A model generated the notes under the pieces. That model was not told the origin of the DNA and searched no databases. It saw only the letters and a program-made list of their open reading frames with translations. The position numbers and the translations under genes are program-made. DNA of 64,000 nt from contig CANMLW010000013.1 in assembly GCA_947498705.1 (NCBI GenBank), positions 1 through 64,000 of the forward strand, read 5' to 3'. The DNA is from an uncultured Aquimarina sp. (GTDB lineage: Bacteria > Bacteroidota > Bacteroidia > Flavobacteriales > Flavobacteriaceae). This document shows, one piece after another, positions 1 to 64,000 of this stretch; the first letter of the stretch is position 1, and every line of letters starts with the position of its first letter.

Positions 1-69
1 TAAATCTTAAAAAACAGATAATATAAGATAAAAACGTATAAGTAAAATCAAAACAATGAAACATGCGGA

Positions 70-122
70 TTTAAGGGTCCCGCTCGCGCTAGCGAGGGGC
101 GGGACGCTCGCGCTAGCGGGGT
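70..122. repeat. GC-rich palindromic repeat with two identical 14-bp cores
   Basis: Two identical copies of CGCTCGCGCTAGCG lie at 81-94 and 105-118. The first sits inside a larger hairpin in which TCCCGC and GCGGGA flank a TCGC-GCTA-GCGA stem. The block is far richer in G+C than everything around it, so it looks like an inserted repetitive element. It lies upstream of an orphan SUKH-like gene, close to the window edge. Nothing shows that it is transcribed. Confidence 0.7.
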
Positions 123-206
123 AAAAAAAGCTCGAGAAGTATACAAGCAACATAGACAATAATAGTATTTGTAAATACAATATTGAAATTAAAAAATATT
201 CAAAGC

Positions 207-752
207 ATGACAAGTTCTGAATTTGTTGAAAGATTAAAAGCTCTTGCGCCAGATGAAAAAGATATATTTGAAATAGAACCTGATAAAGAGTTCGTTGAAC
301 AGTATTTAAGTAGTTATAGTTTGAAGAGAATTAATGACGATACTGTTTCAAACGATCCATTATTGGATTTAATTTATAAATATGATATAAGTCCTTTGGA
401 TATAAGTATGATTGGGTTTAATAATAAGGAAGATGTACTAGAAACAGATAAATACATTTTTTTTGGAAAAGAAGAAGCTAATGCTTTGGTAATAAATAAA
501 ATTACTAATGAAGTTATTCTTTTAAATTCAGAAGACCCTGATTATATTATATCTAAATGCTCAAAAGATACTGATAGTTTTTTGGAGGCTCTTTTATTAG
601 TTGAAGAGTTTAACCAACAGATGTTTTTTGATGAAGACCTAGTTGAAGACCAGATTGCAATTATGGCCAAGGCTAAAGAAATTGCAGAAATTGCAGGAGG
701 TGAAAAGTATTTAAATTTTCATCTTAATTCTTTAGGTTACGAAGGTCAGTAA
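207..752 (+). CDS. SUKH/SMI1-KNR4-like protein (possible immunity protein)
   Basis: This encodes an acidic soluble protein of about 181 residues with no signal peptide or membrane segment. The alternation of acidic helices with a central beta-rich stretch (around FFGKEEANALVINKITNEV) and a closing FLEALL helix resembles the SUKH fold used by many immunity proteins against polymorphic toxins. That match is by eye and uncertain. The reading frame extends back to a TTG at 183, but the ATG at 207 (MTSSEFVER) is the better start. Any toxin partner would lie to the left of the window. A GC-rich repeat just upstream and the orphan position suggest an accessory locus. Confidence 0.6.
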   Translation: MTSSEFVERLKALAPDEKDIFEIEPDKEFVEQYLSSYSLKRINDDTVSNDPLLDLIYKYDISPLDISMIGFNNKEDVLETDKYIFFGKEEANALVINKITNEVILLNSEDPDYIISKCSKDTDSFLEALLLVEEFNQQMFFDEDLVEDQIAIMAKAKEIAEIAGGEKYLNFHLNSLGYEGQ

Positions 753-1005
753 GACCCGACCAGCTCTACACAGTTTACAACTTCGTAGCAGTATGAGTAA
801 GTAATAAAAGATAAGCCCACAGCAGAAATGTAGCTGGTTTTTTTTTCAAATTTTGTTATACAAATTTGAAAAAAAGTAAATGTTTAAGAGACTAATAATC
901 AGATGTTGTCCTCTCATCCTAAAAAAAGTTTACATAGTACACTTTAACAATCTACTCTGCAAATAACTTATACTAAGTTATTTTAGCAGCCATAATTTAA
1001 CAACG
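753..1005. other. Non-coding spacer with an AT-rich inverted repeat (840-875)
   Basis: No supported gene lies between the SUKH-like gene and the palindrome. At 840-875 a T-rich arm reading TTTTTTTCAAA and its complement around TTATA form a hairpin with one bulge. It is a plausible but weak terminator for the plus-strand gene. The remainder shows nothing recognisable. Confidence 0.45.
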
Positions 1006-1059
1006 ATAGTAAAATAGAAACCCTGCAATAGTACTATTGCAGGGTTTCTATTTTACTAT
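1006..1059. terminator. Perfect 54-bp palindrome, likely bidirectional terminator
   Basis: Both 27-base arms are perfectly complementary with no spacer, centred between 1032 and 1033 (AGTACT). The core CCCTGCAATAGT is GC-richer and the flanks are A/T runs, so a transcript from either strand forms a stem followed by a U-rich tail. It sits 18 bp beyond the stop codon of the minus-strand M28 peptidase. A stem this long and perfect is unusual for a plain terminator. Confidence 0.75.
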
Positions 1060-1076
1060 ATTAAGCTATCAATCTA

Positions 1077-2465
1077 TTACTTCACGCCATATTTATCAAA
1101 AAGATAGATCAGGCTGGTCATAGTAGCTGCTCCCAGCTCTAGCTCACGTCTATTAACCGCATCGAATGTATCATTTTTGGCATGGTGGTGATCAAAATAT
1201 CGTTGCAAATCTGGTCGCAGACCGGCCAGTACAATCCCATCTTTTTTAAGCGGGCCAATATCGGCACCACTACCTCCTCTTTTGAAATAATGAATAAGAT
1301 AGGGCTTAAAAACCTGAGTCCAACCCTCTACTTGTGCAAAGTTGGCATCATCACAATCAAAAGAAAATCCTCTTGGGGTAAATCCTCCTGCATCACTTTC
1401 TAAAGCAAAAACATGATTTTCTCCTTTATTCTTGGCCTCTTTTGCATATTTTTTACCTCCTCGTAATCCATTTTCCTCATTCATAAATAAGACTACGCGA
1501 ATAGATCGTTTGGGTTTATACCCTATTTCTTTAAACAATCGCAGTACTTCCATCGACTGTACAATACCTGCTCCATCATCATGAGAACCATCTCCCAAAT
1601 CCCAAGAGTCCAGGTGTCCTCCTACTACCATATATTCTTTAGGAAACTCACTTCCTGTCATCTCTCCTATCACATTATAGGACTGTACATCTTTCCAGGT
1701 TTTACAGTTCATATTGATATGAAACTTTATATTCGAGTTTAGTTTCAGCATAGAGCTTAACAAATTAGCCCCATTGGTACTAATGGCTGCAGCTGGGATT
1801 TTATCTGCATCTTTTAGGTCTCCATAACTCATAGCACCTGTATGCGGGTAATCGTCTTGTCTAAAATTCATCGACCGTACAATCACACCTACTGCTCCAT
1901 ATTTTGAAGCTTCTGCAGCTCCTTTATATCGTTGATCTACACATCCGCCATATGCCTCGAACGCATCTATAAGATTGGCTTGCATAGGACGGTTAAAGAA
2001 TACTATTTTTCCTTTTATTTTTTCTTCGCCCAACTTCTCTATATCCTCTATACCTTTTACCTCTATAATAGGTGCTTTGATACCACCGATAGGAGTAGGT
2101 ACCGATCCTCCTAGTGCACAAATAGGTACCGTAGTTGTTTTACCAGGTGTTGTTTCTATATATGCAAATTCTGTAACTCCTCTGGTCCACTTGGGCACCA
2201 TAACAGGCTGTAACCATACCTTATCTATCCCTAATTGCTTTAATTCTTTTTCTCCCCACTCTACAGCATGTTGTGCATTTAGAGAACCGGAGAGTCTCGG
2301 ACCTATTTGATTCGACAAATGATCTAACCACGCATAACTTTTTCCGTTCAACAAAGAAGTATCATAGATACGCTTTATCAAGGTCGAATCTTCTTTTGTT
2401 GTACTTTGTGCAAAACCATTTAGGGTTAGTAATGCAACAGTGATTAATATGGTATTCTTTAACAT
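1077..2465 (-). CDS. M28-family metallopeptidase (carboxypeptidase Q-like), secreted
   Basis: This is a 462-residue exopeptidase predicted to cleave peptides in the periplasm or outside the cell. The N-terminus (MLKNTILITVALLTLNGFAQ) is a signal peptide. Residues of about 110-250 form a PA-type inserted domain. The di-zinc catalytic domain follows, with GGHLDSWDLGDGSHDDGAG carrying the first His and Asp ligands, NEENG carrying the catalytic and bridging Glu pair, ESDAGG the next Asp, and DHHHAKNDT near the end the last His. Length and order fit the carboxypeptidase Q/M28 group. It lies 21 bp downstream of the PPK2 gene and is probably cotranscribed with it. It ends at a perfect hairpin. Confidence 0.9.
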   Translation of the reverse strand: MLKNTILITVALLTLNGFAQSTTKEDSTLIKRIYDTSLLNGKSYAWLDHLSNQIGPRLSGSLNAQHAVEWGEKELKQLGIDKVWLQPVMVPKWTRGVTEFAYIETTPGKTTTVPICALGGSVPTPIGGIKAPIIEVKGIEDIEKLGEEKIKGKIVFFNRPMQANLIDAFEAYGGCVDQRYKGAAEASKYGAVGVIVRSMNFRQDDYPHTGAMSYGDLKDADKIPAAAISTNGANLLSSMLKLNSNIKFHINMNCKTWKDVQSYNVIGEMTGSEFPKEYMVVGGHLDSWDLGDGSHDDGAGIVQSMEVLRLFKEIGYKPKRSIRVVLFMNEENGLRGGKKYAKEAKNKGENHVFALESDAGGFTPRGFSFDCDDANFAQVEGWTQVFKPYLIHYFKRGGSGADIGPLKKDGIVLAGLRPDLQRYFDHHHAKNDTFDAVNRRELELGAATMTSLIYLFDKYGVK

Positions 2466-2486
2466 AATATGTGTTTTAAACTCGTT

Positions 2487-3365
2487 TTATTCATTTTTTA
2501 ATTGTTCAATATACAAATCCAGATTTGCTTTTGTTTTTTCGTCTAACGCTGGTTCTTGTATATCGTCATATTCACTAAGGGTATCGTATAAAATTTTGGC
2601 TACTATATACCTGGCTACCGGTTTTTCGTCTGCAGGAATAACATACCAGGGAGCGTGTGGCAAAGAAGTTCTGTTAATCGCATCTTGATAGCACGCTTGA
2701 TACTGATCCCAAAGTTTACGTTCTTTAAGGTCACCTGATGAGAATTTCCAGTTTTTTTCTTTCTTTTCTAATCTGCGTAACAACCTGTTTCTCTGTTCAT
2801 CTTTGGATAAATGCAAATAAAACTTATAGATCAATGTTCCGTTTTGAGCAATGTGTTTTTCAAAGTTTTTGATCTGCTCAAAACGTTGATCCCAAAACTG
2901 ATCGTTAATATCATCTACTGTTTTTATTTGAGGAAGATTTTCTCCCATGATATACTCGGGATGCACCCGGGTTACCAAAACATTTTCGTAATGTGTTCTA
3001 TTAAATACGCTAAATTTACCACGTTGTGGCAACGCTATATAATGTCTCCAAAGATAATCATGGCCAAGCTCTAATGACGTCGGCACCTTAAAGCTATGTA
3101 CCGTAACCCCGCGAACATTAAAATCTTTAAAAACCTCTCTGATCAGACTATCTTTACCTGCAGTATCCATACCTTGCAGGCATATCAACACAGCATACTT
3201 ACCATGTGCGTATAAGGTATCTTGAAGTTTCCCTAGTTTTTCACGAACTTCTTCTAGTTCTTTTTCAACTTTCTTTTCGCTAGCTTCGAGATCAAAAGTG
3301 GTAGAGATGGCAGATAACTTTACGGTATTGGACACCTTAAAGTCATCCTGGTGAATCTTTTTCAT
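2487..3365 (-). CDS. ppk2: Polyphosphate kinase 2 family protein
   Basis: This is a 292-residue cytosolic P-loop kinase of the PPK2 family, which transfers phosphate between polyphosphate and nucleotides. The Walker A motif GMDTAGKDS lies at about residue 65. NVRGVTVHSFKVPT and PQRGKFSVFNRTHYENVL are the characteristic lid and Walker B-like segments, and the C-terminal WYVIPADEKPVARY is also typical of the family. Single-domain length fits class I or III enzymes; substrate preference (AMP or ADP) cannot be read from the sequence alone. It lies about 105 bp from the neighbouring beta-barrel gene and 21 bp before the M28 peptidase. Confidence 0.9.
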   Translation of the reverse strand: MKKIHQDDFKVSNTVKLSAISTTFDLEASEKKVEKELEEVREKLGKLQDTLYAHGKYAVLICLQGMDTAGKDSLIREVFKDFNVRGVTVHSFKVPTSLELGHDYLWRHYIALPQRGKFSVFNRTHYENVLVTRVHPEYIMGENLPQIKTVDDINDQFWDQRFEQIKNFEKHIAQNGTLIYKFYLHLSKDEQRNRLLRRLEKKEKNWKFSSGDLKERKLWDQYQACYQDAINRTSLPHAPWYVIPADEKPVARYIVAKILYDTLSEYDDIQEPALDEKTKANLDLYIEQLKNE

Positions 3366-3470
3366 AGTGTGATTTGTGTTACACCCCGAAAGATACTAAA
3401 GTTTTCGATTTGCAAAAAATCGTTACTGTATTCATTTGGTTTGCTGACACCACTTTTTTTCCTTTTTTAT

Positions 3471-4001
3471 TTATCGAGCATTAAAGTCGTAGCTAAATCC
3501 CACCAAAAACGTATCGTACCTTCTTCCTAAACTTTTTAGATTTATCTCTGCAAACACATGTATTGGTTTGCTTATATGATGCAATGCCCTTATTTTTATT
3601 TGTGCCCCATGATTAAAATTACCGGTTCTAAAAGCCAAAAAGGCTTTATCATCGATCGTTTCGAATATACCAGAGTCATTACCAATATACCCCATCCCTG
3701 CAGTAATAGTAGTGGGATACCAATTAAATGCAATAATATTTACCCCAAAAGCTAACTCATTATAAGCTTCATAGGTTTCACTGTCTGCGATAGTAAATGA
3801 TCTATTATACTCTCCTATAAATGTTGTAAAGCAATTGTAGGCATATTCTATACGTGCTCCTGCAGTTACCTCATCTTCTAAACCAAAGTTTTTTCCTGCA
3901 ACCAGACCGTAATTGGTAGCCCCAGGATCATATTGTCCATAAGACAAATAAGAACCCAGTATCAACATTATCGACAGATATTGTTTTAGAATTTGGGGCA
4001 T
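3471..4001 (-). CDS. Small outer-membrane beta-barrel-like protein, hypothetical
   Basis: This 176-residue protein has a signal peptide (MPQILKQYLSIMLILGSYLSYG) followed by alternating hydrophobic and aromatic strands that end in a terminal aromatic segment (FLVGFSYDF). This pattern is typical of an 8-strand outer-membrane barrel. I do not recognise a named family. It is the last gene of a minus-strand operon, 27 bp after the NtrC-type regulator, so it may respond to the same envelope signal as the upstream channel and DUF6268 protein. Confidence 0.75.
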   Translation of the reverse strand: MPQILKQYLSIMLILGSYLSYGQYDPGATNYGLVAGKNFGLEDEVTAGARIEYAYNCFTTFIGEYNRSFTIADSETYEAYNELAFGVNIIAFNWYPTTITAGMGYIGNDSGIFETIDDKAFLAFRTGNFNHGAQIKIRALHHISKPIHVFAEINLKSLGRRYDTFLVGFSYDFNAR

Positions 4002-4028
4002 AGGTATTATTAATTTATATACTGAATG

Positions 4029-5192
4029 CTACTTTGCTGCAAACAATTTTACATCTTCTTCGCTTATTTCATCACCACCCAAAATAATTAAACGCTCTAT
4101 CACATTACGCAATTCTCTAATATTTCCTGTCCAATCATATTGCTGTAATTGTTTGATGGCTTTGGCAGAAAAATTCTTAATAGGTGATCCTTGTTCTTTA
4201 GATATTTTTTTTGAAAAATAAGTCACCAATAATGGGATATCTTCTCTTCTATCGTTTAGAGCAGGTACTTTTACCAAAATTACTGCCAATCTATGATACA
4301 AATCTTCTCTAAATTTATTTTCTGCAATTTCTTTTTTTAGGTCCTTGTTGGTAGCAGCAATTACTCTTACATCTACTTTTATATCCTTATCACTACCTAC
4401 TCTCTGAATTCTATTTTCTTGCAAAGCTCTTAAAACTTTTGCTTGCGCAGACAGACTCATATCTCCAATTTCATCTAGAAAAATGGTTCCCCCGTTAGCA
4501 GCTTCAAATTTACCTGCACGATCTTTGTTTGCAGAGGTAAACGCTCCTTTTACGTGCCCAAAGAGTTCACTTTCTATTAATTCTCCTGGTATAGCTGCAC
4601 AATTTACCTCGATCATCGCTCCCTTAGAACGATCACTCTTTTGATGAATCCAATGCGCTACCAACTCCTTACCGGTACCATTAGGCCCTGTAATCAATAC
4701 TCTGGCATCTGTAGCTGCTACTTTTTCTATAATATTTTTGATATCAGAAATGGCTTTAGACTCCCCTATCATCTCATAATTTTTAGAGACTTTTTTCTTC
4801 AGCATCTTATTTTCTATAACCAGTTCTTTTCTATCTAAGGCATTGCGAACGGTATTAAGCAATCTATTTAGATCTGGCGGTTTAGAGATATAATCAAAAG
4901 CACCTAGTCGCATTGTATTCACGGCAGTATCCAAATCACCATGGCCAGAGATCATCACAATAGGAATTTCTGGTTTTATTTTTTTGATAGCTTCCAGCAC
5001 TTCTACTCCATCCATCTTAGGCATTTTAATATCACAAAGCACAAGGTCATAATCTTCTCCTTTAATTTTTTCGATTCCTACGAGCCCATCTTCTGCCTCC
5101 AATACTTCATATTTGCTATTCTCTTCAGATAAAATTTTCACCAGTACTCTTCTGATTGCTGCTTCATCTTCTATTATTAATATTCTTGCCAT
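4029..5192 (-). CDS. Sigma-54-dependent response regulator (REC-AAA+), no DNA-binding domain
   Basis: This 387-residue NtrC-family regulator has an N-terminal receiver domain (EDEAAIRRVL; the phospho-acceptor Asp in LVLCDIKMPKMDG; ISGHGD; a late Lys in ISKPPD). It then has a sigma-54 activator ATPase with Walker A GPNGTGKELVAH, GAFTSA in place of the usual GAFTGA, Walker B GGTIFLDEIGDM and the R-finger region FREDLYHRLAV. The protein stops soon after NIRELRNVIERLIIL, where most NtrC proteins continue into a Fis helix-turn-helix. It should therefore activate RNA polymerase-sigma54 without an upstream binding site of its own. Its ATG overlaps the stop codon of the DUF6268 gene by one base. No histidine kinase is adjacent. 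Confidence 0.93.
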   Translation of the reverse strand: MARILIIEDEAAIRRVLVKILSEENSKYEVLEAEDGLVGIEKIKGEDYDLVLCDIKMPKMDGVEVLEAIKKIKPEIPIVMISGHGDLDTAVNTMRLGAFDYISKPPDLNRLLNTVRNALDRKELVIENKMLKKKVSKNYEMIGESKAISDIKNIIEKVAATDARVLITGPNGTGKELVAHWIHQKSDRSKGAMIEVNCAAIPGELIESELFGHVKGAFTSANKDRAGKFEAANGGTIFLDEIGDMSLSAQAKVLRALQENRIQRVGSDKDIKVDVRVIAATNKDLKKEIAENKFREDLYHRLAVILVKVPALNDRREDIPLLVTYFSKKISKEQGSPIKNFSAKAIKQLQQYDWTGNIRELRNVIERLIILGGDEISEEDVKLFAAK

Positions 5193-6091
5193 TATATCTT
5201 AAATTTTATTCCGCCTCTAAAATAACCCGTATTTTCATCATTGATAAATAATATATCATTTTGATCGGCATTTCGTAAGCGAATTTCATTGCTTAATGTA
5301 TATCCTGTATAAAGAAAGAACAATAAGTGTTCCGTAAAATAATGTTCATACCCCAATGCTCCCATTATATTTAACATCGAAATATTTTCTGCAACTTGAA
5401 CTCCTTGTCCCTCTACTAAAATACTTCTGTTATTCTGCAAGTTAGCATAAAAGCGATCTAAGCCAACAAAGGCTTGTAAGGTGTGTTTTTTGTTGAAATA
5501 ATATTTAATATTTGATTTGGGCGTCCCTACAGAAAATGACCAATTGGTATGAAACCTTTTAAAATAATTCAAAATGGGTAATGGAAAATTTATACTTGCA
5601 GGAGTAGTATACTTAACTCCCATTACCAGTCGGGCCATTTTTGGTTTTTCGTCATACTCATAACTTTTCACAAAGTAAATTGCTCCTGTATATCGTAAAT
5701 CATCACTTTTGATTCCTGAGTCCTCGAAGTTCGAAGAAATTTTCATTCCTAATTTACTACCAAAACGCCAATTATTTTTCATTTTAAAAGTATACCCCAA
5801 CTCCAAACCTGCCGTCTGAAAACTATCGAGTCCTTCAACATCTTCTAACATCATTTTATCTTCTAATACCAAACTATTGTATCTATAATCTGCAGAAACA
5901 ATTAGATAAGACCCTTTTTCTTTTAAAGGTATCGGTAAATTGGTTTCGATCCTAAATCGACTGTACTCATTATCATTAGCTTGCGGAATATATGCATATT
6001 CTAAACGAGCTAAATTAACACCTTGCGACCAAATACAATGAAATGAACAGGAGCATATAAATAAACAAATCAGGTATTTTATTTTCATCAT
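5192..6091 (-). CDS. DUF6268-family outer-membrane protein
   Basis: This is a 299-residue predicted beta-barrel protein. An N-terminal signal (MKIKYLICLFICSCSFHCIW) is followed by the pattern NLARLEYAYIPQANDNEYSR and many amphipathic strands, ending in GYFRGGIKFKI. This matches my memory of the Bacteroidota DUF6268 family; the function is unknown. The second Met may be the true start. It sits between an MscS channel gene (29 bp upstream) and a sigma-54 regulator gene (1-bp overlap), pointing to an envelope-stress or osmotic operon. Confidence 0.75.
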   Translation of the reverse strand: MMKIKYLICLFICSCSFHCIWSQGVNLARLEYAYIPQANDNEYSRFRIETNLPIPLKEKGSYLIVSADYRYNSLVLEDKMMLEDVEGLDSFQTAGLELGYTFKMKNNWRFGSKLGMKISSNFEDSGIKSDDLRYTGAIYFVKSYEYDEKPKMARLVMGVKYTTPASINFPLPILNYFKRFHTNWSFSVGTPKSNIKYYFNKKHTLQAFVGLDRFYANLQNNRSILVEGQGVQVAENISMLNIMGALGYEHYFTEHLLFFLYTGYTLSNEIRLRNADQNDILFINDENTGYFRGGIKFKI

Positions 6092-6120
6092 TTGGGGCTA
6101 TTGTAAATAAACAGGTGTTT

Positions 6121-7011
6121 TTATTTTTTTATCATTGTAACTTCTCGCTGCGGGAAAGGAATATTAATATTATGTTCTCTAAACAAACGATCTATTTCAA
6201 ACCTTATTTCACTTTTAGGAATTACTCCTTGAAAACTATCATTAATACTAAAGATCAATTGAAAGTTTAAAGAACTATCTGCAAAATCTGTAAACAGTAC
6301 CAGTGGTGGTGGTTCTTTTAACACATGCGAATTAGACAATGCTGCTTTTATAAGTAGCTCTTTTACCAAAGCAGTATCGCTACCATAAGCTACCCCCACA
6401 TTTACCGATTCTCTTGTTACACTACCATTTTGTGTCCAATTGTAAAGTGATGATACCATATACTTGTGATTGGGTATAATCAACACTTTATTATCGATGG
6501 TAACTGCTCTTGTTGTTCTAAGCCGTATTTCTTCTACACGTCCTACCTTGCCTTCTAATTCTATAATATCACCTACGTGCACTGTTTTATCCATAAAAAT
6601 AAATATCCCTGATAATATATCCTGAATATAAGTTTGTAACGCCAGCCCTACACCTACTAACAATGCTGCAGAAGCGGCAAATATGGCAGTAATATTAAAA
6701 CCAATACTATCTAAAGCAAAAATGATGACAATTACGTAAATGAAGTATTTTGAAAACGAGAAAACAGATTCGAATTTCAGTTTATCCTGTCTATTCATTT
6801 TGCGAGTTAACACTCTTTTGAACGTTTTTAAAACTAACGAAGTTGCCAAAAAAACTATAATCACAAAAAGTAACAACCCAACCGTTAATATAAATGGATG
6901 AGAATCGGGTCCGAAATGAAAAATTTCGTAACTTAAAAAATCATTTATTGTAGTCCAAATATCTTTTGGAATCGCATCTTTAACCTTTTCTGATATTTCT
7001 TCCTGCATCAT
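6121..7011 (-). CDS. MscS-family mechanosensitive ion channel
   Basis: This 296-residue inner-membrane channel releases solutes when membrane tension rises. Three N-terminal transmembrane segments are visible (about residues 40-65, 85-108 and 112-140). The pore helix is rich in Ala and Gly (FAASAALLVGVGLALQTYIQDILSGIFI), followed by the beta domain VGDIIELEGKVGRVEEIRLRTTRAV and an alpha/beta cytoplasmic C-terminus. Length is standard for the small MscS type. The gene starts 4 bp after the ABC permease stop codon, so the two are cotranscribed. Confidence 0.93.
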   Translation of the reverse strand: MMQEEISEKVKDAIPKDIWTTINDFLSYEIFHFGPDSHPFILTVGLLLFVIIVFLATSLVLKTFKRVLTRKMNRQDKLKFESVFSFSKYFIYVIVIIFALDSIGFNITAIFAASAALLVGVGLALQTYIQDILSGIFIFMDKTVHVGDIIELEGKVGRVEEIRLRTTRAVTIDNKVLIIPNHKYMVSSLYNWTQNGSVTRESVNVGVAYGSDTALVKELLIKAALSNSHVLKEPPPLVLFTDFADSSLNFQLIFSINDSFQGVIPKSEIRFEIDRLFREHNINIPFPQREVTMIKK

Positions 7012-7015
7012 TTTC

Positions 7016-8329
7016 TTAATATTTCATCCACTTTAGTAACTCCTTATAAGTAGGTTTTTTACCATACATTAATATCCCTACTCTATATATTCGTCCTGCC
7101 AGCCATATCAAAAATACAATACTACCTACTAATAGTACTATTGAGATGACTACTTCCCACCAGGGTACTCCAAAAGGGATTCTCATTAACATAACTATCG
7201 GTGATGTGAGTGGTATCATAGAAAATATGGTGGCGACTGTCCCATGTGGGTTTTCTATCACAGAAAAGAAACCTACATATATTGCCAATATCAACGGTAA
7301 AATAATTGGCAGCATAAATTGTTGTGAATCAGTTTCGTTATCTACAGCAGCTCCTATCGCTGCGTAGATCGAACTATATAGAAAATATCCTCCTATAAAA
7401 TAGATAAAAAAAGATAATATTAAGGTCCCGATGGGAAGCTTAAATATATCTTGTAATGATTCTTGTAATAATAATTTTATCTCTTCTTGTCCTCCTTCTT
7501 CGAAAGTCAAGGTTTGATCTACCCCTGCTATTTGCGGTTGATCTAACCCCAGCACCATACTAACTACCGTTAGAAACACACCTCCTAGAATCACCCATAA
7601 AACAAATTGAAAAATACCAGCAAAAGAGGTTCCTAGAATTTTTCCCATCATCAATTGCATTGGTTTTACAGAAGAAATGATAATCTCTATAATACGGTTT
7701 GATTTTTCTTCGATAACAGAACGCATGACCATATTGCCATAAATAATAATAAGCATCATTAAAAAGTACCCTGCAGCTCCTCCAAAAATCATTTTAATGT
7801 AGCTAGACATTTTTGAGGTTTTTTCACCATAAAAATTCTCTATTTGGATATTTACATTGGCTTTGGCTTTTTCTATAACCTCTAGATCTAGTCCTTTTTC
7901 TTCAAAATTATGATGTGTTAATCTATCACTCATAATATTCTCCAGATCATTCAAAATAGAAATATTAGGAGCTTCATCTGCATAAAACTGAATGGCACCA
8001 GCCAATTCTTCATTGGTTTGCTTTTTAGGAATATAAAGTAATCCATATAATTCTTTGATGACGACAGAATCTTTGGCATCATTAAGAGGTAAATGACTAT
8101 AATTGATATAATCTATAGCATCAGAATCCTCAAAATCTGATACAAAAAGTCCCGTTTCATCAAAAAAAGCAATTTTACGGGCTTCGTCATTATTTAAGGT
8201 AGCCAACCAAACTACCAACGATACCATGGCAACCACTATTAATGGGCTTAAAAATGTCATTACAACAAATGTTTTGTTACGAACACGTGCTATAAATTCT
8301 CTTTTAATAATCAACTTAAGATTACTCAT
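7016..8329 (-). CDS. ABC-2 type transporter permease (NatB-like)
   Basis: This 437-residue permease has one N-terminal membrane span, a periplasmic loop of roughly 130 residues, then a cluster of five or so membrane spans. This is the NatB/LinG arrangement for export of sodium, lipids or drugs. It retains the motif VIEEKSNRIIEIIISSVKP before the second span, typical of ABC-2 permeases. Its start codon overlaps the end of the ATPase gene by 8 bp. The substrate cannot be predicted. Confidence 0.9.
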   Translation of the reverse strand: MSNLKLIIKREFIARVRNKTFVVMTFLSPLIVVAMVSLVVWLATLNNDEARKIAFFDETGLFVSDFEDSDAIDYINYSHLPLNDAKDSVVIKELYGLLYIPKKQTNEELAGAIQFYADEAPNISILNDLENIMSDRLTHHNFEEKGLDLEVIEKAKANVNIQIENFYGEKTSKMSSYIKMIFGGAAGYFLMMLIIIYGNMVMRSVIEEKSNRIIEIIISSVKPMQLMMGKILGTSFAGIFQFVLWVILGGVFLTVVSMVLGLDQPQIAGVDQTLTFEEGGQEEIKLLLQESLQDIFKLPIGTLILSFFIYFIGGYFLYSSIYAAIGAAVDNETDSQQFMLPIILPLILAIYVGFFSVIENPHGTVATIFSMIPLTSPIVMLMRIPFGVPWWEVVISIVLLVGSIVFLIWLAGRIYRVGILMYGKKPTYKELLKWMKY

Positions 8330-9251
8330 GTTCTTCTATGCTTTTAATAAATATCTCATTGATTCCTGGGATCACTTCATTAAACCGAACCACCTGACCA
8401 TTACCTGACAAATATTGCAGTAATTCATTAGATGACGTAGTACCATCTAAGGTTATTTTCATTTTAAGCTGATCATCTATAGCTTTAAAGTCTGCAGGTT
8501 CTACATTGAACTTATCTTGAATGGTGGCATACAATCTGGCCGTATCTTCGGCAAGAATTCCTACCTCGAAAGTATTTGACTTATATGCTCTTTTTATATC
8601 AGAAACTTTTCCTTCTAATATCTTTTTGGACTTATTTATTAACGCAATGCGATCACATAATTCCTCTACGCTTTCCATACGATGTGTTGAAAAAATTACC
8701 GTGGCACCTTCTTCTCGAAGTTGTAAAATTTCATCCTTAATAATATTCGCACTTATTGGATCAAAACCGCTAAATGGTTCATCAAAAATCAGTAATTTAG
8801 GTCTGTGAAGTACGGTTACAATAAATTGTACTTTTTGAGCCATCCCCTTGGATAATTCTTGTATTTTTTTATTCCACCAATGCGTAATTTCAAATTTATC
8901 GAACCAATATTTTAATCGCTCTTTGGCTTCTGTTTTACTTAACCCTTTTAATTGGGCCAGGTATAATGCCTGTTCTCCAACTTTCATCGTCTTATAAAGC
9001 CCTCTTTCTTCTGGTAAATACCCTATATCTTTTATATGATTGGGATTTAAAATATCATTATCCAAGAATACATCTCCCTGATCAGGCATCGTAATTTGAT
9101 TAACAATCCTAATTAATGTCGTCTTTCCTGCACCATTGGGACCTAATAATCCAAAAATACTTCCTTTGGGCACACTTATAGATACATCCTGCAGGGCTGT
9201 AAAGGTTCCAAATTGTTTTGAGACTTGTTTTACCTCTAAAAGATTCGTCAT
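8322..9251 (-). CDS. ABC transporter ATP-binding protein (NatA-like, DUF4162 tail)
   Basis: This 309-residue ATPase powers the adjacent permease. It shows Walker A GLLGPNGAGKTT, Q-loop ERGLYKTMKVGEQ, signature LSKGMAQKVQ, Walker B LLIFDEPFSGFDP and H-loop STHRMES, followed by a C-terminal DUF4162-type domain from about residue 215. It is the first gene of the six-gene minus-strand operon running down to the barrel protein at 3471. No clear -7 box was found upstream. Confidence 0.95.
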   Translation of the reverse strand: MTNLLEVKQVSKQFGTFTALQDVSISVPKGSIFGLLGPNGAGKTTLIRIVNQITMPDQGDVFLDNDILNPNHIKDIGYLPEERGLYKTMKVGEQALYLAQLKGLSKTEAKERLKYWFDKFEITHWWNKKIQELSKGMAQKVQFIVTVLHRPKLLIFDEPFSGFDPISANIIKDEILQLREEGATVIFSTHRMESVEELCDRIALINKSKKILEGKVSDIKRAYKSNTFEVGILAEDTARLYATIQDKFNVEPADFKAIDDQLKMKITLDGTTSSNELLQYLSGNGQVVRFNEVIPGINEIFIKSIEEHE

Positions 9252-9661
9252 AGCACTAAATATAACTACTTATCGTTTATATCGCATCATTTATCCTCTG
9301 ATTTTTTTTAAGACAACTATTTTTTATCCAAATCCAGAATTTACTACAAATAAATAATCATACAACATTATGAAATAAGTCTGATAATTTCCCAAAAAGT
9401 TCATGAAAAATTAAAATTAAAGGGGCTTATTTTATCTTAAAAACGCATATATTTACTAGAAACCGGAAGTTCTTGGTTTAAAAAACAAAACCCACCCTAA
9501 ATATTAATATTAAGGATGGGAAAAAAATTGCTATGAAAAAGAAAAATTATCATCATTTATATATGATGATGCTCAAATATACGAATTTTTCTTAATCAGA
9601 CATTAGAGCCTTGCATGATTCTGATATTGAACCTATTTCATGAAACAAATATCAGATTCGT
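9252..9661. other. Intergenic region with dnaJ terminator and a second hairpin
   Basis: This gap lies between dnaJ and the ABC ATPase gene and contains no supported ORF. A hairpin at 9491-9520 (CCCACCCTAA.../...AAGGATGGG) is followed on the minus strand by a T-rich tract, which suits a dnaJ terminator. A second hairpin at 9620-9656 (TCTGATATT/AATATCAGA, long loop) begins 5 bp after the dnaJ stop codon without a T-tract; it may protect the mRNA end. Confidence 0.55.
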
Positions 9662-10771
9662 TTACGAAAACATATCTTTTACTTTTTCAAAGAATGATTT
9701 TTCTTCGCTATCTGGATTAGGAGCAAAGTGATCATCTTTAGACATTTTTTCAAAAAATTCTCGTTGTTCTTTATTTAATGTTTTCGGTGTCCATACGTTT
9801 ACATGCACCAATAAATCTCCTTTACCATATCCATTAAGACTTGGTATTCCTTTTCCTCGTAGTCTTAAAATCTTACCACTTTGTACCCCATCTTCTATCT
9901 TAATTCTTACTTTTCCTGATACGGTATCGATTTCTCTAGATGTTCCTAATGCAGCTTCAGAAAAACTAATATACAGATCATAATGTAGGTTATTACCCTC
10001 TCTTTGTAATTCTGTATGTTCCTGTTCTTCTATAGCAACTATCAAATCTCCTGCTATTCCATTACCGGGTGCTTCATTACCTTTACCAGAAACTTTAAGC
10101 TGCATACCATCTTCTACACCTGCAGGTATTTTAATACTTACTGTTTCTTCTGATACTTTAAGTCCTTGTGCATCGGCATCAGAAGGTCTATAATCTATCA
10201 TTTGTCCAGCGCCTCCACAAGTTGTACAAGGTGAAGCGGTTTGCATCCTACCCAGAATTGTATTTGTTATTCTGGTTACTTGTCCACTTCCGTTACAAGT
10301 ACTACATGTTTTATAGGTAGTGCCAGGAGCCTGGATTTTACGTTTAACTTTTATCTTTTTCTCTACTCCGTTAGCGATTTCTTCTAGTGTAAGTCTAACT
10401 CTAATTCGCAGATTACTTCCTTTTGATCGACGTTGTCTTCCGCTACCGCCGCCAAAGCCGCCGAAACCACCAAAGCCGCCACCAAATATATCTCCAAACT
10501 GACTGAATATGTCATCCATATTCATACCGCCACCGCCAAAACCACCACCTTCAAATGCCTGGTGACCATATTGATCGTAACGTGCTTTTTTATCAGGATC
10601 GCTTAAGATTTCGTATGCTTCTGCCGCTTTTTTAAAATTTTCTTCAGCAACTGTATCACCTGGATTTTTATCGGGATGATACTCTATCGCTTTTTTACGA
10701 TAGGCTTTTTTTATTTCTGCTGTCGAAGCATTTTTGCTGATCCCTAATATGTCGTAAAAATCTTCTTTCAT
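9662..10771 (-). CDS. dnaJ: Chaperone DnaJ (Hsp40) with a reduced zinc region
   Basis: This 369-residue co-chaperone stimulates DnaK and delivers unfolded clients. The J domain carries HPD in YHPDKNPGD at residues of about 32-40. A long Gly/Phe-rich linker follows at about 70-115, then two C-terminal substrate-binding domains. Only two CxxCxGxG-type motifs are present (CSTCNGSG and CTTCGGAG, about residues 155-195), where most DnaJ proteins have four; these correspond to motifs 2 and 3. The gene lies 6 bp downstream of grpE, and both are probably read from a promoter before grpE. No dnaK is in the window. Confidence 0.97.
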   Translation of the reverse strand: MKEDFYDILGISKNASTAEIKKAYRKKAIEYHPDKNPGDTVAEENFKKAAEAYEILSDPDKKARYDQYGHQAFEGGGFGGGGMNMDDIFSQFGDIFGGGFGGFGGFGGGSGRQRRSKGSNLRIRVRLTLEEIANGVEKKIKVKRKIQAPGTTYKTCSTCNGSGQVTRITNTILGRMQTASPCTTCGGAGQMIDYRPSDADAQGLKVSEETVSIKIPAGVEDGMQLKVSGKGNEAPGNGIAGDLIVAIEEQEHTELQREGNNLHYDLYISFSEAALGTSREIDTVSGKVRIKIEDGVQSGKILRLRGKGIPSLNGYGKGDLLVHVNVWTPKTLNKEQREFFEKMSKDDHFAPNPDSEEKSFFEKVKDMFS

Positions 10772-10777
10772 AATCTT

Positions 10778-11323
10778 TTATTGACCGGTAACAACTTTAG
10801 GAAAACGGATAACCTTATCTCCTAATTTATACCCTTTTTCTATTACATCTACAATCTTACCTTTAAGATCCTCGCTAGGAGCAGGTATTTGTGTAATTGC
10901 CTCATGATCGTCTGCATTAAACACATCTCCTGCTGCTACCTCAACCTCTGACAGTCCTTTACTCTTTAAGGTTTCTTTTAATTTATTATAAATCAACTCC
11001 ACCCCTTTAATAAGGTCCTTGTCTTCTGATTTTTCGATTTCTTTTAGTGCCCTATCAAAATCATCAATTACAGGTAGCATAGATTGAATCACATCCTGAC
11101 TTGCTGTCTTAAATAATTCTAAACGCTCTCTTGATGTTCTCTTTTTATAGTTTTCAAACTCAGCAAAAAGTCTAAGAAATTTATCTTTTTCTTTACCCAA
11201 CTCTTCCTTAAGCTGTTCTTCTACAGACACTTCTTCCTGGGTTTCTGTTTCTTCAACAGGTGTATCAAGTACTTCTTCTACTTGATCCTTTACATCTTCA
11301 GTATTTTTGTTTCTCTTACTCAT
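10778..11323 (-). CDS. grpE: Nucleotide exchange factor GrpE
   Basis: This 181-residue dimeric exchange factor for DnaK has an acidic low-complexity N-terminus (about 1-40), then a long coiled-coil helix (EEQLKEELGKEKDKFLRLFA) containing the family pattern FAEFENYKKRTSRE, and a C-terminal beta domain with GVELIYNKL, DHEAITQIPAP and VIEKGYKLGDKVIR. Length is normal. A TAnnTTTG promoter box lies 39-46 bp upstream, and dnaJ follows directly. Confidence 0.97.
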   Translation of the reverse strand: MSKRNKNTEDVKDQVEEVLDTPVEETETQEEVSVEEQLKEELGKEKDKFLRLFAEFENYKKRTSRERLELFKTASQDVIQSMLPVIDDFDRALKEIEKSEDKDLIKGVELIYNKLKETLKSKGLSEVEVAAGDVFNADDHEAITQIPAPSEDLKGKIVDVIEKGYKLGDKVIRFPKVVTGQ

Positions 11324-11361
11324 GTAATTCGTACCGTTTATACGTTTTCATTTTGAAGTAG

Positions 11362-11369
11362 CAAAAGTA
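11362..11369 (-). promoter_or_regulatory. Predicted -7 box for grpE-dnaJ
   Basis: The minus strand reads TACTTTTG, a full match to the Bacteroidota consensus TAnnTTTG, 39 bp upstream of the grpE start codon. No convincing -33 TTTG was found at the usual distance. Confidence 0.5.
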
Positions 11370-11447
11370 CTGCCATTTTTGAATTAATGTCATAATGTCA
11401 CAGATTTTTTTTAATATATATTTAAGAGTTTTCTTACCTTAAAAAAA

Positions 11448-11455
11448 TAATTTTG
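11448..11455 (+). promoter_or_regulatory. Predicted -7 box for the YceI lipoprotein gene
   Basis: TAATTTTG matches TAnnTTTG and lies 33 bp before the ATG at 11488. It is divergent from grpE-dnaJ. Confidence 0.5.
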
Positions 11456-11487
11456 AAATCGTTTTGAACCTTTAAAACTAAACATTT

Positions 11488-12186
11488 ATGAAAACCACAT
11501 TGTCACAATTATTTACCATTACAGCTATTATTGCTTTGACGTTTTCTTGTAAAAACGAAAAAAAGACTGAGACAGAAACCACAGCTAACGAGGCAACCCA
11601 GGAAGAAGCTCAACAAGAAACCAATAAAGTAAATGAAGAAGCTTTAACATATGTTGTAGACACCTCTAATAGTAAGATCGAATGGGTTGGAAAAAAACCT
11701 ACAGAGAAACATACAGGAACCATCCAAATTGGCCGAGGAACTTTATCTGCTACCGAAAGTGGTATAAAAACCGGGGTTTTTGACATTGACATGACCTCTA
11801 TTACGGTTACAGATCTTACTGGTAAAGAAAAAACTGGGCTTGAAGGGCATTTAAAAGGTGAAGGCGAAGGTAAAGAGGATCATTTCTTTAATGTAGCAAA
11901 GTTTCCAACGGCAACTTTTGACATTACAAGTATAAACGAAAAAGAGGGCAAAACTTTTATAGAAGGTGATCTTACTATAAAAGGAATCAAAAAAGCGATC
12001 TCGTTTCCTGCTACTACTTCAATTACTCCTAATTCATTAAAATTAACCAGTGATGTATTTACAATCAATCGCACAGAGTGGCGTGTAAATTATGGATCTA
12101 AATCTGTTTTTGAAAACCTTGGAGATAAGTTTATTAGTGACGATATAGAAATTAAAATTAGTATAGCAGCAAATCCTAACTCATAA
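11488..12186 (+). CDS. YceI-family lipoprotein
   Basis: This is a 232-residue lipocalin-like beta-barrel of the YceI family, which bind long isoprenoid-type lipids. The lipobox LTFSCKN gives a lipidated Cys at about residue 21. It is followed by a Thr/Glu-rich linker and the YceI domain from about residue 50 (SKIEWVGKKPTEKHTGTI, GVFDIDMTSITVTDL, LEGHLKGE, FPTATFDITSI, INRTEWRVNYGSKS). A second YceI protein is encoded at 49806 next to a MarR regulator. This copy stands alone, has its own promoter box and ends at a strong hairpin. Confidence 0.93.
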   Translation: MKTTLSQLFTITAIIALTFSCKNEKKTETETTANEATQEEAQQETNKVNEEALTYVVDTSNSKIEWVGKKPTEKHTGTIQIGRGTLSATESGIKTGVFDIDMTSITVTDLTGKEKTGLEGHLKGEGEGKEDHFFNVAKFPTATFDITSINEKEGKTFIEGDLTIKGIKKAISFPATTSITPNSLKLTSDVFTINRTEWRVNYGSKSVFENLGDKFISDDIEIKISIAANPNS

Positions 12187-12218
12187 ATAACACTAAATAC
12201 CAATCATATTTTAAACGT

Positions 12219-12246
12219 AATAAGCCGACTATCCAGTCGGCTTATT
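12219..12246. terminator. Bidirectional terminator between convergent genes
   Basis: Twelve-base arms AATAAGCCGACT and AGTCGGCTTATT enclose a 4-base loop. The A/T flanks supply U-runs in both directions, so the hairpin serves the YceI gene (+) and the epimerase gene (-), which ends 3 bp away. Confidence 0.9.
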
Positions 12247-12248
12247 TA

Positions 12249-13151
12249 TTATAACAAATCATCTGTTGCAGATGCTATATTGTCATGATTAAACACAAAC
12301 CCTTTTTCTAATAGTTTATTACAACAGACACGTTGACTAGAAAATAAAAGGCTATGCATTTCTCCCAACATTAGTTTCATCACAAACCGTGGAATACTAG
12401 GCAATAAAATTCTTTTGTTTAAATGAGTAGCAATTGTATTTATTAGTTTTCTATTCGAGATAGGATTAGGAGCAACCGCATTGAAAACGCCTGTCATCTC
12501 TTCTTGCAGAACATATACGAACATTCTGGCCAGGTCTTCGACATGTATCCAACTTTGCCATTGTTTTCCGTTTCCAAAAAAAGCTCCAAAGCCGTACCTA
12601 ATAGGTTTTACTATTTGCAAAAACGCTCCTCCTTTATTAGACAACACTAAACCTATACGCAGTATACTTACCTTAACCCCTAATTCTTCAAATTGCATTA
12701 CTGTATCTTCCCAACTTGAAACTACTTGTCCTAAAAAACCCTGATCTCGTTCTCTGGCATCTTCCATATAATAATTCTGAAAAGAATCTGGATAAATCCC
12801 AATAGCACTGGCCGATATAAAGTGACGAACAGAGTTCGTTATACGCTTTAATGAATCAAAAATTAACGAAGTTGTATGCGTTCTACTTTCGAGTATTTTT
12901 CTTTTATAGGATGATGTCCACCGTTTGGCAACAGTAGCGCCAGCCAGATTGATAATCACTTCTACGTCTTTAAAACAATCTGTATCAATTTCTCCTATTT
13001 CTGGATCCCAATAGTAACCTTGGTATTTGGGATCAGACGTTATTTTATCTTTATTGGTAGTAAGATAATTCACGTCAATATCTAATTGATGACACAAACT
13101 TACTATTTCCTGACCAACTAATCCTGTTGCACCAGTAATTAAAATTTTCAT
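12249..13151 (-). CDS. TIGR01777-family (SDR39U1/YfcH-like) NAD(P)-dependent epimerase
   Basis: This 300-residue extended short-chain dehydrogenase begins with the nucleotide-binding GATGLVGQEIV. It retains INLAGATVAKRW, the family hallmark, then SASAIGIY, SWEDTVMQFEELGVKV and LRIGLVLS. A DUF1731-type C-terminus (PSIPRFVMKLMLGEMHSLLFSSQRV) closes the protein. The cellular role of the family is poorly defined. It is a single gene between a strong hairpin and a 160-bp spacer. Confidence 0.92.
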   Translation of the reverse strand: MKILITGATGLVGQEIVSLCHQLDIDVNYLTTNKDKITSDPKYQGYYWDPEIGEIDTDCFKDVEVIINLAGATVAKRWTSSYKRKILESRTHTTSLIFDSLKRITNSVRHFISASAIGIYPDSFQNYYMEDARERDQGFLGQVVSSWEDTVMQFEELGVKVSILRIGLVLSNKGGAFLQIVKPIRYGFGAFFGNGKQWQSWIHVEDLARMFVYVLQEEMTGVFNAVAPNPISNRKLINTIATHLNKRILLPSIPRFVMKLMLGEMHSLLFSSQRVCCNKLLEKGFVFNHDNIASATDDLL

Positions 13152-13312
13152 CTATTAAATTTTATTGTTTTCCAAAAAATCGTACAAAGTACAAATCTTT
13201 TAACAATTTACACCTTCATATACTTTCCTATCAAAAGTATTGTATTTCATACTCCCTATTAAAATACTACAGTTTGATTATATGAGCAATACCTTTATTA
13301 TAGCTTTAACAA

Positions 13313-14011
13313 TCACTTATCAGATTGGGGCTTGGTAGCTCTTAACATTTCTCTTTTACCTGGGGGACCTGGTAATCTTTCTACTTCAAAACCTACTTCC
13401 TGCATTGCTCTTCTAACACTCCCTTTTGCGGCATATGTAACTAGAACACCTCCTAACCGAATTGCTTCATACATTTTTCTAAATATATCTACCGTCCATA
13501 AATCTGGCTGTACCCTGGCTCCAAAAGCATCAAAATAAATTAGGTCAAAACAATTCTGATCCGTAATATCTTCAAAAAGTTGTTTACGTTTTATAAGGAC
13601 AAAGTCTTTTGCAATTTCTGTAGCGTGCTCCCATTCTGATTGATGTAACTTGTCAAACACAGCTTCTTTATCCATTGCATTAAGTGTTTGTGGGTAGTTC
13701 ATCAATCTTGCCTCGTCCAAAGTAACGGGATACGCCTCTACCCCTGTATAGGCAATAGGTATTCCCATTTTTTCTGACTCTAGTAATGTTATAAATCCGT
13801 TTAACCCCGTTCCAAATCCAATCTCCAGAATGGTGAGCGATTTATGTTTATTTTTTGCCAGTATATGTTGTAATCCATAATCAATAAACACGTGTTTTGC
13901 TTCATTAATTGCACCATGTTTAGAGTGATACTGTTCATTTATATCAGGCAAATGAATTGTTTTTGAACCATCATTCGTAACAATAATTTCACGTCTTATT
14001 TTATCTTTCAT
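13313..14011 (-). CDS. mnmD: tRNA (mnm5s2U34)-methyltransferase MnmD
   Basis: This is a 232-residue stand-alone SAM-dependent methyltransferase corresponding to the MnmC2 half of the bifunctional MnmC. It completes the 5-methylaminomethyl group on wobble uridine. The SAM-binding motif is LEIGFGTGLNGF; the family segments DLIYFDAFGARVQPDLW and GGVLVTYAAKGSVRRAMQEVGFEVERLPGPPGKREML are intact. No FAD-dependent MnmC1 domain is fused. It runs separately from the DUF4920 gene upstream. Confidence 0.93.
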   Translation of the reverse strand: MKDKIRREIIVTNDGSKTIHLPDINEQYHSKHGAINEAKHVFIDYGLQHILAKNKHKSLTILEIGFGTGLNGFITLLESEKMGIPIAYTGVEAYPVTLDEARLMNYPQTLNAMDKEAVFDKLHQSEWEHATEIAKDFVLIKRKQLFEDITDQNCFDLIYFDAFGARVQPDLWTVDIFRKMYEAIRLGGVLVTYAAKGSVRRAMQEVGFEVERLPGPPGKREMLRATKPQSDK

Positions 14012-14084
14012 GTATTTATATTATTGTTATAGAAATTGTCACCGAATTATTCTTGTACATTTCTTAAACACGTATGATAATTCA

Positions 14085-14591
14085 TTATTTCTTTATTAAA
14101 ACTGCATCAGCCAAAAAGGAGTACGTTTTTTGTGGGGTAGTAATTGCATTAATTTGTTCTTTACTTTTTTGTGCATCTAAGGCCAAATGTCGTTGTTCTT
14201 CTATCGAAAGTTCATTTACAAATGCTTTCCCTTTAATAATTACAGTATCGTTTTCTATATCCTTAGGAACAAAAAAGCCATAATCTTTAAACTTTATCAT
14301 TACCTCATCGTCATCCCCTATATTTACTTTCATCCAACAACCTTTTGCTTTACAAACACTATTTACCACGCTTCTAAAAACAACATCAATCGTATCCCCT
14401 GCATTCATATCCTTATAAATATCTCTCATCACATTCGAATAATTAATATTTCCAAAAGTTATCTCATCACCAAAACTCAAATAATCTTCTTTAGATATGT
14501 CAGAAAGGTTAAAAAATTCTTTCTTTTTTACTGGTGTCCCACATCCTATAGATAATAGAAACACCACAAAACATATTATCATTTTTTTCAT
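14085..14591 (-). CDS. DUF4920-family lipoprotein
   Basis: This is a periplasmic or outer-membrane lipoprotein of about 168 residues. The lipobox LLSIGCGT gives the modified Cys. The reading frame extends upstream to 14663, but the ATG at 14591 (MKKMIICF) places the signal peptide at the true N-terminus. The body has a small OB-like beta domain with VCKAKGCWMKVNIGDDDEVMIKFKDYGFFVP, which contains the two conserved Cys of DUF4920. The function is unknown; the CKAKGCWM motif suggests metal or redox sensitivity (inference). Confidence 0.82.
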   Translation of the reverse strand: MKKMIICFVVFLLSIGCGTPVKKKEFFNLSDISKEDYLSFGDEITFGNINYSNVMRDIYKDMNAGDTIDVVFRSVVNSVCKAKGCWMKVNIGDDDEVMIKFKDYGFFVPKDIENDTVIIKGKAFVNELSIEEQRHLALDAQKSKEQINAITTPQKTYSFLADAVLIKK

Positions 14592-14738
14592 CTGTTCATT
14601 TTTTAATATCTTATAGAAACTTAAAGAATTATTTAGGATAACGACAACATAATTGTGATACACTATTTTTTAATCATAAATTATAAAAATGTTTGTAAAA
14701 TTAAGCATTTTGATAATTCTTATTTTATAATAAAAAGG

Positions 14739-14746
14739 TATTTTTG
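14739..14746 (+). promoter_or_regulatory. Predicted -7 box upstream of ilvE
   Basis: TATTTTTG matches TAnnTTTG. Transcription would begin near 14753, almost directly at the ATG of a 25-codon reading frame (14756-14833) that opens with Val-Leu-Leu-Ile-Ile, 101 bp before the ilvE start. Confidence 0.5.
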
Positions 14747-14755
14747 TTTTAGAAA

Positions 14756-14833
14756 ATGGTTCTTCTTATCATAAGCAGGCCAAAAAAAATTATGAACCTA
14801 AGTTGCCTGTTATTTCAAGCAGTCAGCTTTTAA
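14756..14833 (+). CDS. Possible branched-chain leader peptide upstream of ilvE
   Basis: This 25-codon frame begins MVLLIISRPKK, so codons 2-6 are Val, Leu, Leu, Ile and Ile (GTT CTT CTT ATC ATA), and it contains further Leu codons. It ends 13 bp before the ilvE ATG. A run of all three branched-chain residues directly before a branched-chain aminotransferase gene is what leader-peptide control would look like. A weak pairing CAGGC (14777-14781) with GCCTG (14804-14808) is present, but there is no classical U-tailed terminator. Coding is unproven. Confidence 0.35.
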   Translation: MVLLIISRPKKIMNLSCLLFQAVSF

Positions 14834-14846
14834 ACAATTTAGACGG

Positions 14847-15917
14847 ATGAGAAATGCAGATCCTCAAACAGTTGAAATTACAAAAGTAAGTAACTCTAAA
14901 ATTGATCAAGTAGATTTCAAAAACCTAACCTTTGGAGAAATCTTTACTGATCATATGTTTGTCTGCGATTATGTCAATGGTTCATGGCAAACACCATCGA
15001 TCGTTCCATATGGCCCATTGTCTATGGATCCATCGGCACGTGTGTTTCATTATGGACAAGCTGTTTTTGAAGGAATGAAGGCCTATAAAGATGATCAAGG
15101 TGACACTTATCTATTTAGACCTGATGAAAACTTTAATCGTATCAATAAATCTGCAGCCCGCTTAGCAATGCCCGAGTTTCCTGAAGATTATTTTTACGAA
15201 GGTTTACACACACTTCTAAAGTTAGATAACGACTGGATCAAACAAGGATTTGGAAATTCGCTATATATCAGACCGTTTGTAATAGCAACTCAAGCCAGTG
15301 TTTCTGCTTCTGAAGCAAATGAATATAAGTTTCTTATTATCTGTTCTCCAGCACAATCTTATTATAGTGGGGATGTGAGTGTTTTGATTGCAGAAAAATA
15401 CAGCCGTTCTGCCAATGGTGGTGTAGGTTTTGCTAAAGCTGCTGGTAATTATGCGGGACAATTCTATCCTACCAATTTGGCAAAAGAAAAAGGATATCAA
15501 CAAATTATATGGACTGACGCTGATACACATCAATATATGGAGGAAGCAGGTACCATGAATCTATTCTTTAGAGTTAATGACACATTAATTACAGCACCTG
15601 TTAGTGATCGAATCCTTGATGGTGTAACTCGTAAGAGTTTAATTGCTTTGGCAGAAAAAGAAGGGTTTAAAGTAGAAGTAAGACCCGTTGAAGTAAATGA
15701 AATTGTTGAAGCTGCAAAAAATGGTAGTCTTAAAGAAGTATTTGGTGCAGGAACTGCAGCAGTGGTGAGTCCTGTAAAAGCTTTTGGCTATCAGGGTAAT
15801 CATTATGAGATAGAAAAACAGGAAAATTCTTATGCTTCGCATTTTAAAAATGCCTTAATGAATATACAATACAATAAAGCTGAAGATCCTTTTGGATGGA
15901 GAGTTAAAGTATCTTAA
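14847..15917 (+). CDS. ilvE: Branched-chain amino acid aminotransferase
   Basis: This 356-residue class IV PLP-dependent transaminase performs the last step of Leu, Ile and Val synthesis and the first step of their breakdown. Family motifs include VFHYGQAVFEGMKAY, the PLP lysine in GGVGFAKAAGNYAG, IIWTDADTHQYMEEAGTMN and DRILDGVTRKSL, and FGAGTAAVVSP binds the cofactor phosphate. Length fits the longer eukaryote-like type common in Bacteroidota. It may be controlled by the short upstream reading frame. It ends at a hairpin shared with the convergent MazG-like gene. Confidence 0.96.
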   Translation: MRNADPQTVEITKVSNSKIDQVDFKNLTFGEIFTDHMFVCDYVNGSWQTPSIVPYGPLSMDPSARVFHYGQAVFEGMKAYKDDQGDTYLFRPDENFNRINKSAARLAMPEFPEDYFYEGLHTLLKLDNDWIKQGFGNSLYIRPFVIATQASVSASEANEYKFLIICSPAQSYYSGDVSVLIAEKYSRSANGGVGFAKAAGNYAGQFYPTNLAKEKGYQQIIWTDADTHQYMEEAGTMNLFFRVNDTLITAPVSDRILDGVTRKSLIALAEKEGFKVEVRPVEVNEIVEAAKNGSLKEVFGAGTAAVVSPVKAFGYQGNHYEIEKQENSYASHFKNALMNIQYNKAEDPFGWRVKVS

Positions 15918-15935
15918 AAAAATAACGCATATAGT

Positions 15936-15965
15936 AAAAAGCTCCTGATTTTCAGGAGCTTTTTT
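15936..15965. terminator. Bidirectional terminator (ilvE / MazG-like)
   Basis: AGCTCCTGA and TCAGGAGCT pair around a short T loop, with an A-run before and a T-run after, between convergent genes. Confidence 0.9.
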
Positions 15966-15971
15966 AATTAA

Positions 15972-16358
15972 CTATTGTTCTAAGATCTCTTTAATATTGG
16001 GCTTAAAATAATTCGGCCCTTTTAGGACTTTACCATCTTCACGATAAATTGGTTTTCCGTCTTCTCCTAATTTACTCATATTACTACGTTGTATCTCGTT
16101 AAAAACTTCTTCTATTTTATGCTGTAAGCCATGTTCTATAATAGTACCGCATAAAATATAAAGCATATCCCCCAAAGCATCTGCTACTTCTACCAAATCA
16201 TTATTTTGAGCAGCTTCTAAATACTCTTCATTTTCTTCTTTCATCAAGTTAAATCGCAATATATTTTTAGCTTCTCCCAAATCGGCAGCAGGTTCATTTT
16301 TGTATCCAATTTTGAATGCAGTATGAAATTCCTGAACTGCACTAATTTTATTTTTCAT
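15972..16358 (-). CDS. MazG-like nucleoside triphosphate pyrophosphohydrolase
   Basis: This 128-residue all-alpha NTP-PPase probably hydrolyses nucleotides to monophosphates and pyrophosphate. The metal-binding signature EENEEYLEAAQNNDLVEVAD, followed by ALGDMLYIL, gives the ExxE and ExxD sets of this superfamily. The length matches a single MazG-like domain. Its start codon is divergent from a 63-residue membrane protein gene, 42 bp away. Confidence 0.85.
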   Translation of the reverse strand: MKNKISAVQEFHTAFKIGYKNEPAADLGEAKNILRFNLMKEENEEYLEAAQNNDLVEVADALGDMLYILCGTIIEHGLQHKIEEVFNEIQRSNMSKLGEDGKPIYREDGKVLKGPNYFKPNIKEILEQ

Positions 16359-16375
16359 CAGTATATTTTATAGAT

Positions 16376-16383
16376 TATCTTTG
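16376..16383 (+). promoter_or_regulatory. Predicted -7 box for the 63-residue membrane protein gene
   Basis: TATCTTTG fits TAnnTTTG, 17 bp before the ATG at 16401, implying a very short 5' leader. Confidence 0.55.
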
Positions 16384-16400
16384 CGTAAAAATAACAAAAT

Positions 16401-16592
16401 ATGTTTAGTGAGGGGCAGTTAGTATTTACAGGTTTCTTTGTAGTTGGTTTTATTATTCTAATGGTATTTAGTTATCGTAAAGATCTTAAACTACATCGCA
16501 AATACTATAAAGGCAGTATTTTTATTTTGATAGGATTTATCATTTTTATTTTTCTTCTGTTTTTACTAAAAACATATTTACATCCTGAATAG
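16401..16592 (+). CDS. Small two-span membrane protein, hypothetical
   Basis: This 63-residue protein has two hydrophobic helices (about residues 8-24 and 40-58) separated by a basic loop (SYRKDLKLHRKYYKG). This arrangement puts both ends outside and the loop in the cytoplasm. A promoter box immediately upstream and a hairpin downstream support a real monocistronic gene. I do not recognise the function. Confidence 0.75.
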   Translation: MFSEGQLVFTGFFVVGFIILMVFSYRKDLKLHRKYYKGSIFILIGFIIFIFLLFLLKTYLHPE

Positions 16593-16666
16593 GTCTCAAC
16601 CCTAATTCATCTTTATTCCTTTTAAAACCTCGCCTTTTATCCTGTTAATAAAGAATTATATATAAA

Positions 16667-16696
16667 AGCCTTCTCCTAAAAAATTAGAAGAAGGCT
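16667..16696. terminator. Terminator between convergent genes
   Basis: AGCCTTCTCCTAA pairs with TTAGAAGAAGGCT with one mismatch around a 4-base A loop. It lies between the 63-residue protein gene (+) and the M49 peptidase gene (-). Confidence 0.75.
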
Positions 16697-16719
16697 CTAT
16701 AACTATTCTTTTTGTACTT

Positions 16720-18777
16720 TTAATTTACTTCTGGCAAGAAATTATAACGTTTACTATAATCCAGCATTTGCGAGGCAAAATCCTCTGGTTGGGTAACATT
16801 AATTTTTGTTATCTCTCCATTTTCGTTCGTTTCTGGTACTAAAACAGGATTTACAAAACCACTGTATGGTGCGGTAGTAAACTGCTCATTACGTTTCAAT
16901 ATTTCTGCATGCAACGTTTGGTCCACTTTTACACCATATCCCTCTACCAAAGCCTCTGCTGCTTTATAATCTCCTTCTGATTTAATTCGTTGCGTTTCTC
17001 TTAGCAATCTTCCAAAAATCTCTCGTAATTTTTTATAATCATTAATATTGTAATAGGTTTTTCCGTCTTTGGTAACTTTTTCTATTACATTATCTTTTGC
17101 TCCTTGTTCAAAAGACCAGGCAGCTACCCACAATCTATTTCTCATATGAGCTTCTTCTACATCATCTCCTGGATTTATACGAATCAATTGTGTCATAAGT
17201 GCATTTCTAATGTAAGCATTATATGCTGCTTTGCCTAGTTTCTCCCAGTCATCAACCAATCCTAATTCTTGTATTTTTGGGTCCATCAAATAATACAACC
17301 CAACTAGGTCTGCACGACCTTCTTCCATGGTCGACGCATAATTTTTTAATGTTTCTTTGGTTTCTCCTACTCCAGGATTTAATTGCCCAGACGCATGTCC
17401 TATTACCTCATGTAATGCAGTAATTAGTTTACTATTTAACTCTCCATATTTAATATGTAATTCGATTTCTTCATCATCATGAGCAAATTCTTTTAAAACA
17501 CCCGTACCACGAGCATTATTATAAGCATTAGAGATATTACCCAATGATACTGATTTTGATCCTACCTCGGCTCTAATCCAATTTGCATTTGGTAGATTTA
17601 CCCCAACAGGAGTACTTGGAGTGGCATCTCCTGCTTCACCGGCAGTTGCAACTACTTTATAAGTTACTCCTACCACATTGGCTTTTTTATGTTCTTCCAT
17701 CAATGGAGAATTATCCTCAAACCATTGTGCATTTTCAGACAAAACTGCCATTTTTTTTGACATATCAAAGTCCTTAATTTGTACAATCGTCTCATAAGAA
17801 CCTCTATACCCAAGTGGGTCATTATACACTTCGATAAAACTATTAATATAATCTATGTTTCCTTCTGTAGCTTTTGTCCAAGCCACATTATAATCATCCC
17901 AAGTTTGTAAATCACCTGATTTATAATATTCTATTAATAATCCCAACGCATCGCCTTGCGCTTTGTTTTCGGCAACTTCTTTTGCTTTTTCAAGCCATTT
18001 TACAATTTCATCGATGGCAGATCCATATAAACCCCCTGATTTATATACTCTTTCTTTTACCACTCCGTTTTCTTTTACCAATTGAGAGTTTAGTCCAAAT
18101 GATAATGGTTTATCTGGATTGGGAGATTTCATCTTACTATAAAATGATTCAACGTCTGCATTAGTAACGCCAGGTCCATAAAGATTAACCGCAGAAAGGG
18201 CTACATTATCAACCCCTTTTCCTTGATTTACTTTTTTAGTATCCTCATCATTAAAAATCAACTCGTATACTTCCTTATCTAACTCAGATCCCGTAGCTAC
18301 CAAAAGTTTACTAAAATAATCCTTACTAAATTCTGGTTTGATCTTATCATTACTATAATGGTGGTGAATTCCGTTAGAAAACCAAACTCTTTTAACATAT
18401 GTCTCAAAAGCTTTCCAGTCTGCACCGCTTTTATCTCCTTGATATGAAGTATAAATTTTTTCAAGAACCTTTCTTATAGTAAGGTTATATCGATAGTTTT
18501 GATCCCAAATAATATCTCTACCACTCAATCCTGCTTGAGTTAGATAATACACTAATTTTTGTTCTTTTAAGGTAAGATTTTCCCAACCCGGAATCTGATA
18601 CCTTAATACTCTAAGATCAGCAAATTGCTCTACCACATAATCAAACTCCTCTTTTGCTTCTTCTTGTGCTAGTTTTTCTTCCTGTTGACTGATTTGATCC
18701 TTTACGCTAGGATCTTTTTTACACGCTATTAATAAAGTTACCATAGCGGCAAACAGTACTATTTTATTACCCTTCAT
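16720..18777 (-). CDS. Dipeptidyl-peptidase III family (M49) lipoprotein
   Basis: This 685-residue zinc metallopeptidase removes dipeptides from peptide N-termini. A lipobox (LLIACKKD) predicts lipid anchoring in the envelope. The zinc site is HEVIGH near residue 459, the M49 spaced variant of HEXXH, with the third ligand in EEGRADLVG near residue 484. The C-terminal half continues with RNRLWVAAWSFEQGAKDNVIE, also typical. Length is close to eukaryotic DPP3. It is a single gene with a promoter box 23 bp upstream, facing away from the SRPBCC gene. Confidence 0.93.
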   Translation of the reverse strand: MKGNKIVLFAAMVTLLIACKKDPSVKDQISQQEEKLAQEEAKEEFDYVVEQFADLRVLRYQIPGWENLTLKEQKLVYYLTQAGLSGRDIIWDQNYRYNLTIRKVLEKIYTSYQGDKSGADWKAFETYVKRVWFSNGIHHHYSNDKIKPEFSKDYFSKLLVATGSELDKEVYELIFNDEDTKKVNQGKGVDNVALSAVNLYGPGVTNADVESFYSKMKSPNPDKPLSFGLNSQLVKENGVVKERVYKSGGLYGSAIDEIVKWLEKAKEVAENKAQGDALGLLIEYYKSGDLQTWDDYNVAWTKATEGNIDYINSFIEVYNDPLGYRGSYETIVQIKDFDMSKKMAVLSENAQWFEDNSPLMEEHKKANVVGVTYKVVATAGEAGDATPSTPVGVNLPNANWIRAEVGSKSVSLGNISNAYNNARGTGVLKEFAHDDEEIELHIKYGELNSKLITALHEVIGHASGQLNPGVGETKETLKNYASTMEEGRADLVGLYYLMDPKIQELGLVDDWEKLGKAAYNAYIRNALMTQLIRINPGDDVEEAHMRNRLWVAAWSFEQGAKDNVIEKVTKDGKTYYNINDYKKLREIFGRLLRETQRIKSEGDYKAAEALVEGYGVKVDQTLHAEILKRNEQFTTAPYSGFVNPVLVPETNENGEITKINVTQPEDFASQMLDYSKRYNFLPEVN

Positions 18778-18799
18778 TTATTATGATTTATCGTTTTCA

Positions 18800-18807
18800 C
18801 AAATGTA
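18800..18807 (-). promoter_or_regulatory. Predicted -7 box for the M49 peptidase gene
   Basis: The minus strand reads TACATTTG, a full TAnnTTTG match, 23 bp upstream of the start codon. Confidence 0.5.
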
Positions 18808-18869
18808 ACAAAATAAAAGCATCTTAAAATTGATTATATTAGCCAAACAAACAACCTAAACTAACTAAA

Positions 18870-19904
18870 ATGAAGATCATAAAATATTTGTTTTTTTTAT
18901 TGTTATTAGCACTGATCGGAGGTGCAGTATATGTTGCTACGATAAACGGTGAGTATCAAGTAGAAGAAAGCAGAGTAATTAACGCCCCAGATGAACTATT
19001 ATTTAACACTATTAATGAATATAGAACCTGGGATAAATGGGGCCCCTGGATGGATGAATCTGATGATCTTATTATGGAATATCCAGAAAAAACCAGTGGC
19101 GAAGGAGCTTCTTATAGCTGGAAAAGTGAAACACAAGGAAACGGTCGTATGGAAACTGAAAAAGTAGCTCAGTTTAGTAGTATCGATCAAAACATTACCT
19201 TTATTACTCCTATGGGAGAGAGTAAGAGTGATGTATATTGGAAATTTGAAAAAACAGAAGACACCAAAACCAAGGTTACTTGGGGGATGAAAGGTAAACA
19301 ATCTTTTATGGAAAAAGCTTTTTGGGCTACGCAGGATAGCACGATATCTCAGATGTTAAAACCTATGTATAGCCGAGGTTTAGAAAAACTAGATGTTTTT
19401 GTAAATGAAAAAATGAAAGAATACAATGTCAATGTTGACGGTATTACAGAGCATGGAGGTGGTTTTTATATGTACAATGCTACTGCTGCTTCTATTGCTA
19501 CCATCCCAGAAAAAATGGCACAAATGTTACCATTGGTATTTAATTACATGAAAGAAAACAATTTACCACAAACCGGTAAACCTTTTACATTGTACAATGA
19601 GTATAACGAAGAACAAGGTACTGCCATATTCTCTTGCGCTATCCCGACAAGAGATAAAGTGGTAACACCAAAAGATAGTTCGGTGCTGTGTGACTTCTTA
19701 CCAAGACAAAAAGTAGTTAAAACAACATTAAAAGGTAACTACACAAACTTAAAAGAAGCCTGGGAAACTGGTTATAAATACATCCAAGACAATAAGTTAG
19801 AACTAAACACACAAGCTGTACCTTTTGAAGTATATGTAACAGACCCAAGTCAGCAATCGAATCCCGCAGAGTGGATTACTGAAATTTATATTCCTATCCT
19901 ATAA
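18870..19904 (+). CDS. SRPBCC (polyketide cyclase-like) plus GyrI-like fusion protein
   Basis: This 344-residue protein starts with a membrane anchor (about residues 1-24). An SRPBCC lipid-binding domain covers about 30-175 (VEESRVINAPDELLFNTINEYRTWDKWGPWMD). A GyrI/AraC effector-binding-like domain covers about 190-344 (GITEHGGGFYMYNATAA ... EVYVTDPSQQSNPAEWITEIYIPI). The combination is common in Flavobacteriia and binds small hydrophobic ligands; no enzyme activity is established. It is monocistronic and ends at a 15-bp-stem terminator. Confidence 0.88.
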   Translation: MKIIKYLFFLLLLALIGGAVYVATINGEYQVEESRVINAPDELLFNTINEYRTWDKWGPWMDESDDLIMEYPEKTSGEGASYSWKSETQGNGRMETEKVAQFSSIDQNITFITPMGESKSDVYWKFEKTEDTKTKVTWGMKGKQSFMEKAFWATQDSTISQMLKPMYSRGLEKLDVFVNEKMKEYNVNVDGITEHGGGFYMYNATAASIATIPEKMAQMLPLVFNYMKENNLPQTGKPFTLYNEYNEEQGTAIFSCAIPTRDKVVTPKDSSVLCDFLPRQKVVKTTLKGNYTNLKEAWETGYKYIQDNKLELNTQAVPFEVYVTDPSQQSNPAEWITEIYIPIL

Positions 19905-19912
19905 ATAATTTT

Positions 19913-19948
19913 CTAAACTGGATTCTAAAAAAATAGAATCCAGTTTAG
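19913..19948 (+). terminator. Rho-independent terminator after the SRPBCC gene
   Basis: CTAAACTGGATTCTA and TAGAATCCAGTTTAG pair perfectly over 15 bp around an A6 loop, 9 bp past the stop codon. Confidence 0.88.
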
Positions 19949-20048
19949 ATTTATAATTCTATTACCTAGAATATATACAACCAAACAGGTTCTATTTCCT
20001 TCGGAAAGAAAAACCCAAGTTAAGACACTGCTATCTAATTCAAAATAA

Positions 20049-20414
20049 ATGAAACAAATACTTTTGGTATTTATTGGTGGTGGCACCGGAAGTGTTACTA
20101 GATACCTTATAAGTAAATACCTTAATAATTCGTCTTCTTCTATTCCTTATGGAACGTTTACAGCAAATGTTATAGGATGCTTTTGTATTGGCATCATATT
20201 AGGGTTAGCTCTTAAAAGTAACATTATGTCTCAAAACACGGTTGCCCTTTTGGCTACTGGTTTTTGTGGTGGGTTAACTACTTTTTCGACTTTTGCTTAT
20301 GAAAATCATACCCTTTTAAAATCGGGTGATTGGATAAATTTTATATTATATGCAATAGGTTCTTTTGCCGTTGGAATTTTTTTCGTCTTTGCAGGAATGT
20401 TTATTGTAAAATAG
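20049..20414 (+). CDS. crcB: Fluoride channel FluC/CrcB
   Basis: This 121-residue four-helix membrane protein works as a dual-topology dimer that exports fluoride. Diagnostic motifs are FIGGGTGSVTRYLI, GTFTANVIGCF (the pore Asn) and GFCGGLTTFSTFAYE (the Na+-site and Phe-box helix break). I looked for a fluoride riboswitch in the 100 bp upstream and saw none. The gene converges with the DUF1684 gene, 15 bp apart. Confidence 0.95.
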   Translation: MKQILLVFIGGGTGSVTRYLISKYLNNSSSSIPYGTFTANVIGCFCIGIILGLALKSNIMSQNTVALLATGFCGGLTTFSTFAYENHTLLKSGDWINFILYAIGSFAVGIFFVFAGMFIVK

Positions 20415-20429
20415 TAGCCGTCGAATCTT

Positions 20430-21044
20430 TTAATTATTTGCTAATTCTTTGCTATATTTTTTAACTCCAACAGGGATTCTTATGTTTAAATGATTCCCTT
20501 CTGGTGGTATTGGGCAAGAATAACGATCGTTATATGCACAAAATGGATTATAAGCTGTATTAAAATCTATAAGAATTGATTTACCTTTTGGTATTTTAAG
20601 ATCAATAAACCTTCCTCCTCTATAACTTGATTCACCATTGGTTGCATCTGTAAAAGGTAAGAATAAGTAATCCTGATATTCTGGTTGTGTTTTAAGCCCT
20701 TGATTTTGGTAGATATCTAACTTCCACTTTTTTCCTTCAAGGACAAAATGGGCTTCTGCATATTTTACATATAAAGGCTCTCTACCTGTAGTAGTCTTCA
20801 TCACAAAGGGAGTTTCATACGGAGTTCTAACAAACTTTGCAGATACACAAAATGAAGTATCTATCTCAAAAAAATCTAACGATGTAAAACGATCCAAATC
20901 TTCGGCTTGCAACGGAGATTCTTCTTCAGAAGCAAACTCTTTGTTTAATTGTTCTTGAAAAGACAATATTCGTTTAATCGCTATCGAATCCTGAGCAACT
21001 AAATTTCCTATAAAAAACAAAAATAAAAATGAAAGTCTAAACAC
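20430..21044 (-). CDS. DUF1684-family secreted protein
   Basis: This 204-residue protein with a signal peptide (FRLSFLFLFFIGNLVAQ) has the DUF1684 signature: FVLEGKKWKLDIYQNQ, YRGGRFIDLKIP, then IDFNTAYNPFCAYNDRYSCPIPP and LNIRIPVGVKKY at the end. The family is uncharacterised. The start is a GTG at 21042-21044; a TAnnTTTG box 19 bp upstream supports it, and no downstream Met could replace it. Confidence 0.85.
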   Translation of the reverse strand: MFRLSFLFLFFIGNLVAQDSIAIKRILSFQEQLNKEFASEEESPLQAEDLDRFTSLDFFEIDTSFCVSAKFVRTPYETPFVMKTTTGREPLYVKYAEAHFVLEGKKWKLDIYQNQGLKTQPEYQDYLFLPFTDATNGESSYRGGRFIDLKIPKGKSILIDFNTAYNPFCAYNDRYSCPIPPEGNHLNIRIPVGVKKYSKELANN

Positions 21045-21062
21045 CTACTCCTTAATTTTATG

Positions 21063-21070
21063 CAAAAATA
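21063..21070 (-). promoter_or_regulatory. Predicted -7 box for the DUF1684 gene
   Basis: The minus strand reads TATTTTTG, placing the transcript start about a dozen bases before the GTG start codon. Confidence 0.5.
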
Positions 21071-21369
21071 CAACTTACAATTTGTTAACTAATTAATTTT
21101 ATTGAAATTATCTTAGAATTCTCTACAAAAAGCTATTTTTATAGGTTTATTTGATAGGTGGATATTTAATAAGTATCGCAATACACTTTGCAAATCATTT
21201 CTTTTTTGTTCATTCATACAACCTTATAACGTTTTCTTTTACAAGTTGCTATTGTTGTTATTGAATAAGTTATAGCCTCTAATAAGATTGTTTACACAAC
21301 AGAAGCTTTATAATAAAAAACGATAAGAGGGAGTAATCATTTATTTGTTTCACTATAAACCATTTTACA

Positions 21370-22578
21370 TTGATCAAAATTTTACTTCAGTATTTTAATT
21401 CATTTTCTGGGCTATCAAGAGAGGTTTGGTGGCTTGCGTTAATTACATTGATTAACCGAGCAGGTGCTATGGTTATTCCATTTTTATCTTTATATCTAAC
21501 CGATGATTTAGATTTTTCTCTTCAACAGGTAGGTTGGATAATGACTAGTTATGGATTAGGTTCTTTTTTAGGAGGATGGCTTGGAGGTAAATTATGTGAT
21601 ACCATTGGATATTACAAAGTTATACTTGGTTCGCTTATTCTTACCGGATTTTCATTTATTGGTATTCAATATGTCACGGGATTCTGGAATATATGTATTG
21701 GCTTTTTTATTTTAATTTCTATTGCTGATGCCGCACGTCCAGCATTTTTTGTTGCATTAAGTGCATATAGTAAACCAGAAAACAAAACCAGATCCCTAAC
21801 TTTTATAAGATTAGCAATAAATCTAGGTTTTTCTGCAGGACCAGCAGTGGGTGGTTTAATTATCGCAACTATTGGTTATTATGGTTTGTTTTGGGTAGAT
21901 GGTATTACTTGTATTATTGCAGGATTTGTAATGATACAAACATTGCATCCTAAAAAAGCTAAAGTACTGGATAAAGAGGTAATGATTGATAATCCTGTAA
22001 AGGCTCATAAAGATGGTATTTATGTGTTGTTTTTGATTGCCTTGGCTCTATTTGGTTTTATATTTGTTCAGTATTTTTCTACCATACCGCTCTACTATAA
22101 AGAAATACATCACCTATCTGAGGAAAAAATTGGATTTCTATTAGCTCTTAATGGAGCATTGATATTTTTCTTTGAGATGCCGCTTATTGCCTATTTAGAA
22201 AAAACAAATATTTCTAAAATTGGAAATGTTATCAATGGCTTTATTTTGACAGGAATCAGTTTTGTACTTTTTCTGATTACTCCTTGGGCCGGAATCTTAG
22301 TCATCGGTATGATTATAGTAACTTTGGGAGAAATGATTTCTTTTCCTTTTGGAAATGCATTTGCCTTAGAACGATCTAAAAAAGGAAGACAAGGCGCCTA
22401 TATGGGGCTATATAGTATGTCATTTTCTGCGGCCCATATTTTTGGTCATAATTCTGGGATGCAGTTAATAAACAAATATGGCTATGAAAACAGTTGGATT
22501 TTTATGGCGTGTGTGGCTGTATTAGGAATAGGATTACTATTTTATGTTAAGCATAAGCTTATCCAAAAAGAAGTATAG
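21370..22578 (+). CDS. MFS transporter, 12-span exporter type
   Basis: This 402-residue major facilitator protein has about twelve transmembrane helices, a signature loop between helices 2 and 3 (LGSFLGGWLGGKLCDTIGYY) and a central cytoplasmic loop rich in Lys (HPKKAKVLDKEV). The pattern suits the drug/metabolite:proton antiporter groups; the substrate is unknown. The start is a TTG at 21370, since the next in-frame Met lies inside helix 1. The long upstream gap (21045-21369) shows only AT-rich sequence. It ends in a hairpin with a T-run at 22658-22695. Confidence 0.9.
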   Translation: MIKILLQYFNSFSGLSREVWWLALITLINRAGAMVIPFLSLYLTDDLDFSLQQVGWIMTSYGLGSFLGGWLGGKLCDTIGYYKVILGSLILTGFSFIGIQYVTGFWNICIGFFILISIADAARPAFFVALSAYSKPENKTRSLTFIRLAINLGFSAGPAVGGLIIATIGYYGLFWVDGITCIIAGFVMIQTLHPKKAKVLDKEVMIDNPVKAHKDGIYVLFLIALALFGFIFVQYFSTIPLYYKEIHHLSEEKIGFLLALNGALIFFFEMPLIAYLEKTNISKIGNVINGFILTGISFVLFLITPWAGILVIGMIIVTLGEMISFPFGNAFALERSKKGRQGAYMGLYSMSFSAAHIFGHNSGMQLINKYGYENSWIFMACVAVLGIGLLFYVKHKLIQKEV

Positions 22579-22657
22579 AATATGATTTAATTTATTCTAA
22601 AAGATATCTAAAGGAAGGGTTATTATGAAAAGTTGAATATATTTTAAATATCACGAC

Positions 22658-22695
22658 AACAAAAACGTTCTGAAAAACAGAACGCTTTTGTTTTT
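22658..22695 (+). terminator. Terminator after the MFS gene (hairpin B)
   Basis: CGTTCTG pairs with CAGAACG around A5, extended by A-run/T-run pairing and followed by TTTTT. It is associated with a repeated motif pair described separately. Confidence 0.75.
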
Positions 22696-22708
22696 GGGGT
22701 AAATCACG

Positions 22709-23181
22709 TACTCTCTTTAGCTTCAAGATTCAGGGTCTTTTGACTAATGTCCTCACACCTAATTCATCCCTAATGTATTCCAAACTAATATTTTAACTTG
22801 CATCGTCACGCCAATCAAAATGCTAATTATGATAAGACATCAATGTGTTATTAAGACATTGTAAATGTAGTGTAAAAAAATTATAAACGCAAAAAAATCA
22901 ACGTTAAAAAGCATATTAATTCGATGAAATACACAAAATTTTATGATTTAGATTGAAAATTCAAAATAATTGTTAAAATATTAACTGCTATTAAATTGTT
23001 TTTTTCCTGTTTTATAAAGCGTATCATGTAATATATTTATCACTAATTCTCGCTTTCCTATATCATAACATATTGTTTTGTTGTTTGTTATCAAAAAGAA
23101 ATAAAAAAAACGTCAGAACATGTTCTGACGTTTTTATCTTTCCCTTGCACTCTCTTTAGTTTCCCATACTAATGTCCTCAC
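22709..23181. repeat. Two copies of a hairpin-plus-motif element
   Basis: The 11-mer ACTCTCTTTAG and the 14-mer ACTAATGTCCTCAC occur in that order at 22710-22720 with 22743-22756, and again at 23149-23159 with 23168-23181. Each pair follows a hairpin (22658-22692 and 23106-23135) when read on the plus strand. Read on the minus strand, each would be a short transcript ending in a hairpin plus U-run. The 664-bp gap (22579-23242) contains no supported protein gene. Whether these are paired small RNAs or a dispersed intergenic repeat is not decidable here. Confidence 0.55.
23106..23135 (-). terminator. Perfect 30-bp palindromic terminator (hairpin A)
   Basis: AAAAACGTCAGAACA and its exact complement abut with no loop, flanked by A-run and T-run. 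It lies 107 bp past the Lrp stop codon on the minus strand and may end that transcript. Confidence 0.75.
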
Positions 23182-23242
23182 GCAAGATTAAGATGCCCCT
23201 TCATATTTATTTTATCAATTCTCATGCCAAAATAAAGCATTA

Positions 23243-23689
23243 TCACATTGATTGATCCATTATTGGATTATTCTCTATAAGCTTAGAAAGTATAATATGT
23301 GTTTTAACCTCTCCATAAGTAATAAGTCTATCAATAAATTCTTGCAAATGTATTTGATCTCTTAATACTACCTCCATGATTATATTCTCATTACCTGTTA
23401 TGCGATAGCAGTTTACCACTTCTTTAAAATCGGTTACTTTTATCAAAAAGGGTTGCAATCTTCCCATAAAAGCTCTTAGTGTAATCATAGCTTTTAACTG
23501 ATAACCAGCTTTGACATAAGAAACTTCTGCGCTATAACCTTTTAACACTCCGTAATCCTCCATCTTTTTTACTCGCTCTGCTACTGCCGGAGAACTTAAT
23601 CCTACCTTTCTTCCTATTTCTGCATTAGATAGTCTTGCATTTTTTTGCAAACATTCTAATATTTCCCAATTAATCGCATCCAACTTCAT
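23243..23689 (-). CDS. Lrp/AsnC-family transcriptional regulator
   Basis: This 148-residue regulator has an N-terminal winged helix-turn-helix (INWEILECLQKNARLSNAEIGRKVGLSSPAVAERVKKMED) and a C-terminal RAM ligand domain (VVNCYRITGNENIIMEVVLRDQIHLQEFIDRL). Family members sense amino acids and often control transporters or their own gene. A 339-bp AT-rich region separates it from the next plus-strand gene. The MFS exporter gene on the other side is a possible target (inference). Confidence 0.94.
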   Translation of the reverse strand: MKLDAINWEILECLQKNARLSNAEIGRKVGLSSPAVAERVKKMEDYGVLKGYSAEVSYVKAGYQLKAMITLRAFMGRLQPFLIKVTDFKEVVNCYRITGNENIIMEVVLRDQIHLQEFIDRLITYGEVKTHIILSKLIENNPIMDQSM

Positions 23690-24023
23690 ATAAAAATCCT
23701 ATTAAATAATGTGATTTTACACATTTTATTGTTTATGATTCAAACTTTATTTTACTAAAAGTGCGTTTCTAATCTAAAAACCTTGTCTGTGTAAACCTTA
23801 ACACAACAAGATGTTTACCTTACTAATTTTTATCAAAAACAAGCACTTCTGCTTCTCTTTCAATGCATTAACTTGGCAATAAACTCATTGAACAAAAGCT
23901 ATATTCCTACCATATTACTATTTTTATGTCATTTTTAAATAAAAAAATGAAATTATAAATAATAATTAAGGCAAATTAACTAATTTACTTTAAATTATAA
24001 ATCAAAAATATCACAAATAGCCT
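23690..24023. promoter_or_regulatory. Divergent AT-rich control region
   Basis: This gap separates the Lrp gene (-) from a small plus-strand gene. A 9-bp inverted repeat AATTAAGGC (23964-23972) and GCCTTAATT (24020-24028) straddles the approach to the -7 box at 24024 and could be an operator. No gene is seen. Confidence 0.35.
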
Positions 24024-24031
24024 TAATTTTG
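24024..24031 (+). promoter_or_regulatory. -7 box that overlaps the longest-frame TTG start
   Basis: TAATTTTG matches TAnnTTTG exactly and covers the TTG at 24029-24031. If used, transcription starts near 24038 and the TTG cannot be the start codon, which favours the ATG at 24050. Confidence 0.5.
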
Positions 24032-24049
24032 ATTATCAGGAAATTGCTA

Positions 24050-24433
24050 ATGAGATTACAACCACGAAATAAAAGGCTACATAAGAAAGCTTTAGAGATA
24101 TTTACGTTATCACGTAATATTTCTGACTATCTTGTGCATGATTTGGCTCCATTACAAAAAAATGGAAAAGAGAATCCTTATATTTATTTTACTGGTGATA
24201 TTGTTAGGCAATCTGATTCTTTAGCCCTTAAAATCATTGCTGCCGAAAATCAATTTTTCAAGGATGATCGAATTAAACAAGCTACTTCTTTAATTCATAT
24301 TACTAATAAACTCTATAAAAATTGCCAACGCCTAGAACAATCGCAAAGCAATGGTAAAGAGTTTTTAATTCTGCTTCGCAAAGAGCTAAGAAAATTTAGA
24401 CATTTACAACGTAATTGGCTAATGAGTTTATAA
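24050..24433 (+). CDS. Hypothetical basic helical protein
   Basis: This cytosolic protein of about 127 residues is Lys- and Arg-rich and predicted all-helical (ALEIFTLSRNISDYLVHDLAPL ... ATSLIHITNKLYKNCQRLEQ ... FLILLRKELRKFRHLQRNWL), resembling a small four-helix bundle. I do not recognise the family. The chosen ATG (MRLQPRNKR) lies 19 bp after a -7 box; the longest frame would begin at a TTG inside that box. It is monocistronic and followed by a terminator shared with the T9SS protein gene on the opposite strand. Confidence 0.65.
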   Translation: MRLQPRNKRLHKKALEIFTLSRNISDYLVHDLAPLQKNGKENPYIYFTGDIVRQSDSLALKIIAAENQFFKDDRIKQATSLIHITNKLYKNCQRLEQSQSNGKEFLILLRKELRKFRHLQRNWLMSL

Positions 24434-24550
24434 ACCTTCATTAATTTTATTTGAAATACATTTCTTGGGGTATACCTACGCCAAATCTCTATGAATTTAT
24501 TTTTTAACCCCTAATCATTTAAGTAAGATTTAAAAAACTTACGTAAAACA

Positions 24551-24585
24551 AAAAACACCCAAGATAATATACCTTGAGTGTTTTT
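24551..24585. terminator. Terminator between convergent genes
   Basis: AAAAACAC-C-CAAG pairs with CTTG-A-GTGTTTTT around an AT loop. It lies between the small helical protein gene (+) and the large secreted protein gene (-). Confidence 0.75.
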
Positions 24586-24628
24586 GACATGGTAAACCAA
24601 ATCCTAAAATGAAATTGGATTTATGCTA

Positions 24629-27600
24629 TTATCTACTAATAACAATTCTATGAGTTTTCTTTTCTAACTGATTTGTAATTAATTGAAATTCTAGAATGTA
24701 AACACCATTATTTAAACGTTCTGCATTAATCGGCCACACCGTATTACCAGCCACAAATTGTTTACTATCAGACAATACTGTTCTTCCGTCCATACTTGTA
24801 ATTTTATAAGCAACCTGAGTTTTATTACTTAGGTTAAAACTTATATTAAAATTACCTTGAGAAGGATTTGGATATATAACCATATTTAACTCACCTGCTT
24901 TCTCAATTTCATCAATCTGGTTTGACTTAGCCTGTACATCTGTTTTTACAGTATTTCTATATTCTGTACTAATCTGATTTGCTGTTAAAGAACTCTTCCA
25001 TATTTTTATATCATCAAGTAATCCTTTATAATAATTTCCTGCAGTATTTGTCCCATCATTTGGTGTTTTTCCTATCAGGGTGTTAAGATTATAACGACGA
25101 CGAGCATTTTTCATATTTCTTTCGTTATCTGATCCTATGAATTGTCCGTCTACATATAAAGAAATAGTGTACCCGTCATTATTTTTTTCTACAACTCCTA
25201 CCATATGATGCCACTGATTATCTCTTAAATTCTGACTGTTTGATTTTGATAATGCATATCTTCTACGATTTGCAGGAAAACCGCCATCATCTCCTAATAC
25301 TGTAAAAGTCACGTTATCATTTGACGGAGTTAACACATAACTACTCGCCCATACAGGATATCCAATACTTCCACTAGTTACCTGATCATTGGTTTTAAAC
25401 CAATACGATACTGTCATATTTCCATTATAATCGTCTGGATAAAAATCGAAATTAGTATTGATGTAATCATTGCTACCATCAAAACTAGCTACTTTTTCTC
25501 TTGCAGTGTCGGTTACATAGCTAAGTCCTCCGATAGCAGTCCCGTTACGATTGTTCCCAGAAAAATCATTGGCATTATCATCTAATTTATAATGTGCGAT
25601 TAGATTTGATGATTCTACTGTAAATAGCTGTGGGGTCATTTTAAAATGAGACCGATGATCATTATTTAAATTTGCTGTTCCCGTACCAACCTGAACAATT
25701 GGTCCTGATACAGCTTCACTATGTAATAACTCTCCTTTTGATGTCGATAACGTAAAATACTCCTGATCAACATCTGTAAGTAACCAGCTAGTTCTTTTTC
25801 TTTTACTCCAGTCTAAATTGTTGTTACTATAATACAGATAATCTTTTGAAGAGTTATTCTGAATTACATATTGTAAGCAACCATTATAAATAAGTTTGTT
25901 TTCCTGTAAGGGATTATTATTACTTGCGGGTTTAAGTTGAGGGTATCCCGTTCTACTTATCGTCAGTAAATTATTACTAGAACGATTAACTAATGTATTT
26001 GGTTCATCAGTAAGTATCTCTGGTACCTTATCAATATTATCTAAATTCTGAATCATAAATTCAATCCCTCCTGAAAAACTATGACTTAATACTCCTGATC
26101 CACTTTTTTTAGAAAGAAAAGCTCCTTGATTTAAGTTCACCAGGTTTATTTTATTCCTTCCAACCGTTTGTATATGCCAGATTAAATCTTTATTAGCAGG
26201 ATCCCAATCATAAAGGCCCAATTCTCCATTTACCATGCCTAATACTTTTCTTTCTCTTTTATGCATAATAGCATACAAACCATTTCCTTGATGCTCTATA
26301 AGCCATCTTGACAATACATTAGGGTTGGTTATACTTAATTTATTAGAACTGGCAGATGTATTATAATCAAGGTAATCCCCTCTATCGGTAATAAAGTAAT
26401 ATGCTCTTGGAATTATATTATTGGCAACCGCTTTGATTGTATTTACACTTCTAGATAATGTTCCATCTGTATAATATGTACTAACATTAAGAACATCTCC
26501 TGGCGTTACCAATACATTTTTAAGCAATAAATACCCATATCCTCCATCACTATTAAACTGAAGTTTGTCTTCATTAATAGATATTCTTTGCTCTTCTGAT
26601 GGTATATCTTTATTGGTTATTCGTATTTGCTCTGTCTCCAATGTATTATTCATTGTATCACTATCATTGTAATGAGCGCTTATTTTACACTGATAATCCC
26701 CTGGGTTAGATACATAATCGTAAAAATCAATAATTACTTTTCGGTTATGTGTTAATCCTTCTAATTCTATATAATCGATTACCTTTTTATTACTGCTTTG
26801 AGAAGATGGCAAATCAAATCTTAAATGTGATTTTCCTTGATCAGGATTTGAAATAATACTATTAGAATACGTTGTTTTTCCTGAAGAATGTATTTCTGGA
26901 AAAGTATTTTCTCCTCCTCTTGGCTGATAATCATGTATTGCAAAAGAAAATAAATCTCTACGTCGAACTGCAGGAGTTTTTCCTTTTGTTTTAAAATGAT
27001 AATCTTCAAAATGTGGTATACGAACAGAATTATGCGTTGCAAAATCTCCTTGGTACTCAAAGTTCGAATTACTTTCAGAAAAATCCCAGTTATCAGGAAA
27101 TACGTTCACGTTTTTACGAGCTTTATGATCTCTAAGATTTAAAAATGTATCACTCGCCTTTATTACCATGCTAATACGAAGCGGCCCTTGACTTGTATAT
27201 GAAGAAATATCATAATTCTTAATACGAACAACTATTTGATTTCCTGAATCTTCAATATGAATATTTTTTGCTGGTATTCTTTGCAAATATGTTACATGAT
27301 CTCCCGGCAAACTTGTCACACGATCACCTCTTTTGGTTAACCAAAACTCTATATTATCCTGTTGGTGTATTGATTGGCTAAAACTACCTCTAACCCATCT
27401 TACCTGTTCTCCTGCAACTGGATTATGTTGGTAATAAGTTTCTCGTGGAAGATTGTGACTCCAGTTCTCTGTAAAACTATATTTCCATGAGTTTCCTGCT
27501 TTAGAAATAGAGATATCTGGTATAGTTCGGTCATATTCGTATGAATGGACAGGTCTATCAGACACTGTAGATGCAACAGAACCCTGAAATTTAGAAAATG

Positions 27601-28267
27601 CATAAGCTGTATGATTATTAAGTCTACTTGCAGCATATGTTTTATTGATATGCATTGCTAAGTCATTATCAGTAAGATAATTTCTAACATCATTACTTCC
27701 TATATTTTTCTTGAAAAACACTACATAAGACACTTCATCTTTTTTGCCGCTAAGGTCATTGGCAGAAATATCGAACGAAGGTACTAATGGCATTTTATAA
27801 TTTCCTGCCCGTAATGCTGTTGCTAACGCATGGTCTTCTTCTTTTTGAGTAGCTTCTACCAATGTAAATGCCTCATATATAAGTGTCCCCAAAACTATTG
27901 CTCCTTGAATAATTTCTCCTACTCCTGGGATAGCATCTAGAAATGATGTAGCTAGTAACTCGGTGCCTATTTCTGTGCCTATTTCTGTTCCTACCTCAGT
28001 TCCCACCTCGGTTCCTACTTCTGTACCTATTTCCGTGCCTATTTCTGTTCCCATCATATCTGCTTCTTCAATAGCCATTTCTCCTCCTTCTTCTCCTATA
28101 TCTGCAGAGAATTCTGTAGTATCTTCTGCAGCTCCTTCTGCTCCTTCACCTTCTACTCCTTCTTCTTCACATTCACACTCCTCACAAAATTGTTGTGCAT
28201 GACTCACCGTTGTTACTCCTAATAAAAGCGTAAAAAACAGTATATATTTTAAAAATTGTACTTTCAT
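24629..28267 (-). CDS. T9SS cargo protein with LamG and beta-trefoil-like regions, 1212 residues
   Basis: This is a large secreted protein. The N-terminal signal ends near AQQFCEECECEEEG, a Cys- and Glu-rich start. Residues of about 72-104 are eight tandem tetrapeptides GTEI/GTEV, followed by a hydrophobic, Gly-containing stretch (SFLDAIPGVGEIIQGAIVLGT). A long unassigned beta-rich region follows. Residues of about 624-740 and 755-885 look like two beta-trefoil (ricin-like) repeats. A LamG/concanavalin-like domain spans about 887-1102 (LIAHYKLDDNANDFSGNNRNG, NQWHHMVGVVEK, LLDDIKIWKSSLT). A type A T9SS sorting domain closes it (MVIYPNPSQGNFNISF ... LNNGVYILE). It lies 21 bp downstream of two protease genes, probably as the last gene of one operon. 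Confidence 0.88.
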   Translation of the reverse strand: MKVQFLKYILFFTLLLGVTTVSHAQQFCEECECEEEGVEGEGAEGAAEDTTEFSADIGEEGGEMAIEEADMMGTEIGTEIGTEVGTEVGTEVGTEIGTEIGTELLATSFLDAIPGVGEIIQGAIVLGTLIYEAFTLVEATQKEEDHALATALRAGNYKMPLVPSFDISANDLSGKKDEVSYVVFFKKNIGSNDVRNYLTDNDLAMHINKTYAASRLNNHTAYAFSKFQGSVASTVSDRPVHSYEYDRTIPDISISKAGNSWKYSFTENWSHNLPRETYYQHNPVAGEQVRWVRGSFSQSIHQQDNIEFWLTKRGDRVTSLPGDHVTYLQRIPAKNIHIEDSGNQIVVRIKNYDISSYTSQGPLRISMVIKASDTFLNLRDHKARKNVNVFPDNWDFSESNSNFEYQGDFATHNSVRIPHFEDYHFKTKGKTPAVRRRDLFSFAIHDYQPRGGENTFPEIHSSGKTTYSNSIISNPDQGKSHLRFDLPSSQSSNKKVIDYIELEGLTHNRKVIIDFYDYVSNPGDYQCKISAHYNDSDTMNNTLETEQIRITNKDIPSEEQRISINEDKLQFNSDGGYGYLLLKNVLVTPGDVLNVSTYYTDGTLSRSVNTIKAVANNIIPRAYYFITDRGDYLDYNTSASSNKLSITNPNVLSRWLIEHQGNGLYAIMHKRERKVLGMVNGELGLYDWDPANKDLIWHIQTVGRNKINLVNLNQGAFLSKKSGSGVLSHSFSGGIEFMIQNLDNIDKVPEILTDEPNTLVNRSSNNLLTISRTGYPQLKPASNNNPLQENKLIYNGCLQYVIQNNSSKDYLYYSNNNLDWSKRKRTSWLLTDVDQEYFTLSTSKGELLHSEAVSGPIVQVGTGTANLNNDHRSHFKMTPQLFTVESSNLIAHYKLDDNANDFSGNNRNGTAIGGLSYVTDTAREKVASFDGSNDYINTNFDFYPDDYNGNMTVSYWFKTNDQVTSGSIGYPVWASSYVLTPSNDNVTFTVLGDDGGFPANRRRYALSKSNSQNLRDNQWHHMVGVVEKNNDGYTISLYVDGQFIGSDNERNMKNARRRYNLNTLIGKTPNDGTNTAGNYYKGLLDDIKIWKSSLTANQISTEYRNTVKTDVQAKSNQIDEIEKAGELNMVIYPNPSQGNFNISFNLSNKTQVAYKITSMDGRTVLSDSKQFVAGNTVWPINAERLNNGVYILEFQLITNQLEKKTHRIVISR
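27956..28055 (-). repeat. 12-bp tandem repeat coding GTEI/GTEV tetrapeptides
   Basis: Eight consecutive near-identical 12-bp units inside the 1212-residue protein gene encode Gly-Thr-Glu-Ile or Gly-Thr-Glu-Val. Third-position differences separate the copies. The array can expand or contract by slippage without a frameshift. Confidence 0.8.
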
Positions 28268-28288
28268 TTTTCTTTATTATTTATTTTT

Positions 28289-30919
28289 TTAAAATGATGT
28301 TGTTGTATTTAATAGTGGTTCGGTTTCAGAACCATTGCAGGTAGATACTCTTGTTGATTTTTTTACCAATTTCGATGCATTTCTTATAAATCGACCCGCT
28401 TTTAACGATAAGGGCCTTCTAAAAACATACCCCAAAACTCCTGTTGTAATTAAAGCCCCTCCTCCTAGAGTCCCTCCGATAATTGTTTTATGGTCTGCAG
28501 AAGCAGATAACGGCTCCTTGGTATTTTCTGAAGAAGTGGTCGAACTACTAACTGGGATTAACCGATAAGGCATGACAATATCATATACACCTCCATCTTT
28601 ATCCTGAAAGGCATAATATGTCTTTTCTTGACCCGATTCGGTAATTGTAAAACTGTATACTTTTAAAGAAGTCTCGGTTTTTGTTGTTCCAAAATCTCTA
28701 GATAATAGTGTTTTGCCATCAAAAATAGATTGCACATAATCGTTTTGATCATTCACAGTTAGATACTGTGTATTATTATCAAAAGAAAAGATATACTGGT
28801 TACCGTCATTAGCAAGAGTAGGTTTGATATATATCGGCGTAAGCGCTGCATAACTAGTAGTTGTACCATCGCTAGTAACCACCTCATTAACCGTTGTTTG
28901 TCCTTCAGAATTTGTTCCTAACTTTAAGCCCTTCTCTAATAAGCCTTCTAAATAATAATTACCTTCTTTTATAGGTACCTGAGATGGTGATAATGCTACT
29001 TGCTCTTCGTTGCTATTCTTAAGAACGATAACTACTGTATAATCTTCTACTTCTCCTATATCATATCTTCCCGATCCATTTGCAGGGGGAGCACTACCTT
29101 TACGAATCGCTATGCGAATTCTAGTGCCATTAGTAGCTTTATTAGGAGGAATAGTAAAGCTACCTGTTGCAGTGCCAGTTTCTGATATATTTAAAACATT
29201 TTCATCACTACTAGTAAATTGTCTGTCTTCATTATAATCAATCCAAACACTATAATGCATTACCTCATTTGTATTTGCCGGTTCAAAAGTTAGTTCTACC
29301 ATTGATCCTTCTGGATCTTGAGTGGATCCGGATTGCATCACAGGAAACTCATGTTGCAATAAATTTACATATCCACCATTGTCTTCTGTTTTATGGGTTT
29401 CTGTCGAAGAAATGCTCCCTCTATCCTTTACTGTCACAACAACTGAATTTAGATAATCATCTTCGCTATTAAGTGCTCTACATTCTTTATAGTTTTTATT
29501 AGTATATAGTGTTCTAAATAGAGTTGGGTTAAACAGTTCTACCGCATTTCTATATCCCAATCCTGGTATTTTTACTGCTCTAACAGATGATGTTTTAACA
29601 TTATTGGTCTTAAGTTCTATTAGAACAGGAACATTGTAGGTACTAGAATCTAACTTATTCTCATCTAAAGAAAGAGAAGATATAATTTGTCTGATTTCAT
29701 TAATATTAATTTCATGTAATATTTTTTCTTCGAAATTTCCAGATAATGATTTTGACCCAGAACCATCTGCCATTGATTCATAAATTACTAAAGGACTATT
29801 ATTTATATATGCAGTTATTGTAAGTTTTGCTTCCCCTTGTTTTAAATTTATGCCTCCATAATGAGCTTTAGAATTTACAGATGAAGCTATTTTATATAGT
29901 TCATTTAGGTTTAGTTTTATCATTTTTTGGGTATCCCCATTGGTAGCTATTTGAGGGGTTTTAAACGGCATTCCCGAGGGAATGGATAAATTAAAATGTC
30001 TATCCTCAATCTTCTCTAAACCATCTTCCAATCCATATCCTCCCGGAACCTGGCTAACATATGTTAATTCTGGGTCCAAAAACTTTTGTAAAAGAGGATT
30101 TTCTAAAAGAGACATCCAAGTATTACTAATATAATTTGCTGAACCTTCATTTTCATTTACTGGATTTCCTGTAGAAGTAATTGCTTGCCTATTTAAAATA
30201 GCCATTACTTGATTGTTTTTATTAAACATACCAGCACCACTATTTCCTTTCTCATGAGCCAACGGTTTAAAATTAACTCTTAAATCATTTTCACTATGAA
30301 TAGATGAATCTTCCTCGATAGAATAACCAAATACGGGAAACACTTTTTTTACATCTTTTTGCGGGTGACCAACAGTATAAAAAGGAATATCTAAATCATG
30401 ATTAGACCACCCATTGAAATATAGATTTGAAAAAAAATAATTATTTTGAATACTCTCTTTATCAATTTCAATTAGAGCAATATCTTGTAGCGAATCTGTA
30501 TATACGAGCTTCCCTTTTAGAGGGTATGTTATACTCCAAAGTAACTCTGCGGTTCTTTGTGATGGTTGCTCTACTTCATAATCAAACGAATAATAAAATT
30601 CGAATTCATCACCTTCTTCTACTTTAGGGGTTAAGAAACAATGTTGAGCTGTTATAAAATAATACTTACCATTTTGGTTGACCGTATTTAAAAGTGTACC
30701 CGAACAAGTTGATTTTTGTTTGGTACTCATAACAAACACTCCTCTTTTAACATTCTGGTAATTCGTACCAGAGTAATCATTTATGTTTATTGAATTTGGC
30801 TTAGATTTACCACTTTCTAATATTACTTCCTGTCCTTTTACGGCAGACGTTATTAACAATAACAACAAGAAATAAAAAGTTGTCTGTAACCCATTCAACG
30901 GTTTAGGTTTTAATTTCAT
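28289..30919 (-). CDS. Secreted trypsin-like serine protease with GEVED domain and C-terminal anchor (copy 1)
   Basis: This protein of about 876 residues has a signal peptide (LQTTFYFLLLLLITSAVKG), then a chymotrypsin-fold domain with His in FITAQHCF (about 96), Asp in DIALIEID (about 150) and Ser in HEKGNSGAGMF (about 230). A middle region of unknown fold leads to a GEVED domain (about 555-635; WIDYNEDRQF ... IGEVEDYTVVI) and a repeated beta region. Near the end are a Gly-rich membrane span (about 815-835), a basic amphipathic helix and the tail STCNGSETEPLLNTT. The frame extends to an ATG at 30931; the ATG at 30919 fits the signal peptide better. There is no T9SS domain. It is a paralogue of the adjacent upstream gene. 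Confidence 0.85.
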   Translation of the reverse strand: MKLKPKPLNGLQTTFYFLLLLLITSAVKGQEVILESGKSKPNSININDYSGTNYQNVKRGVFVMSTKQKSTCSGTLLNTVNQNGKYYFITAQHCFLTPKVEEGDEFEFYYSFDYEVEQPSQRTAELLWSITYPLKGKLVYTDSLQDIALIEIDKESIQNNYFFSNLYFNGWSNHDLDIPFYTVGHPQKDVKKVFPVFGYSIEEDSSIHSENDLRVNFKPLAHEKGNSGAGMFNKNNQVMAILNRQAITSTGNPVNENEGSANYISNTWMSLLENPLLQKFLDPELTYVSQVPGGYGLEDGLEKIEDRHFNLSIPSGMPFKTPQIATNGDTQKMIKLNLNELYKIASSVNSKAHYGGINLKQGEAKLTITAYINNSPLVIYESMADGSGSKSLSGNFEEKILHEININEIRQIISSLSLDENKLDSSTYNVPVLIELKTNNVKTSSVRAVKIPGLGYRNAVELFNPTLFRTLYTNKNYKECRALNSEDDYLNSVVVTVKDRGSISSTETHKTEDNGGYVNLLQHEFPVMQSGSTQDPEGSMVELTFEPANTNEVMHYSVWIDYNEDRQFTSSDENVLNISETGTATGSFTIPPNKATNGTRIRIAIRKGSAPPANGSGRYDIGEVEDYTVVIVLKNSNEEQVALSPSQVPIKEGNYYLEGLLEKGLKLGTNSEGQTTVNEVVTSDGTTTSYAALTPIYIKPTLANDGNQYIFSFDNNTQYLTVNDQNDYVQSIFDGKTLLSRDFGTTKTETSLKVYSFTITESGQEKTYYAFQDKDGGVYDIVMPYRLIPVSSSTTSSENTKEPLSASADHKTIIGGTLGGGALITTGVLGYVFRRPLSLKAGRFIRNASKLVKKSTRVSTCNGSETEPLLNTTTSF

Positions 30920-30935
30920 AGTATTTATCATTTTT

Positions 30936-33653
30936 TTAAAGTGAAGTTTCTAATAAAGGAACGCTTTCTACTGGCCCTTTACATGTAGATACTTTCGACG
31001 CTTTTCTTATTAATTTCGATGTTTGTCTAACAAATCTATCTGCTGCAACAGATAATGGTTTTCTATAGATATAGCCTAAAACACCTGTTGCTAATAAGGC
31101 TGCTCCTCCTACCACACCCCCTATAACATCTCCATGACTTGTAGAAGCCGATAAGGGTACTGAAGAAGTTTCTGTTCCTGAAGAAGTCGTAGAACTAGAA
31201 ACTGGGATTAACCGATAAGGCATGACAATATCATAGAGATCTCCATCCTTATCCTGAAAGGCATAATATGTTTTTTCTATACCTGCTTCTGTAATTGTAA
31301 AACTATATACTTTTAAAGAAGTCTCGGTTTTTGTCGTTCCGAAATCTTTGGATATTAGCGTTCTGCCATCAAAAGTAGATTGTATATAATCACTTTTGTT
31401 ATTTACAGTTAGGTACTGCTTATTATTATCAAAAGAAAAAATATACTGATTACCGTCATTTGCAGAAGTAGGTTTGATATGTATCGGTGTAAGAGTTGCG
31501 TAACTGGTCGTTGTACCATCACTTGTAACCACCTTGTTAACTGTTGTTTGTCCTTCTGAATTTGTTCCTAATTTTAAGCCTTTCTCTAATAAACCTTCCA
31601 AGTAATAATCACCTTCTTTTATAGGCACTTGAGATGGTGATGATGCAACTTGTTCTTCATTTTTATTACGAGGGATAATCACCACCGTATAATCTTCTAC
31701 TTCTCCAGTATCATACATTCCTGATCCATTTGTAGGAGGAGCACTACCTTTACGCATTGCAATACGAATTCTAGTACCATTAGTAGTTTTATTGGGTGGA
31801 ATGGTAAAACTTCCATCTACATTACCTGCTCCAGAAATATTTAATACATTCTCATCACCGCCTGTAAATTGTTTATCTTCATTATAATCAATCCAAACAC
31901 TGTAGTGCATTATATCTGCCGTATTAACAGGCTTAAAGGTGAAGCTTACCTCAGAACCGGCAGGGTCTTGATTAGATCCCGATTGCATTGGGTAAAATTT
32001 GTGCTGTAATAAGTTTACATACCCACCATTATTTTCTGTTGTATAGGTTTTGGAGTTAGGTTTACTTGCTCCTGGGTCTGTAACTTTTACGGTAATTGCA
32101 TTAAGGTAAGCTGTACTACTTAAAGCTCTGTTTTCTGGATAATTTTTGTTTTTAAATAAGTTTTTAAATTGCTCAGGAGTAAATAGTTCCACTGCATTAC
32201 GATATCCTAATGCTGGGATTCTTAATGCTCTTACATTGGCTATATTATCTCCCGTATTACTAACCTCTATCTGTACTGATAAGGTATTGTTATACTTATA
32301 GTTCAATAAGTCAGTTGGTAAAATTGACCCCGTAATAGACGATCTGATTTGAGTTGCTTTTAGCCCTGTGCTAGCACTTAACTCAAAATCTCCTGACTTT
32401 CTACCATCTTTATCAAAATCAGATTCATAAATTACTATTGGAGTAACTACATTATTACTACTCTTATATGCGGTAATCTTTAGTTTGATACTACCTGTTT
32501 CTAAATACACCCCTCCTTCATCTAAAATGGGTAACGAATTGGGAGTTGCCATTATCGATTTGACCAGTTGATTAAGTTGATATAAATTAAGTTTAATCAT
32601 ACCCGACATATCTCCAGAGGCACCAATACCTGTTGTTTCATACTTCTGTCCTACTGGTATCTGTAAATTGAATTTGGACTCATCCGTGATGGCATGATGT
32701 CCACTTTCTATTCCGTATCCTCCTGGTATTTGACTGGCATAAGTTTTATCAGGATCTAGATAATCTTGTAAATTTCGTTCTCCTTCGAAACCAGTATACC
32801 ATCCATTTTCAAATAAGGATGAAAAAACTTTATTTGGGTTGTTGGCAGGATGCACATAAGACGCTACCCCAATCACTTTTTTATCGTTATTAAACACTGG
32901 ACCTCCACTACTACCTGTGTGGATATCACTATCCACAACATTATCAAATACCCAAACCGGGTAAGAAAAGTTTAAATTAGGTAGTTCGGGATCTATTTCT
33001 CTATCTAAAATAGTTGCCGTAGCGGGAGCACTTTTGGTTTTTTTGGCATCACCTTTAGGGTGGGATATAAGTGCAAAGGGATTGGTATTAATTTCTTGTG
33101 ACCAACCATTAAAATACAAATTAGAAAATTCTGATGCTTTGTGACGTTTATCGGGCCCTTGTGGGGCTTCTTCTAGTTGTTTGGCATCGATTTCTATTAA
33201 AGCAATATCAACCTCGTCCATTTTCATGACAATTTTTCCAATAAATTTAGTTGCTAATTGCCTTACAAATAATCCACTTCTACTGGAAGCTTTCATTATT
33301 TCATGATCTACTGATAGATATAAGAGGACGTCAGATCCTTCTGCAGGTATTGTACAATGCGCTGCGGTTAACAGATAATAATTTCCGTTTTGATTTACGG
33401 TATTCACCAAAGTGGCCGTACAGTTCTGAAACTGACCTGTACTATTTTTGGTAGTTAGACTAAAAACACCCCTTTTGTTATTTTGATTCTCAGTTCCTGA
33501 TGCGGCGTTTATATTTACAGTCCTTCTACTAGAAGTCCCTTCTTCCAAAATTATAAAATCTGTATCTTCTTGGGATTTCACATTGAAATTAACCATTAAA
33601 AGTAGTACCAATGATAACTGGCAAATTCTGGTTTTAAAATTATTTTTACTCAT
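30936..33653 (-). CDS. Secreted trypsin-like serine protease with GEVED domain and C-terminal anchor (copy 2)
   Basis: This 905-residue paralogue has the same order as its neighbour: signal peptide (LSLVLLLMVNFNVKSQ), protease domain with LLTAAHC (about 99), DIALIEID (about 150) and SGSSGGPVFN (about 250), a GEVED domain (about 575-658), a shared beta region, a Gly-rich membrane segment (about 841-865), a basic helix and the tail STCKGPVESVPLLET. The active-site Ser context is more canonical here than in copy 1. From about residue 520 onward the two are nearly identical, while their protease domains have diverged. It is the first gene of the three-gene secreted operon. Confidence 0.85.
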   Translation of the reverse strand: MSKNNFKTRICQLSLVLLLMVNFNVKSQEDTDFIILEEGTSSRRTVNINAASGTENQNNKRGVFSLTTKNSTGQFQNCTATLVNTVNQNGNYYLLTAAHCTIPAEGSDVLLYLSVDHEIMKASSRSGLFVRQLATKFIGKIVMKMDEVDIALIEIDAKQLEEAPQGPDKRHKASEFSNLYFNGWSQEINTNPFALISHPKGDAKKTKSAPATATILDREIDPELPNLNFSYPVWVFDNVVDSDIHTGSSGGPVFNNDKKVIGVASYVHPANNPNKVFSSLFENGWYTGFEGERNLQDYLDPDKTYASQIPGGYGIESGHHAITDESKFNLQIPVGQKYETTGIGASGDMSGMIKLNLYQLNQLVKSIMATPNSLPILDEGGVYLETGSIKLKITAYKSSNNVVTPIVIYESDFDKDGRKSGDFELSASTGLKATQIRSSITGSILPTDLLNYKYNNTLSVQIEVSNTGDNIANVRALRIPALGYRNAVELFTPEQFKNLFKNKNYPENRALSSTAYLNAITVKVTDPGASKPNSKTYTTENNGGYVNLLQHKFYPMQSGSNQDPAGSEVSFTFKPVNTADIMHYSVWIDYNEDKQFTGGDENVLNISGAGNVDGSFTIPPNKTTNGTRIRIAMRKGSAPPTNGSGMYDTGEVEDYTVVIIPRNKNEEQVASSPSQVPIKEGDYYLEGLLEKGLKLGTNSEGQTTVNKVVTSDGTTTSYATLTPIHIKPTSANDGNQYIFSFDNNKQYLTVNNKSDYIQSTFDGRTLISKDFGTTKTETSLKVYSFTITEAGIEKTYYAFQDKDGDLYDIVMPYRLIPVSSSTTSSGTETSSVPLSASTSHGDVIGGVVGGAALLATGVLGYIYRKPLSVAADRFVRQTSKLIRKASKVSTCKGPVESVPLLETSL

Positions 33654-33862
33654 TTTTTATCATCATTAATTATTTTATTATCTGTACAGGTTTTTATTAA
33701 AAACGAGGCAAATAAAGAGAAACCCTACTTCACTTTTTAGCTTTTTAAAAGGCATTGTATAAAGTGTTTGTTTCACTACATGAATGGTATATTTTACTGG
33801 ATTAATGACATCACTATTTTTTGCTTTTTATCATTGGATTATGACATTAATAGATCTTAAAC
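33654..33862. other. Upstream region of the secreted protease operon
   Basis: This AT-rich stretch must hold the promoter of the protease operon, but no exact TAnnTTTG box was found on the minus strand. No ORF or repeat is evident. Confidence 0.3.
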
Positions 33863-33897
33863 AAAAAAAAGACTGCCTAAAAAGGCAGTCTTTTTTT
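33863..33897 (-). terminator. Terminator downstream of the acyl-CoA mutase gene
   Basis: A8-GACTGCCT pairs with AGGCAGTC-T7 around an AAAA loop. It lies about 120 bp past the icmF stop codon on the minus strand, with T-runs on both sides. Confidence 0.85.
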
Positions 33898-34018
33898 ATC
33901 TAGGATCATATGCTATACTATCTATGATTTATTTATAAAACCAAATACTATAATTTCTCTTTAATCTATTACATATTTAAATAGTTTATCAATCAATTTT
34001 ATCGCAATACAGTAAAAA

Positions 34019-37000
34019 CTACATATTCCTTCTATATTGTCCTCCTACTTCAAACAAAGCAGTGGTAATCTGGCCTAAAGAACATTTTTTACAAACTTCC
34101 ATCAATACTTCAAAAATATTCTGATTATTAACAGCCTTTTTCTGTAACTCTTTTAGAAGCTCATCGGTTACATTTGCGTTACCTTTATGCAATTCTTCTA
34201 GCATGCTTATTTGGTATTGCTTTTCTTCTTCGGTAGCACGAATAACTTCTCTAGGAGTAATTGTTGGAGATCCTTTAGAACTTAAAAAGGTATTAACACC
34301 AATAATCGGGAAGCTTCCATTATGTTTTAATGTCTCATAATACAAACTTTCTTCCTGTATCTTACTTCTTTGATACATAGTTTCCATAGCTCCTAATACT
34401 CCCCCTCTTTCGGTGATTCTATCAAACTCTTCTAATACTGCTGTTTCTACTAAATCTGTCAACTCTTCAATAATAAAAGATCCTTGTACAGGGTTTTCGT
34501 TTTTGGCCAAACCGAGTTCTTTGTTAATAATCAATTGTATAGCCATTGCCCTTCTTACAGATTCTTCGGTTGGAGTTGTAATTGCTTCATCATAAGCGTT
34601 GGTGTGTAGCGAATTACAGTTATCATAGATTGCATACAGTGCTTGTAACGTAGTACGAATATCATTAAAATCAATCTCTTGAGCATGTAATGATCTCCCC
34701 GACGTTTGTATATGGTATTTTAACATCTGGGCTCTTGGATTTGCACCGTATTTATCTTTTAACGCTTTGGACCATATCTTTCTGGCTACTCTTCCTATAA
34801 CAGCATATTCTGGGTCAATACCATTAGAAAAGAAAAAAGACAGGTTAGGTCCAAATTTATTAATATCCATTCCTCGGCTTAGATAATACTCGACATAGGT
34901 AAATCCATTTGCTAATGTAAGTGCTAATTGTGTAATCGGATTTGCACCTGCTTCTGCTATATGATATCCTGAAATCGAAACAGAATAAAAATTACGTACT
35001 TGCTGATCGATGAAATACTCCTGTACATCCCCCATTAGTCGTAAAGCAAACTCTGTAGAGAAAATACAGGTATTCTGTGCCTGATCTTCTTTTAAGATAT
35101 CGGCCTGAATTGTTCCCCTAACAGTCTGTAATGTTTTTACCTTAATATCTTGGTAGATATCTTCTGGTAAAACCTCATCCCCAGTTACCCCTAAAAGTAA
35201 TAACCCTAAGCCATCATTTCCTTCGGGAAGTTCTCCCTGATATTCTGGACGTTTTACTCCTTTTGAGGTATATATCTCTTTGATTTTGGCCTTCGTCTCT
35301 TCTTCTAATCCATTCTCCTTAATATACTTCTCACAATTTTGATCAATTGCTGCGTTCATAAAAAAGGCCAATAACATAGGGGCAGGACCATTAATAGTCA
35401 TACTTACCGAAGTCATTGGATGTGTTAAATCATATCCAGAATATAATTTTTTTGCATCATCGAGACAACAAATGGATACTCCTGCATTTCCAATTTTCCC
35501 ATATATATCAGGTCTTTTATCAGGATCACTACCATAAAGTGTCACCGAATCAAACGCAGTAGAAAGACGTTTGGCATCCATTCCTAAACTTACATAATGA
35601 AAACGACGATTGGTACGTTCTGGACCTCCTTCTCCTGCAAACATGCGGGTAGGATCTTCTCCTGTTCTTTTGAAAGGGTATAAACCAGAGGTATACGGAA
35701 ATTCTCCTGGCACATTTTCTTGCAATGACCATTTTAAAATATCTCCCCATGCCTCATATTTTGGTAATGCGACCTTAGGTATTTGAGTATGAGACAATGA
35801 CTCTGTATGTGTTTCTATATTAATTTCTTTATCTCTAACCTTAAAAGTATATACCTTATCCTTATACCTTTGTATTTTTGTTTGCCAATTAAGTATTATC
35901 TCCCAATTATAAGGGTCTAAATTTAATTTTGTTTTATCAAATTGATCTAGTAAAAGATTTAGAAATACTTTATTTTCTTCAGATCGAACCTGATCCAAAC
36001 TATTTTCGTCTACACCATTTTTTGACAGTATCAGTTTGGTATTTACAACACTACACATTGTGGTGTATATCCCAAATAGTTTTTGCGCTACCTCAGCCTG
36101 AATAGTTGCTTTTTGATCATATGCTCTATTATTTTCTGCAATCTCTGACAAATACCTAGTTCTACTAGGCGGAATTACAAAGATCTTTTCAGACATTTCT
36201 TTTGTTATTCGAAAGTCTGATTGTAATTCTGTTCCTGTCTTTTTTACAACTGCATCCATTATTGCTTTATACAGTGTATTCATACCAGGGTCATTAAACT
36301 GCGAAGCAATAGTACCATAAACAGGTAACTCGTCTTGCGGAGTTTCCCATAGGTTATGATTACGCATATATTGCTTTTTTACATCTCTTAATGCATCTAG
36401 TGAACCTCTTTTATCAAACTTGTTGATCGCTACCAAGTCTGCAAAGTCCAACATATCTATTTTTTCTAATTGGGTTGCTGCTCCAAACTCTGGCGTCATA
36501 ACATATAAAGACACATCACTATGATCCAGTATTTCTGTATCAGACTGTCCTATACCCGAGGTCTCTAAAATAATTAAATCGTACTCGGCTGCTTTAAGTA
36601 CTTCTACCGCTTCTGCTACGTGTTTTGATAGCGCCAAATTAGATTGACGTGTGGCCAAAGAACGCATATATACTCTAGAAGAATTAATAGCATTCATTCT
36701 AATTCGATCTCCTAATAATGCTCCCCCAGTCTTTCGTTTAGAAGGGTCTACAGAAATTAACCCAATTGTTTTATCAGGAAAATCCAGTAAAAAACGACGT
36801 ACCAATTCATCTACCAAAGATGATTTTCCTGCACCTCCTGTTCCTGTAATTCCTAATACCGGAGTTATTGACTTTTCGTTTTTTGTATGTATTCTATCTA
36901 ACGTATCTTTTGCTATATCAGGAAAGTTTTCTGCAGCAGAAATAATACGGGCAATAGCTCCTATATGCTTTTTTTGTAGATGTTGCTCCTCTCCATTAAG

Positions 37001-37450
37001 CTTATCTCCTATGGGAAAATCTGATTGTGCTACCAAGTCATTAATCATTCCTTGTAACCCTAATTTTCTACCATCATCTGGAGAGTAAATACGTGTAACT
37101 CCATATTCCATCAACTCTTTTATTTCTTCTGGAAGAATCACACCGCCACCGCCTCCAAATATTTTTATATGGGTAGCTCCCTTTTCTTTTAGAAGGTCAT
37201 ACATATATTTAAAATATTCGGTATGTCCTCCTTGATACGAAGTCATTGCAATCGCATTTGCATCTTCTTGAATCGCGCAATTCACTACCTCTTCTACACT
37301 TCGATCGTGTCCTAAATGAATAACTTCGACCCCTGTAGATTGAATAATACGTCTCATAATGTTAATAGCAGCATCATGGCCATCAAACAACGATGCAGCT
37401 GTTACAATTCGAACTTTATTTTTGGGTGTATAAGGAGGTATTTGTTCCAT
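34019..37450 (-). CDS. icmF: Fused isobutyryl-CoA mutase (IcmF)
   Basis: This is an adenosylcobalamin-dependent enzyme of about 1143 residues interconverting isobutyryl-CoA and n-butyryl-CoA. The order is the IcmF fusion: B12-binding domain first ([16 protein letters not shown], with the lower-ligand His), then a MeaB-like chaperone GTPase (Walker [18 protein letters not shown]), then the mutase barrel. In the barrel, [20 protein letters not shown] carries the Phe typical of IcmF rather than the Tyr/Arg set of methylmalonyl-CoA mutase. The frame extends to a TTG at 37477; the ATG at 37450 (MEQIPPYT) is preferred. It is monocistronic. Confidence 0.93.
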
Positions 37451-37477
37451 TGAAAATCTTAATTTAAAGGGACACAA

Positions 37478-38009
37478 TTTAAGAAATACGTATCAAAAAA
37501 AAGCCCATTTTTAGAATTATATAACGGTAGTTATGACGATTTATAACGAACTATTTAAGTTTTGTCTTGTACATTTTAGAAATACCATTACGAAACCTTA
37601 TTTAATGGATCTCATCAGATATTAAATTTTTAACTAGAGTGCTTTTGTGAATATATGAACTGGAATATATGTTTAAAAAACAAAATATGCTTGAGTACCG
37701 AAAAGTGAAACTCTAACAGTCTACTATTCTGCAACATTTATCTTATCGAACAAATAGTAAAACATTAATAACAAACTCTATTTGAGATATAAAGTAGTAA
37801 AAGTAAATGATGTTTTTTGAGAATAAGTATAGATTATTAGCGTATCGAATCAATTTGATTTTATAAAGTGATTACCCAACTACTAATAATTCTAGAATCA
37901 ATTTGATTTTTAGAGAATCTTAGTTTATTACAACAAAGCTGTATTTTTATTTAAGATATTCTTACATTAGTCTCTGAAAATACTAAGTTTATTTTATACC
38001 ATTAAAATC
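37478..38009. promoter_or_regulatory. Long upstream region with a duplicated palindromic motif
   Basis: This gap lies between icmF (-) and the DUF4197 gene (+) and holds no supported gene. The 16-mer GAATCAATTTGATTTT occurs at 37847-37862 and 37895-37910, 48 bp apart. Its core AATCAA-T-TTGATT is itself palindromic, which suits two operator sites for a dimeric regulator of the DUF4197 gene, or of icmF. Confidence 0.45.
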
Positions 38010-38720
38010 ATGAAAAAATCAATCCTACTTTTATTTGTTATTCTTTTTGGAAGCTGTGCAGAATTACAACAAGTTGTCAATAACTTGCCACAAACTACTG
38101 GTGGTTTTGGGATCAGTAATATTGATATTTCTAATGGTCTTAGAGAAGCTTTGGACAATGGAATTGATAAGCAAGTAACAAAACTTACTCAAAAAGATGG
38201 CTTCTATAAAAATCAACTTGTTAAAATTCTATTACCTCAAGAATTGCAAAAAGTAGATAAAACCTTAAGGGATGTAGGACTGGGGAGCTTGGCAGACGAA
38301 GGATTAAAGGTACTTAATAGAGCTGCAGAAGATGCAGTAAAAGAAGCTACTCCTATTTTTGTTAGTGCTGTAAAACAAATGACATTTGCAGATGCCAAAC
38401 AAATTTTATTAGGTAGTGACAATGCTGCTACGCAATATCTTACGAATAAAACTCAAAGTCAACTTTATCAAAAATTCAACCCTGTAATTAGTCGATCTTT
38501 TTCTAAAGTAGGTGCAGATAAAATTTGGACAAATATTATCACAAAGTATAATTCGATACCACTTACCAAAAACGTAAACCCTGATCTTACAGATTATGTT
38601 ACAGGTCAAGCTCTTAAAGGAGTATATGCTATGATTGCAGTAGAAGAAAAAGACATAAGAACCAAATTAAGTTCTAGAACGACAGATTTGTTAAAAAAAG
38701 TATTTGCTCTTCAGGACTAA
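38010..38720 (+). CDS. DUF4197-family lipoprotein
   Basis: This 236-residue protein has a lipobox in VILFGSCAEL. The mature part is helical and carries the family blocks NGLREALDNGIDKQV, YKNQLVKILLP, LNRAAEDAVKEATPIFVSAVKQMTFADAKQILLG and a C-terminal GVYAMIAVEEKDIR. DUF4197 proteins occur in the periplasm or outer membrane of many Gram-negatives and have no known function. It has a single-gene arrangement with repeated palindromic sites upstream. Confidence 0.88.
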   Translation: MKKSILLLFVILFGSCAELQQVVNNLPQTTGGFGISNIDISNGLREALDNGIDKQVTKLTQKDGFYKNQLVKILLPQELQKVDKTLRDVGLGSLADEGLKVLNRAAEDAVKEATPIFVSAVKQMTFADAKQILLGSDNAATQYLTNKTQSQLYQKFNPVISRSFSKVGADKIWTNIITKYNSIPLTKNVNPDLTDYVTGQALKGVYAMIAVEEKDIRTKLSSRTTDLLKKVFALQD

Positions 38721-38794
38721 TTAATATTACCTACACACAAAAAAAGGAATCAACCAAAAAGTAAGATAATTACTACAAATTTTTTATCACAACT

Positions 38795-38820
38795 TTAAGC
38801 GATGTTAACTCATCGTTAAG
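38795..38820. promoter_or_regulatory. Inverted repeat upstream of the Lacal_2735-family gene
   Basis: TTAAGCGATG and CATCGTTAAG face each other around TTAACT with one bulged base, 23 bp before the -7 box. It could be an operator; no regulator is identified. Confidence 0.35.
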
Positions 38821-38842
38821 AACACTCATATCTTTTAAGTAC

Positions 38843-38850
38843 TATCTTTG
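38843..38850 (+). promoter_or_regulatory. Predicted -7 box for the Lacal_2735-family gene
   Basis: TATCTTTG matches TAnnTTTG, 33 bp before the ATG at 38884. Confidence 0.55.
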
Positions 38851-38883
38851 TACCAGAAAACAAAGTAAAAGTAAAATAAAGGA

Positions 38884-39066
38884 ATGTTTAACTGGTTAAA
38901 AAATAAAACCGAATTACAAAAATTACAATACAATTATTGTAAATTAATGAAAAGTGCTTATAAATTAGCACTTACCAATAAAGAAAAAAGTGATCAACTT
39001 CACGAACAAGCTGATAAAATCTTAATTCAGATAAAAAAAATTGAAGGACATACTCCTTGTCGATAG
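38884..39066 (+). CDS. Lacal_2735-family small protein
   Basis: This 60-residue basic protein opens MFNWLKNKTELQKLQ, followed by a helical YCKLMKSAYKLALTNKEKSDQLHEQADKIL. This fits a small conserved Flavobacteriia family named after a Lacinutrix gene, from memory. The function is unknown; the two helices could form a coiled coil. A promoter box and an inverted repeat lie immediately upstream. Confidence 0.75.
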   Translation: MFNWLKNKTELQKLQYNYCKLMKSAYKLALTNKEKSDQLHEQADKILIQIKKIEGHTPCR

Positions 39067-39373
39067 ATAATTAGCATACAATTTATCACTTATTATTACT
39101 TCTACCTCTTTTAACTTTCAAGTTATATGGTACTATATTTTAATTAGTGGTAAATTGTATTTTTCTTGTTACTTAATGAAGTATTATTAATATGAATTCG
39201 ATATAAGAAAATTACGTCCATCAGAGTAATTTTAGATAGAGCATTGTATCGAAGACATGTAAATTTTCAAGCAAAAACCTTGTTATCTCGAGCCTAGTCG
39301 AGAGATCACTATGAAAAACCGGTCATTTTAACGGCTTTTTAAAACTAAAACCTTACGTCGAATTCACGCATTA
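39067..39373. other. Intergenic region with a REP-like palindrome
   Basis: TCTCGA-GCCTAG-TCGAGA at 39286-39303 followed by GATCACTATGAAAAACC resembles the dispersed TCTCGA...TCGAGA palindromes found between genes in many Bacteroidota. A weak CCG/CGG hairpin with T-run follows at 39314-39340 and may end the minus-strand or plus-strand transcripts. No gene is seen. Confidence 0.45.
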
Positions 39374-40156
39374 TTAATGAAGAGATCTAAAGTAGGTAAA
39401 CGCTTCTACCATACGCGATCCATACCAAGAGAAGTATTCTCCATCCACCAAGATCACATCTGCATTAGGATAAAAACCTTTAACTTCTTCTATATGTTTT
39501 TCTGAAAAAGGGAACGGCTCTGAAGAAAGCATAATCACATCCAAATCATCCACCTTACTCATTTCATTTTTTTTGATTTCGGGATAACGAGTTTTATCCT
39601 CAAAAGCATTTATAAAACCATTTATTTTTAGCATCTCGTTTATAAATGTATGATTACCTACCGACATCCAGGGATCTTTCCAAATAAAATAAGCCACCTT
39701 TTTTGGTTTCTTTTTCGAAACAAATTTTTCAAATAATTCCTTTTCAATTTTTATTCTGGAAATTAGATCTAAAGCCTCTTCTTCTTTTGAAAAAATAGCT
39801 CCGTATTGCTTAATCATTTGCAAAGCATCTGATATCGAAGTAATATCAGAAACATGCACTGGAAAACCTTCCTCAAGAAGGGAAACAATTTCTTTTGTGT
39901 TTTCTTCCTTATTACAAAGAATGATATCGGGGTTTAATTTTTTAATCGTTTCATATCTAATCTTTTTTGTACCTCCTACGATTGTCTTTTGCTTTTTTAT
40001 AGAAGTTGGATGTACACAAAATTTTGTAATCCCTACGATACGATCAATTAATCCTAAAGAAACTAGTAATTCGGTTTGAGAAGGTACCAAAGAAATGATA
40101 CGTTCTGGTCGTTTTGGTAATTTTATTTTTCTATTTAACTGGTCAATGTACATCAT
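39374..40156 (-). CDS. BtuF-like helical-backbone binding protein without signal peptide
   Basis: This 260-residue protein of the class III periplasmic-binding fold carries PERIISLVPSQTELLVSLGL, LNPDIILCNKEENTKEIVSLL, FIWKDPWMSVGNHTFINEML and a C-terminal DGEYFSWYGSRMVEAF, as seen in BtuF and iron-chelate binding proteins. It lacks any signal peptide or lipobox, so it is predicted cytoplasmic, unlike a classical transport partner. The B12-dependent IcmF gene lies 2 kb away, making a cobalamin link conceivable but unproven. No transporter genes are adjacent. Confidence 0.85.
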   Translation of the reverse strand: MMYIDQLNRKIKLPKRPERIISLVPSQTELLVSLGLIDRIVGITKFCVHPTSIKKQKTIVGGTKKIRYETIKKLNPDIILCNKEENTKEIVSLLEEGFPVHVSDITSISDALQMIKQYGAIFSKEEEALDLISRIKIEKELFEKFVSKKKPKKVAYFIWKDPWMSVGNHTFINEMLKINGFINAFEDKTRYPEIKKNEMSKVDDLDVIMLSSEPFPFSEKHIEEVKGFYPNADVILVDGEYFSWYGSRMVEAFTYFRSLH

Positions 40157-40290
40157 TTCACGATGTATTGTTATTTAAGGTTGATGATTTCTTAAAATAT
40201 TCATAAATAGCTAATTAACAGCTTTTTACATTATGATTTTAGGGAATATTTCCTTATATTCAGAATATTATTAATCCTTAAAACCAGACT

Positions 40291-40407
40291 ATGGGGGCAA
40301 CTTTACTTAACTTCGTCATTTTTGGCATCATGGCATTTTTTATTTTCTTTATTGTATATGGACTATTAGGATATGCAAAAGAAGTATTTAGAGCCAATAG
40401 ACGATAA
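40291..40407 (+). CDS. 38-residue single-span membrane peptide
   Basis: ATG at 40291 opens a 38-codon frame starting MGATLLNFVIFGIMAFFIFF, one hydrophobic helix (about 5-27), then a short basic tail ending AKEVFRANRR. It is bounded by a divergent gene on the left and a strong terminator 12 bp after the stop codon, so it looks like a deliberate transcription unit. The charge pattern predicts N-out, C-in topology. The function is unknown. Confidence 0.6.
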   Translation: MGATLLNFVIFGIMAFFIFFIVYGLLGYAKEVFRANRR

Positions 40408-40418
40408 TTGATGTTTAC

Positions 40419-40457
40419 AAAGGAACAAAAATAGCCAAAGTATTTTTGTTCCTTTTT
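40419..40457 (+). terminator. Terminator after the 38-residue peptide gene
   Basis: AAAGGAACAAAAATA pairs perfectly with TATTTTTGTTCCTTT around a 7-base loop and is followed by more T residues. It also faces the end of pyrF on the minus strand. Confidence 0.85.
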
Positions 40458-40492
40458 TTTTGTTTTTACAATTGATATCTTTTTAAGATATA

Positions 40493-41314
40493 CTATAGTT
40501 TTTTATCCAAAATCACTTGCATTTGTTGCTGAAGTTCTAATGCTTTATTGGATGCGGCCGAGGCATAATCGGCACCATTAGATGCATATATAATTCCTCG
40601 TGAGGAGTTAATTAACAACCCTATCTGTTCATTCAATCCGTATTTACACACTTCTTCTAAATTTCCTCCCTGTGCTCCTACTCCAGGGACAAGCAAGAAA
40701 CTATCTGGGACGATTTTTCGAATTTCAGAAAAATAATCAGCTTTGGTAGCTCCTACAACATACATTAGGTTTTCTGAATTACGATAAGATTTAGATACTG
40801 TTAATACTTCTTTATATAATGAGGTATCCTCTATATTTTTGGTCTGAAAATCAAAAGCTCCCTCATTAGAGGTTAGTGCTAATAGTATGGTATGTTTATT
40901 TTCAAATGCAAGAAACGGTTCTACAGAATCTTTACCCATATAAGGAGCTACGGTAACCGAATCGAATTTCATATCTTCAAAAAAAGCTTTGGCATACATT
41001 GTACTGGTATTACCAATATCTCCTCTTTTGGCATCTGCAATTGTAAAAACTTCTGGATACTTGCTATTTAAGTAGGTAATTGTCTTTTCTAGTGATTTCC
41101 AACCTTTAATACCATACGCTTCATAAAATGCAGTGTTGGGTTTATAGGCTACTGCCAAGTGATGTGTTGCATCGATAATGGCTTTATTAAATTCAAAAAT
41201 CGGATCATCACTATCCAACAATTGTTTTGGTATTTTATTTATATCGACATCTAAACCGATACATAAAAATGATTTTTTCTTGTGTATTTGTGCAACAAGC
41301 TCTTGAGTTGTCAT
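40493..41314 (-). CDS. pyrF: Orotidine 5'-phosphate decarboxylase
   Basis: This 273-residue enzyme of pyrimidine synthesis converts OMP to UMP. It belongs to the longer group 2 type. The catalytic stretch is [19 protein letters not shown], with Asp-Lys-Asp charges intact; the phosphate loop is [11 protein letters not shown] and [12 protein letters not shown]. It lies 26 bp downstream of the dehydrogenase gene on the same strand and is probably cotranscribed with it. Confidence 0.95.
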
Positions 41315-41340
41315 ATTGTATTTATCGAATTGCTATACTA

Positions 41341-42549
41341 TTATTCTTTACCATCTACATAATCCTGAAGATATGCAAACCTTGGTGTTAATTTACCGTT
41401 TTTTGTCATTCTTGCTCTTTCTAAAACACCGCTTTTGTCACTATCAAAAAATGCTGGAATGACATGTTCTAAAAACATATCTCCAAATCCATTGGTGGCA
41501 TCTTTTGGCAATTCACAAGGTAAATTATCTACAGCCATCACCACGATAGCATCTGGATCTTTAAAATCGATTTCTGTTTCTGTTGTTGGATGATACCCAT
41601 AAACAGGATTTGCAATCGTCGAGGACCTAATAGTAGTTGCTACCGGCCCATCGATATCACATGATATATCTGCCACCAGCTTAATATTAAAATCTTCTGA
41701 TTTTGCGTCTTCTCTTGTAAAAATATAGGGAGCTCCATCTCCATAAAAATGACCAGAAATATACATATCACTAACCTTTGCAAACCTCATAAAATCTCCT
41801 TCATATTCTGTTGGGTTATTAAAAAAGTCAAATTGATCCAATGTCTGTCCATCTTTCCTTTTATTATAATCCAAAACATCGATTTGCACATAAACAGGTT
41901 CATCAAAAGTTTTATTCAAATAATCTGCTACAGAAACTTCTTTGATTTTCATAGCATCGAGGATTTCTTTGGCTCCATTACCAACTTTTCCTGTACCGGT
42001 AAGTACAATCTTCATATTGGGTAATGGGCACTTTGATAATTCTAATTCCAACGCTTTTTGATCCTCTAATGTTTCGGCCATAGGAAGGGAAAATGTCTCA
42101 TGTTTAAGTCCCCATGCTCTAAATCCATTATATGCCCCAACAATTCCGGCATATTTACCAAAACCAATAAGTCTAAACCCTTTGTCATTAACAATGGTTT
42201 CATGATCATAAAATTCTATGTTCTTTTCTAACATAGCCTTAAGCAACTTTCTATTATACGGTTGTTTTTTGATGGTATGAGAAAAGAAGAAATATTTTTT
42301 ATTGGGAATCAGTGCTTCAAGAGGCACTTCTTTAACTCCAAGTAAAACATCACAATCAGACATGTCATCAGAAACCGTAAATCCAGCTTCACTATATGCC
42401 TTATCCTTAAAGGCTCTAATATCAGAGCTTTCTACTGTAAATGAAGCATTAGGAAATTTTGATAGTACCGTTTTAAGTCCTTTTGGAGAAAACACTGCAC
42501 GACGATCTGGCGGGTTTTTTCGCTCTTTGATGACACCGAATTTAGTCAT
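41341..42549 (-). CDS. Saccharopine dehydrogenase / alanine dehydrogenase-PNT family oxidoreductase
   Basis: This 402-residue NAD(P)-dependent enzyme has an AlaDH/PNT-type N-terminal domain (MTKFGVIKERKNPPDRRAVFSP), a Rossmann segment KIVLTGTGKVGNGAKEIL and the later DISCDIDGPVATTIRSSTIANPVYGYHP that binds cofactor and substrate in saccharopine dehydrogenases. The substrate in Bacteroidota is unproven: lysine/saccharopine or another amino acid is possible. It is upstream of pyrF and divergent from the tmRNA gene. Confidence 0.82.
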   Translation of the reverse strand: MTKFGVIKERKNPPDRRAVFSPKGLKTVLSKFPNASFTVESSDIRAFKDKAYSEAGFTVSDDMSDCDVLLGVKEVPLEALIPNKKYFFFSHTIKKQPYNRKLLKAMLEKNIEFYDHETIVNDKGFRLIGFGKYAGIVGAYNGFRAWGLKHETFSLPMAETLEDQKALELELSKCPLPNMKIVLTGTGKVGNGAKEILDAMKIKEVSVADYLNKTFDEPVYVQIDVLDYNKRKDGQTLDQFDFFNNPTEYEGDFMRFAKVSDMYISGHFYGDGAPYIFTREDAKSEDFNIKLVADISCDIDGPVATTIRSSTIANPVYGYHPTTETEIDFKDPDAIVVMAVDNLPCELPKDATNGFGDMFLEHVIPAFFDSDKSGVLERARMTKNGKLTPRFAYLQDYVDGKE

Positions 42550-42608
42550 AAGAATTGGTATATTTTTTGTTTAATTAAAATAGCGGGTAAAGATATGACA
42601 ATTATAGT

Positions 42609-42616
42609 TATATTTG
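42609..42616 (+). promoter_or_regulatory. Possible -7 box for the tmRNA precursor
   Basis: TATATTTG matches TAnnTTTG on the plus strand in the gap between the divergent dehydrogenase gene and ssrA. It lies about 84 bp before the mature 5' end, which would imply a 5' extension removed by processing. No better box was found nearer. Confidence 0.35.
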
Positions 42617-42699
42617 CCGACCTTATATTTTTTAATCAATTTATAAAAAGCAACTCATGATTCTTTATAATTGATAATCAAATTAAGGAAAATAATATG

Positions 42700-43096
42700 G
42701 GGGTCGACTGGTTTTGACAGCGAGATTAATAGAGTGGTAAGCACGTCGAGCGCTGGGATATAGCTCGTAAATATCATATTTCAACTTTTTTAAACGGCGA
42801 GAATAACTACGCCCTAGCTGCATAATCCGAATCGTAGTAGGATAGTGCCTCGGTTCGCAAGGCGAACAAGCAGGATACCTCTCAAGAGCCTTGGTTTACG
42901 GCGATTGGTTATGAGGTATCGTAAAAGTAAACCTAGAGATTATAGGATCTTGATATAATTTCGAAATTTAATCGAGAATAAGCGATACGTTGGCGGTTTT
43001 TGGTCTTTCATATCGACGAAAATTAAACAAAAACTAAACGTGTAGAAAGCTGTTGTATTACTTGTTTGGACGAGGGTTCGAATCCCTCCGACTCCA
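42700..43096 (+). ncRNA. ssrA: tmRNA (SsrA)
   Basis: The 5' end GGGGTCGACTGGTTTTGACA and the 3' tRNA-like end GGTTCGAATCCCTCCGACTCCA pair to form the acceptor stem and T arm of a tmRNA. The tag frame at 42796-42825 reads GGC GAG AAT AAC TAC GCC CTA GCT GCA TAA, giving GENNYALAA, a typical Bacteroidota tag ending in the ALAA degron. The CCA end is not encoded: CTT follows the discriminator A. The RNA rescues stalled ribosomes together with SmpB. Its 3' end is the start of a tandem repeat. Confidence 0.97.
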
Positions 43097-43388
43097 CTTC
43101 AATCCCACCAATATGGTGGGATTTTGCGTATCCGGGGGATTCGCCAATGCGCCAACTGGCTCCTGCGCTAGATTGCCGCATAGGGCAATCCTTAACGCTA
43201 CGGCCCTCTCCGACTCCACTTCAATCCCACCAATATGGTGGGATTTTGCGTATCCGGGGGATTCGCCAATGCGCCAACTGGCTCCTGCGCTAGATTGCCG
43301 CATAGGGCAATCCTTAACGCTACGGCCCTCTCCGACTCCACTTCAATCCCACCAATATGGTGGGATTTTGCGTATTTGGGGATTCGCC
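43086..43388 (+). repeat. 122-bp tandem repeat duplicating the tmRNA 3' end and terminator
   Basis: The block starting CTCCGACTCCACTTC recurs with a period of 122 bp (key G at 43090, 43212 and 43334). Two units are complete and a third breaks off near 43388. Each unit holds the 3' arm of the tmRNA acceptor stem, the hairpin AATCCCACCA/TGGTGGGATT, and a GC-rich segment with further stems (GATTGCC/GGCAATC). Apparent ORFs across the array on both strands come from the repeat itself. Confidence 0.9.
43101..43125 (+). terminator. tmRNA terminator (first of three copies)
   Basis: AATCCCACCA and TGGTGGGATT pair around ATA, followed by TTTTG, 5 bp after the mature tmRNA end. The same hairpin recurs 122 and 244 bp downstream. 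Confidence 0.8.
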
Positions 43389-43424
43389 ATTACATCAAAA
43401 ATGATTTTTCAGCTTATAAAAAAA

Positions 43425-44429
43425 TTACCTCACTAAATTCATGGTAAGCTCATTTTGCGCCCTTTTTCCGTGACTCCAACTTCTAATAGCATCAAAAGTT
43501 GCCTTGGCAATGTTCGTCAAGGCTTCATTGGTAGCAAAGGCCTGATGAGGAGTAATCAAAGTATTAGGAAGACTAATAAGCTTTTGTAATATGTTATCTT
43601 TCAGCTTATCTTTTGAATGATTATAAAAGAAAATACCATTTTCATTTTCATATACATCTGCCCCATAAGCCGCAATGCTTTTTAGTTCTAAGGCTTTGAT
43701 GATATCTTTTGTATGTACCACCCTACCTCTGGCCACATTTATCAATATTGCACTTCGCTTCATATATCCTATGATTTTTGCGTCGATCAAGTGATGAGTT
43801 TGGGATGTTAATGGTACGCATAAAAACACAACATCTGATTGTTTCGCCAATTGTGCTAAATCACTATATATAACCTGATAATTATATATTAAATTTTTAT
43901 CTTCATAAAGATCATTGGCAATAATATTACATCCAAAACCGCTGGCAATCTTTGCTATTACTTTCCCTATTCTTCCGGTGCCTATAATTCCTACTGTTTT
44001 ATTGTTTAAATCAAACCCTACCAGATTACTTAGCGAAAAATTATAATTCTGTACTTGCTCATGTGCTTTTAAAATTTTGCGATTAAGTGTCAGCAATAAA
44101 GTAAAAGCATGTTCTGCAATGGCATAAGGAGAGTATCCGGCGGCATTAGCAACTTTTAACCCTAGTTTATTGGCTTTATATAGATTTACATTATCATAAC
44201 CTGTAGATCTAAGCGTGATATACTTAACTCCGAAACTTTTAAGTTGTTCCAGAACTTTTGAGGATCCATCATCTGCCGAAAAAATTGACACAACATCAAA
44301 ACCCAGCGCCAATTGAACGGTATCGGCACTAAGCCGATCTGGTATATACTTTATTTGAAATTGATCATTATTCTCTTTTTCTAAAAAAGGAATCTCAAAG
44401 TCTTTAGCGCTATATATTAGGATTTTCAT
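43425..44429 (-). CDS. D-2-hydroxyacid dehydrogenase (D-lactate dehydrogenase-like)
   Basis: This 334-residue NAD-dependent enzyme resembles fermentative D-lactate dehydrogenase. The Rossmann motif is VGIIGTGRIGKVIA. The catalytic triad is visible as Arg in ARGRVVHTKDI or the preceding TLRSTGYDNV, Glu in GADVYENENG and His in LITPHQAFAT. The insert NGIFFYNHSKDKLKDNILQKL is typical of the LdhA group. It overlaps the end of the upstream lipoprotein gene by 20 bp, indicating translational coupling. Pyruvate reduction under low oxygen is a reasonable inference. Confidence 0.9.
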   Translation of the reverse strand: MKILIYSAKDFEIPFLEKENNDQFQIKYIPDRLSADTVQLALGFDVVSIFSADDGSSKVLEQLKSFGVKYITLRSTGYDNVNLYKANKLGLKVANAAGYSPYAIAEHAFTLLLTLNRKILKAHEQVQNYNFSLSNLVGFDLNNKTVGIIGTGRIGKVIAKIASGFGCNIIANDLYEDKNLIYNYQVIYSDLAQLAKQSDVVFLCVPLTSQTHHLIDAKIIGYMKRSAILINVARGRVVHTKDIIKALELKSIAAYGADVYENENGIFFYNHSKDKLKDNILQKLISLPNTLITPHQAFATNEALTNIAKATFDAIRSWSHGKRAQNELTMNLVR

Positions 44430-45087
44430 CTATATTAGATTCGATTATTAATAATTGTTGTTCTTTTAAGGCCCATATCAAAATTTTAACATAATCATTA
44501 ACCGCCTTTTTTATATTTTCTGGCTCGGTAACATCTATGGATCCTCTCCAGATAATTTCTTTTTCTTTATCAGGACATATGCAGTATAAAGAAGATTGTG
44601 CATGAAAAATCTGGTATTCATTGTAGTAATCTTCTTGAAAATAAATATCCTGATTTTCGTAATAATCATTTCTAAAACTCTTAAATGTCTTATCAAGATT
44701 TCTAGTTGTTGATAATACCGTTACTTTATCTTCGACACCTATTACCTTTGACAATAGTATTGCATCAAAACCTTCTTGAAGCAATTCTGTTTCTAACTTC
44801 ATCAACCCTTCTTCTGTTATAGGAGAATCCGCATAAAATCTTTCAAAAAAATCCAGACTCCTAAACGCATTAACATTATTTTCTCTTAATTCTGAAGTTA
44901 GTTTTTGCTCAAAAACCTTTCTATTGTCCAAATTAGGTGTAATACCAATCACAAAAACTTTCTTAGCTTCGAAAGTAGAAATATCAGGGTTTTTCCAGTT
45001 TTCTATTAATTCGCTAGAGGAGCATCCGATCAGTAAAATAATACTAATCATATATACATATGACTTATTTATATTTTTTAAGTTCAT
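44410..45087 (-). CDS. Hypothetical lipoprotein
   Basis: This 225-residue lipoprotein (lipobox ILLIGCSSSEL) contains KVFVIGITPNLDNRKVFEQKLTSEL and EGFDAILLSKVIGVED, a pattern like the alpha/beta folds of DUF4136-type and related periplasmic lipoproteins. No catalytic motif is seen. It overlaps the hydroxyacid dehydrogenase gene, so the two are cotranscribed, though an envelope lipoprotein and a cytosolic dehydrogenase make an odd pair. Confidence 0.75.
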   Translation of the reverse strand: MNLKNINKSYVYMISIILLIGCSSSELIENWKNPDISTFEAKKVFVIGITPNLDNRKVFEQKLTSELRENNVNAFRSLDFFERFYADSPITEEGLMKLETELLQEGFDAILLSKVIGVEDKVTVLSTTRNLDKTFKSFRNDYYENQDIYFQEDYYNEYQIFHAQSSLYCICPDKEKEIIWRGSIDVTEPENIKKAVNDYVKILIWALKEQQLLIIESNIDENPNI

Positions 45088-45448
45088 TTTTATTATATTT
45101 TAATATTATTTTATCCAATCTGCTTGTTACCATTTTTAAGGGTATTTTTAATTTCACTAATCTAATCGAGTAATTCCCTTTGATCTGAATGAGCAGATAA
45201 ACTTTCTATATGAAGTGTTTTGGCTTCAATGAGATAATATTTGTCATATACCCTTATTTCATTAGCCCCTTCCTACAACTCCCTACCTCTATCCCTTCTT
45301 GCCTAATATCTTACTAATAAAGGTTGGATGTAATAGTTTCATCAAGTTGTTTTTTAGATATTATAATACCATTATAAATGATACATCTATTTCATTTTTT
45401 CAATGATATTTAAAGTATTGTTAATATCTATTTTTCATTTTTTATGCT
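45088..45448. other. Intergenic stretch without recognisable content
   Basis: This AT-rich gap lies between the lipoprotein gene and the HPF gene. I found no ORF, exact promoter box, strong hairpin or repeat. Confidence 0.4.
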
Positions 45449-45751
45449 TTACATATAAGGTTTCATTTCCCCTTTTCTCTTTTTGAGCTGTTTTTCTATA
45501 TCATTAAGTGTTTCTTTAAAAGCCAATTCATAGTTTTTTGCGTTGGATGTTGCATATATTTTTGGTCCTGGTAAACTTAGTTCCAAATCACAAATTTTTC
45601 CTTCCCCTTTGGGGTCATTCTCTTTTTTAAAAAACACGTTAGATTTAATTACCCAATCATATTTTTTATATATCTTATTTAGTTTTTCTCGTACATACGC
45701 TTCCAGAGTTTCACTTACTGGTATTTGTACAAATTGAATATTAATTTTCAT
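45449..45751 (-). CDS. hpf: Ribosome hibernation-promoting factor (HPF/RaiA), short form
   Basis: This 100-residue beta-alpha-beta-beta-beta-alpha protein binds the 30S subunit at the tRNA and mRNA channel and stores ribosomes in an inactive state. Family features are IQFVQIPVSETLEAYVREKLNKI, the middle strands CDLELSLPGPKIYATS and the C-terminal helix FKETLNDIEKQLKKRKGE. There is no long-form dimerisation tail. Its place near a lactate dehydrogenase-like gene suits a stress or low-oxygen cluster (inference). Confidence 0.9.
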   Translation of the reverse strand: MKINIQFVQIPVSETLEAYVREKLNKIYKKYDWVIKSNVFFKKENDPKGEGKICDLELSLPGPKIYATSNAKNYELAFKETLNDIEKQLKKRKGEMKPYM

Positions 45752-45877
45752 AGTACTTTATTATTTTAACGATTCATGATTTTTTCTTTATTGTGTATCT
45801 GTTTTTCAAAAACTAAAACTCACTAGCAAACGAAACATACCATTTGTTTTTTAGTACTTGTTGATGGACAACAATAT

Positions 45878-46264
45878 TTAGTAAGGCACTAATTCGTATG
45901 CTCTATTTAATAAGAATACTCCTGCCAAAAACAGTAGCACATACAATATCTGAACAAGTTTTATATTGATAAATTTTAGCCACTTTATGGTTGCTATAGG
46001 AAAAACAAACAACAATAGGCCTAAACCTAAAGCTATCCATCCGATCGAAGTAATGATGAATTTCCAATTTGACTCCCATATATTATGTAGTAATATGTTA
46101 ATCAACCCAATAACAATAGCTATAAAAGAGGTAATAATTAAAAACTTCTGATCTTTAAGGTTTTCAAAAACTTCTTTAATTCTAGATGGATTAAAACTAA
46201 GAACGAAGAAAAAAACGATAAGATACCAGCCCCAAAATTTAGCTAAAAAAACAGATACATCCAT
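45878..46264 (-). CDS. Four-span integral membrane protein, hypothetical
   Basis: This 128-residue protein has four hydrophobic helices (about 8-24, 42-60, 68-88 and 102-122) and little soluble sequence (FNPSRIKEVFENLKDQ forms the first loop). I do not recognise the family. It is probably a separate unit from HPF, whose start lies 127 bp away, and is divergent from the CopZ-like gene. Confidence 0.7.
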   Translation of the reverse strand: MDVSVFLAKFWGWYLIVFFFVLSFNPSRIKEVFENLKDQKFLIITSFIAIVIGLINILLHNIWESNWKFIITSIGWIALGLGLLLFVFPIATIKWLKFINIKLVQILYVLLFLAGVFLLNRAYELVPY

Positions 46265-46412
46265 TGAAAAATATTTGATTATTACCCCAAAAGTAATAGC
46301 CTATGAGTTTTTAAAAAATGACATCAATCAGTAACGATCCTGATATTTATCATAGGATTCGGTATTTTGTTCTTCTACTTTGTCAACATCTTAATTTTAT
46401 ACATATAAACAC

Positions 46413-46682
46413 ATGAAAACTACAGTTGCTATACAGAATCTAAAATGTGGCGGATGTGAAAGTACTATTGCAAGAAAAATTCATAAACTACCTGGTATTA
46501 AAGACATTTCTATAAATGTAGCTACTCGCACCATATCTTTTAGTTATGAAACTCATGATGGGCTTGAAACCGTTCAAAAGGAATTAACTAAATTGAAATA
46601 TCCTACAAAAGGCGATTACAACCCAATAGTAGCAAAAGCAAAGTCTTACATGAATTGCTCTATAGGTAAAGTGAATATGTAA
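46413..46682 (+). CDS. HMA-domain metal-binding protein (CopZ-like)
   Basis: This 89-residue protein has one heavy-metal-associated ferredoxin fold: the NLKCGGCESTI motif supplies the CxxC metal site, followed by LPGIKDISINVATRTISF. Such proteins chaperone Cu(I) or bind other soft metals. An extra C-terminal tail (about 70-89) ends with another Cys. No metal-transporting ATPase is nearby. A small membrane protein gene starts one base after its stop codon. Confidence 0.88.
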   Translation: MKTTVAIQNLKCGGCESTIARKIHKLPGIKDISINVATRTISFSYETHDGLETVQKELTKLKYPTKGDYNPIVAKAKSYMNCSIGKVNM

Positions 46683-46683
46683 T

Positions 46684-46878
46684 ATGCAATACACCATGAA
46701 AGAACAAATACAAAAGAAAACATCATCTAATACCATATATGGATTAGGGTTTATAGGAGCGGCCGTTTATTTTATCGGTACTGCTACTAGTTTCTGGGCA
46801 GGAGTTTTAGGATTATTTAAAGCTCTTGTTTGGCCTGCAATTATAATCTATGAAGTACTTAAATTTATGAATGCCTGA
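46684..46878 (+). CDS. Small membrane protein coupled to the HMA protein
   Basis: This 64-residue protein has a charged N-terminus and two hydrophobic stretches (about 18-38 and 40-58; GFIGAAVYFIGTATSFWAGVL). It begins at the ATG at 46684 directly after the upstream TAA; an in-frame ATG at 46696 is an alternative. Small proteins of this kind often follow CopZ-like genes in Flavobacteriaceae, but the function is unknown. Confidence 0.72.
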   Translation: MQYTMKEQIQKKTSSNTIYGLGFIGAAVYFIGTATSFWAGVLGLFKALVWPAIIIYEVLKFMNA

Positions 46879-46992
46879 AATATCTACAGATCAGTTCATT
46901 GTTTTACATCAATACAACTTGTAGAAATTGTTTATGAATAGTCTAAAATCTTGTAACAAAAAACTTGAACTCTTTTGCTTCAAGCACATATT

Positions 46993-47034
46993 AAAACAAC
47001 AAAAACCCCTTTTTCAAGGGGTTTTTGTTGTTTT
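46993..47034. terminator. Strong bidirectional terminator
   Basis: Nineteen-base arms (AAAACAACAAAAACCCCTT and its exact complement) enclose a TTTC loop between the HMA pair (+) and the rhodanese gene (-). Confidence 0.92.
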
Positions 47035-47050
47035 GTAAGGTATTAATGTA

Positions 47051-47452
47051 TTAATCCATCGTCGTAGGTTTTCCTTTAAACTTCCATTCAGAAATTCCTC
47101 CATCCAGATCATATATTTTGGTAAATCCTGCTTTTTTCATAAATGCAGAACACTTATTACTTCTTTTACCTCTACCGCAGTAAATTGCCACAGGTTTGGT
47201 TTTATCTATTGTAGAAATCAAATCTGTAAAATTTGAGGCCCAAAAATCTATATTGGTAGCGCCTTCTATATGACCTTCGGCATATTCTGAAGAAGTCCTA
47301 ATGTCTATAAGTTGTATTTTTTCCATTTTTAACAAAGAATCCATTTCTTTTACAGAAATTAATTCTACTATAGAAGTATCTTCTTTTGTTTGTTTACAAC
47401 TAGCAAACAAAAATGAAGAGAACAACAATAAAAAAAGGAAACTCTTGCTCAT
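47051..47452 (-). CDS. Rhodanese-like lipoprotein
   Basis: This 133-residue single-domain sulfurtransferase has a lipobox (FLFASCKQ), so it is anchored in the envelope. The domain shows IDIRTSSEYAEGHIEGATNID and the active-site loop IYCGRGKRSNKC, with Cys then Gly-Arg-Gly-Lys-Arg-Ser, and ends YDLDGGISEWKFKGKP. It lies 9 bp after a second, cytoplasmic rhodanese gene on the same strand, so sulfur or redox roles on both sides of the membrane are possible. Confidence 0.9.
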   Translation of the reverse strand: MSKSFLFLLLFSSFLFASCKQTKEDTSIVELISVKEMDSLLKMEKIQLIDIRTSSEYAEGHIEGATNIDFWASNFTDLISTIDKTKPVAIYCGRGKRSNKCSAFMKKAGFTKIYDLDGGISEWKFKGKPTTMD

Positions 47453-47461
47453 GGATATAAC

Positions 47462-47776
47462 TTATTCTACTACTTCACCATCCCAATTCATAAAACCTCC
47501 TACAAGGTTATAGGTAGTATCAAATCCCATTTGTTCCATCAACGCACATGCTTGGGCACTACGTGCTCCAGAACGACAATAAACATAATAATTTTTAGAT
47601 TTATCAAGCTTTTCTACTTCATCCAAAAATTCTTGTCCTAAACGAATATCTATATTACGCATTTTTGGGATATAACCATCTTCTACTTCTTCTTCTGTTC
47701 TTACATCCAAAATTACCGCATTTTCATCGGTAGCGATTTGTTCTTGCCATTCTTCTTGTGTGATATCTTCTGCCAT
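47462..47776 (-). CDS. Rhodanese-like protein, cytoplasmic
   Basis: This 104-residue stand-alone rhodanese domain has VILDVRTEEEVEDGYIPKMRNIDI and the loop VYCRSGARSAQAC with the catalytic Cys. It ends with LVGGFMNWDGE and has no signal peptide. It is first in a two-gene operon with the lipoprotein version. A -7 box 57 bp upstream and a 7-bp inverted repeat between box and start suggest regulated transcription. Confidence 0.9.
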   Translation of the reverse strand: MAEDITQEEWQEQIATDENAVILDVRTEEEVEDGYIPKMRNIDIRLGQEFLDEVEKLDKSKNYYVYCRSGARSAQACALMEQMGFDTTYNLVGGFMNWDGEVVE

Positions 47777-47806
47777 TTAAAAAAATATATTAATTAAAAC
47801 TTCATT

Positions 47807-47840
47807 ACTACAACACTATATTGTAGTTATTACAAAGATA
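47807..47840 (-). promoter_or_regulatory. Rhodanese operon promoter with inverted repeat
   Basis: On the minus strand TATCTTTG (47833-47840) is a full -7 match. Downstream of it, ACTACAA and TTGTAGT (47807-47827) form an inverted repeat around CACTATA, in the place a repressor or a 5' leader structure would act. Confidence 0.45.
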
Positions 47841-47898
47841 GTGAGTCTTAAAGAAATTATATACTGTTGCTTTAACTTAATCAAAAAACAGACCAGTC

Positions 47899-48525
47899 TT
47901 ATGCCTTAATACTGCATCCAATTGCCTTGGTTACTTCTATGGGTACTTTTTTCCCTTCTAGAAGTGCATTGACCGCATCTTGTACATATTTTGCTGTGGC
48001 AGCATCAGGATCTTTGTAGTTATTATCTATGGCCCCAATATACCTTACCACATTACCCTCTGCGGTATTTTCAAGAACATAGACATGAGGTGTTTTGGTA
48101 GCGCCGTATAGCGGATATATTTTTTGACCATCATCAAATAAATAAGGAAAAGTAAACCCTTTTTCTTTAGATCTTTTTTTCATATTGTCAAAACTATCAC
48201 CGGGATATGCTTTTGGATTATTAGGGTTAATAGCGATAACTGGATACCCTTTGGCTTTAAACTCTTTATCCAATGCTATTATTCTATCCTCGTATGCAAC
48301 AGAATATGGACAATGATTGCATGTAAAAATCAAAATAAATCCTTTTGCTTCTTCATAATTTGCCAAAGACACAAAAGAGTCATCAACATTTTTAAGGTTA
48401 AAATCGGTGGCAACATCTCCTATCGAATATCCTTTACTCATTTTAGGATTCGATACTTTATCCAATGCAAAAGCACTTACTGCAATTACAAAAGTTACGA
48501 TAACTAAAATTTTTAATGTTTTCAT
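47899..48525 (-). CDS. Thioredoxin-fold AhpC/TSA-like protein, secreted
   Basis: This 208-residue protein has a signal peptide (MKTLKILVIVTFVIAVSAFA). The redoxin domain carries FTCNHCPYSVAYEDRI, where CNHC is the likely active site, and SFDNMKKRSKEKGFTFPYLFDDGQ, YGATKTPHVYVL with the cis-Pro. It matches the CNHCPY-containing redoxin subgroup. It lies 24 bp downstream of the TlpA-like gene and is probably cotranscribed, giving two exported thiol-active proteins. Confidence 0.88.
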   Translation of the reverse strand: MKTLKILVIVTFVIAVSAFALDKVSNPKMSKGYSIGDVATDFNLKNVDDSFVSLANYEEAKGFILIFTCNHCPYSVAYEDRIIALDKEFKAKGYPVIAINPNNPKAYPGDSFDNMKKRSKEKGFTFPYLFDDGQKIYPLYGATKTPHVYVLENTAEGNVVRYIGAIDNNYKDPDAATAKYVQDAVNALLEGKKVPIEVTKAIGCSIKA

Positions 48526-48549
48526 TTTTTCTAAAGCTTTAGTTATTTA

Positions 48550-49071
48550 CTATAATACTTTTTTTAATTCTTTTTCTAGTTCATTATAGGTAAAAGACTG
48601 TTCATAAAAACGGCGTACACCTCCTTTATAAATAATTGTTGCAGGTATAGAGCCGGTCCAGTTAAGATTCACTTTTGGGATCCAGGAATTGGCATCTGGG
48701 TCATCTAACAAAACTACTTTGCTCTGTATCTTTTGCTTCTTTAAAAAAGGAATTAATTTGGATTCTACCTGATTGGGTACATCCAGACTTACCAGGATTA
48801 CTTCTACCTTATCATCAGGATATCTACTATTTACTAATTCGAAATATGGCAATTCTGCCACACAAGGCTTGCACCAGGTAGCCCAAAAATTAATTATTCT
48901 CGTTTTCCCATCATTTCTATGGAGTAAAGGTGTAATTCCTTCAAAATCGTAGACAGGAATTTCTAATCCGTCACCGTTAAAACTATCTGTACAAGTAAGC
49001 GCAGCGGTTTTTTCTCCTTTACAACCGGTAAAAAAGATGATCAAAATCATATATAAAAAACACTTGTACAT
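48550..49071 (-). CDS. TlpA-like thioredoxin lipoprotein
   Basis: This 173-residue lipoprotein (lipobox IFFTGCKGEK) has a thioredoxin fold with the active site NFWATWCKPCVAELPYF and the cis-Pro in GSIPATIIY. Such proteins reduce or rearrange disulfides in the periplasm, for example in cytochrome c maturation. It is the first gene of the pair with the CNHC redoxin. The upstream region to the MarR gene is divergent. Confidence 0.9.
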   Translation of the reverse strand: MYKCFLYMILIIFFTGCKGEKTAALTCTDSFNGDGLEIPVYDFEGITPLLHRNDGKTRIINFWATWCKPCVAELPYFELVNSRYPDDKVEVILVSLDVPNQVESKLIPFLKKQKIQSKVVLLDDPDANSWIPKVNLNWTGSIPATIIYKGGVRRFYEQSFTYNELEKELKKVL

Positions 49072-49151
49072 ACTACTAATTTATCAAAACCATTAATTAA
49101 GCAAAAGGAAATTAACAGAGTTTCTGAATTTTATCTAAATTTTATCTAAAA

Positions 49152-49159
49152 TATTTTTG
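49152..49159 (+). promoter_or_regulatory. Upstream TAnnTTTG box (distal, MarR-YceI)
   Basis: TATTTTTG lies 163 bp before the MarR TTG start. It would give a long leader that includes a doubtful 33-codon frame from 49209. Its use is uncertain because a closer box exists at 49283. Confidence 0.3.
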
Positions 49160-49279
49160 GTCTATACTTTTAAAACCAACATTCATTAAACCAAACAACA
49201 ATTATACTATGCAATCCACGATTAAATTCAATTTTAACAAAGAATTAATACAACCTTATCTTTTTTCAAACAAAAACCA

Positions 49280-49295
49280 ACATACATTTGTATGT
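49280..49295 (+). promoter_or_regulatory. MarR promoter embedded in an inverted repeat
   Basis: ACATAC-ATTT-GTATGT is a perfect 6-bp-arm inverted repeat. The -7 box TACATTTG (49283-49290) lies entirely inside it. Binding of a MarR dimer there would block transcription of its own gene, the usual autoregulation of this family. No biochemical evidence is available. Confidence 0.5.
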
Positions 49296-49314
49296 ACAAA
49301 TTTTGTATAAACAA

Positions 49315-49776
49315 TTGAGCATAGAAAAAATCATAAAAACAGAAGTCAAACTACCAGTTAACAGGAAGGTTATTATTAATCTTCTGTATACAGAAAACTG
49401 GATGATGGATAAAATTAACCTGGAGTTAAAACCATTTGATGTTTCGATACAACAGTTTAACGTACTTCGAATTTTAAAAGGTCAAAAAGGGAAACCTGCT
49501 AACCTTTCTACTATTCAAGAAAGAATGGTTACAAAAATGAGTAACACAACTCGTTTGGTAGACAAGCTAATCACCAAGAAATTCGTTTCCAGAATTACTT
49601 GTCCTTCTAATCGAAGAAAAGTTGAAATTACCATTACTCAACAGGGAGAGGATTTTTTAAAAAAAGTAAACCCCGTTATGGAAAAATTCGAGAACAACAT
49701 CACGTCTTCTCTTTCTCAAGAAGATTTAATCTTATTGGATCAATTGCTAAATAAATTAAGAAATACTAATTACTAA
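49315..49776 (+). CDS. MarR-family transcriptional regulator
   Basis: This winged-helix regulator of about 154 residues shows LKPFDVSIQQFNVLRILKGQKGKPANLSTIQERM and SNTTRLVDKLITKKFVSRITCPSNRRKVEITIT, the recognition helix and wing. The longest frame opens at a TTG (49288) within the promoter box. The TTG at 49315, giving SIEKIIKTE as the N-terminus, is the more plausible start and lies just after the expected transcript start. The YceI gene follows 29 bp later in the same direction, a pairing common in Flavobacteriia. Confidence 0.9.
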   Translation: MSIEKIIKTEVKLPVNRKVIINLLYTENWMMDKINLELKPFDVSIQQFNVLRILKGQKGKPANLSTIQERMVTKMSNTTRLVDKLITKKFVSRITCPSNRRKVEITITQQGEDFLKKVNPVMEKFENNITSSLSQEDLILLDQLLNKLRNTNY

Positions 49777-49805
49777 TATATATAACCCTATTTAATTTTA
49801 AAATC

Positions 49806-50369
49806 ATGAAAAACAAGCTAAAATTAATAATCGCACTTATCGTTGTTGCTTCTACAACCACTTTTGCTCAAAAAAAAGAAATTAAAACTTCTGAAAGCAC
49901 TATTAATTGGACCGGAAAAAAAGTTACAGGATCTCATGCAGGAACTTTAAGTTTCTCTAGTGGATATCTAACTTTTGAAGGAGATCAAATTAGTGGTGGA
50001 GAATTTACTGTTGATATGACTTCTCTTACGGTTACAGATTTAAAAGCTGGAGCTGGAAAAGAAAAACTAGAAGGACACCTTAATTCTGATGATTTTTTTG
50101 GAGTTGCTAATCACAAAACTGCTAAGTTAACAATTAAAAAAGCAACCAAAGGAAAAGAAGGATATAGTATAGAGGGTAGTCTTACTATAAAAGGAAAAAC
50201 AAACCCAATAACTTTTGATCTTGCAATCAAAGAAAACGCTGCTACCACCACATTAAAAGTAGATAGAACCAAGTATGACATCAAGTACGGATCAGGTAGT
50301 TTCTTTGACAATTTAGGAGACAAAACCATTAGTGATGAATTTGAGTTAGCTGTAAACTTAAAAATGTAA
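49806..50369 (+). CDS. YceI-family periplasmic protein
   Basis: This 187-residue secreted lipocalin-like protein has a signal peptide (LIIALIVVASTTTFAQ). The YceI fold is shown by STINWTGKKVTGSHAGTLSF, GEFTVDMTSLTVTDL, LEGHLNSDDFFGV, SIEGSLTIKGKTNPITF and YDIKYGSGSFFDNLGDKTI. It probably binds a polyisoprenoid. It is the target most likely controlled by the adjacent MarR regulator. It differs from the lipoprotein copy at 11488 in lacking a lipobox and linker. Confidence 0.94.
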   Translation: MKNKLKLIIALIVVASTTTFAQKKEIKTSESTINWTGKKVTGSHAGTLSFSSGYLTFEGDQISGGEFTVDMTSLTVTDLKAGAGKEKLEGHLNSDDFFGVANHKTAKLTIKKATKGKEGYSIEGSLTIKGKTNPITFDLAIKENAATTTLKVDRTKYDIKYGSGSFFDNLGDKTISDEFELAVNLKM

Positions 50370-50401
50370 TTATTTTATCTTCCTAATTGTAAAATAATTT
50401 A

Positions 50402-50409
50402 TATATTTG
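50402..50409 (+). promoter_or_regulatory. Predicted -7 box of the trp operon
   Basis: TATATTTG matches TAnnTTTG and lies 18 bp before the leader peptide ATG, placing transcription start near 50416. No clear -33 element was found. Confidence 0.6.
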
Positions 50410-50426
50410 GCTCAATATTTAAAAAA

Positions 50427-50489
50427 ATGAAAGTAATCTTAACAAATAATTGGTGGTGGTCTTCTCTAAGCGAAAATGTCGTGAGATAG
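50427..50489 (+). CDS. trpL: trp operon leader peptide
   Basis: This 20-residue frame (ATG 50427, TAG 50487-50489) contains NNWWWSS: three consecutive TGG codons at 50451-50459. The stop codon lies 31 bp before a U-tailed terminator that precedes trpE. The peptide's only plausible role is to let ribosomes sense charged tRNA-Trp. It is too short to be found by ordinary gene calling. Confidence 0.9.
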   Translation: MKVILTNNWWWSSLSENVVR

Positions 50490-50555
50490 ATCCTATTGTT
50501 ATAAGTTAAGTTAACATATCAAAGGCTTGTCAAATCACGACAAGCCTTTTTTTAT
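50477..50555 (+). promoter_or_regulatory. trp attenuator: antiterminator pairing and terminator
   Basis: The terminator is AAAGGCTTGTC (50521-50531) paired with GACAAGCCTTT (50539-50549) followed by T residues. Its loop and right arm contain TCACGACA (50535-50542), which is the exact complement of TGTCGTGA (50477-50484) near the end of the leader frame. A ribosome stalled at the Trp codons leaves 50477-50484 free to form the antiterminator; a ribosome reaching the stop codon covers it, and the terminator forms. Confidence 0.85.
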
Positions 50556-50656
50556 TGCTTTTTTAAAGAAAAGCAAAACAAATAATATTATTTCTAAATG
50601 TTGCACAATAAAATAGTAACATGGCACATTAGAAAAATGATAAACAAACATGTAAA

Positions 50657-52054
50657 ATGAGCTATACTCTAACCACACATTTCAAACAAGTTCTAGCAGA
50701 TACTTTCACTCCTGTAAGTGTATATCTAAAGATTAGAGATCGTTTTCCCAACAGTTTACTTCTAGAAAACAATGATTATCGAGGTAGTGAAAACAGTTTT
50801 TCATATATCTGCTGTAATCCTATTGCTACCATTAAAATTGAAAACGAAACGATTTATCAATCTTTTCCTGACAAAAGTATCCAGAAAACACCGATAACAG
50901 AAAAGACCAACATTCCGCAGGTAATTGAACAATTTGGAAATCAATTTAAAACCACTCAAAGCGATTTTAAATTTATAAACAATGGCTTATTTGGATATAT
51001 TTCCTATGATGCTGTTAGGTATTTTGAAGATATCAACATCTCAAAAAAAGAAAGCTCTCTAGACATACCCGATATGCAATACACGGTATATCAAAATATC
51101 ATTGCTATCAGTAATTTTACAAATGAAGCCTATATTTTTGCTCATTGCTACAACTCAGAAAGTAACATCCCAGAAATAGAATCGCTGCTTAAAGTCAAGA
51201 ATTTTGCTTCTTATAATTTTACTACTGTGGGTGATACCACATCAAACCTAAATGACGAACAATATAAAGAGCATGTCGCTCTTGCCAAAAAGCACTGTCA
51301 TAGAGGAGATGTATTTCAATTGGTATTATCTAAGCGTTTCTCTCAGAAATTTAAAGGAGACGAGTTTAATGTGTATAGAGCTTTAAGAAGTGTTAACCCA
51401 TCACCTTATCTTTTTTATTTTGACTATGGTGATTTTAAAATATTCGGAAGCTCTCCTGAAGCACAACTTGTTGTAAAGGACAATATTGCCGAAATCCACC
51501 CTATAGCAGGAACATTTAAGCGTACCGGAAATGATGAACAAGATGCAGAACTTGCTAAAAAATTATCGGTCGATGAAAAAGAAAATGCAGAACATGTAAT
51601 GTTAGTAGACCTTGCTCGCAATGACTTGAGCAGAAACGGAAGTAATGTTACTGTCGAAAACTATAGAGAAGTTCAGTTTTATTCGCATGTAATACATCTG
51701 GTAAGTAAAGTAACCGGAAAAAAGCATGACCACACTACTACCATGCAAGTGGTTGCCGATACTTTTCCTGCAGGAACATTAAGCGGAGCTCCAAAACACA
51801 TGGCTATGCAATTAATAGAAAAGTATGAAACAGTAAATAGAGATTTCTACGGAGGTGCCATTGGGTTTATGGATTTCTCTGGCAACTTTAATCATGCCAT
51901 TATGATACGTACATTTTTAAGTAAAAATCATCAACTGCATTGGCAAGCAGGTGCAGGATTGGTTAATAACTCTAAAGAAGAAAGCGAACTTCAGGAAGTA
52001 TATAACAAATTAGGTGCACTCACAAAAGCATTAGAATTAGCAGAAGAAATATAA
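50657..52054 (+). CDS. trpE: Anthranilate synthase component I
   Basis: This 465-residue chorismate-utilising enzyme makes anthranilate with ammonia from TrpG. Conserved blocks include GDVFQLVLSKRFSQKF, FGSSPEAQLVVK, HPIAGTFKRTG, LVDLARNDLSR and TFPAGTLSGAPKHMAM. The N-terminus shows the feedback region LLENNDYRGSENSF. It is first in an eight-gene operon behind the attenuator. trpG follows 49 bp later as a separate gene, not a fusion. Confidence 0.97.
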   Translation: MSYTLTTHFKQVLADTFTPVSVYLKIRDRFPNSLLLENNDYRGSENSFSYICCNPIATIKIENETIYQSFPDKSIQKTPITEKTNIPQVIEQFGNQFKTTQSDFKFINNGLFGYISYDAVRYFEDINISKKESSLDIPDMQYTVYQNIIAISNFTNEAYIFAHCYNSESNIPEIESLLKVKNFASYNFTTVGDTTSNLNDEQYKEHVALAKKHCHRGDVFQLVLSKRFSQKFKGDEFNVYRALRSVNPSPYLFYFDYGDFKIFGSSPEAQLVVKDNIAEIHPIAGTFKRTGNDEQDAELAKKLSVDEKENAEHVMLVDLARNDLSRNGSNVTVENYREVQFYSHVIHLVSKVTGKKHDHTTTMQVVADTFPAGTLSGAPKHMAMQLIEKYETVNRDFYGGAIGFMDFSGNFNHAIMIRTFLSKNHQLHWQAGAGLVNNSKEESELQEVYNKLGALTKALELAEEI

Positions 52055-52103
52055 AAATATATCCAAAAGTTTGGAGGAAACTCTAAAACTAAAATAAAGA
52101 ATA

Positions 52104-52676
52104 ATGAGTAAAAAAATATTGGTAATAGATAATTACGATTCTTTCGTTTATAATCTGGTTCATTACCTAGAAGATTTGGGTTGTGAAGTGGTAGTAAAAC
52201 GTAATGATCAACTACGATTAGAAGATGTAGCTCCTTTCGAAAAAATTCTACTTTCACCAGGTCCGGGAATCCCAGACGAAGCTGGATTATTGAAAGATAT
52301 CATTAATACCTATGCTGATAGCAAAAGTATTTTTGGAGTTTGCTTAGGACAACAAGCTATAGGAGAAGTATTTGGAGCAGGCCTAATCAATCTTAATGAC
52401 GTATATCACGGTGTAGCTACCAATGTGACGTTATCGGTTACAGATGAGCCTCTTTTCAAAGGTCTTGAAAACTCGTTTGATGTGGGAAGATATCATTCGT
52501 GGGTAGTATCAGAAACCAATTTACCCGATTGCTTGCAAGTAACTTCATATGATCAAAATGGACAGATTATGTCGTTACGACACAAAGAGTTTGATGTAAG
52601 AGGAGTGCAATTTCACCCAGAATCGGTATTAACACCAGACGGAAAAAAAATGTTAGAAAACTGGATCAATAATTGA
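52104..52676 (+). CDS. trpG: Anthranilate synthase component II (glutamine amidotransferase)
   Basis: This 190-residue class I amidotransferase has the catalytic Cys in FGVCLGQQAIGEVFGA and the His-Glu pair in GVQFHPESVLTPDG. LSPGPGIPDEAG is the oxyanion region. It supplies ammonia to TrpE. A hairpin in the 89-bp gap before trpD could affect mRNA processing. Confidence 0.96.
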   Translation: MSKKILVIDNYDSFVYNLVHYLEDLGCEVVVKRNDQLRLEDVAPFEKILLSPGPGIPDEAGLLKDIINTYADSKSIFGVCLGQQAIGEVFGAGLINLNDVYHGVATNVTLSVTDEPLFKGLENSFDVGRYHSWVVSETNLPDCLQVTSYDQNGQIMSLRHKEFDVRGVQFHPESVLTPDGKKMLENWINN

Positions 52677-52731
52677 TCTTTGGTATACAACAAATGATAA
52701 CTAAGTATTAATTAAAAACAATCCCATACAA

Positions 52732-52753
52732 AAGTCTTTTTACAAAAAGGCTT
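52732..52753 (+). other. Weak hairpin between trpG and trpD
   Basis: AAGTCTTTTT and AAAAAGGCTT pair with one wobble around a very short loop, within the largest internal gap of the trp operon. It may be a processing or pausing site; it is too AT-rich to be a strong terminator. Confidence 0.3.
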
Positions 52754-52765
52754 AGGGTCCTGGTT

Positions 52766-53761
52766 ATGAAAAATTTACTTAACAGATTAATCAATCATGA
52801 GACCATCTCTAAAGAAGAGGCAAAAGGTGTTTTGGTAGACATCTCTAAAGGAGAGTTTAATCAAAGTCAAATTGCATCTTTTCTTACGGTATATATGATG
52901 CGTAGCATTACTATAGAAGAACTCGAAGGTTTTAGAGATGCTTTATTAGAGCTCTGTATTGCGGTAGATCTAAAAGAGTATAATCCTATCGACCTTTGCG
53001 GTACAGGAGGTGATGGTAAAGACACGTTTAATATCTCTACCCTATCTTCTTTTGTGTCTGCAGGAGCCGGAATCAAGGTTACAAAACATGGTAACTACGG
53101 TGTTTCTTCAAAATGCGGTAGTTCGAATGTGATGGAACATCTAGGGATAAAGTTTAGTAATGACAAGGATTTTCTAAGACGTAGTATTGAAGAAGCTGGA
53201 ATCTGTGTATTACACGCCCCATTATTTCATCCTGCTATGAAAAATGTTGCTCCTATACGAAGAGAATTAGGAGTAAAAACATTCTTTAATATGTTGGGGC
53301 CGATGGTAAATCCTGCTTTTCCAAAAAATCAAATGGTGGGTGTTTTTAATCTCGAACTAGCAAGGATGTATGGTTATCTTTATCAAAATACAGATAAAAA
53401 CTTTACCATTGTTCATGCATTAGATGGGTACGACGAAATATCACTAACGGGAAGCACAAAAACAATTTCAAATCATACAGAAGGTATCTTAACTCCGCGA
53501 GATTTTGGAGTAGCTGCATTAAAGCAAAGTGAAATTTCTGGTGGTGACTCTATAGAGACATCGGCAAAAATATTTATGGATATTTTAAGTGGTAATGGAA
53601 CCGAAGCTCAAAACAATGTGGTTTGTGCAAATGCAGGTATAGCTATTGCTACGGTAGAAGGTCTGCAACCTAAGCAAGGATTTGAAAAAGCAAAAGAATC
53701 TTTGCTATCAGGCAAAGGGTTAGCTGCCTTAAAGAAAGTACAAGAATTAAGTAAGAATTAA
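52766..53761 (+). CDS. trpD: Anthranilate phosphoribosyltransferase
   Basis: This 331-residue enzyme attaches phosphoribosyl to anthranilate. It carries the PRPP-binding Gly-rich motif DLCGTGGDGKDTFNIST, KHGNYGVSSKCGSSNVMEHLG, FFNMLGPMVNPA and GYDEISLTG. It is not fused to TrpG. It is followed 20 bp later by an uncharacterised gene. Confidence 0.97.
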   Translation: MKNLLNRLINHETISKEEAKGVLVDISKGEFNQSQIASFLTVYMMRSITIEELEGFRDALLELCIAVDLKEYNPIDLCGTGGDGKDTFNISTLSSFVSAGAGIKVTKHGNYGVSSKCGSSNVMEHLGIKFSNDKDFLRRSIEEAGICVLHAPLFHPAMKNVAPIRRELGVKTFFNMLGPMVNPAFPKNQMVGVFNLELARMYGYLYQNTDKNFTIVHALDGYDEISLTGSTKTISNHTEGILTPRDFGVAALKQSEISGGDSIETSAKIFMDILSGNGTEAQNNVVCANAGIAIATVEGLQPKQGFEKAKESLLSGKGLAALKKVQELSKN

Positions 53762-53781
53762 TTGCTCACAATACACTCATA

Positions 53782-54306
53782 ATGAAAGTTGAAACCTATA
53801 AAATTTTCGGGTATAAAGAAAAAGAAACTGGATTGTTGATTGCAGAAAATGAAGACTGGGTTTTGGTAAAACATATCCCTGTAGATTATGTAGTAGATGG
53901 ATTTAAACTTTATAGGAAAAATGCAATTAAAAAACGAAAGTCTAAAAAGAAAGAAGATAAAATAGCACGTGTACTGGCATTAAAAAACATAGATACAAAT
54001 ATACCCGATGGTTTTACATTTACATCGGTTATAGAAACATTACAATGGTGTGAGAACACATACGGTTTATTCGAATTTCAGGATAGTGATGCAACATTAT
54101 TTTATGGAAAATTAAATCAATCAGAAGGCACAGACTTTTGTATAGACACCATAGACGCAGATGGAGTTATCGAAAAAGAATACGATTATGAATTTTCTGA
54201 AGAAGAAATCGAGATAATCACTTTTGAAACTGACTATTTCGAATCTGTAAGACTATTAATGAACGACCAATTAAAAAAACAAGGGCAACTTACAAAAGTA
54301 GTATAA
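53782..54306 (+). CDS. Uncharacterised protein encoded inside the trp operon
   Basis: This 174-residue soluble acidic protein has no signal peptide. The first part (YKIFGYKEKETGLLIAENEDWVLVKHIPVDYVVDGFKLYRK) looks like a small beta-barrel or SH3-like domain. A Lys-rich linker (KKRKSKKKEDK) leads to an alpha/beta region, and the C-terminus is very acidic (SEEEIEIITFETDYFESV). I do not recognise it. It lies 20 bp after trpD and 30 bp before trpC, on the same strand, so it should rise and fall with tryptophan synthesis. It could be a regulator, or a passenger inserted without breaking the operon. Confidence 0.85.
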   Translation: MKVETYKIFGYKEKETGLLIAENEDWVLVKHIPVDYVVDGFKLYRKNAIKKRKSKKKEDKIARVLALKNIDTNIPDGFTFTSVIETLQWCENTYGLFEFQDSDATLFYGKLNQSEGTDFCIDTIDADGVIEKEYDYEFSEEEIEIITFETDYFESVRLLMNDQLKKQGQLTKVV

Positions 54307-54336
54307 ACCCCTATATACAACCACTAGTAACCAAAC

Positions 54337-55122
54337 ATGAACATACTTGATAAAATAGTAGCTGACAAACACAAAGAAGTCGAATTAAAAAAGAGCATCA
54401 TCCCTGTTAAACAACTGGAAAGCTCTGTGTTGTTTGACCGTGCAAAAAACTCGCTGGCAGAGGCCTTGCGAAATAGTACTACGGGCATTATCGCAGAACA
54501 TAAGCGCAGATCACCCTCTAAGGCCCTGATTAACCAAAAAACCACAGTTACTGAGGTAGCACAAGGATATCAGACCGCTGGAGTATGCGGAATGTCGGTA
54601 TTAACAGACGGAAAATATTTTGGAGGTTCTCTAGATGATCTATTACTTGCTCGTGCAACGGTGCAAACCCCCTTGTTGCGTAAAGAGTTTATCATAGACG
54701 AATATCAATTATTAGAAGCAAAAGCTTATGGAGCCGATGTCATCCTCTTGATTGCAGCCATACTCACCAGAGACCAGATAAAATCGCTTTCAGAATTTGC
54801 TAAAAGCTTATCTCTTGATGTATTGTTAGAAGTTCATAATCAAGAAGAATTACAAAAATCCATTATGCCATCATTAGATATGCTGGGAGTAAACAACAGG
54901 AATCTAAAAACATTTGAGGTTAGTACAGAAATAAGTAAATCGCTTAGCTCTCAAATTCCTGACGATTTTGTAAAAGTATCAGAAAGCGGTATCAGCAATA
55001 TCGAAGCTATTAAAGACTTACAACCTTATGGTTATCAAGGATTTCTTATCGGAGAAAACTTTATGAAAACAGAAAACCCCGGTGCTAGCGCTTTAGATTT
55101 CATTAAAAACCTTAACGCCTAA
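54337..55122 (+). CDS. trpC: Indole-3-glycerol phosphate synthase
   Basis: This 261-residue TIM-barrel enzyme closes the indole ring. It shows IIAEHKRRSPSKALI with the catalytic Lys, SVLTDGKYFGGSLDDL, LLRKEFIIDEYQLLEAKAYGAD, LLEVHNQEEL, GVNNRNLKTFEV and SESGISN. It is separate from TrpF, which follows 11 bp later. Confidence 0.97.
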   Translation: MNILDKIVADKHKEVELKKSIIPVKQLESSVLFDRAKNSLAEALRNSTTGIIAEHKRRSPSKALINQKTTVTEVAQGYQTAGVCGMSVLTDGKYFGGSLDDLLLARATVQTPLLRKEFIIDEYQLLEAKAYGADVILLIAAILTRDQIKSLSEFAKSLSLDVLLEVHNQEELQKSIMPSLDMLGVNNRNLKTFEVSTEISKSLSSQIPDDFVKVSESGISNIEAIKDLQPYGYQGFLIGENFMKTENPGASALDFIKNLNA

Positions 55123-55133
55123 ATCCTGATATC

Positions 55134-55817
55134 ATGAAATTGAAAGTGTGCGGAATGAAATATCAAGAAAATATATCGGCTGTAGCGGCACTACAACCCG
55201 ATTATCTTGGATTTATCTTTTATGAGAAATCACCTCGTAATTTTGAAGGAGATATCCCAAACATTCCCGACCACATCAAGAAAACAGGTGTATTTGTAAA
55301 TGCAACTTTAGATTTCATTTTAGACAATGTAAAAAAATACGATTTTAAAGCGGTACAATTACATGGCAATGAGTCTGCAGCATATTGTCATGAACTAAAA
55401 TCTGCTTTAGAACAGTCTGATAAAGCATCATCGATAGAACTATGGAAAGTATTTTCTATCAAAGATGAATTTGATTTTTCGAGACTGACACCTTACGAAT
55501 CTATCGTAAACTGTTTTCTCTTTGATACCAAAGGGAAAGAAAAAGGAGGAAACGGATATACCTTTGATTGGCGTGTTTTAAATAACTACCCCTCTACTAC
55601 TCCATTTATTTTAAGCGGTGGTATAGGGCTAGATGAAATCGAATCCATTTTATCATTTCTTGACAAACCTGTTTCTAAATATCTATACGCCATCGATGTG
55701 AATAGTAAATTTGAAACAGCACCAGGATTAAAAAACATACAACAACTAAAAGAATTTAAAAAACAGCTATTTACAGATTCATCTATCAATGATCAAATAG
55801 CAACCAATAACGAATAA
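55134..55817 (+). CDS. trpF: Phosphoribosylanthranilate isomerase
   Basis: This 227-residue TIM-barrel isomerase begins [16 protein letters not shown], with the catalytic Cys, and has [28 protein letters not shown] and the phosphate-binding [12 protein letters not shown]; the catalytic Asp is in [12 protein letters not shown]. It is somewhat longer than many TrpF proteins because of a C-terminal extension of about 20 residues. trpB starts 2 bp after its stop codon. Confidence 0.96.
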
Positions 55818-55819
55818 CT

Positions 55820-57001
55820 ATGAAGTATCAAGTAGACGAAAAAGGGTATTACGGAGACTTTGGAGGAGCTTACATTCCTGAAATGCTATACCCAAATGTA
55901 GAAGAACTTAGAACAAAGTATCTGGAGGTAATGAATGAGCCTTCTTTCAAAGAAGAATTCAAACAGTTATTAAAAGATTATGTTGGGCGCCCTTCTCCGC
56001 TATACTTTGCGAAACGCCTTTCTGAAAAACACAACACCAAAGTATACCTAAAACGTGAAGACCTAAACCATACAGGAGCGCACAAAGTAAATAATACGAT
56101 CGGTCAGATTTTGGTAGCTAAAAAACTGGGCAAAAACCGAATTATTGCAGAAACAGGTGCCGGACAGCATGGTGTTGCTACTGCTACAGTTTGCGCATTG
56201 ATGGGGATCGAATGTATCGTCTACATGGGCGAAATCGATATTCAGCGTCAAGCTCCTAATGTTGCGAGAATGAAAATGCTTGGAGCAACTGTAGTACCAG
56301 CAACTTCTGGCAGTAAAACCCTAAAAGACGCGACCAACGAGGCGATTAGAGACTGGATTAACAACCCAGTAGATACGCATTATATTATTGGATCTGCCAT
56401 AGGCCCTCACCCCTACCCAGATATGGTCACTCGATTTCAGTCGATCATATCAGAAGAAATCAAATGGCAGTTAAAAGAAAAGGAAGGTCGCGAAAACCCT
56501 GACTATGTGGTAGCCTGTATAGGAGGCGGTAGTAATGCTGCCGGGACGTATTATCATTTTCTAGATAATCCGGATGTAGGGATCATAGCTGTAGAAGCTG
56601 CAGGAAAAGGAATTCATAGTGGCGAAAGTGCTGCCACCTCTCAATTGGGTAAAGAAGGAATCATTCATGGTTGTAAAACCTTGCTGATGCAAACCGATGA
56701 CGGACAGATCACAGAACCCTACTCGATCTCTGCAGGATTAGATTACCCTGGTGTAGGACCGATACATTCACATTTGTACCGTACCGGTCGTGGTGAGTTC
56801 TTTTCTGTAACCGATGATGATGCCATGACCGCTGGATTAGAGTTATGCCAATTAGAAGGAATCATTCCTGCTATAGAATCCTCACATGCTCTGGCTATCT
56901 TTAATGATAAAAAGTTTAAACCAGACGATGTGGTAGTCATTAGCCTTTCGGGACGTGGTGATAAAGATTTAGAAACATATATCAATCATTTTAAACTGTA
57001 A
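55820..57001 (+). CDS. trpB: Tryptophan synthase beta chain
   Basis: This 393-residue PLP enzyme joins indole and serine. The PLP lysine is in [13 protein letters not shown], the substrate Glu in AETGAGQHG, and the phosphate loop is [13 protein letters not shown]. The sequence [10 protein letters not shown] at the start and ESSHALA near the end mark the TrpB1 type that pairs with TrpA. Translation is probably coupled to trpF because of the 2-bp spacing. Confidence 0.98.
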
Positions 57002-57085
57002 CGGTCCCATAAAAAACATGGTCGTTTTACACCGTGTCAATCGATACGATAACATTTGATAAACATCTTATAAAATATTTCCATC

Positions 57086-57871
57086 ATGACGGAAAAGTTA
57101 CTACAAATGAAAAATAGAATAAACGAAGCATTACAGCAAGACAAAAAATTGCTGTCTATATATTTTACTGCAGGATACCCCGCTTTGCATGATACGGTAA
57201 AAGTGATACAGAATCTTGAAAAAAGCGGAGTAGATATGATCGAAATCGGATTACCATTTAGTGATCCGTTAGCAGATGGCCCTACCATACAGGATAGCTC
57301 TACCGTTGCGCTTAAAAACGGAATGACTACCAAACTGTTGTTCGAGCAATTAAAAGACATCAGATCCTCTGTAGAAATCCCTTTGATCATCATGGGATAT
57401 TTTAACCCTATGATGCAGTATGGTATCGAAGCTTTTTGTGCCAAGTGCCAGGAAATTGGTATCGACGGATTGATTATTCCTGATCTTCCTGTAGCCGAGT
57501 ATCATGAGCATTACCAGGAAACTTTCGAAAAATATGGGTTAATCAACGTGTTTTTAATCACTCCGCAAACCTCAGATGAGCGTATTCGTTTTATCGATAG
57601 TGTATCTAACGGGTTTATCTACATGGTGAGTTCTGCCAGTACTACAGGAGCTAAAAATACTTTTGGAGATGTGCAGCAGCAATATTTTGATCGAATCGAA
57701 GCTTTAGACCTTAAAAACCCACAGATCGTAGGTTTTGGGATTAGTAATCATGAAACGTTTACCCAGGCTACACAAACTGCCAAAGGAGCCATTATAGGGT
57801 CTGCTTTTATCAAGCATCTTACCCAAAATGGGGTGGATACTATTGATGAGTTTGTAAAAGGAATACGGTAG
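57086..57871 (+). CDS. trpA: Tryptophan synthase alpha chain
   Basis: This 261-residue TIM barrel cleaves indole-glycerol phosphate and channels indole to TrpB. Catalytic Glu is in MIEIGLPFSDPLADGPTIQ and catalytic Asp is in the same segment; IMGYFNPMMQYG, LIIPDLPVAE and VGFGISNHE follow. It is the last gene of the operon, 84 bp after trpB. No strong terminator was seen in the 136 bp after it. Confidence 0.97.
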   Translation: MTEKLLQMKNRINEALQQDKKLLSIYFTAGYPALHDTVKVIQNLEKSGVDMIEIGLPFSDPLADGPTIQDSSTVALKNGMTTKLLFEQLKDIRSSVEIPLIIMGYFNPMMQYGIEAFCAKCQEIGIDGLIIPDLPVAEYHEHYQETFEKYGLINVFLITPQTSDERIRFIDSVSNGFIYMVSSASTTGAKNTFGDVQQQYFDRIEALDLKNPQIVGFGISNHETFTQATQTAKGAIIGSAFIKHLTQNGVDTIDEFVKGIR

Positions 57872-58007
57872 ATATAACAGATAGTAAAAAACTATAAAGT
57901 ATCAGTCTTTTACCCGTGAGTGACTTATAAACGTTTATACTTATTTATAAATAAGTACAAACGAGAATATTGGGACATATATCTTATGTAATGTTGTTAG
58001 CTGTCAT

Positions 58008-58670
58008 ATGGAAATGAACGAAAACGAAAAACAAAAATTAATAAATCACATTGCTGGACAAACTATTGTTCATAAGAATCCATTTGATCATCTTGAAACT
58101 CCAAAAAACCATAAACAAATTGATCAAAATTTTCGTAATAAATTTATAATTCCGATTTATATGAATCTTTTGGGAATAAGCCAATATGAAGAAAAACTAA
58201 AAACGGAAACGGAAAAAATAATTCATAAAGTTGATAAGAATGTTGTTTCTCAAATGTTAGGAGACTTTAATTGGAGAACAAGAAGTACAGGTGCTTTCTT
58301 TTCAGCGATCAAAGATTATGTGGATTTTCAAGACTCGATTGGAATTTTACTTTTAAAAAGTGAAGTTACTTATGCAGGAGAATCATATTGTCTGGCTATG
58401 GCGGAATTTAACAATACAAAATCGATCAAATTATTAAATGAATATTTAGATTATTACTTGACAAAACCTGAGCTTTGGTTTGATCAAGATCAAGCAATTG
58501 GAGCTATAGCTTATTTGGACAAAGTGAATAAAACAAATGAATTGGAAAAGCACAAATCTAAATGGACTGAATTTGTTGTTAATAAACCAAATTGGGATTT
58601 GAATAAAAGTATTGAGTGGTTTGAAAAAAATCTCAATTGTTTAAAAGAAATTAAAAAATACGTCAGCTAA
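58008..58670 (+). CDS. DUF6000-family protein
   Basis: This 220-residue soluble helical protein has the pattern VVSQMLGDFNWRTRSTGAFF, SEVTYAGESYCLAMA, LLNEYLDYYL and DQDQAIGAIAYLDKVN, which I recall from DUF6000. These blocks are HEAT-like helical pairs. The function is unknown; related proteins occur as orphan genes in accessory regions. The stop codon directly abuts the 3' end of a group II intron fragment on the other strand. Confidence 0.75.
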   Translation: MEMNENEKQKLINHIAGQTIVHKNPFDHLETPKNHKQIDQNFRNKFIIPIYMNLLGISQYEEKLKTETEKIIHKVDKNVVSQMLGDFNWRTRSTGAFFSAIKDYVDFQDSIGILLLKSEVTYAGESYCLAMAEFNNTKSIKLLNEYLDYYLTKPELWFDQDQAIGAIAYLDKVNKTNELEKHKSKWTEFVVNKPNWDLNKSIEWFEKNLNCLKEIKKYVS

Positions 58671-58958
58671 TCGAGTAGACGGCTCTCCCCATGATTGAGG
58701 AGAGTGCGCCTCTCACACCACCCAGCGTACGGGTCTCGTACTGGGCGGTTCGTACTATCAGAATTTCACTTGTTGATAATACTCTAACATTGAGATATAC
58801 CCTCTTTTCCGTAAACGTTTCTCAGTAATAGTTGTTCGTAAAATGGGACTTTGAGCCACTGCCCAACCTCCCACTCTAGCGCGACACCAAGTATAGGCTT
58901 GTCCTTACTTAACCCCTAAACGAATCAGGTTCTTACGCTTATGCTCTAGAAGTCAATA
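58669..58958 (-). mobile_element. 3'-terminal fragment of a group II intron
   Basis: The minus strand contains the terminal structure of a bacterial group II intron: a 33-nt hairpin at 58717-58749 (ACCGCCCAG/CTGGGTGGT with inner TACG/CGTA), the linker GTGTGAGAGG, a second hairpin at 58683-58704 (CTCTCC/GGAGAG) and the ending CTACTCGATT at about 58669. The C-terminus of the intron maturase precedes it. The 5' part is missing: sequence beyond about 58958 has no intron features, so the element is a truncated fossil. The assignment rests on memory of the family pattern. Confidence 0.75.
58758..58949 (-). pseudogene. Group II intron maturase C-terminus, broken
   Basis: A 64-codon minus-strand frame reads LEHKRKNLIRLGVK, then a TAA stop, then GQAYTWCRARVGGWAVAQSP and on to TTITEKRLRKRGYISMLEYY before the final stop at 58758. 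This matches the thumb/HNH-less C-terminal end of LtrA-type maturases (typically ...RGYWRISNSPILSRTL..., ...GFLSLLDYY). The internal stop and the absence of all reverse transcriptase motifs show that it is dead. Confidence 0.75.
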
Positions 58959-59395
58959 TGGAAGGCTATTCATAATAAAAAACTAATTATTATTGCTACT
59001 CACAACCGCCATACACCAAACGGAATTGAACAACGATTAAATTTCTAAACGCAAAATCACCAAGAATACTAGAAAAATACGGTAGCTAACATGGTGTATA
59101 GAACATAGCGAATAAATACTAACTTGTGAAGTTAGCTCCTATTTACTAAAACTGCTAATTTTTTAAATTTGGCCTCTTAATAATTTAAAAATACCTTTAA
59201 TCTGTCCTAAAGATTGAGAGTGTCATACAAAGTAACAAAACCAAGAAGTAAAAAAAATTGATTTCGGCAAATATTTACGAATAAAGTAAAGAAGGTAAAT
59301 CAAAGTGATACCAGTGTAGGTCGAATGGTATCAAACGTGATTACAGTCGAAAAATGAACTATAAAGAAAGTAAATACAAACTAAAAAGATAATAG
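58959..59395. other. Non-coding spacer in the accessory region
   Basis: No gene is supported. A segment near 59089-59115 (GGTAGCTAACATGGTGTATA) resembles short sequences found between orphan genes in Bacteroidota accessory regions. The upstream control region of the gluconolactonase-like gene must lie toward 59395, but no exact -7 box was found. Confidence 0.35.
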
Positions 59396-60241
59396 ATGAA
59401 AAGAACACTGAAAATATTATTATTGATCTTTGTGATTAGCTCATGTGATAAAGGGTTACAGAGTAGTGATTTTACAAAACAAGGGAGTTTCACAGAAGGT
59501 ATAGAAGGCCCCGCAACAGATCATTTAGGAAATATTTATGCTGTAAATTTTGGAGAACAAGGAACTATTGGAAAAATAACCGCAAAAGGAGAAAGTTCAT
59601 TATTCGTAAAACTCCCAAATGGTAGCATCGGAAATGGTATACGATTTGGAGATAAAAATCAGATGTTTATCGCTGATTACACAAACCACAACATACTAGA
59701 AATCAATTTAAAAAGTAAAAAAATTGAGGTCTATGCAAATGAATTAGAAGCAAATCAACCAAATGACATAGCAATATCACCTGATAAAACACTTTATGCA
59801 AGTGATCCAAATTGGTCAAATAATACTGGAAAATTATGGAAAGTTACTAAAGAAAAGGGATTTGAATTATTAGAAAAAGAAATGGGGACAACAAATGGAA
59901 TTGAGGTAAGTAATGATGGCAAAAAGTTATATGTGAATGAATCGGTCCAACGAAAAATATGGGTTTATGATATAAGTAAAAATGGAATGATAAAAAACAA
60001 ACAAGAATTTATATCATTTGAAGATTATGGCTTAGATGGCATGCGAAGCGATGCGAATGGAAATTTATATGTATGTAGGTATGGAAAAGGAACAGTTGCA
60101 GTAATATCACCAGAAGGAAAATTATTAAAAGAAATCAAATTAAAAGGCAGAAACCCAACAAATATTACATTTAGTAATGATTACAAAAAATGCTATATCA
60201 CAATTGCCGATAGAGGATGTATAGAACTAGTTGAACTGTAA
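59396..60241 (+). CDS. SMP-30/gluconolactonase-like lipoprotein
   Basis: This 281-residue six-bladed beta-propeller is probably lipid-anchored (lipobox VISSCDKG). Propeller repeats include EGPATDHLGNIYAVNF, NGIRFGDKNQMFIADY, QPNDIAISPDKTLYASDP, TNGIEVSNDGKKLYVNES and DGMRSDANGNLYVCRYGKG. The conserved Glu, Asn and Asp of the SMP-30 metal site (EGP, PND, DGM) are present, so lactone hydrolysis is plausible; the substrate is unknown. It has no operon partner. Confidence 0.85.
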   Translation: MKRTLKILLLIFVISSCDKGLQSSDFTKQGSFTEGIEGPATDHLGNIYAVNFGEQGTIGKITAKGESSLFVKLPNGSIGNGIRFGDKNQMFIADYTNHNILEINLKSKKIEVYANELEANQPNDIAISPDKTLYASDPNWSNNTGKLWKVTKEKGFELLEKEMGTTNGIEVSNDGKKLYVNESVQRKIWVYDISKNGMIKNKQEFISFEDYGLDGMRSDANGNLYVCRYGKGTVAVISPEGKLLKEIKLKGRNPTNITFSNDYKKCYITIADRGCIELVEL

Positions 60242-60541
60242 GCATAACGGTAGTAGCTGTTGCACAACGCTTTTTTTTAAATAAAAATGATTGATTATAG
60301 ACTTTTCTAAGTGACTTTTTCTGAGACTTACTATTTTAAGGCTGGTTAAAAAGATAAGCGAATTGAAAAATTAATGAAGATGAACGAAACTGAACTAAGA
60401 AATTGGGTTGTTGAAAAACTAAAATAAACCTTGCCGAACAATGTGTTCTTGTTTATGGTTACTTTTTTGTTCAACTCCTCCTCTGTAAATCTTTGTATAT
60501 TTCGTTAGCATGATTCTTAAAGATCATTCTATTTCGAAGTC
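60242..60541. other. Spacer with a truncated 17-codon frame
   Basis: A short frame at 60374-60427 encodes MKMNETELRNWVVEKLK and then stops. It looks like the beginning of a gene whose remainder has been lost. The sequence GTAGCTGTTGCACAACGC at about 60251-60268 lies just after the gluconolactonase-like gene and resembles intergenic motifs seen elsewhere in this region. Nothing else is supported. Confidence 0.3.
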
Positions 60542-61102
60542 ATGTGGAGACCTGTAGGTATAAGTAAAGAAATGAGTAGAAAAAATAGTGATGAAAGAAA
60601 AATTAATAAGTTAATTGGAAAACCAATTTCTGTGGATTTTAAAAGTCCAGAAACAATTGGTGGACCAATAGTTTTTCTTAAATCATTCACTAATAAACAG
60701 GATAACTCAGATTTAGTTAGAATAAACTCAAAATGCAATTTTGAAAAAAGACCTGATGGACTTTTATTGCATACAAGCTTTTCTAATAAAAGGGTTGTAA
60801 TACCTATTCCTAAAACGGACATTTTGGAAATAAAAATTATCCTTGGGAAAGAGAAAATCGACCCTATTTTTCTATCGCCCATGTGGATTTTGTTGAAACT
60901 TGGCGTTTCAATACTTTATGCAAGGTATTTTGGCTTTCGATTTCACGAATATTCGATTGATCCGATGGAATTGAATGTTAAAACGACCGAATACGAAATG
61001 AACTTCATAGCAAATGGATACTTATTTGAGAGACAATTGAAATTCTTGAAAAGCTTACGTTATGGAGAAAAACTTAAAATAGAAAGAAAACCCGGCGCAT
61101 AA
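60542..61102 (+). CDS. Hypothetical protein
   Basis: This 186-residue basic protein has one possible membrane-associated segment (FLSPMWILLKLGVSILYARYFGF, about residues 117-140) and otherwise soluble beta-rich sequence. I do not recognise a family. The ATG at 60542 opens the frame; an internal ATG at 60572 (MSRKNSDER) is an alternative. It is an orphan gene between long spacers. Confidence 0.55.
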   Translation: MWRPVGISKEMSRKNSDERKINKLIGKPISVDFKSPETIGGPIVFLKSFTNKQDNSDLVRINSKCNFEKRPDGLLLHTSFSNKRVVIPIPKTDILEIKIILGKEKIDPIFLSPMWILLKLGVSILYARYFGFRFHEYSIDPMELNVKTTEYEMNFIANGYLFERQLKFLKSLRYGEKLKIERKPGA

Positions 61103-61261
61103 AATTATTTATGACATCAGAGTAGTTTAGTATCAGCTCGAATGGGTATTACATTTCTTTCATACTTACTAGGTAAAGAAAAAACGAAATTATCGTAACA
61201 ATTTGCTGTATTCCGACCCCTATAATAAACAACGTGCATCATTGCATCGAATTTGAAAACA

Positions 61262-61687
61262 ATGAATAACTCTGACAAAAAAATATTAATAAAATCATTA
61301 GAGCTAATATCTCAATTTAACGGAAACGTAGATCTAATATCTAATGGAAAAGAGTTTATCAAAATTCACGAAAGAAATATCTTGACTCTTAAAAAAGTTG
61401 CAGAGGATCGGAACTCAAAGTTTATCATAAATTTAATTCATAAATACCCATCTATATTAGAAAATGAAATCGATCATTTCATATCCAAAGAAAAAAAAGA
61501 AAGAAGTCTTGTAAGTTTTGCAGCAGGTAAATTAATAGGAGGAATAGTTGATTTGATTAAAAATAGAGGAGTCTCAACTGGAATGATAAAAAGTAAGCTA
61601 AATGAAATAAAATCTTTAAACGAAAAACTAAGCAAAATTGCCGAAGATTCTATTTATGAAGAATTATATCAAAAAACCATGGAATAA
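61262..61687 (+). CDS. Hypothetical helical protein
   Basis: This soluble protein of about 141 residues is rich in Lys, Ile and Glu and predicted mostly helical, with a small Gly-containing hydrophobic stretch (VSFAAGKLIGGIVDLI, about residues 78-93) and a coiled-coil-like end (SKLNEIKSLNEKLSKIAEDS). The longest frame begins at a TTG (61253), but the ATG at 61262 is preferred. I recognise no family. It is an orphan in the accessory region. Confidence 0.6.
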   Translation: MNNSDKKILIKSLELISQFNGNVDLISNGKEFIKIHERNILTLKKVAEDRNSKFIINLIHKYPSILENEIDHFISKEKKERSLVSFAAGKLIGGIVDLIKNRGVSTGMIKSKLNEIKSLNEKLSKIAEDSIYEELYQKTME

Positions 61688-61876
61688 AAAATAAACGATG
61701 TACAACACCAAGTATATGGCCATAACAGGTTAAAGAATAAATCAAGAGAGGTCTTGTATATTTGCTAAGACACAAAGGTTTTATGATGAGAAAGTTATAA
61801 AATCAGCGCAGAAAATATCAATGGTTTGGTTACATTTTGCCTTGTTATGACACATATATTAAACATTGGCATTGAA

Positions 61877-62068
61877 CTAAGATTTTTTATCCGATTTATT
61901 GTCTCTTGGCTTTTGTTTACTTGGTAATCTTTTCGCTTCTTTAAGACTTTTACTTAGTATCCATTCTATCTGACCATTAACACTACGAAACTCATCATCT
62001 GCCCATTTTTCTATCTGTTTAAAAGTTTCTGGATCAATTCGTAGCACAAAGGATTTTCTTTTACTCAC
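61877..62068 (-). CDS. Arc-type ribbon-helix-helix DNA-binding protein
   Basis: This 63-residue protein begins SFVLRIDPETFKQIEKWADDEFRSVNGQIEWIL, a ribbon-helix-helix fold in which the beta strand (SFVLRID) contacts DNA, with a basic Lys-rich tail. It starts 2 bp after the SPFH gene stop codon and is translated with it. Members of this pair recur in many bacteria; the DNA target is unknown. Autoregulation of the pair is the simplest idea (inference). Confidence 0.85.
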   Translation of the reverse strand: MSKRKSFVLRIDPETFKQIEKWADDEFRSVNGQIEWILSKSLKEAKRLPSKQKPRDNKSDKKS

Positions 62069-62070
62069 AT

Positions 62071-62925
62071 TTAAGAATTTAGAGTTCCTGTATTCACTAC
62101 CGGGACAGCTTCTTTATCACCACATAAAACAACCATTAAATTACTCACCATAGAAGCCTTTTTATCATCATCAAAATCAATAATATCATCTGTAGCCAGC
62201 TTATTCAATGCATCCTCAACCATACCAACAGCACCTTCTACTATTTTTTTTCTAGCAGCTACTATGGCAACCGCTTGTTGCCTTTTTAACATAGAACTAG
62301 CAATTTCTGGAGCATATGCCAAATATCCAATTCTTGCTTCCATAACTTTAATACCAGCAATAGCCAAACGCTCTGTAATTTCATTTTCTAAAGCTTCATT
62401 TACTTCATCCATCCCCGATCTTAAAGTAAACTTGGCTTGTTCATCATCAAAATTATCATACGGGTACGACCCTGCAAGTTTCCTCACTGCCGCATCGGTT
62501 TGCACTTTTACAAACTCCTCATAATTATCAACGTCAAAAGCCGATTTATAGGTGTCTGCAACTTGCCAAACTAAGATTACATTAATCATAATAGGGTTTC
62601 CAATTTTATCATTCACCTTCACGCGCTCGCTATCAAAATTTCTAGCTCTTAATGAAATTTTTTGCCGTGTAAAAAAAGGGTTCGCCCAGAAAAAACCATT
62701 TTCGCGAACAGTACCCTTATAAGCACCAAATAAGACCAGTACTTTGGAACTATTCGGGTTAACTATAAAAAAACCTTTGATCACTGCTATTATAAAGATC
62801 CCAAGGATAAAGAAAATTGGATTTTTAGCTACCAATAAACCTACTACCATACTAATAACTACAACTAGTAATACTAGGAGCATTAAATAGCCATTAGTTG
62901 CTTTTATTTGAGTTTCTTTTTTCAT
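62071..62925 (-). CDS. SPFH/Band 7 domain membrane protein
   Basis: This 284-residue protein has two adjacent N-terminal hydrophobic segments (about 12-32 and 34-53) followed by the SPFH domain (NPNSSKVLVLFGAYKGTVRENGF, LRARNFDSERVKVNDKIGNP, VDNYEEFVKVQTDAAVRKLAG) and a helical C-terminus (EARIGYLAYAPEIASSMLKRQQA). Related flotillin/prohibitin proteins form membrane scaffolds. It is coupled to the ribbon-helix-helix gene. Confidence 0.92.
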   Translation of the reverse strand: MKKETQIKATNGYLMLLVLLVVVISMVVGLLVAKNPIFFILGIFIIAVIKGFFIVNPNSSKVLVLFGAYKGTVRENGFFWANPFFTRQKISLRARNFDSERVKVNDKIGNPIMINVILVWQVADTYKSAFDVDNYEEFVKVQTDAAVRKLAGSYPYDNFDDEQAKFTLRSGMDEVNEALENEITERLAIAGIKVMEARIGYLAYAPEIASSMLKRQQAVAIVAARKKIVEGAVGMVEDALNKLATDDIIDFDDDKKASMVSNLMVVLCGDKEAVPVVNTGTLNS

Positions 62926-63089
62926 AATGATATTATTTTGATATTACAATAATACTAAAAAAAGTTCAATTTTAAAAATTAGAATCATATTTCTGAATGA
63001 AATAAACGACCAACAATTTGTACTTTGCATGTGCAATATGTTAGGGCATGTAACCCATTACAAAACCAAACCCTGAAAAATAAGATCAA

Positions 63090-63806
63090 ATGAAAACAGC
63101 AATTATAATTGGAGCCACTTCTGGAATTGGAAGAGGGCTTGCCGAAAAGTTAATCAAGAATGATTGGACTGTTGCAATAACAGGTAGAAGAACAGAGCTT
63201 CTTGAAGAAATAAAGCTGAAATCAAACAATCAAATAACTACTCTTGTACATGATGTTACCGAAATAGAAAACTCTGATAAAAAATTAGAATCTCTTTTCG
63301 TAAAGCTAAAAAAGGTAGATTTGGTTGTGGTTTCTTCTGGTGTATCAGAACTAAATCAGAAGATGGACTGGGAAATTGAAAACAAGATCATCCAGACTAA
63401 TATAAACGGTATTGCAAAAGTTTATGAATTCGTATTTTCAAAATTTCGACAACAAGGATACGGTCATATGGTTGGCATAACGTCTATTGCATCTATCAGA
63501 GGGAACCGTTATTGCCCATCGTATAGTGCCTCAAAAGCATTTCAGGCAAACTATCTTGAGGCTTTAAGATGTATCTCCAAAAATGAAAAATTATCTATAA
63601 AAATAACAGATATACAACCAGGTTTTGTAGATACTCCAATGGCCAAAGGAGACGGGTTATTTTGGGTAGCTCCTGTTCCTAAAGCTGTAAGTCAAATTTA
63701 TGCAGCAATTTTAAAAAAAAGAAGGAAGGCATATATCACAAAAAGATGGAGGTTAATTGTATGGGTTATGAAACTTGCTCCAGGTTGGGTTTTAGAAAAA
63801 ATGTAG
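63090..63806 (+). CDS. Short-chain dehydrogenase/reductase (SDR)
   Basis: This 238-residue classical SDR has the cofactor motif IIGATSGIGRGLAEKL, Asn/Ser region VVVSSGVSEL, the catalytic Ser in GITSIASIRG and YSASKAF as YxxxK. PGFVDTPMAKG follows. A basic C-terminal extension (KKRRKAYITKRWRLIVWVMKLAPGWVLEK) looks membrane-associated, as in some YqjQ/RhlG-like reductases. Arg in TGRRTEL after the second strand favours NADPH. Single gene; substrate unknown. Confidence 0.93.
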   Translation: MKTAIIIGATSGIGRGLAEKLIKNDWTVAITGRRTELLEEIKLKSNNQITTLVHDVTEIENSDKKLESLFVKLKKVDLVVVSSGVSELNQKMDWEIENKIIQTNINGIAKVYEFVFSKFRQQGYGHMVGITSIASIRGNRYCPSYSASKAFQANYLEALRCISKNEKLSIKITDIQPGFVDTPMAKGDGLFWVAPVPKAVSQIYAAILKKRRKAYITKRWRLIVWVMKLAPGWVLEKM

Positions 63807-64000
63807 ATTCACAACCAATTATAACTATCTATATCCTTATAACTCCAAATGAACAATTGAAGTACTCTTGTTAAAGCATAATAACGGCAATCAGAAATTA
63901 GCCTATCCAAAGGCATAAAAATTGAAAAGCGACGTAACATTTCATCTTGTTATAACACCTACTATAAAAACGTTGTTTATAATTCTAAGAATCATATGGC
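63807..64000. other. Window end, no gene seen
   Basis: This AT-rich sequence follows the SDR gene. No ORF, hairpin or promoter box is supported before the window ends. Confidence 0.4.

Follow-up and report, generated by a model that had tools for sequence, protein, structure and literature searches.

A predicted ribosome-mediated attenuator of the trp operon in Flavobacteriaceae, with an antiterminator directed at the loop and descending arm of the terminator

Within a stretch of 64,000 nucleotides from an uncultured Aquimarina sp. (contig CANMLW010000013.1 of GenBank assembly GCA_947498705.1; hereafter the window), the leader preceding a complete trp operon is, judging from its sequence, very probably a ribosome-mediated transcription attenuator of that operon. 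The elements of this leader, their spacing, conservation and covariation, and the operon context were observed directly, and the leader is an ordinary member of the Rfam family RF01692 (Bacteroid-trp). Its one unusual point, absent from an earlier account made from the letters alone (the sequence-only reading), is that the antiterminator lies on the terminator loop and descending arm. On balance we favor a mode of antitermination by loop capture, in which the freed strand would pair with the loop of the terminator and with the apical part of its late-emerging descending arm while leaving the ascending arm free, so that hairpin nucleation would be blocked, or a pseudoknot trapped, within a narrow time window, rather than the 5' arm being sequestered. 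This detail is conserved and, in the literature consulted (without most subscription journals and supplements), seems to be undescribed. If true, loop capture would constitute a distinct, family-wide antitermination architecture; the geometry, if confirmed, would mean that antitermination is possible without the ascending terminator arm, and would provide a compact design for synthetic attenuators.

Elements of the leader

The following features were located in the window, all on the + strand:

50402 to 50409, +: putative -7 promoter element TAnnTTTG, TATATTTG (read from the sequence)
50407 to 50531, +: match to Rfam RF01692, Bacteroid-trp (58.3 bits, gathering threshold 49)
50427 to 50489, +: leader peptide ORF MKVILTNNWWWSSLSENVVR, 20 codons plus stop (sequence; homologous leader ORFs)
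50451 to 50459, +: three Trp codons in a row, putative sensing site (sequence)
50458 to 50496, +: 1:2 hairpin, pause-type or anti-antiterminator (minimum free energy, MFE; RF01692 consensus structure)
50477 to 50484, +: strand 2, antiterminator 5' strand, TGTCGTGA (sequence; covariation with strand 3)
50521 to 50553, +: intrinsic terminator with an 11-bp stem (sequence; MFE; compensatory changes in relatives)
50535 to 50542, +: strand 3, antiterminator 3' strand, TCACGACA (terminator loop plus the first 4 nt of the descending arm)
50657 to 52054, +: trpE, opening gene of the operon under control (ATG at 50657)

The leader frame opens with an ATG at 50427 and closes with a TAG at 50487-50489, and the terminator stem is formed by AAAGGCTTGTC (50521-50531) and GACAAGCCTTT (50539-50549) around the loop AAATCAC (50532-50538), with a run of seven Ts at 50547-50553. 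The sequence-only reading had named the -7 box, the 20-codon leader peptide with its WWW run and the U-tailed terminator before the trp operon, and direct reading bore out both their coordinates and their features. Its 8-bp antiterminator was likewise confirmed, strand 2 being the exact reverse complement of strand 3, a match to loop and arm that was reached by 0.6% of shuffles. The whole leader folds with an MFE of -38.2 kcal/mol, versus -20.1 +/- 3.2 kcal/mol for shuffled sequences (z -5.7).

In that MFE structure, positions 50458-50473 (segment 1) pair with 50479-50496 and thereby conceal strand 2. A 1:2-type hairpin overlapping strand 2 is also the sole structure of the RF01692 model, and strand 2 was paired upstream, in the 1:2 fold, in 170 of 174 relatives versus 49% when segment 1 was shuffled, which also worsened the mean energy by 3.5 kcal/mol; the earlier statement that no separate pause hairpin could be seen is thus contradicted. 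The pairing register of this hairpin moves among lineages (e.g., with CTTACG or CTTTCGA as partners), and therefore covariation in a single register was not convincing, with 59.7% of cells paired and similar values in slid controls. The core of strand 2, TCGTGA, hardly varies among leaders, which can be explained because strand 2 takes part in both the 1:2 and the 2:3 helix and often holds the stop codon.

Family membership and distribution

The RF01692 match spans the full model (positions 1-131), is the only copy in the genome of the window, and lies upstream of a trp operon in a member of the Bacteroidota, as expected for this family. With Bacteroid-trp the leader has in common trpE downstream, a Trp-rich leader frame and the consensus 1:2 hairpin; the 3' end of the model corresponds to the ascending terminator arm, and the model includes neither the terminator helix nor the pairing of strand 2 with the loop.

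The element was found in 141 of 199 Flavobacteriaceae genomes (a sample of about one per genus) and in 42 of 395 genomes sampled across the phylum, with trpE downstream in all 131 first-round loci. In one further locus (L155, reverse complement, from about base 1544), the first gene after the Bacteroid-trp leader reads as trpB, not trpE. Among the 58 Flavobacteriaceae genomes lacking an RF01692 match, 45 had a TrpE-like match at E <= 1e-40, some of these being distant paralogues only; from the 30 best of the 45, 29 loci had upstream sequence, and in 28 of these a frame with WW or WWW precedes trpE. Leader ORFs with WW or WWW were also present in all 33 nearest relatives, mostly Aquimarina. This addresses a refuting condition that had been set with the sequence-only reading, namely homologous trp operons without the Trp codons: such operons are rare.

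Bacteroid-trp RNA was published in 2010 by Weinberg et al., whose main text gives the motif in Table 1 only (PMC2864571). Its occurrence before the trp operon of F. psychrophilum was discussed in 2019 (PMC6414381), and leader-peptide attenuation was proposed for amino-acid operons of that species in 2021 (PMC9723704). According to the passages covered, the F. psychrophilum leaders resemble that of the window in placing a Bacteroid-trp RNA 5' of the trp operon, and the same passages contain no base-pair-level mechanism. The element as such was therefore already on record when it was noted as deserving description. RF01692 has been catalogued in this phylum since 2010, and a literature search outside most subscription journals and all supplements found no account of the trp attenuator of Bacteroidota at the level of base pairs; Lopatovskaya et al. 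(2010) may cover it.

Comparative evidence for attenuation

A set of 182 leader loci was assembled, including a few duplicates from overlapping searches. The Trp run consists of three codons in 163 of these leaders and of two in the other 19. In 153/182, the start of strand 2 lies 17-19 nt past the last Trp codon. The position of the stop codon relative to strand 2 is variable, mostly between -6 and +9 nt. In 180/182 leaders, the element TAnnTTTG occurs within the 90 nt that precede the Trp run, against a background of 6% per 90-nt stretch, and the offset in the window (-49) coincides with the peak of the distribution. Furthermore, complementarity between the antiterminator strands scored 6 or higher in 167/180 leaders versus 4.8% of shuffles.

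Covariation was counted in 98 aligned sequences, with 500 shuffles and slid registers as controls. The terminator, in which 96% of cells were paired, showed 34 compensatory cells in 6 pairs (shuffle mean 5.9; slid registers 0-5), and the antiterminator showed 25, also in 6 pairs (shuffle mean 6.5; slid registers at most 13), each exceeding all 500 shuffles and every slid register. Examples of antiterminator compensation include TCGCGA/TCGCGA (L184), TCGCAA/TTGCGA (L101), TGCGAT/ATCGCG (L179) and, among the nearest relatives, TCGTGT/ACACGG (L238). Three more remote class members (L132, L137 and L155) follow the same plan with other letters, and covariation across these and the Flavobacteriaceae supports this mode of trp switching.

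The features that characterize an attenuator were thus found together: a short frame rich in Trp codons, an intrinsic terminator ahead of the first structural gene, an antiterminator competing with it through a conserved and covarying 2:3 helix (with partial stem overlap), and a 1:2 hairpin that would mask strand 2 in the absence of translation, as indicated by the fold in relatives versus control. The proposal of a ribosome-mediated trp attenuator is therefore well supported by the sequence and its conservation across Flavobacteriaceae.

Antiterminator geometry and energetics

The trpL leader of E. coli resembles the window leader in its Trp codons, in the 1:2, 2:3 and 3:4 alternatives, and in a stop codon whose position lets the terminating ribosome cover strand 2; sequence homology to it (Rfam Trp_leader) was not detected among matches to E = 10. 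In the E. coli trp system it is the ascending arm of the terminator that enters the antiterminator, whereas in the window leader the loop and the top of the descending arm do so. Across leaders, the antiterminator 3' strand consists of the terminator loop, usually extended by 2-3 nt at the start of the descending arm; in 168 of 180 leaders it involves three or more loop nucleotides and no more than one ascending nucleotide. Complementarity of score 6 or more to the ascending arm was below chance (1.7% of leaders versus 8.5% in shuffles), and an antiterminator of the E. coli type was rejected for Flavobacteriaceae, a few deep-branching loci excepted. Strand 2 is displaced in four deep-branching loci, whose TrpE shows 51-56% identity: L078, L096 and L105, the exceptions just mentioned, have GTGAGA/TCTCAC, involving the loop and two ascending nucleotides, and L131 has a short GTGA-type complement only. 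These four possibly represent an intermediate geometry.

In the window, only four of the 11 terminator pairs (50539-50542) contain antiterminator nucleotides, and the lower stem could therefore coexist with the antiterminator as a pseudoknot. With the antiterminator on the loop and descending arm, exclusion would thus be kinetic or topological, not strict: the competition between terminator and antiterminator described by the sequence-only reading gains a covarying 2:3 helix, and its wording "mutually exclusive" is too strong in static terms. An energy ladder on the nascent RNA gave the antiterminator as the MFE fold for 3' ends 50538-50546 when segment 1 was masked, and the terminator from 50547 only. 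RNA polymerase conceals about 12 nt of nascent RNA, and therefore the antiterminator would remain favored along the whole U-tract. When a ribosome was placed at the stop codon, the terminator alone was left in the calculation. For the full-length RNA, the calculation favored the terminator over the antiterminator by about 2.4 kcal/mol, which implies that switching must be kinetic.

A related scheme has been predicted for the fhsA motif (PMC11109978), where a pseudoknot between the terminator stem-loop and the preceding hairpin could block termination; that motif is a proposed folate-ligand sensor of Leptotrichia and environmental sequences, described with no mention of a Trp-rich leader frame. 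The trpB motif of the same study was set aside as a Firmicutes/Fusobacteria element, by its description unrelated to Bacteroid-trp.

Proposed mechanism and alternative explanations

As predicted from these elements, promoter use, ribosome stalling, footprints, kinetics and the response to tryptophan would combine as follows. With ample Trp-tRNA, the ribosome would pass the WWW run to the stop codon at 50487 and cover strand 2 (50477-50484), allowing the terminator (50521-50549) to fold and transcription to end before trpE. Under Trp shortage, it would stall at 50451-50459 and mask segment 1, and strand 2 would leave the 1:2 hairpin and capture nucleotides 50535-50542 while RNA polymerase is releasing them; the terminator could then not nucleate in time, and trpE would be transcribed. 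If the leader is not translated, strand 2 would stay concealed in the 1:2 hairpin, making termination the default.

The pairing between strand 2 and the terminator loop might instead be a pseudoknot, with 4-6 bp to the loop, that is compatible with the finished terminator and tunes or stabilizes it, with the ribosome acting in some other way. The overlap mainly with the loop, which leaves seven lower terminator pairs possible, would suit such a structure, but the descending arm usually contributes 2-3 nt to the pairing, the pair at columns 33-109 tracks changes in the terminator arm (GC to AU in 4 sequences and GU in 2), the distance to the Trp codons is conserved, and the energy ladder on nascent RNA favors antitermination; we regard this explanation as improbable, albeit the most serious of those considered.

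Far less probable is a constitutive terminator or a small RNA, with the upstream frame tuning translation or transcript stability and no sensing of Trp. A leader ORF and a terminator by themselves would look alike under this explanation, but WW or WWW is present in essentially every genus, always 5' of trp genes, and the antiterminator covaries. Direct sensing at the same terminator, by a riboswitch, a T-box or a TRAP-like protein site, appears the least probable of all, even though the near invariance of TCGTGA goes beyond what base pairing needs: RF01692 alone scored above cut-off, T-box, trp riboswitch and Proteobacterial Trp_leader models were absent among Rfam matches to E = 10, no TRAP-type repeated NAG triplets were seen by eye in the leader, and the role of strand 2 in two helices together with the stop codon can account for the conservation of the core. 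Ribosome-mediated attenuation thus remains the preferred explanation.

Operon and other leaders in the genome

Downstream of the attenuator leader, the genes are ordered trpE, G, D, a 174-aa ORF (ORF174), C, F, B and A, and the operon extends to 57871; the TrpE of the window shows 92% identity to that of Aquimarina species, which places the DNA in this genus or very close to it. ORF174 (53782-54306), a member of the operon between trpD and trpC, had no match in NCBIfam or Pfam.

Two further amino-acid leaders were observed on the minus strand of the same genome. The first (L202, G000:C1:919400-920600) precedes the his operon with the leader peptide MKNKNLHHHHSYIFAQAW followed by a stop (frame opening at base 802 on the reverse complement) and a terminator AACCCGTTTGAGCAAGTTCAGACGGGTT with a T-run, HisG starting about 171 nt past the leader ATG; from its sequence, this leader before hisG is likely a His attenuator. 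The second (L206, G000:C1:1077500-1079500) encodes the Phe-rich peptide MNNLFTFNRFYFFFFYFKSKIGIAM followed by a stop (frame opening at base 1641 on the reverse complement) and, with a terminator, lies upstream of a prephenate-dehydratase, PDT-domain (pheA-type) gene (PF00800), a layout that makes a Phe attenuator likely. Genome-wide loop capture for other amino acids was rejected, as the complements in both leaders fall on the ascending arm instead: GCTCAGGCG/CGTTTGAGC in the his leader (p = 0.06), and the best complement in the phe leader (p = 0.3, not significant alone). Loop capture would therefore be a feature of the trp leader, not of all attenuators in this genome, as far as a single genome with weak statistics indicates.

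A candidate leader of ilvD, MYIIIFNNPFTM, is probably spurious because the hairpin lies inside the frame, and a search of the genome of the window for the pattern TTTGTCRTGA gave no useful match. Elsewhere in the window, a DUF6000 protein is encoded just 3' of trpA (58008-58670), and a tmRNA gene lies at 42700-43099 (RF00023, 139 bits).
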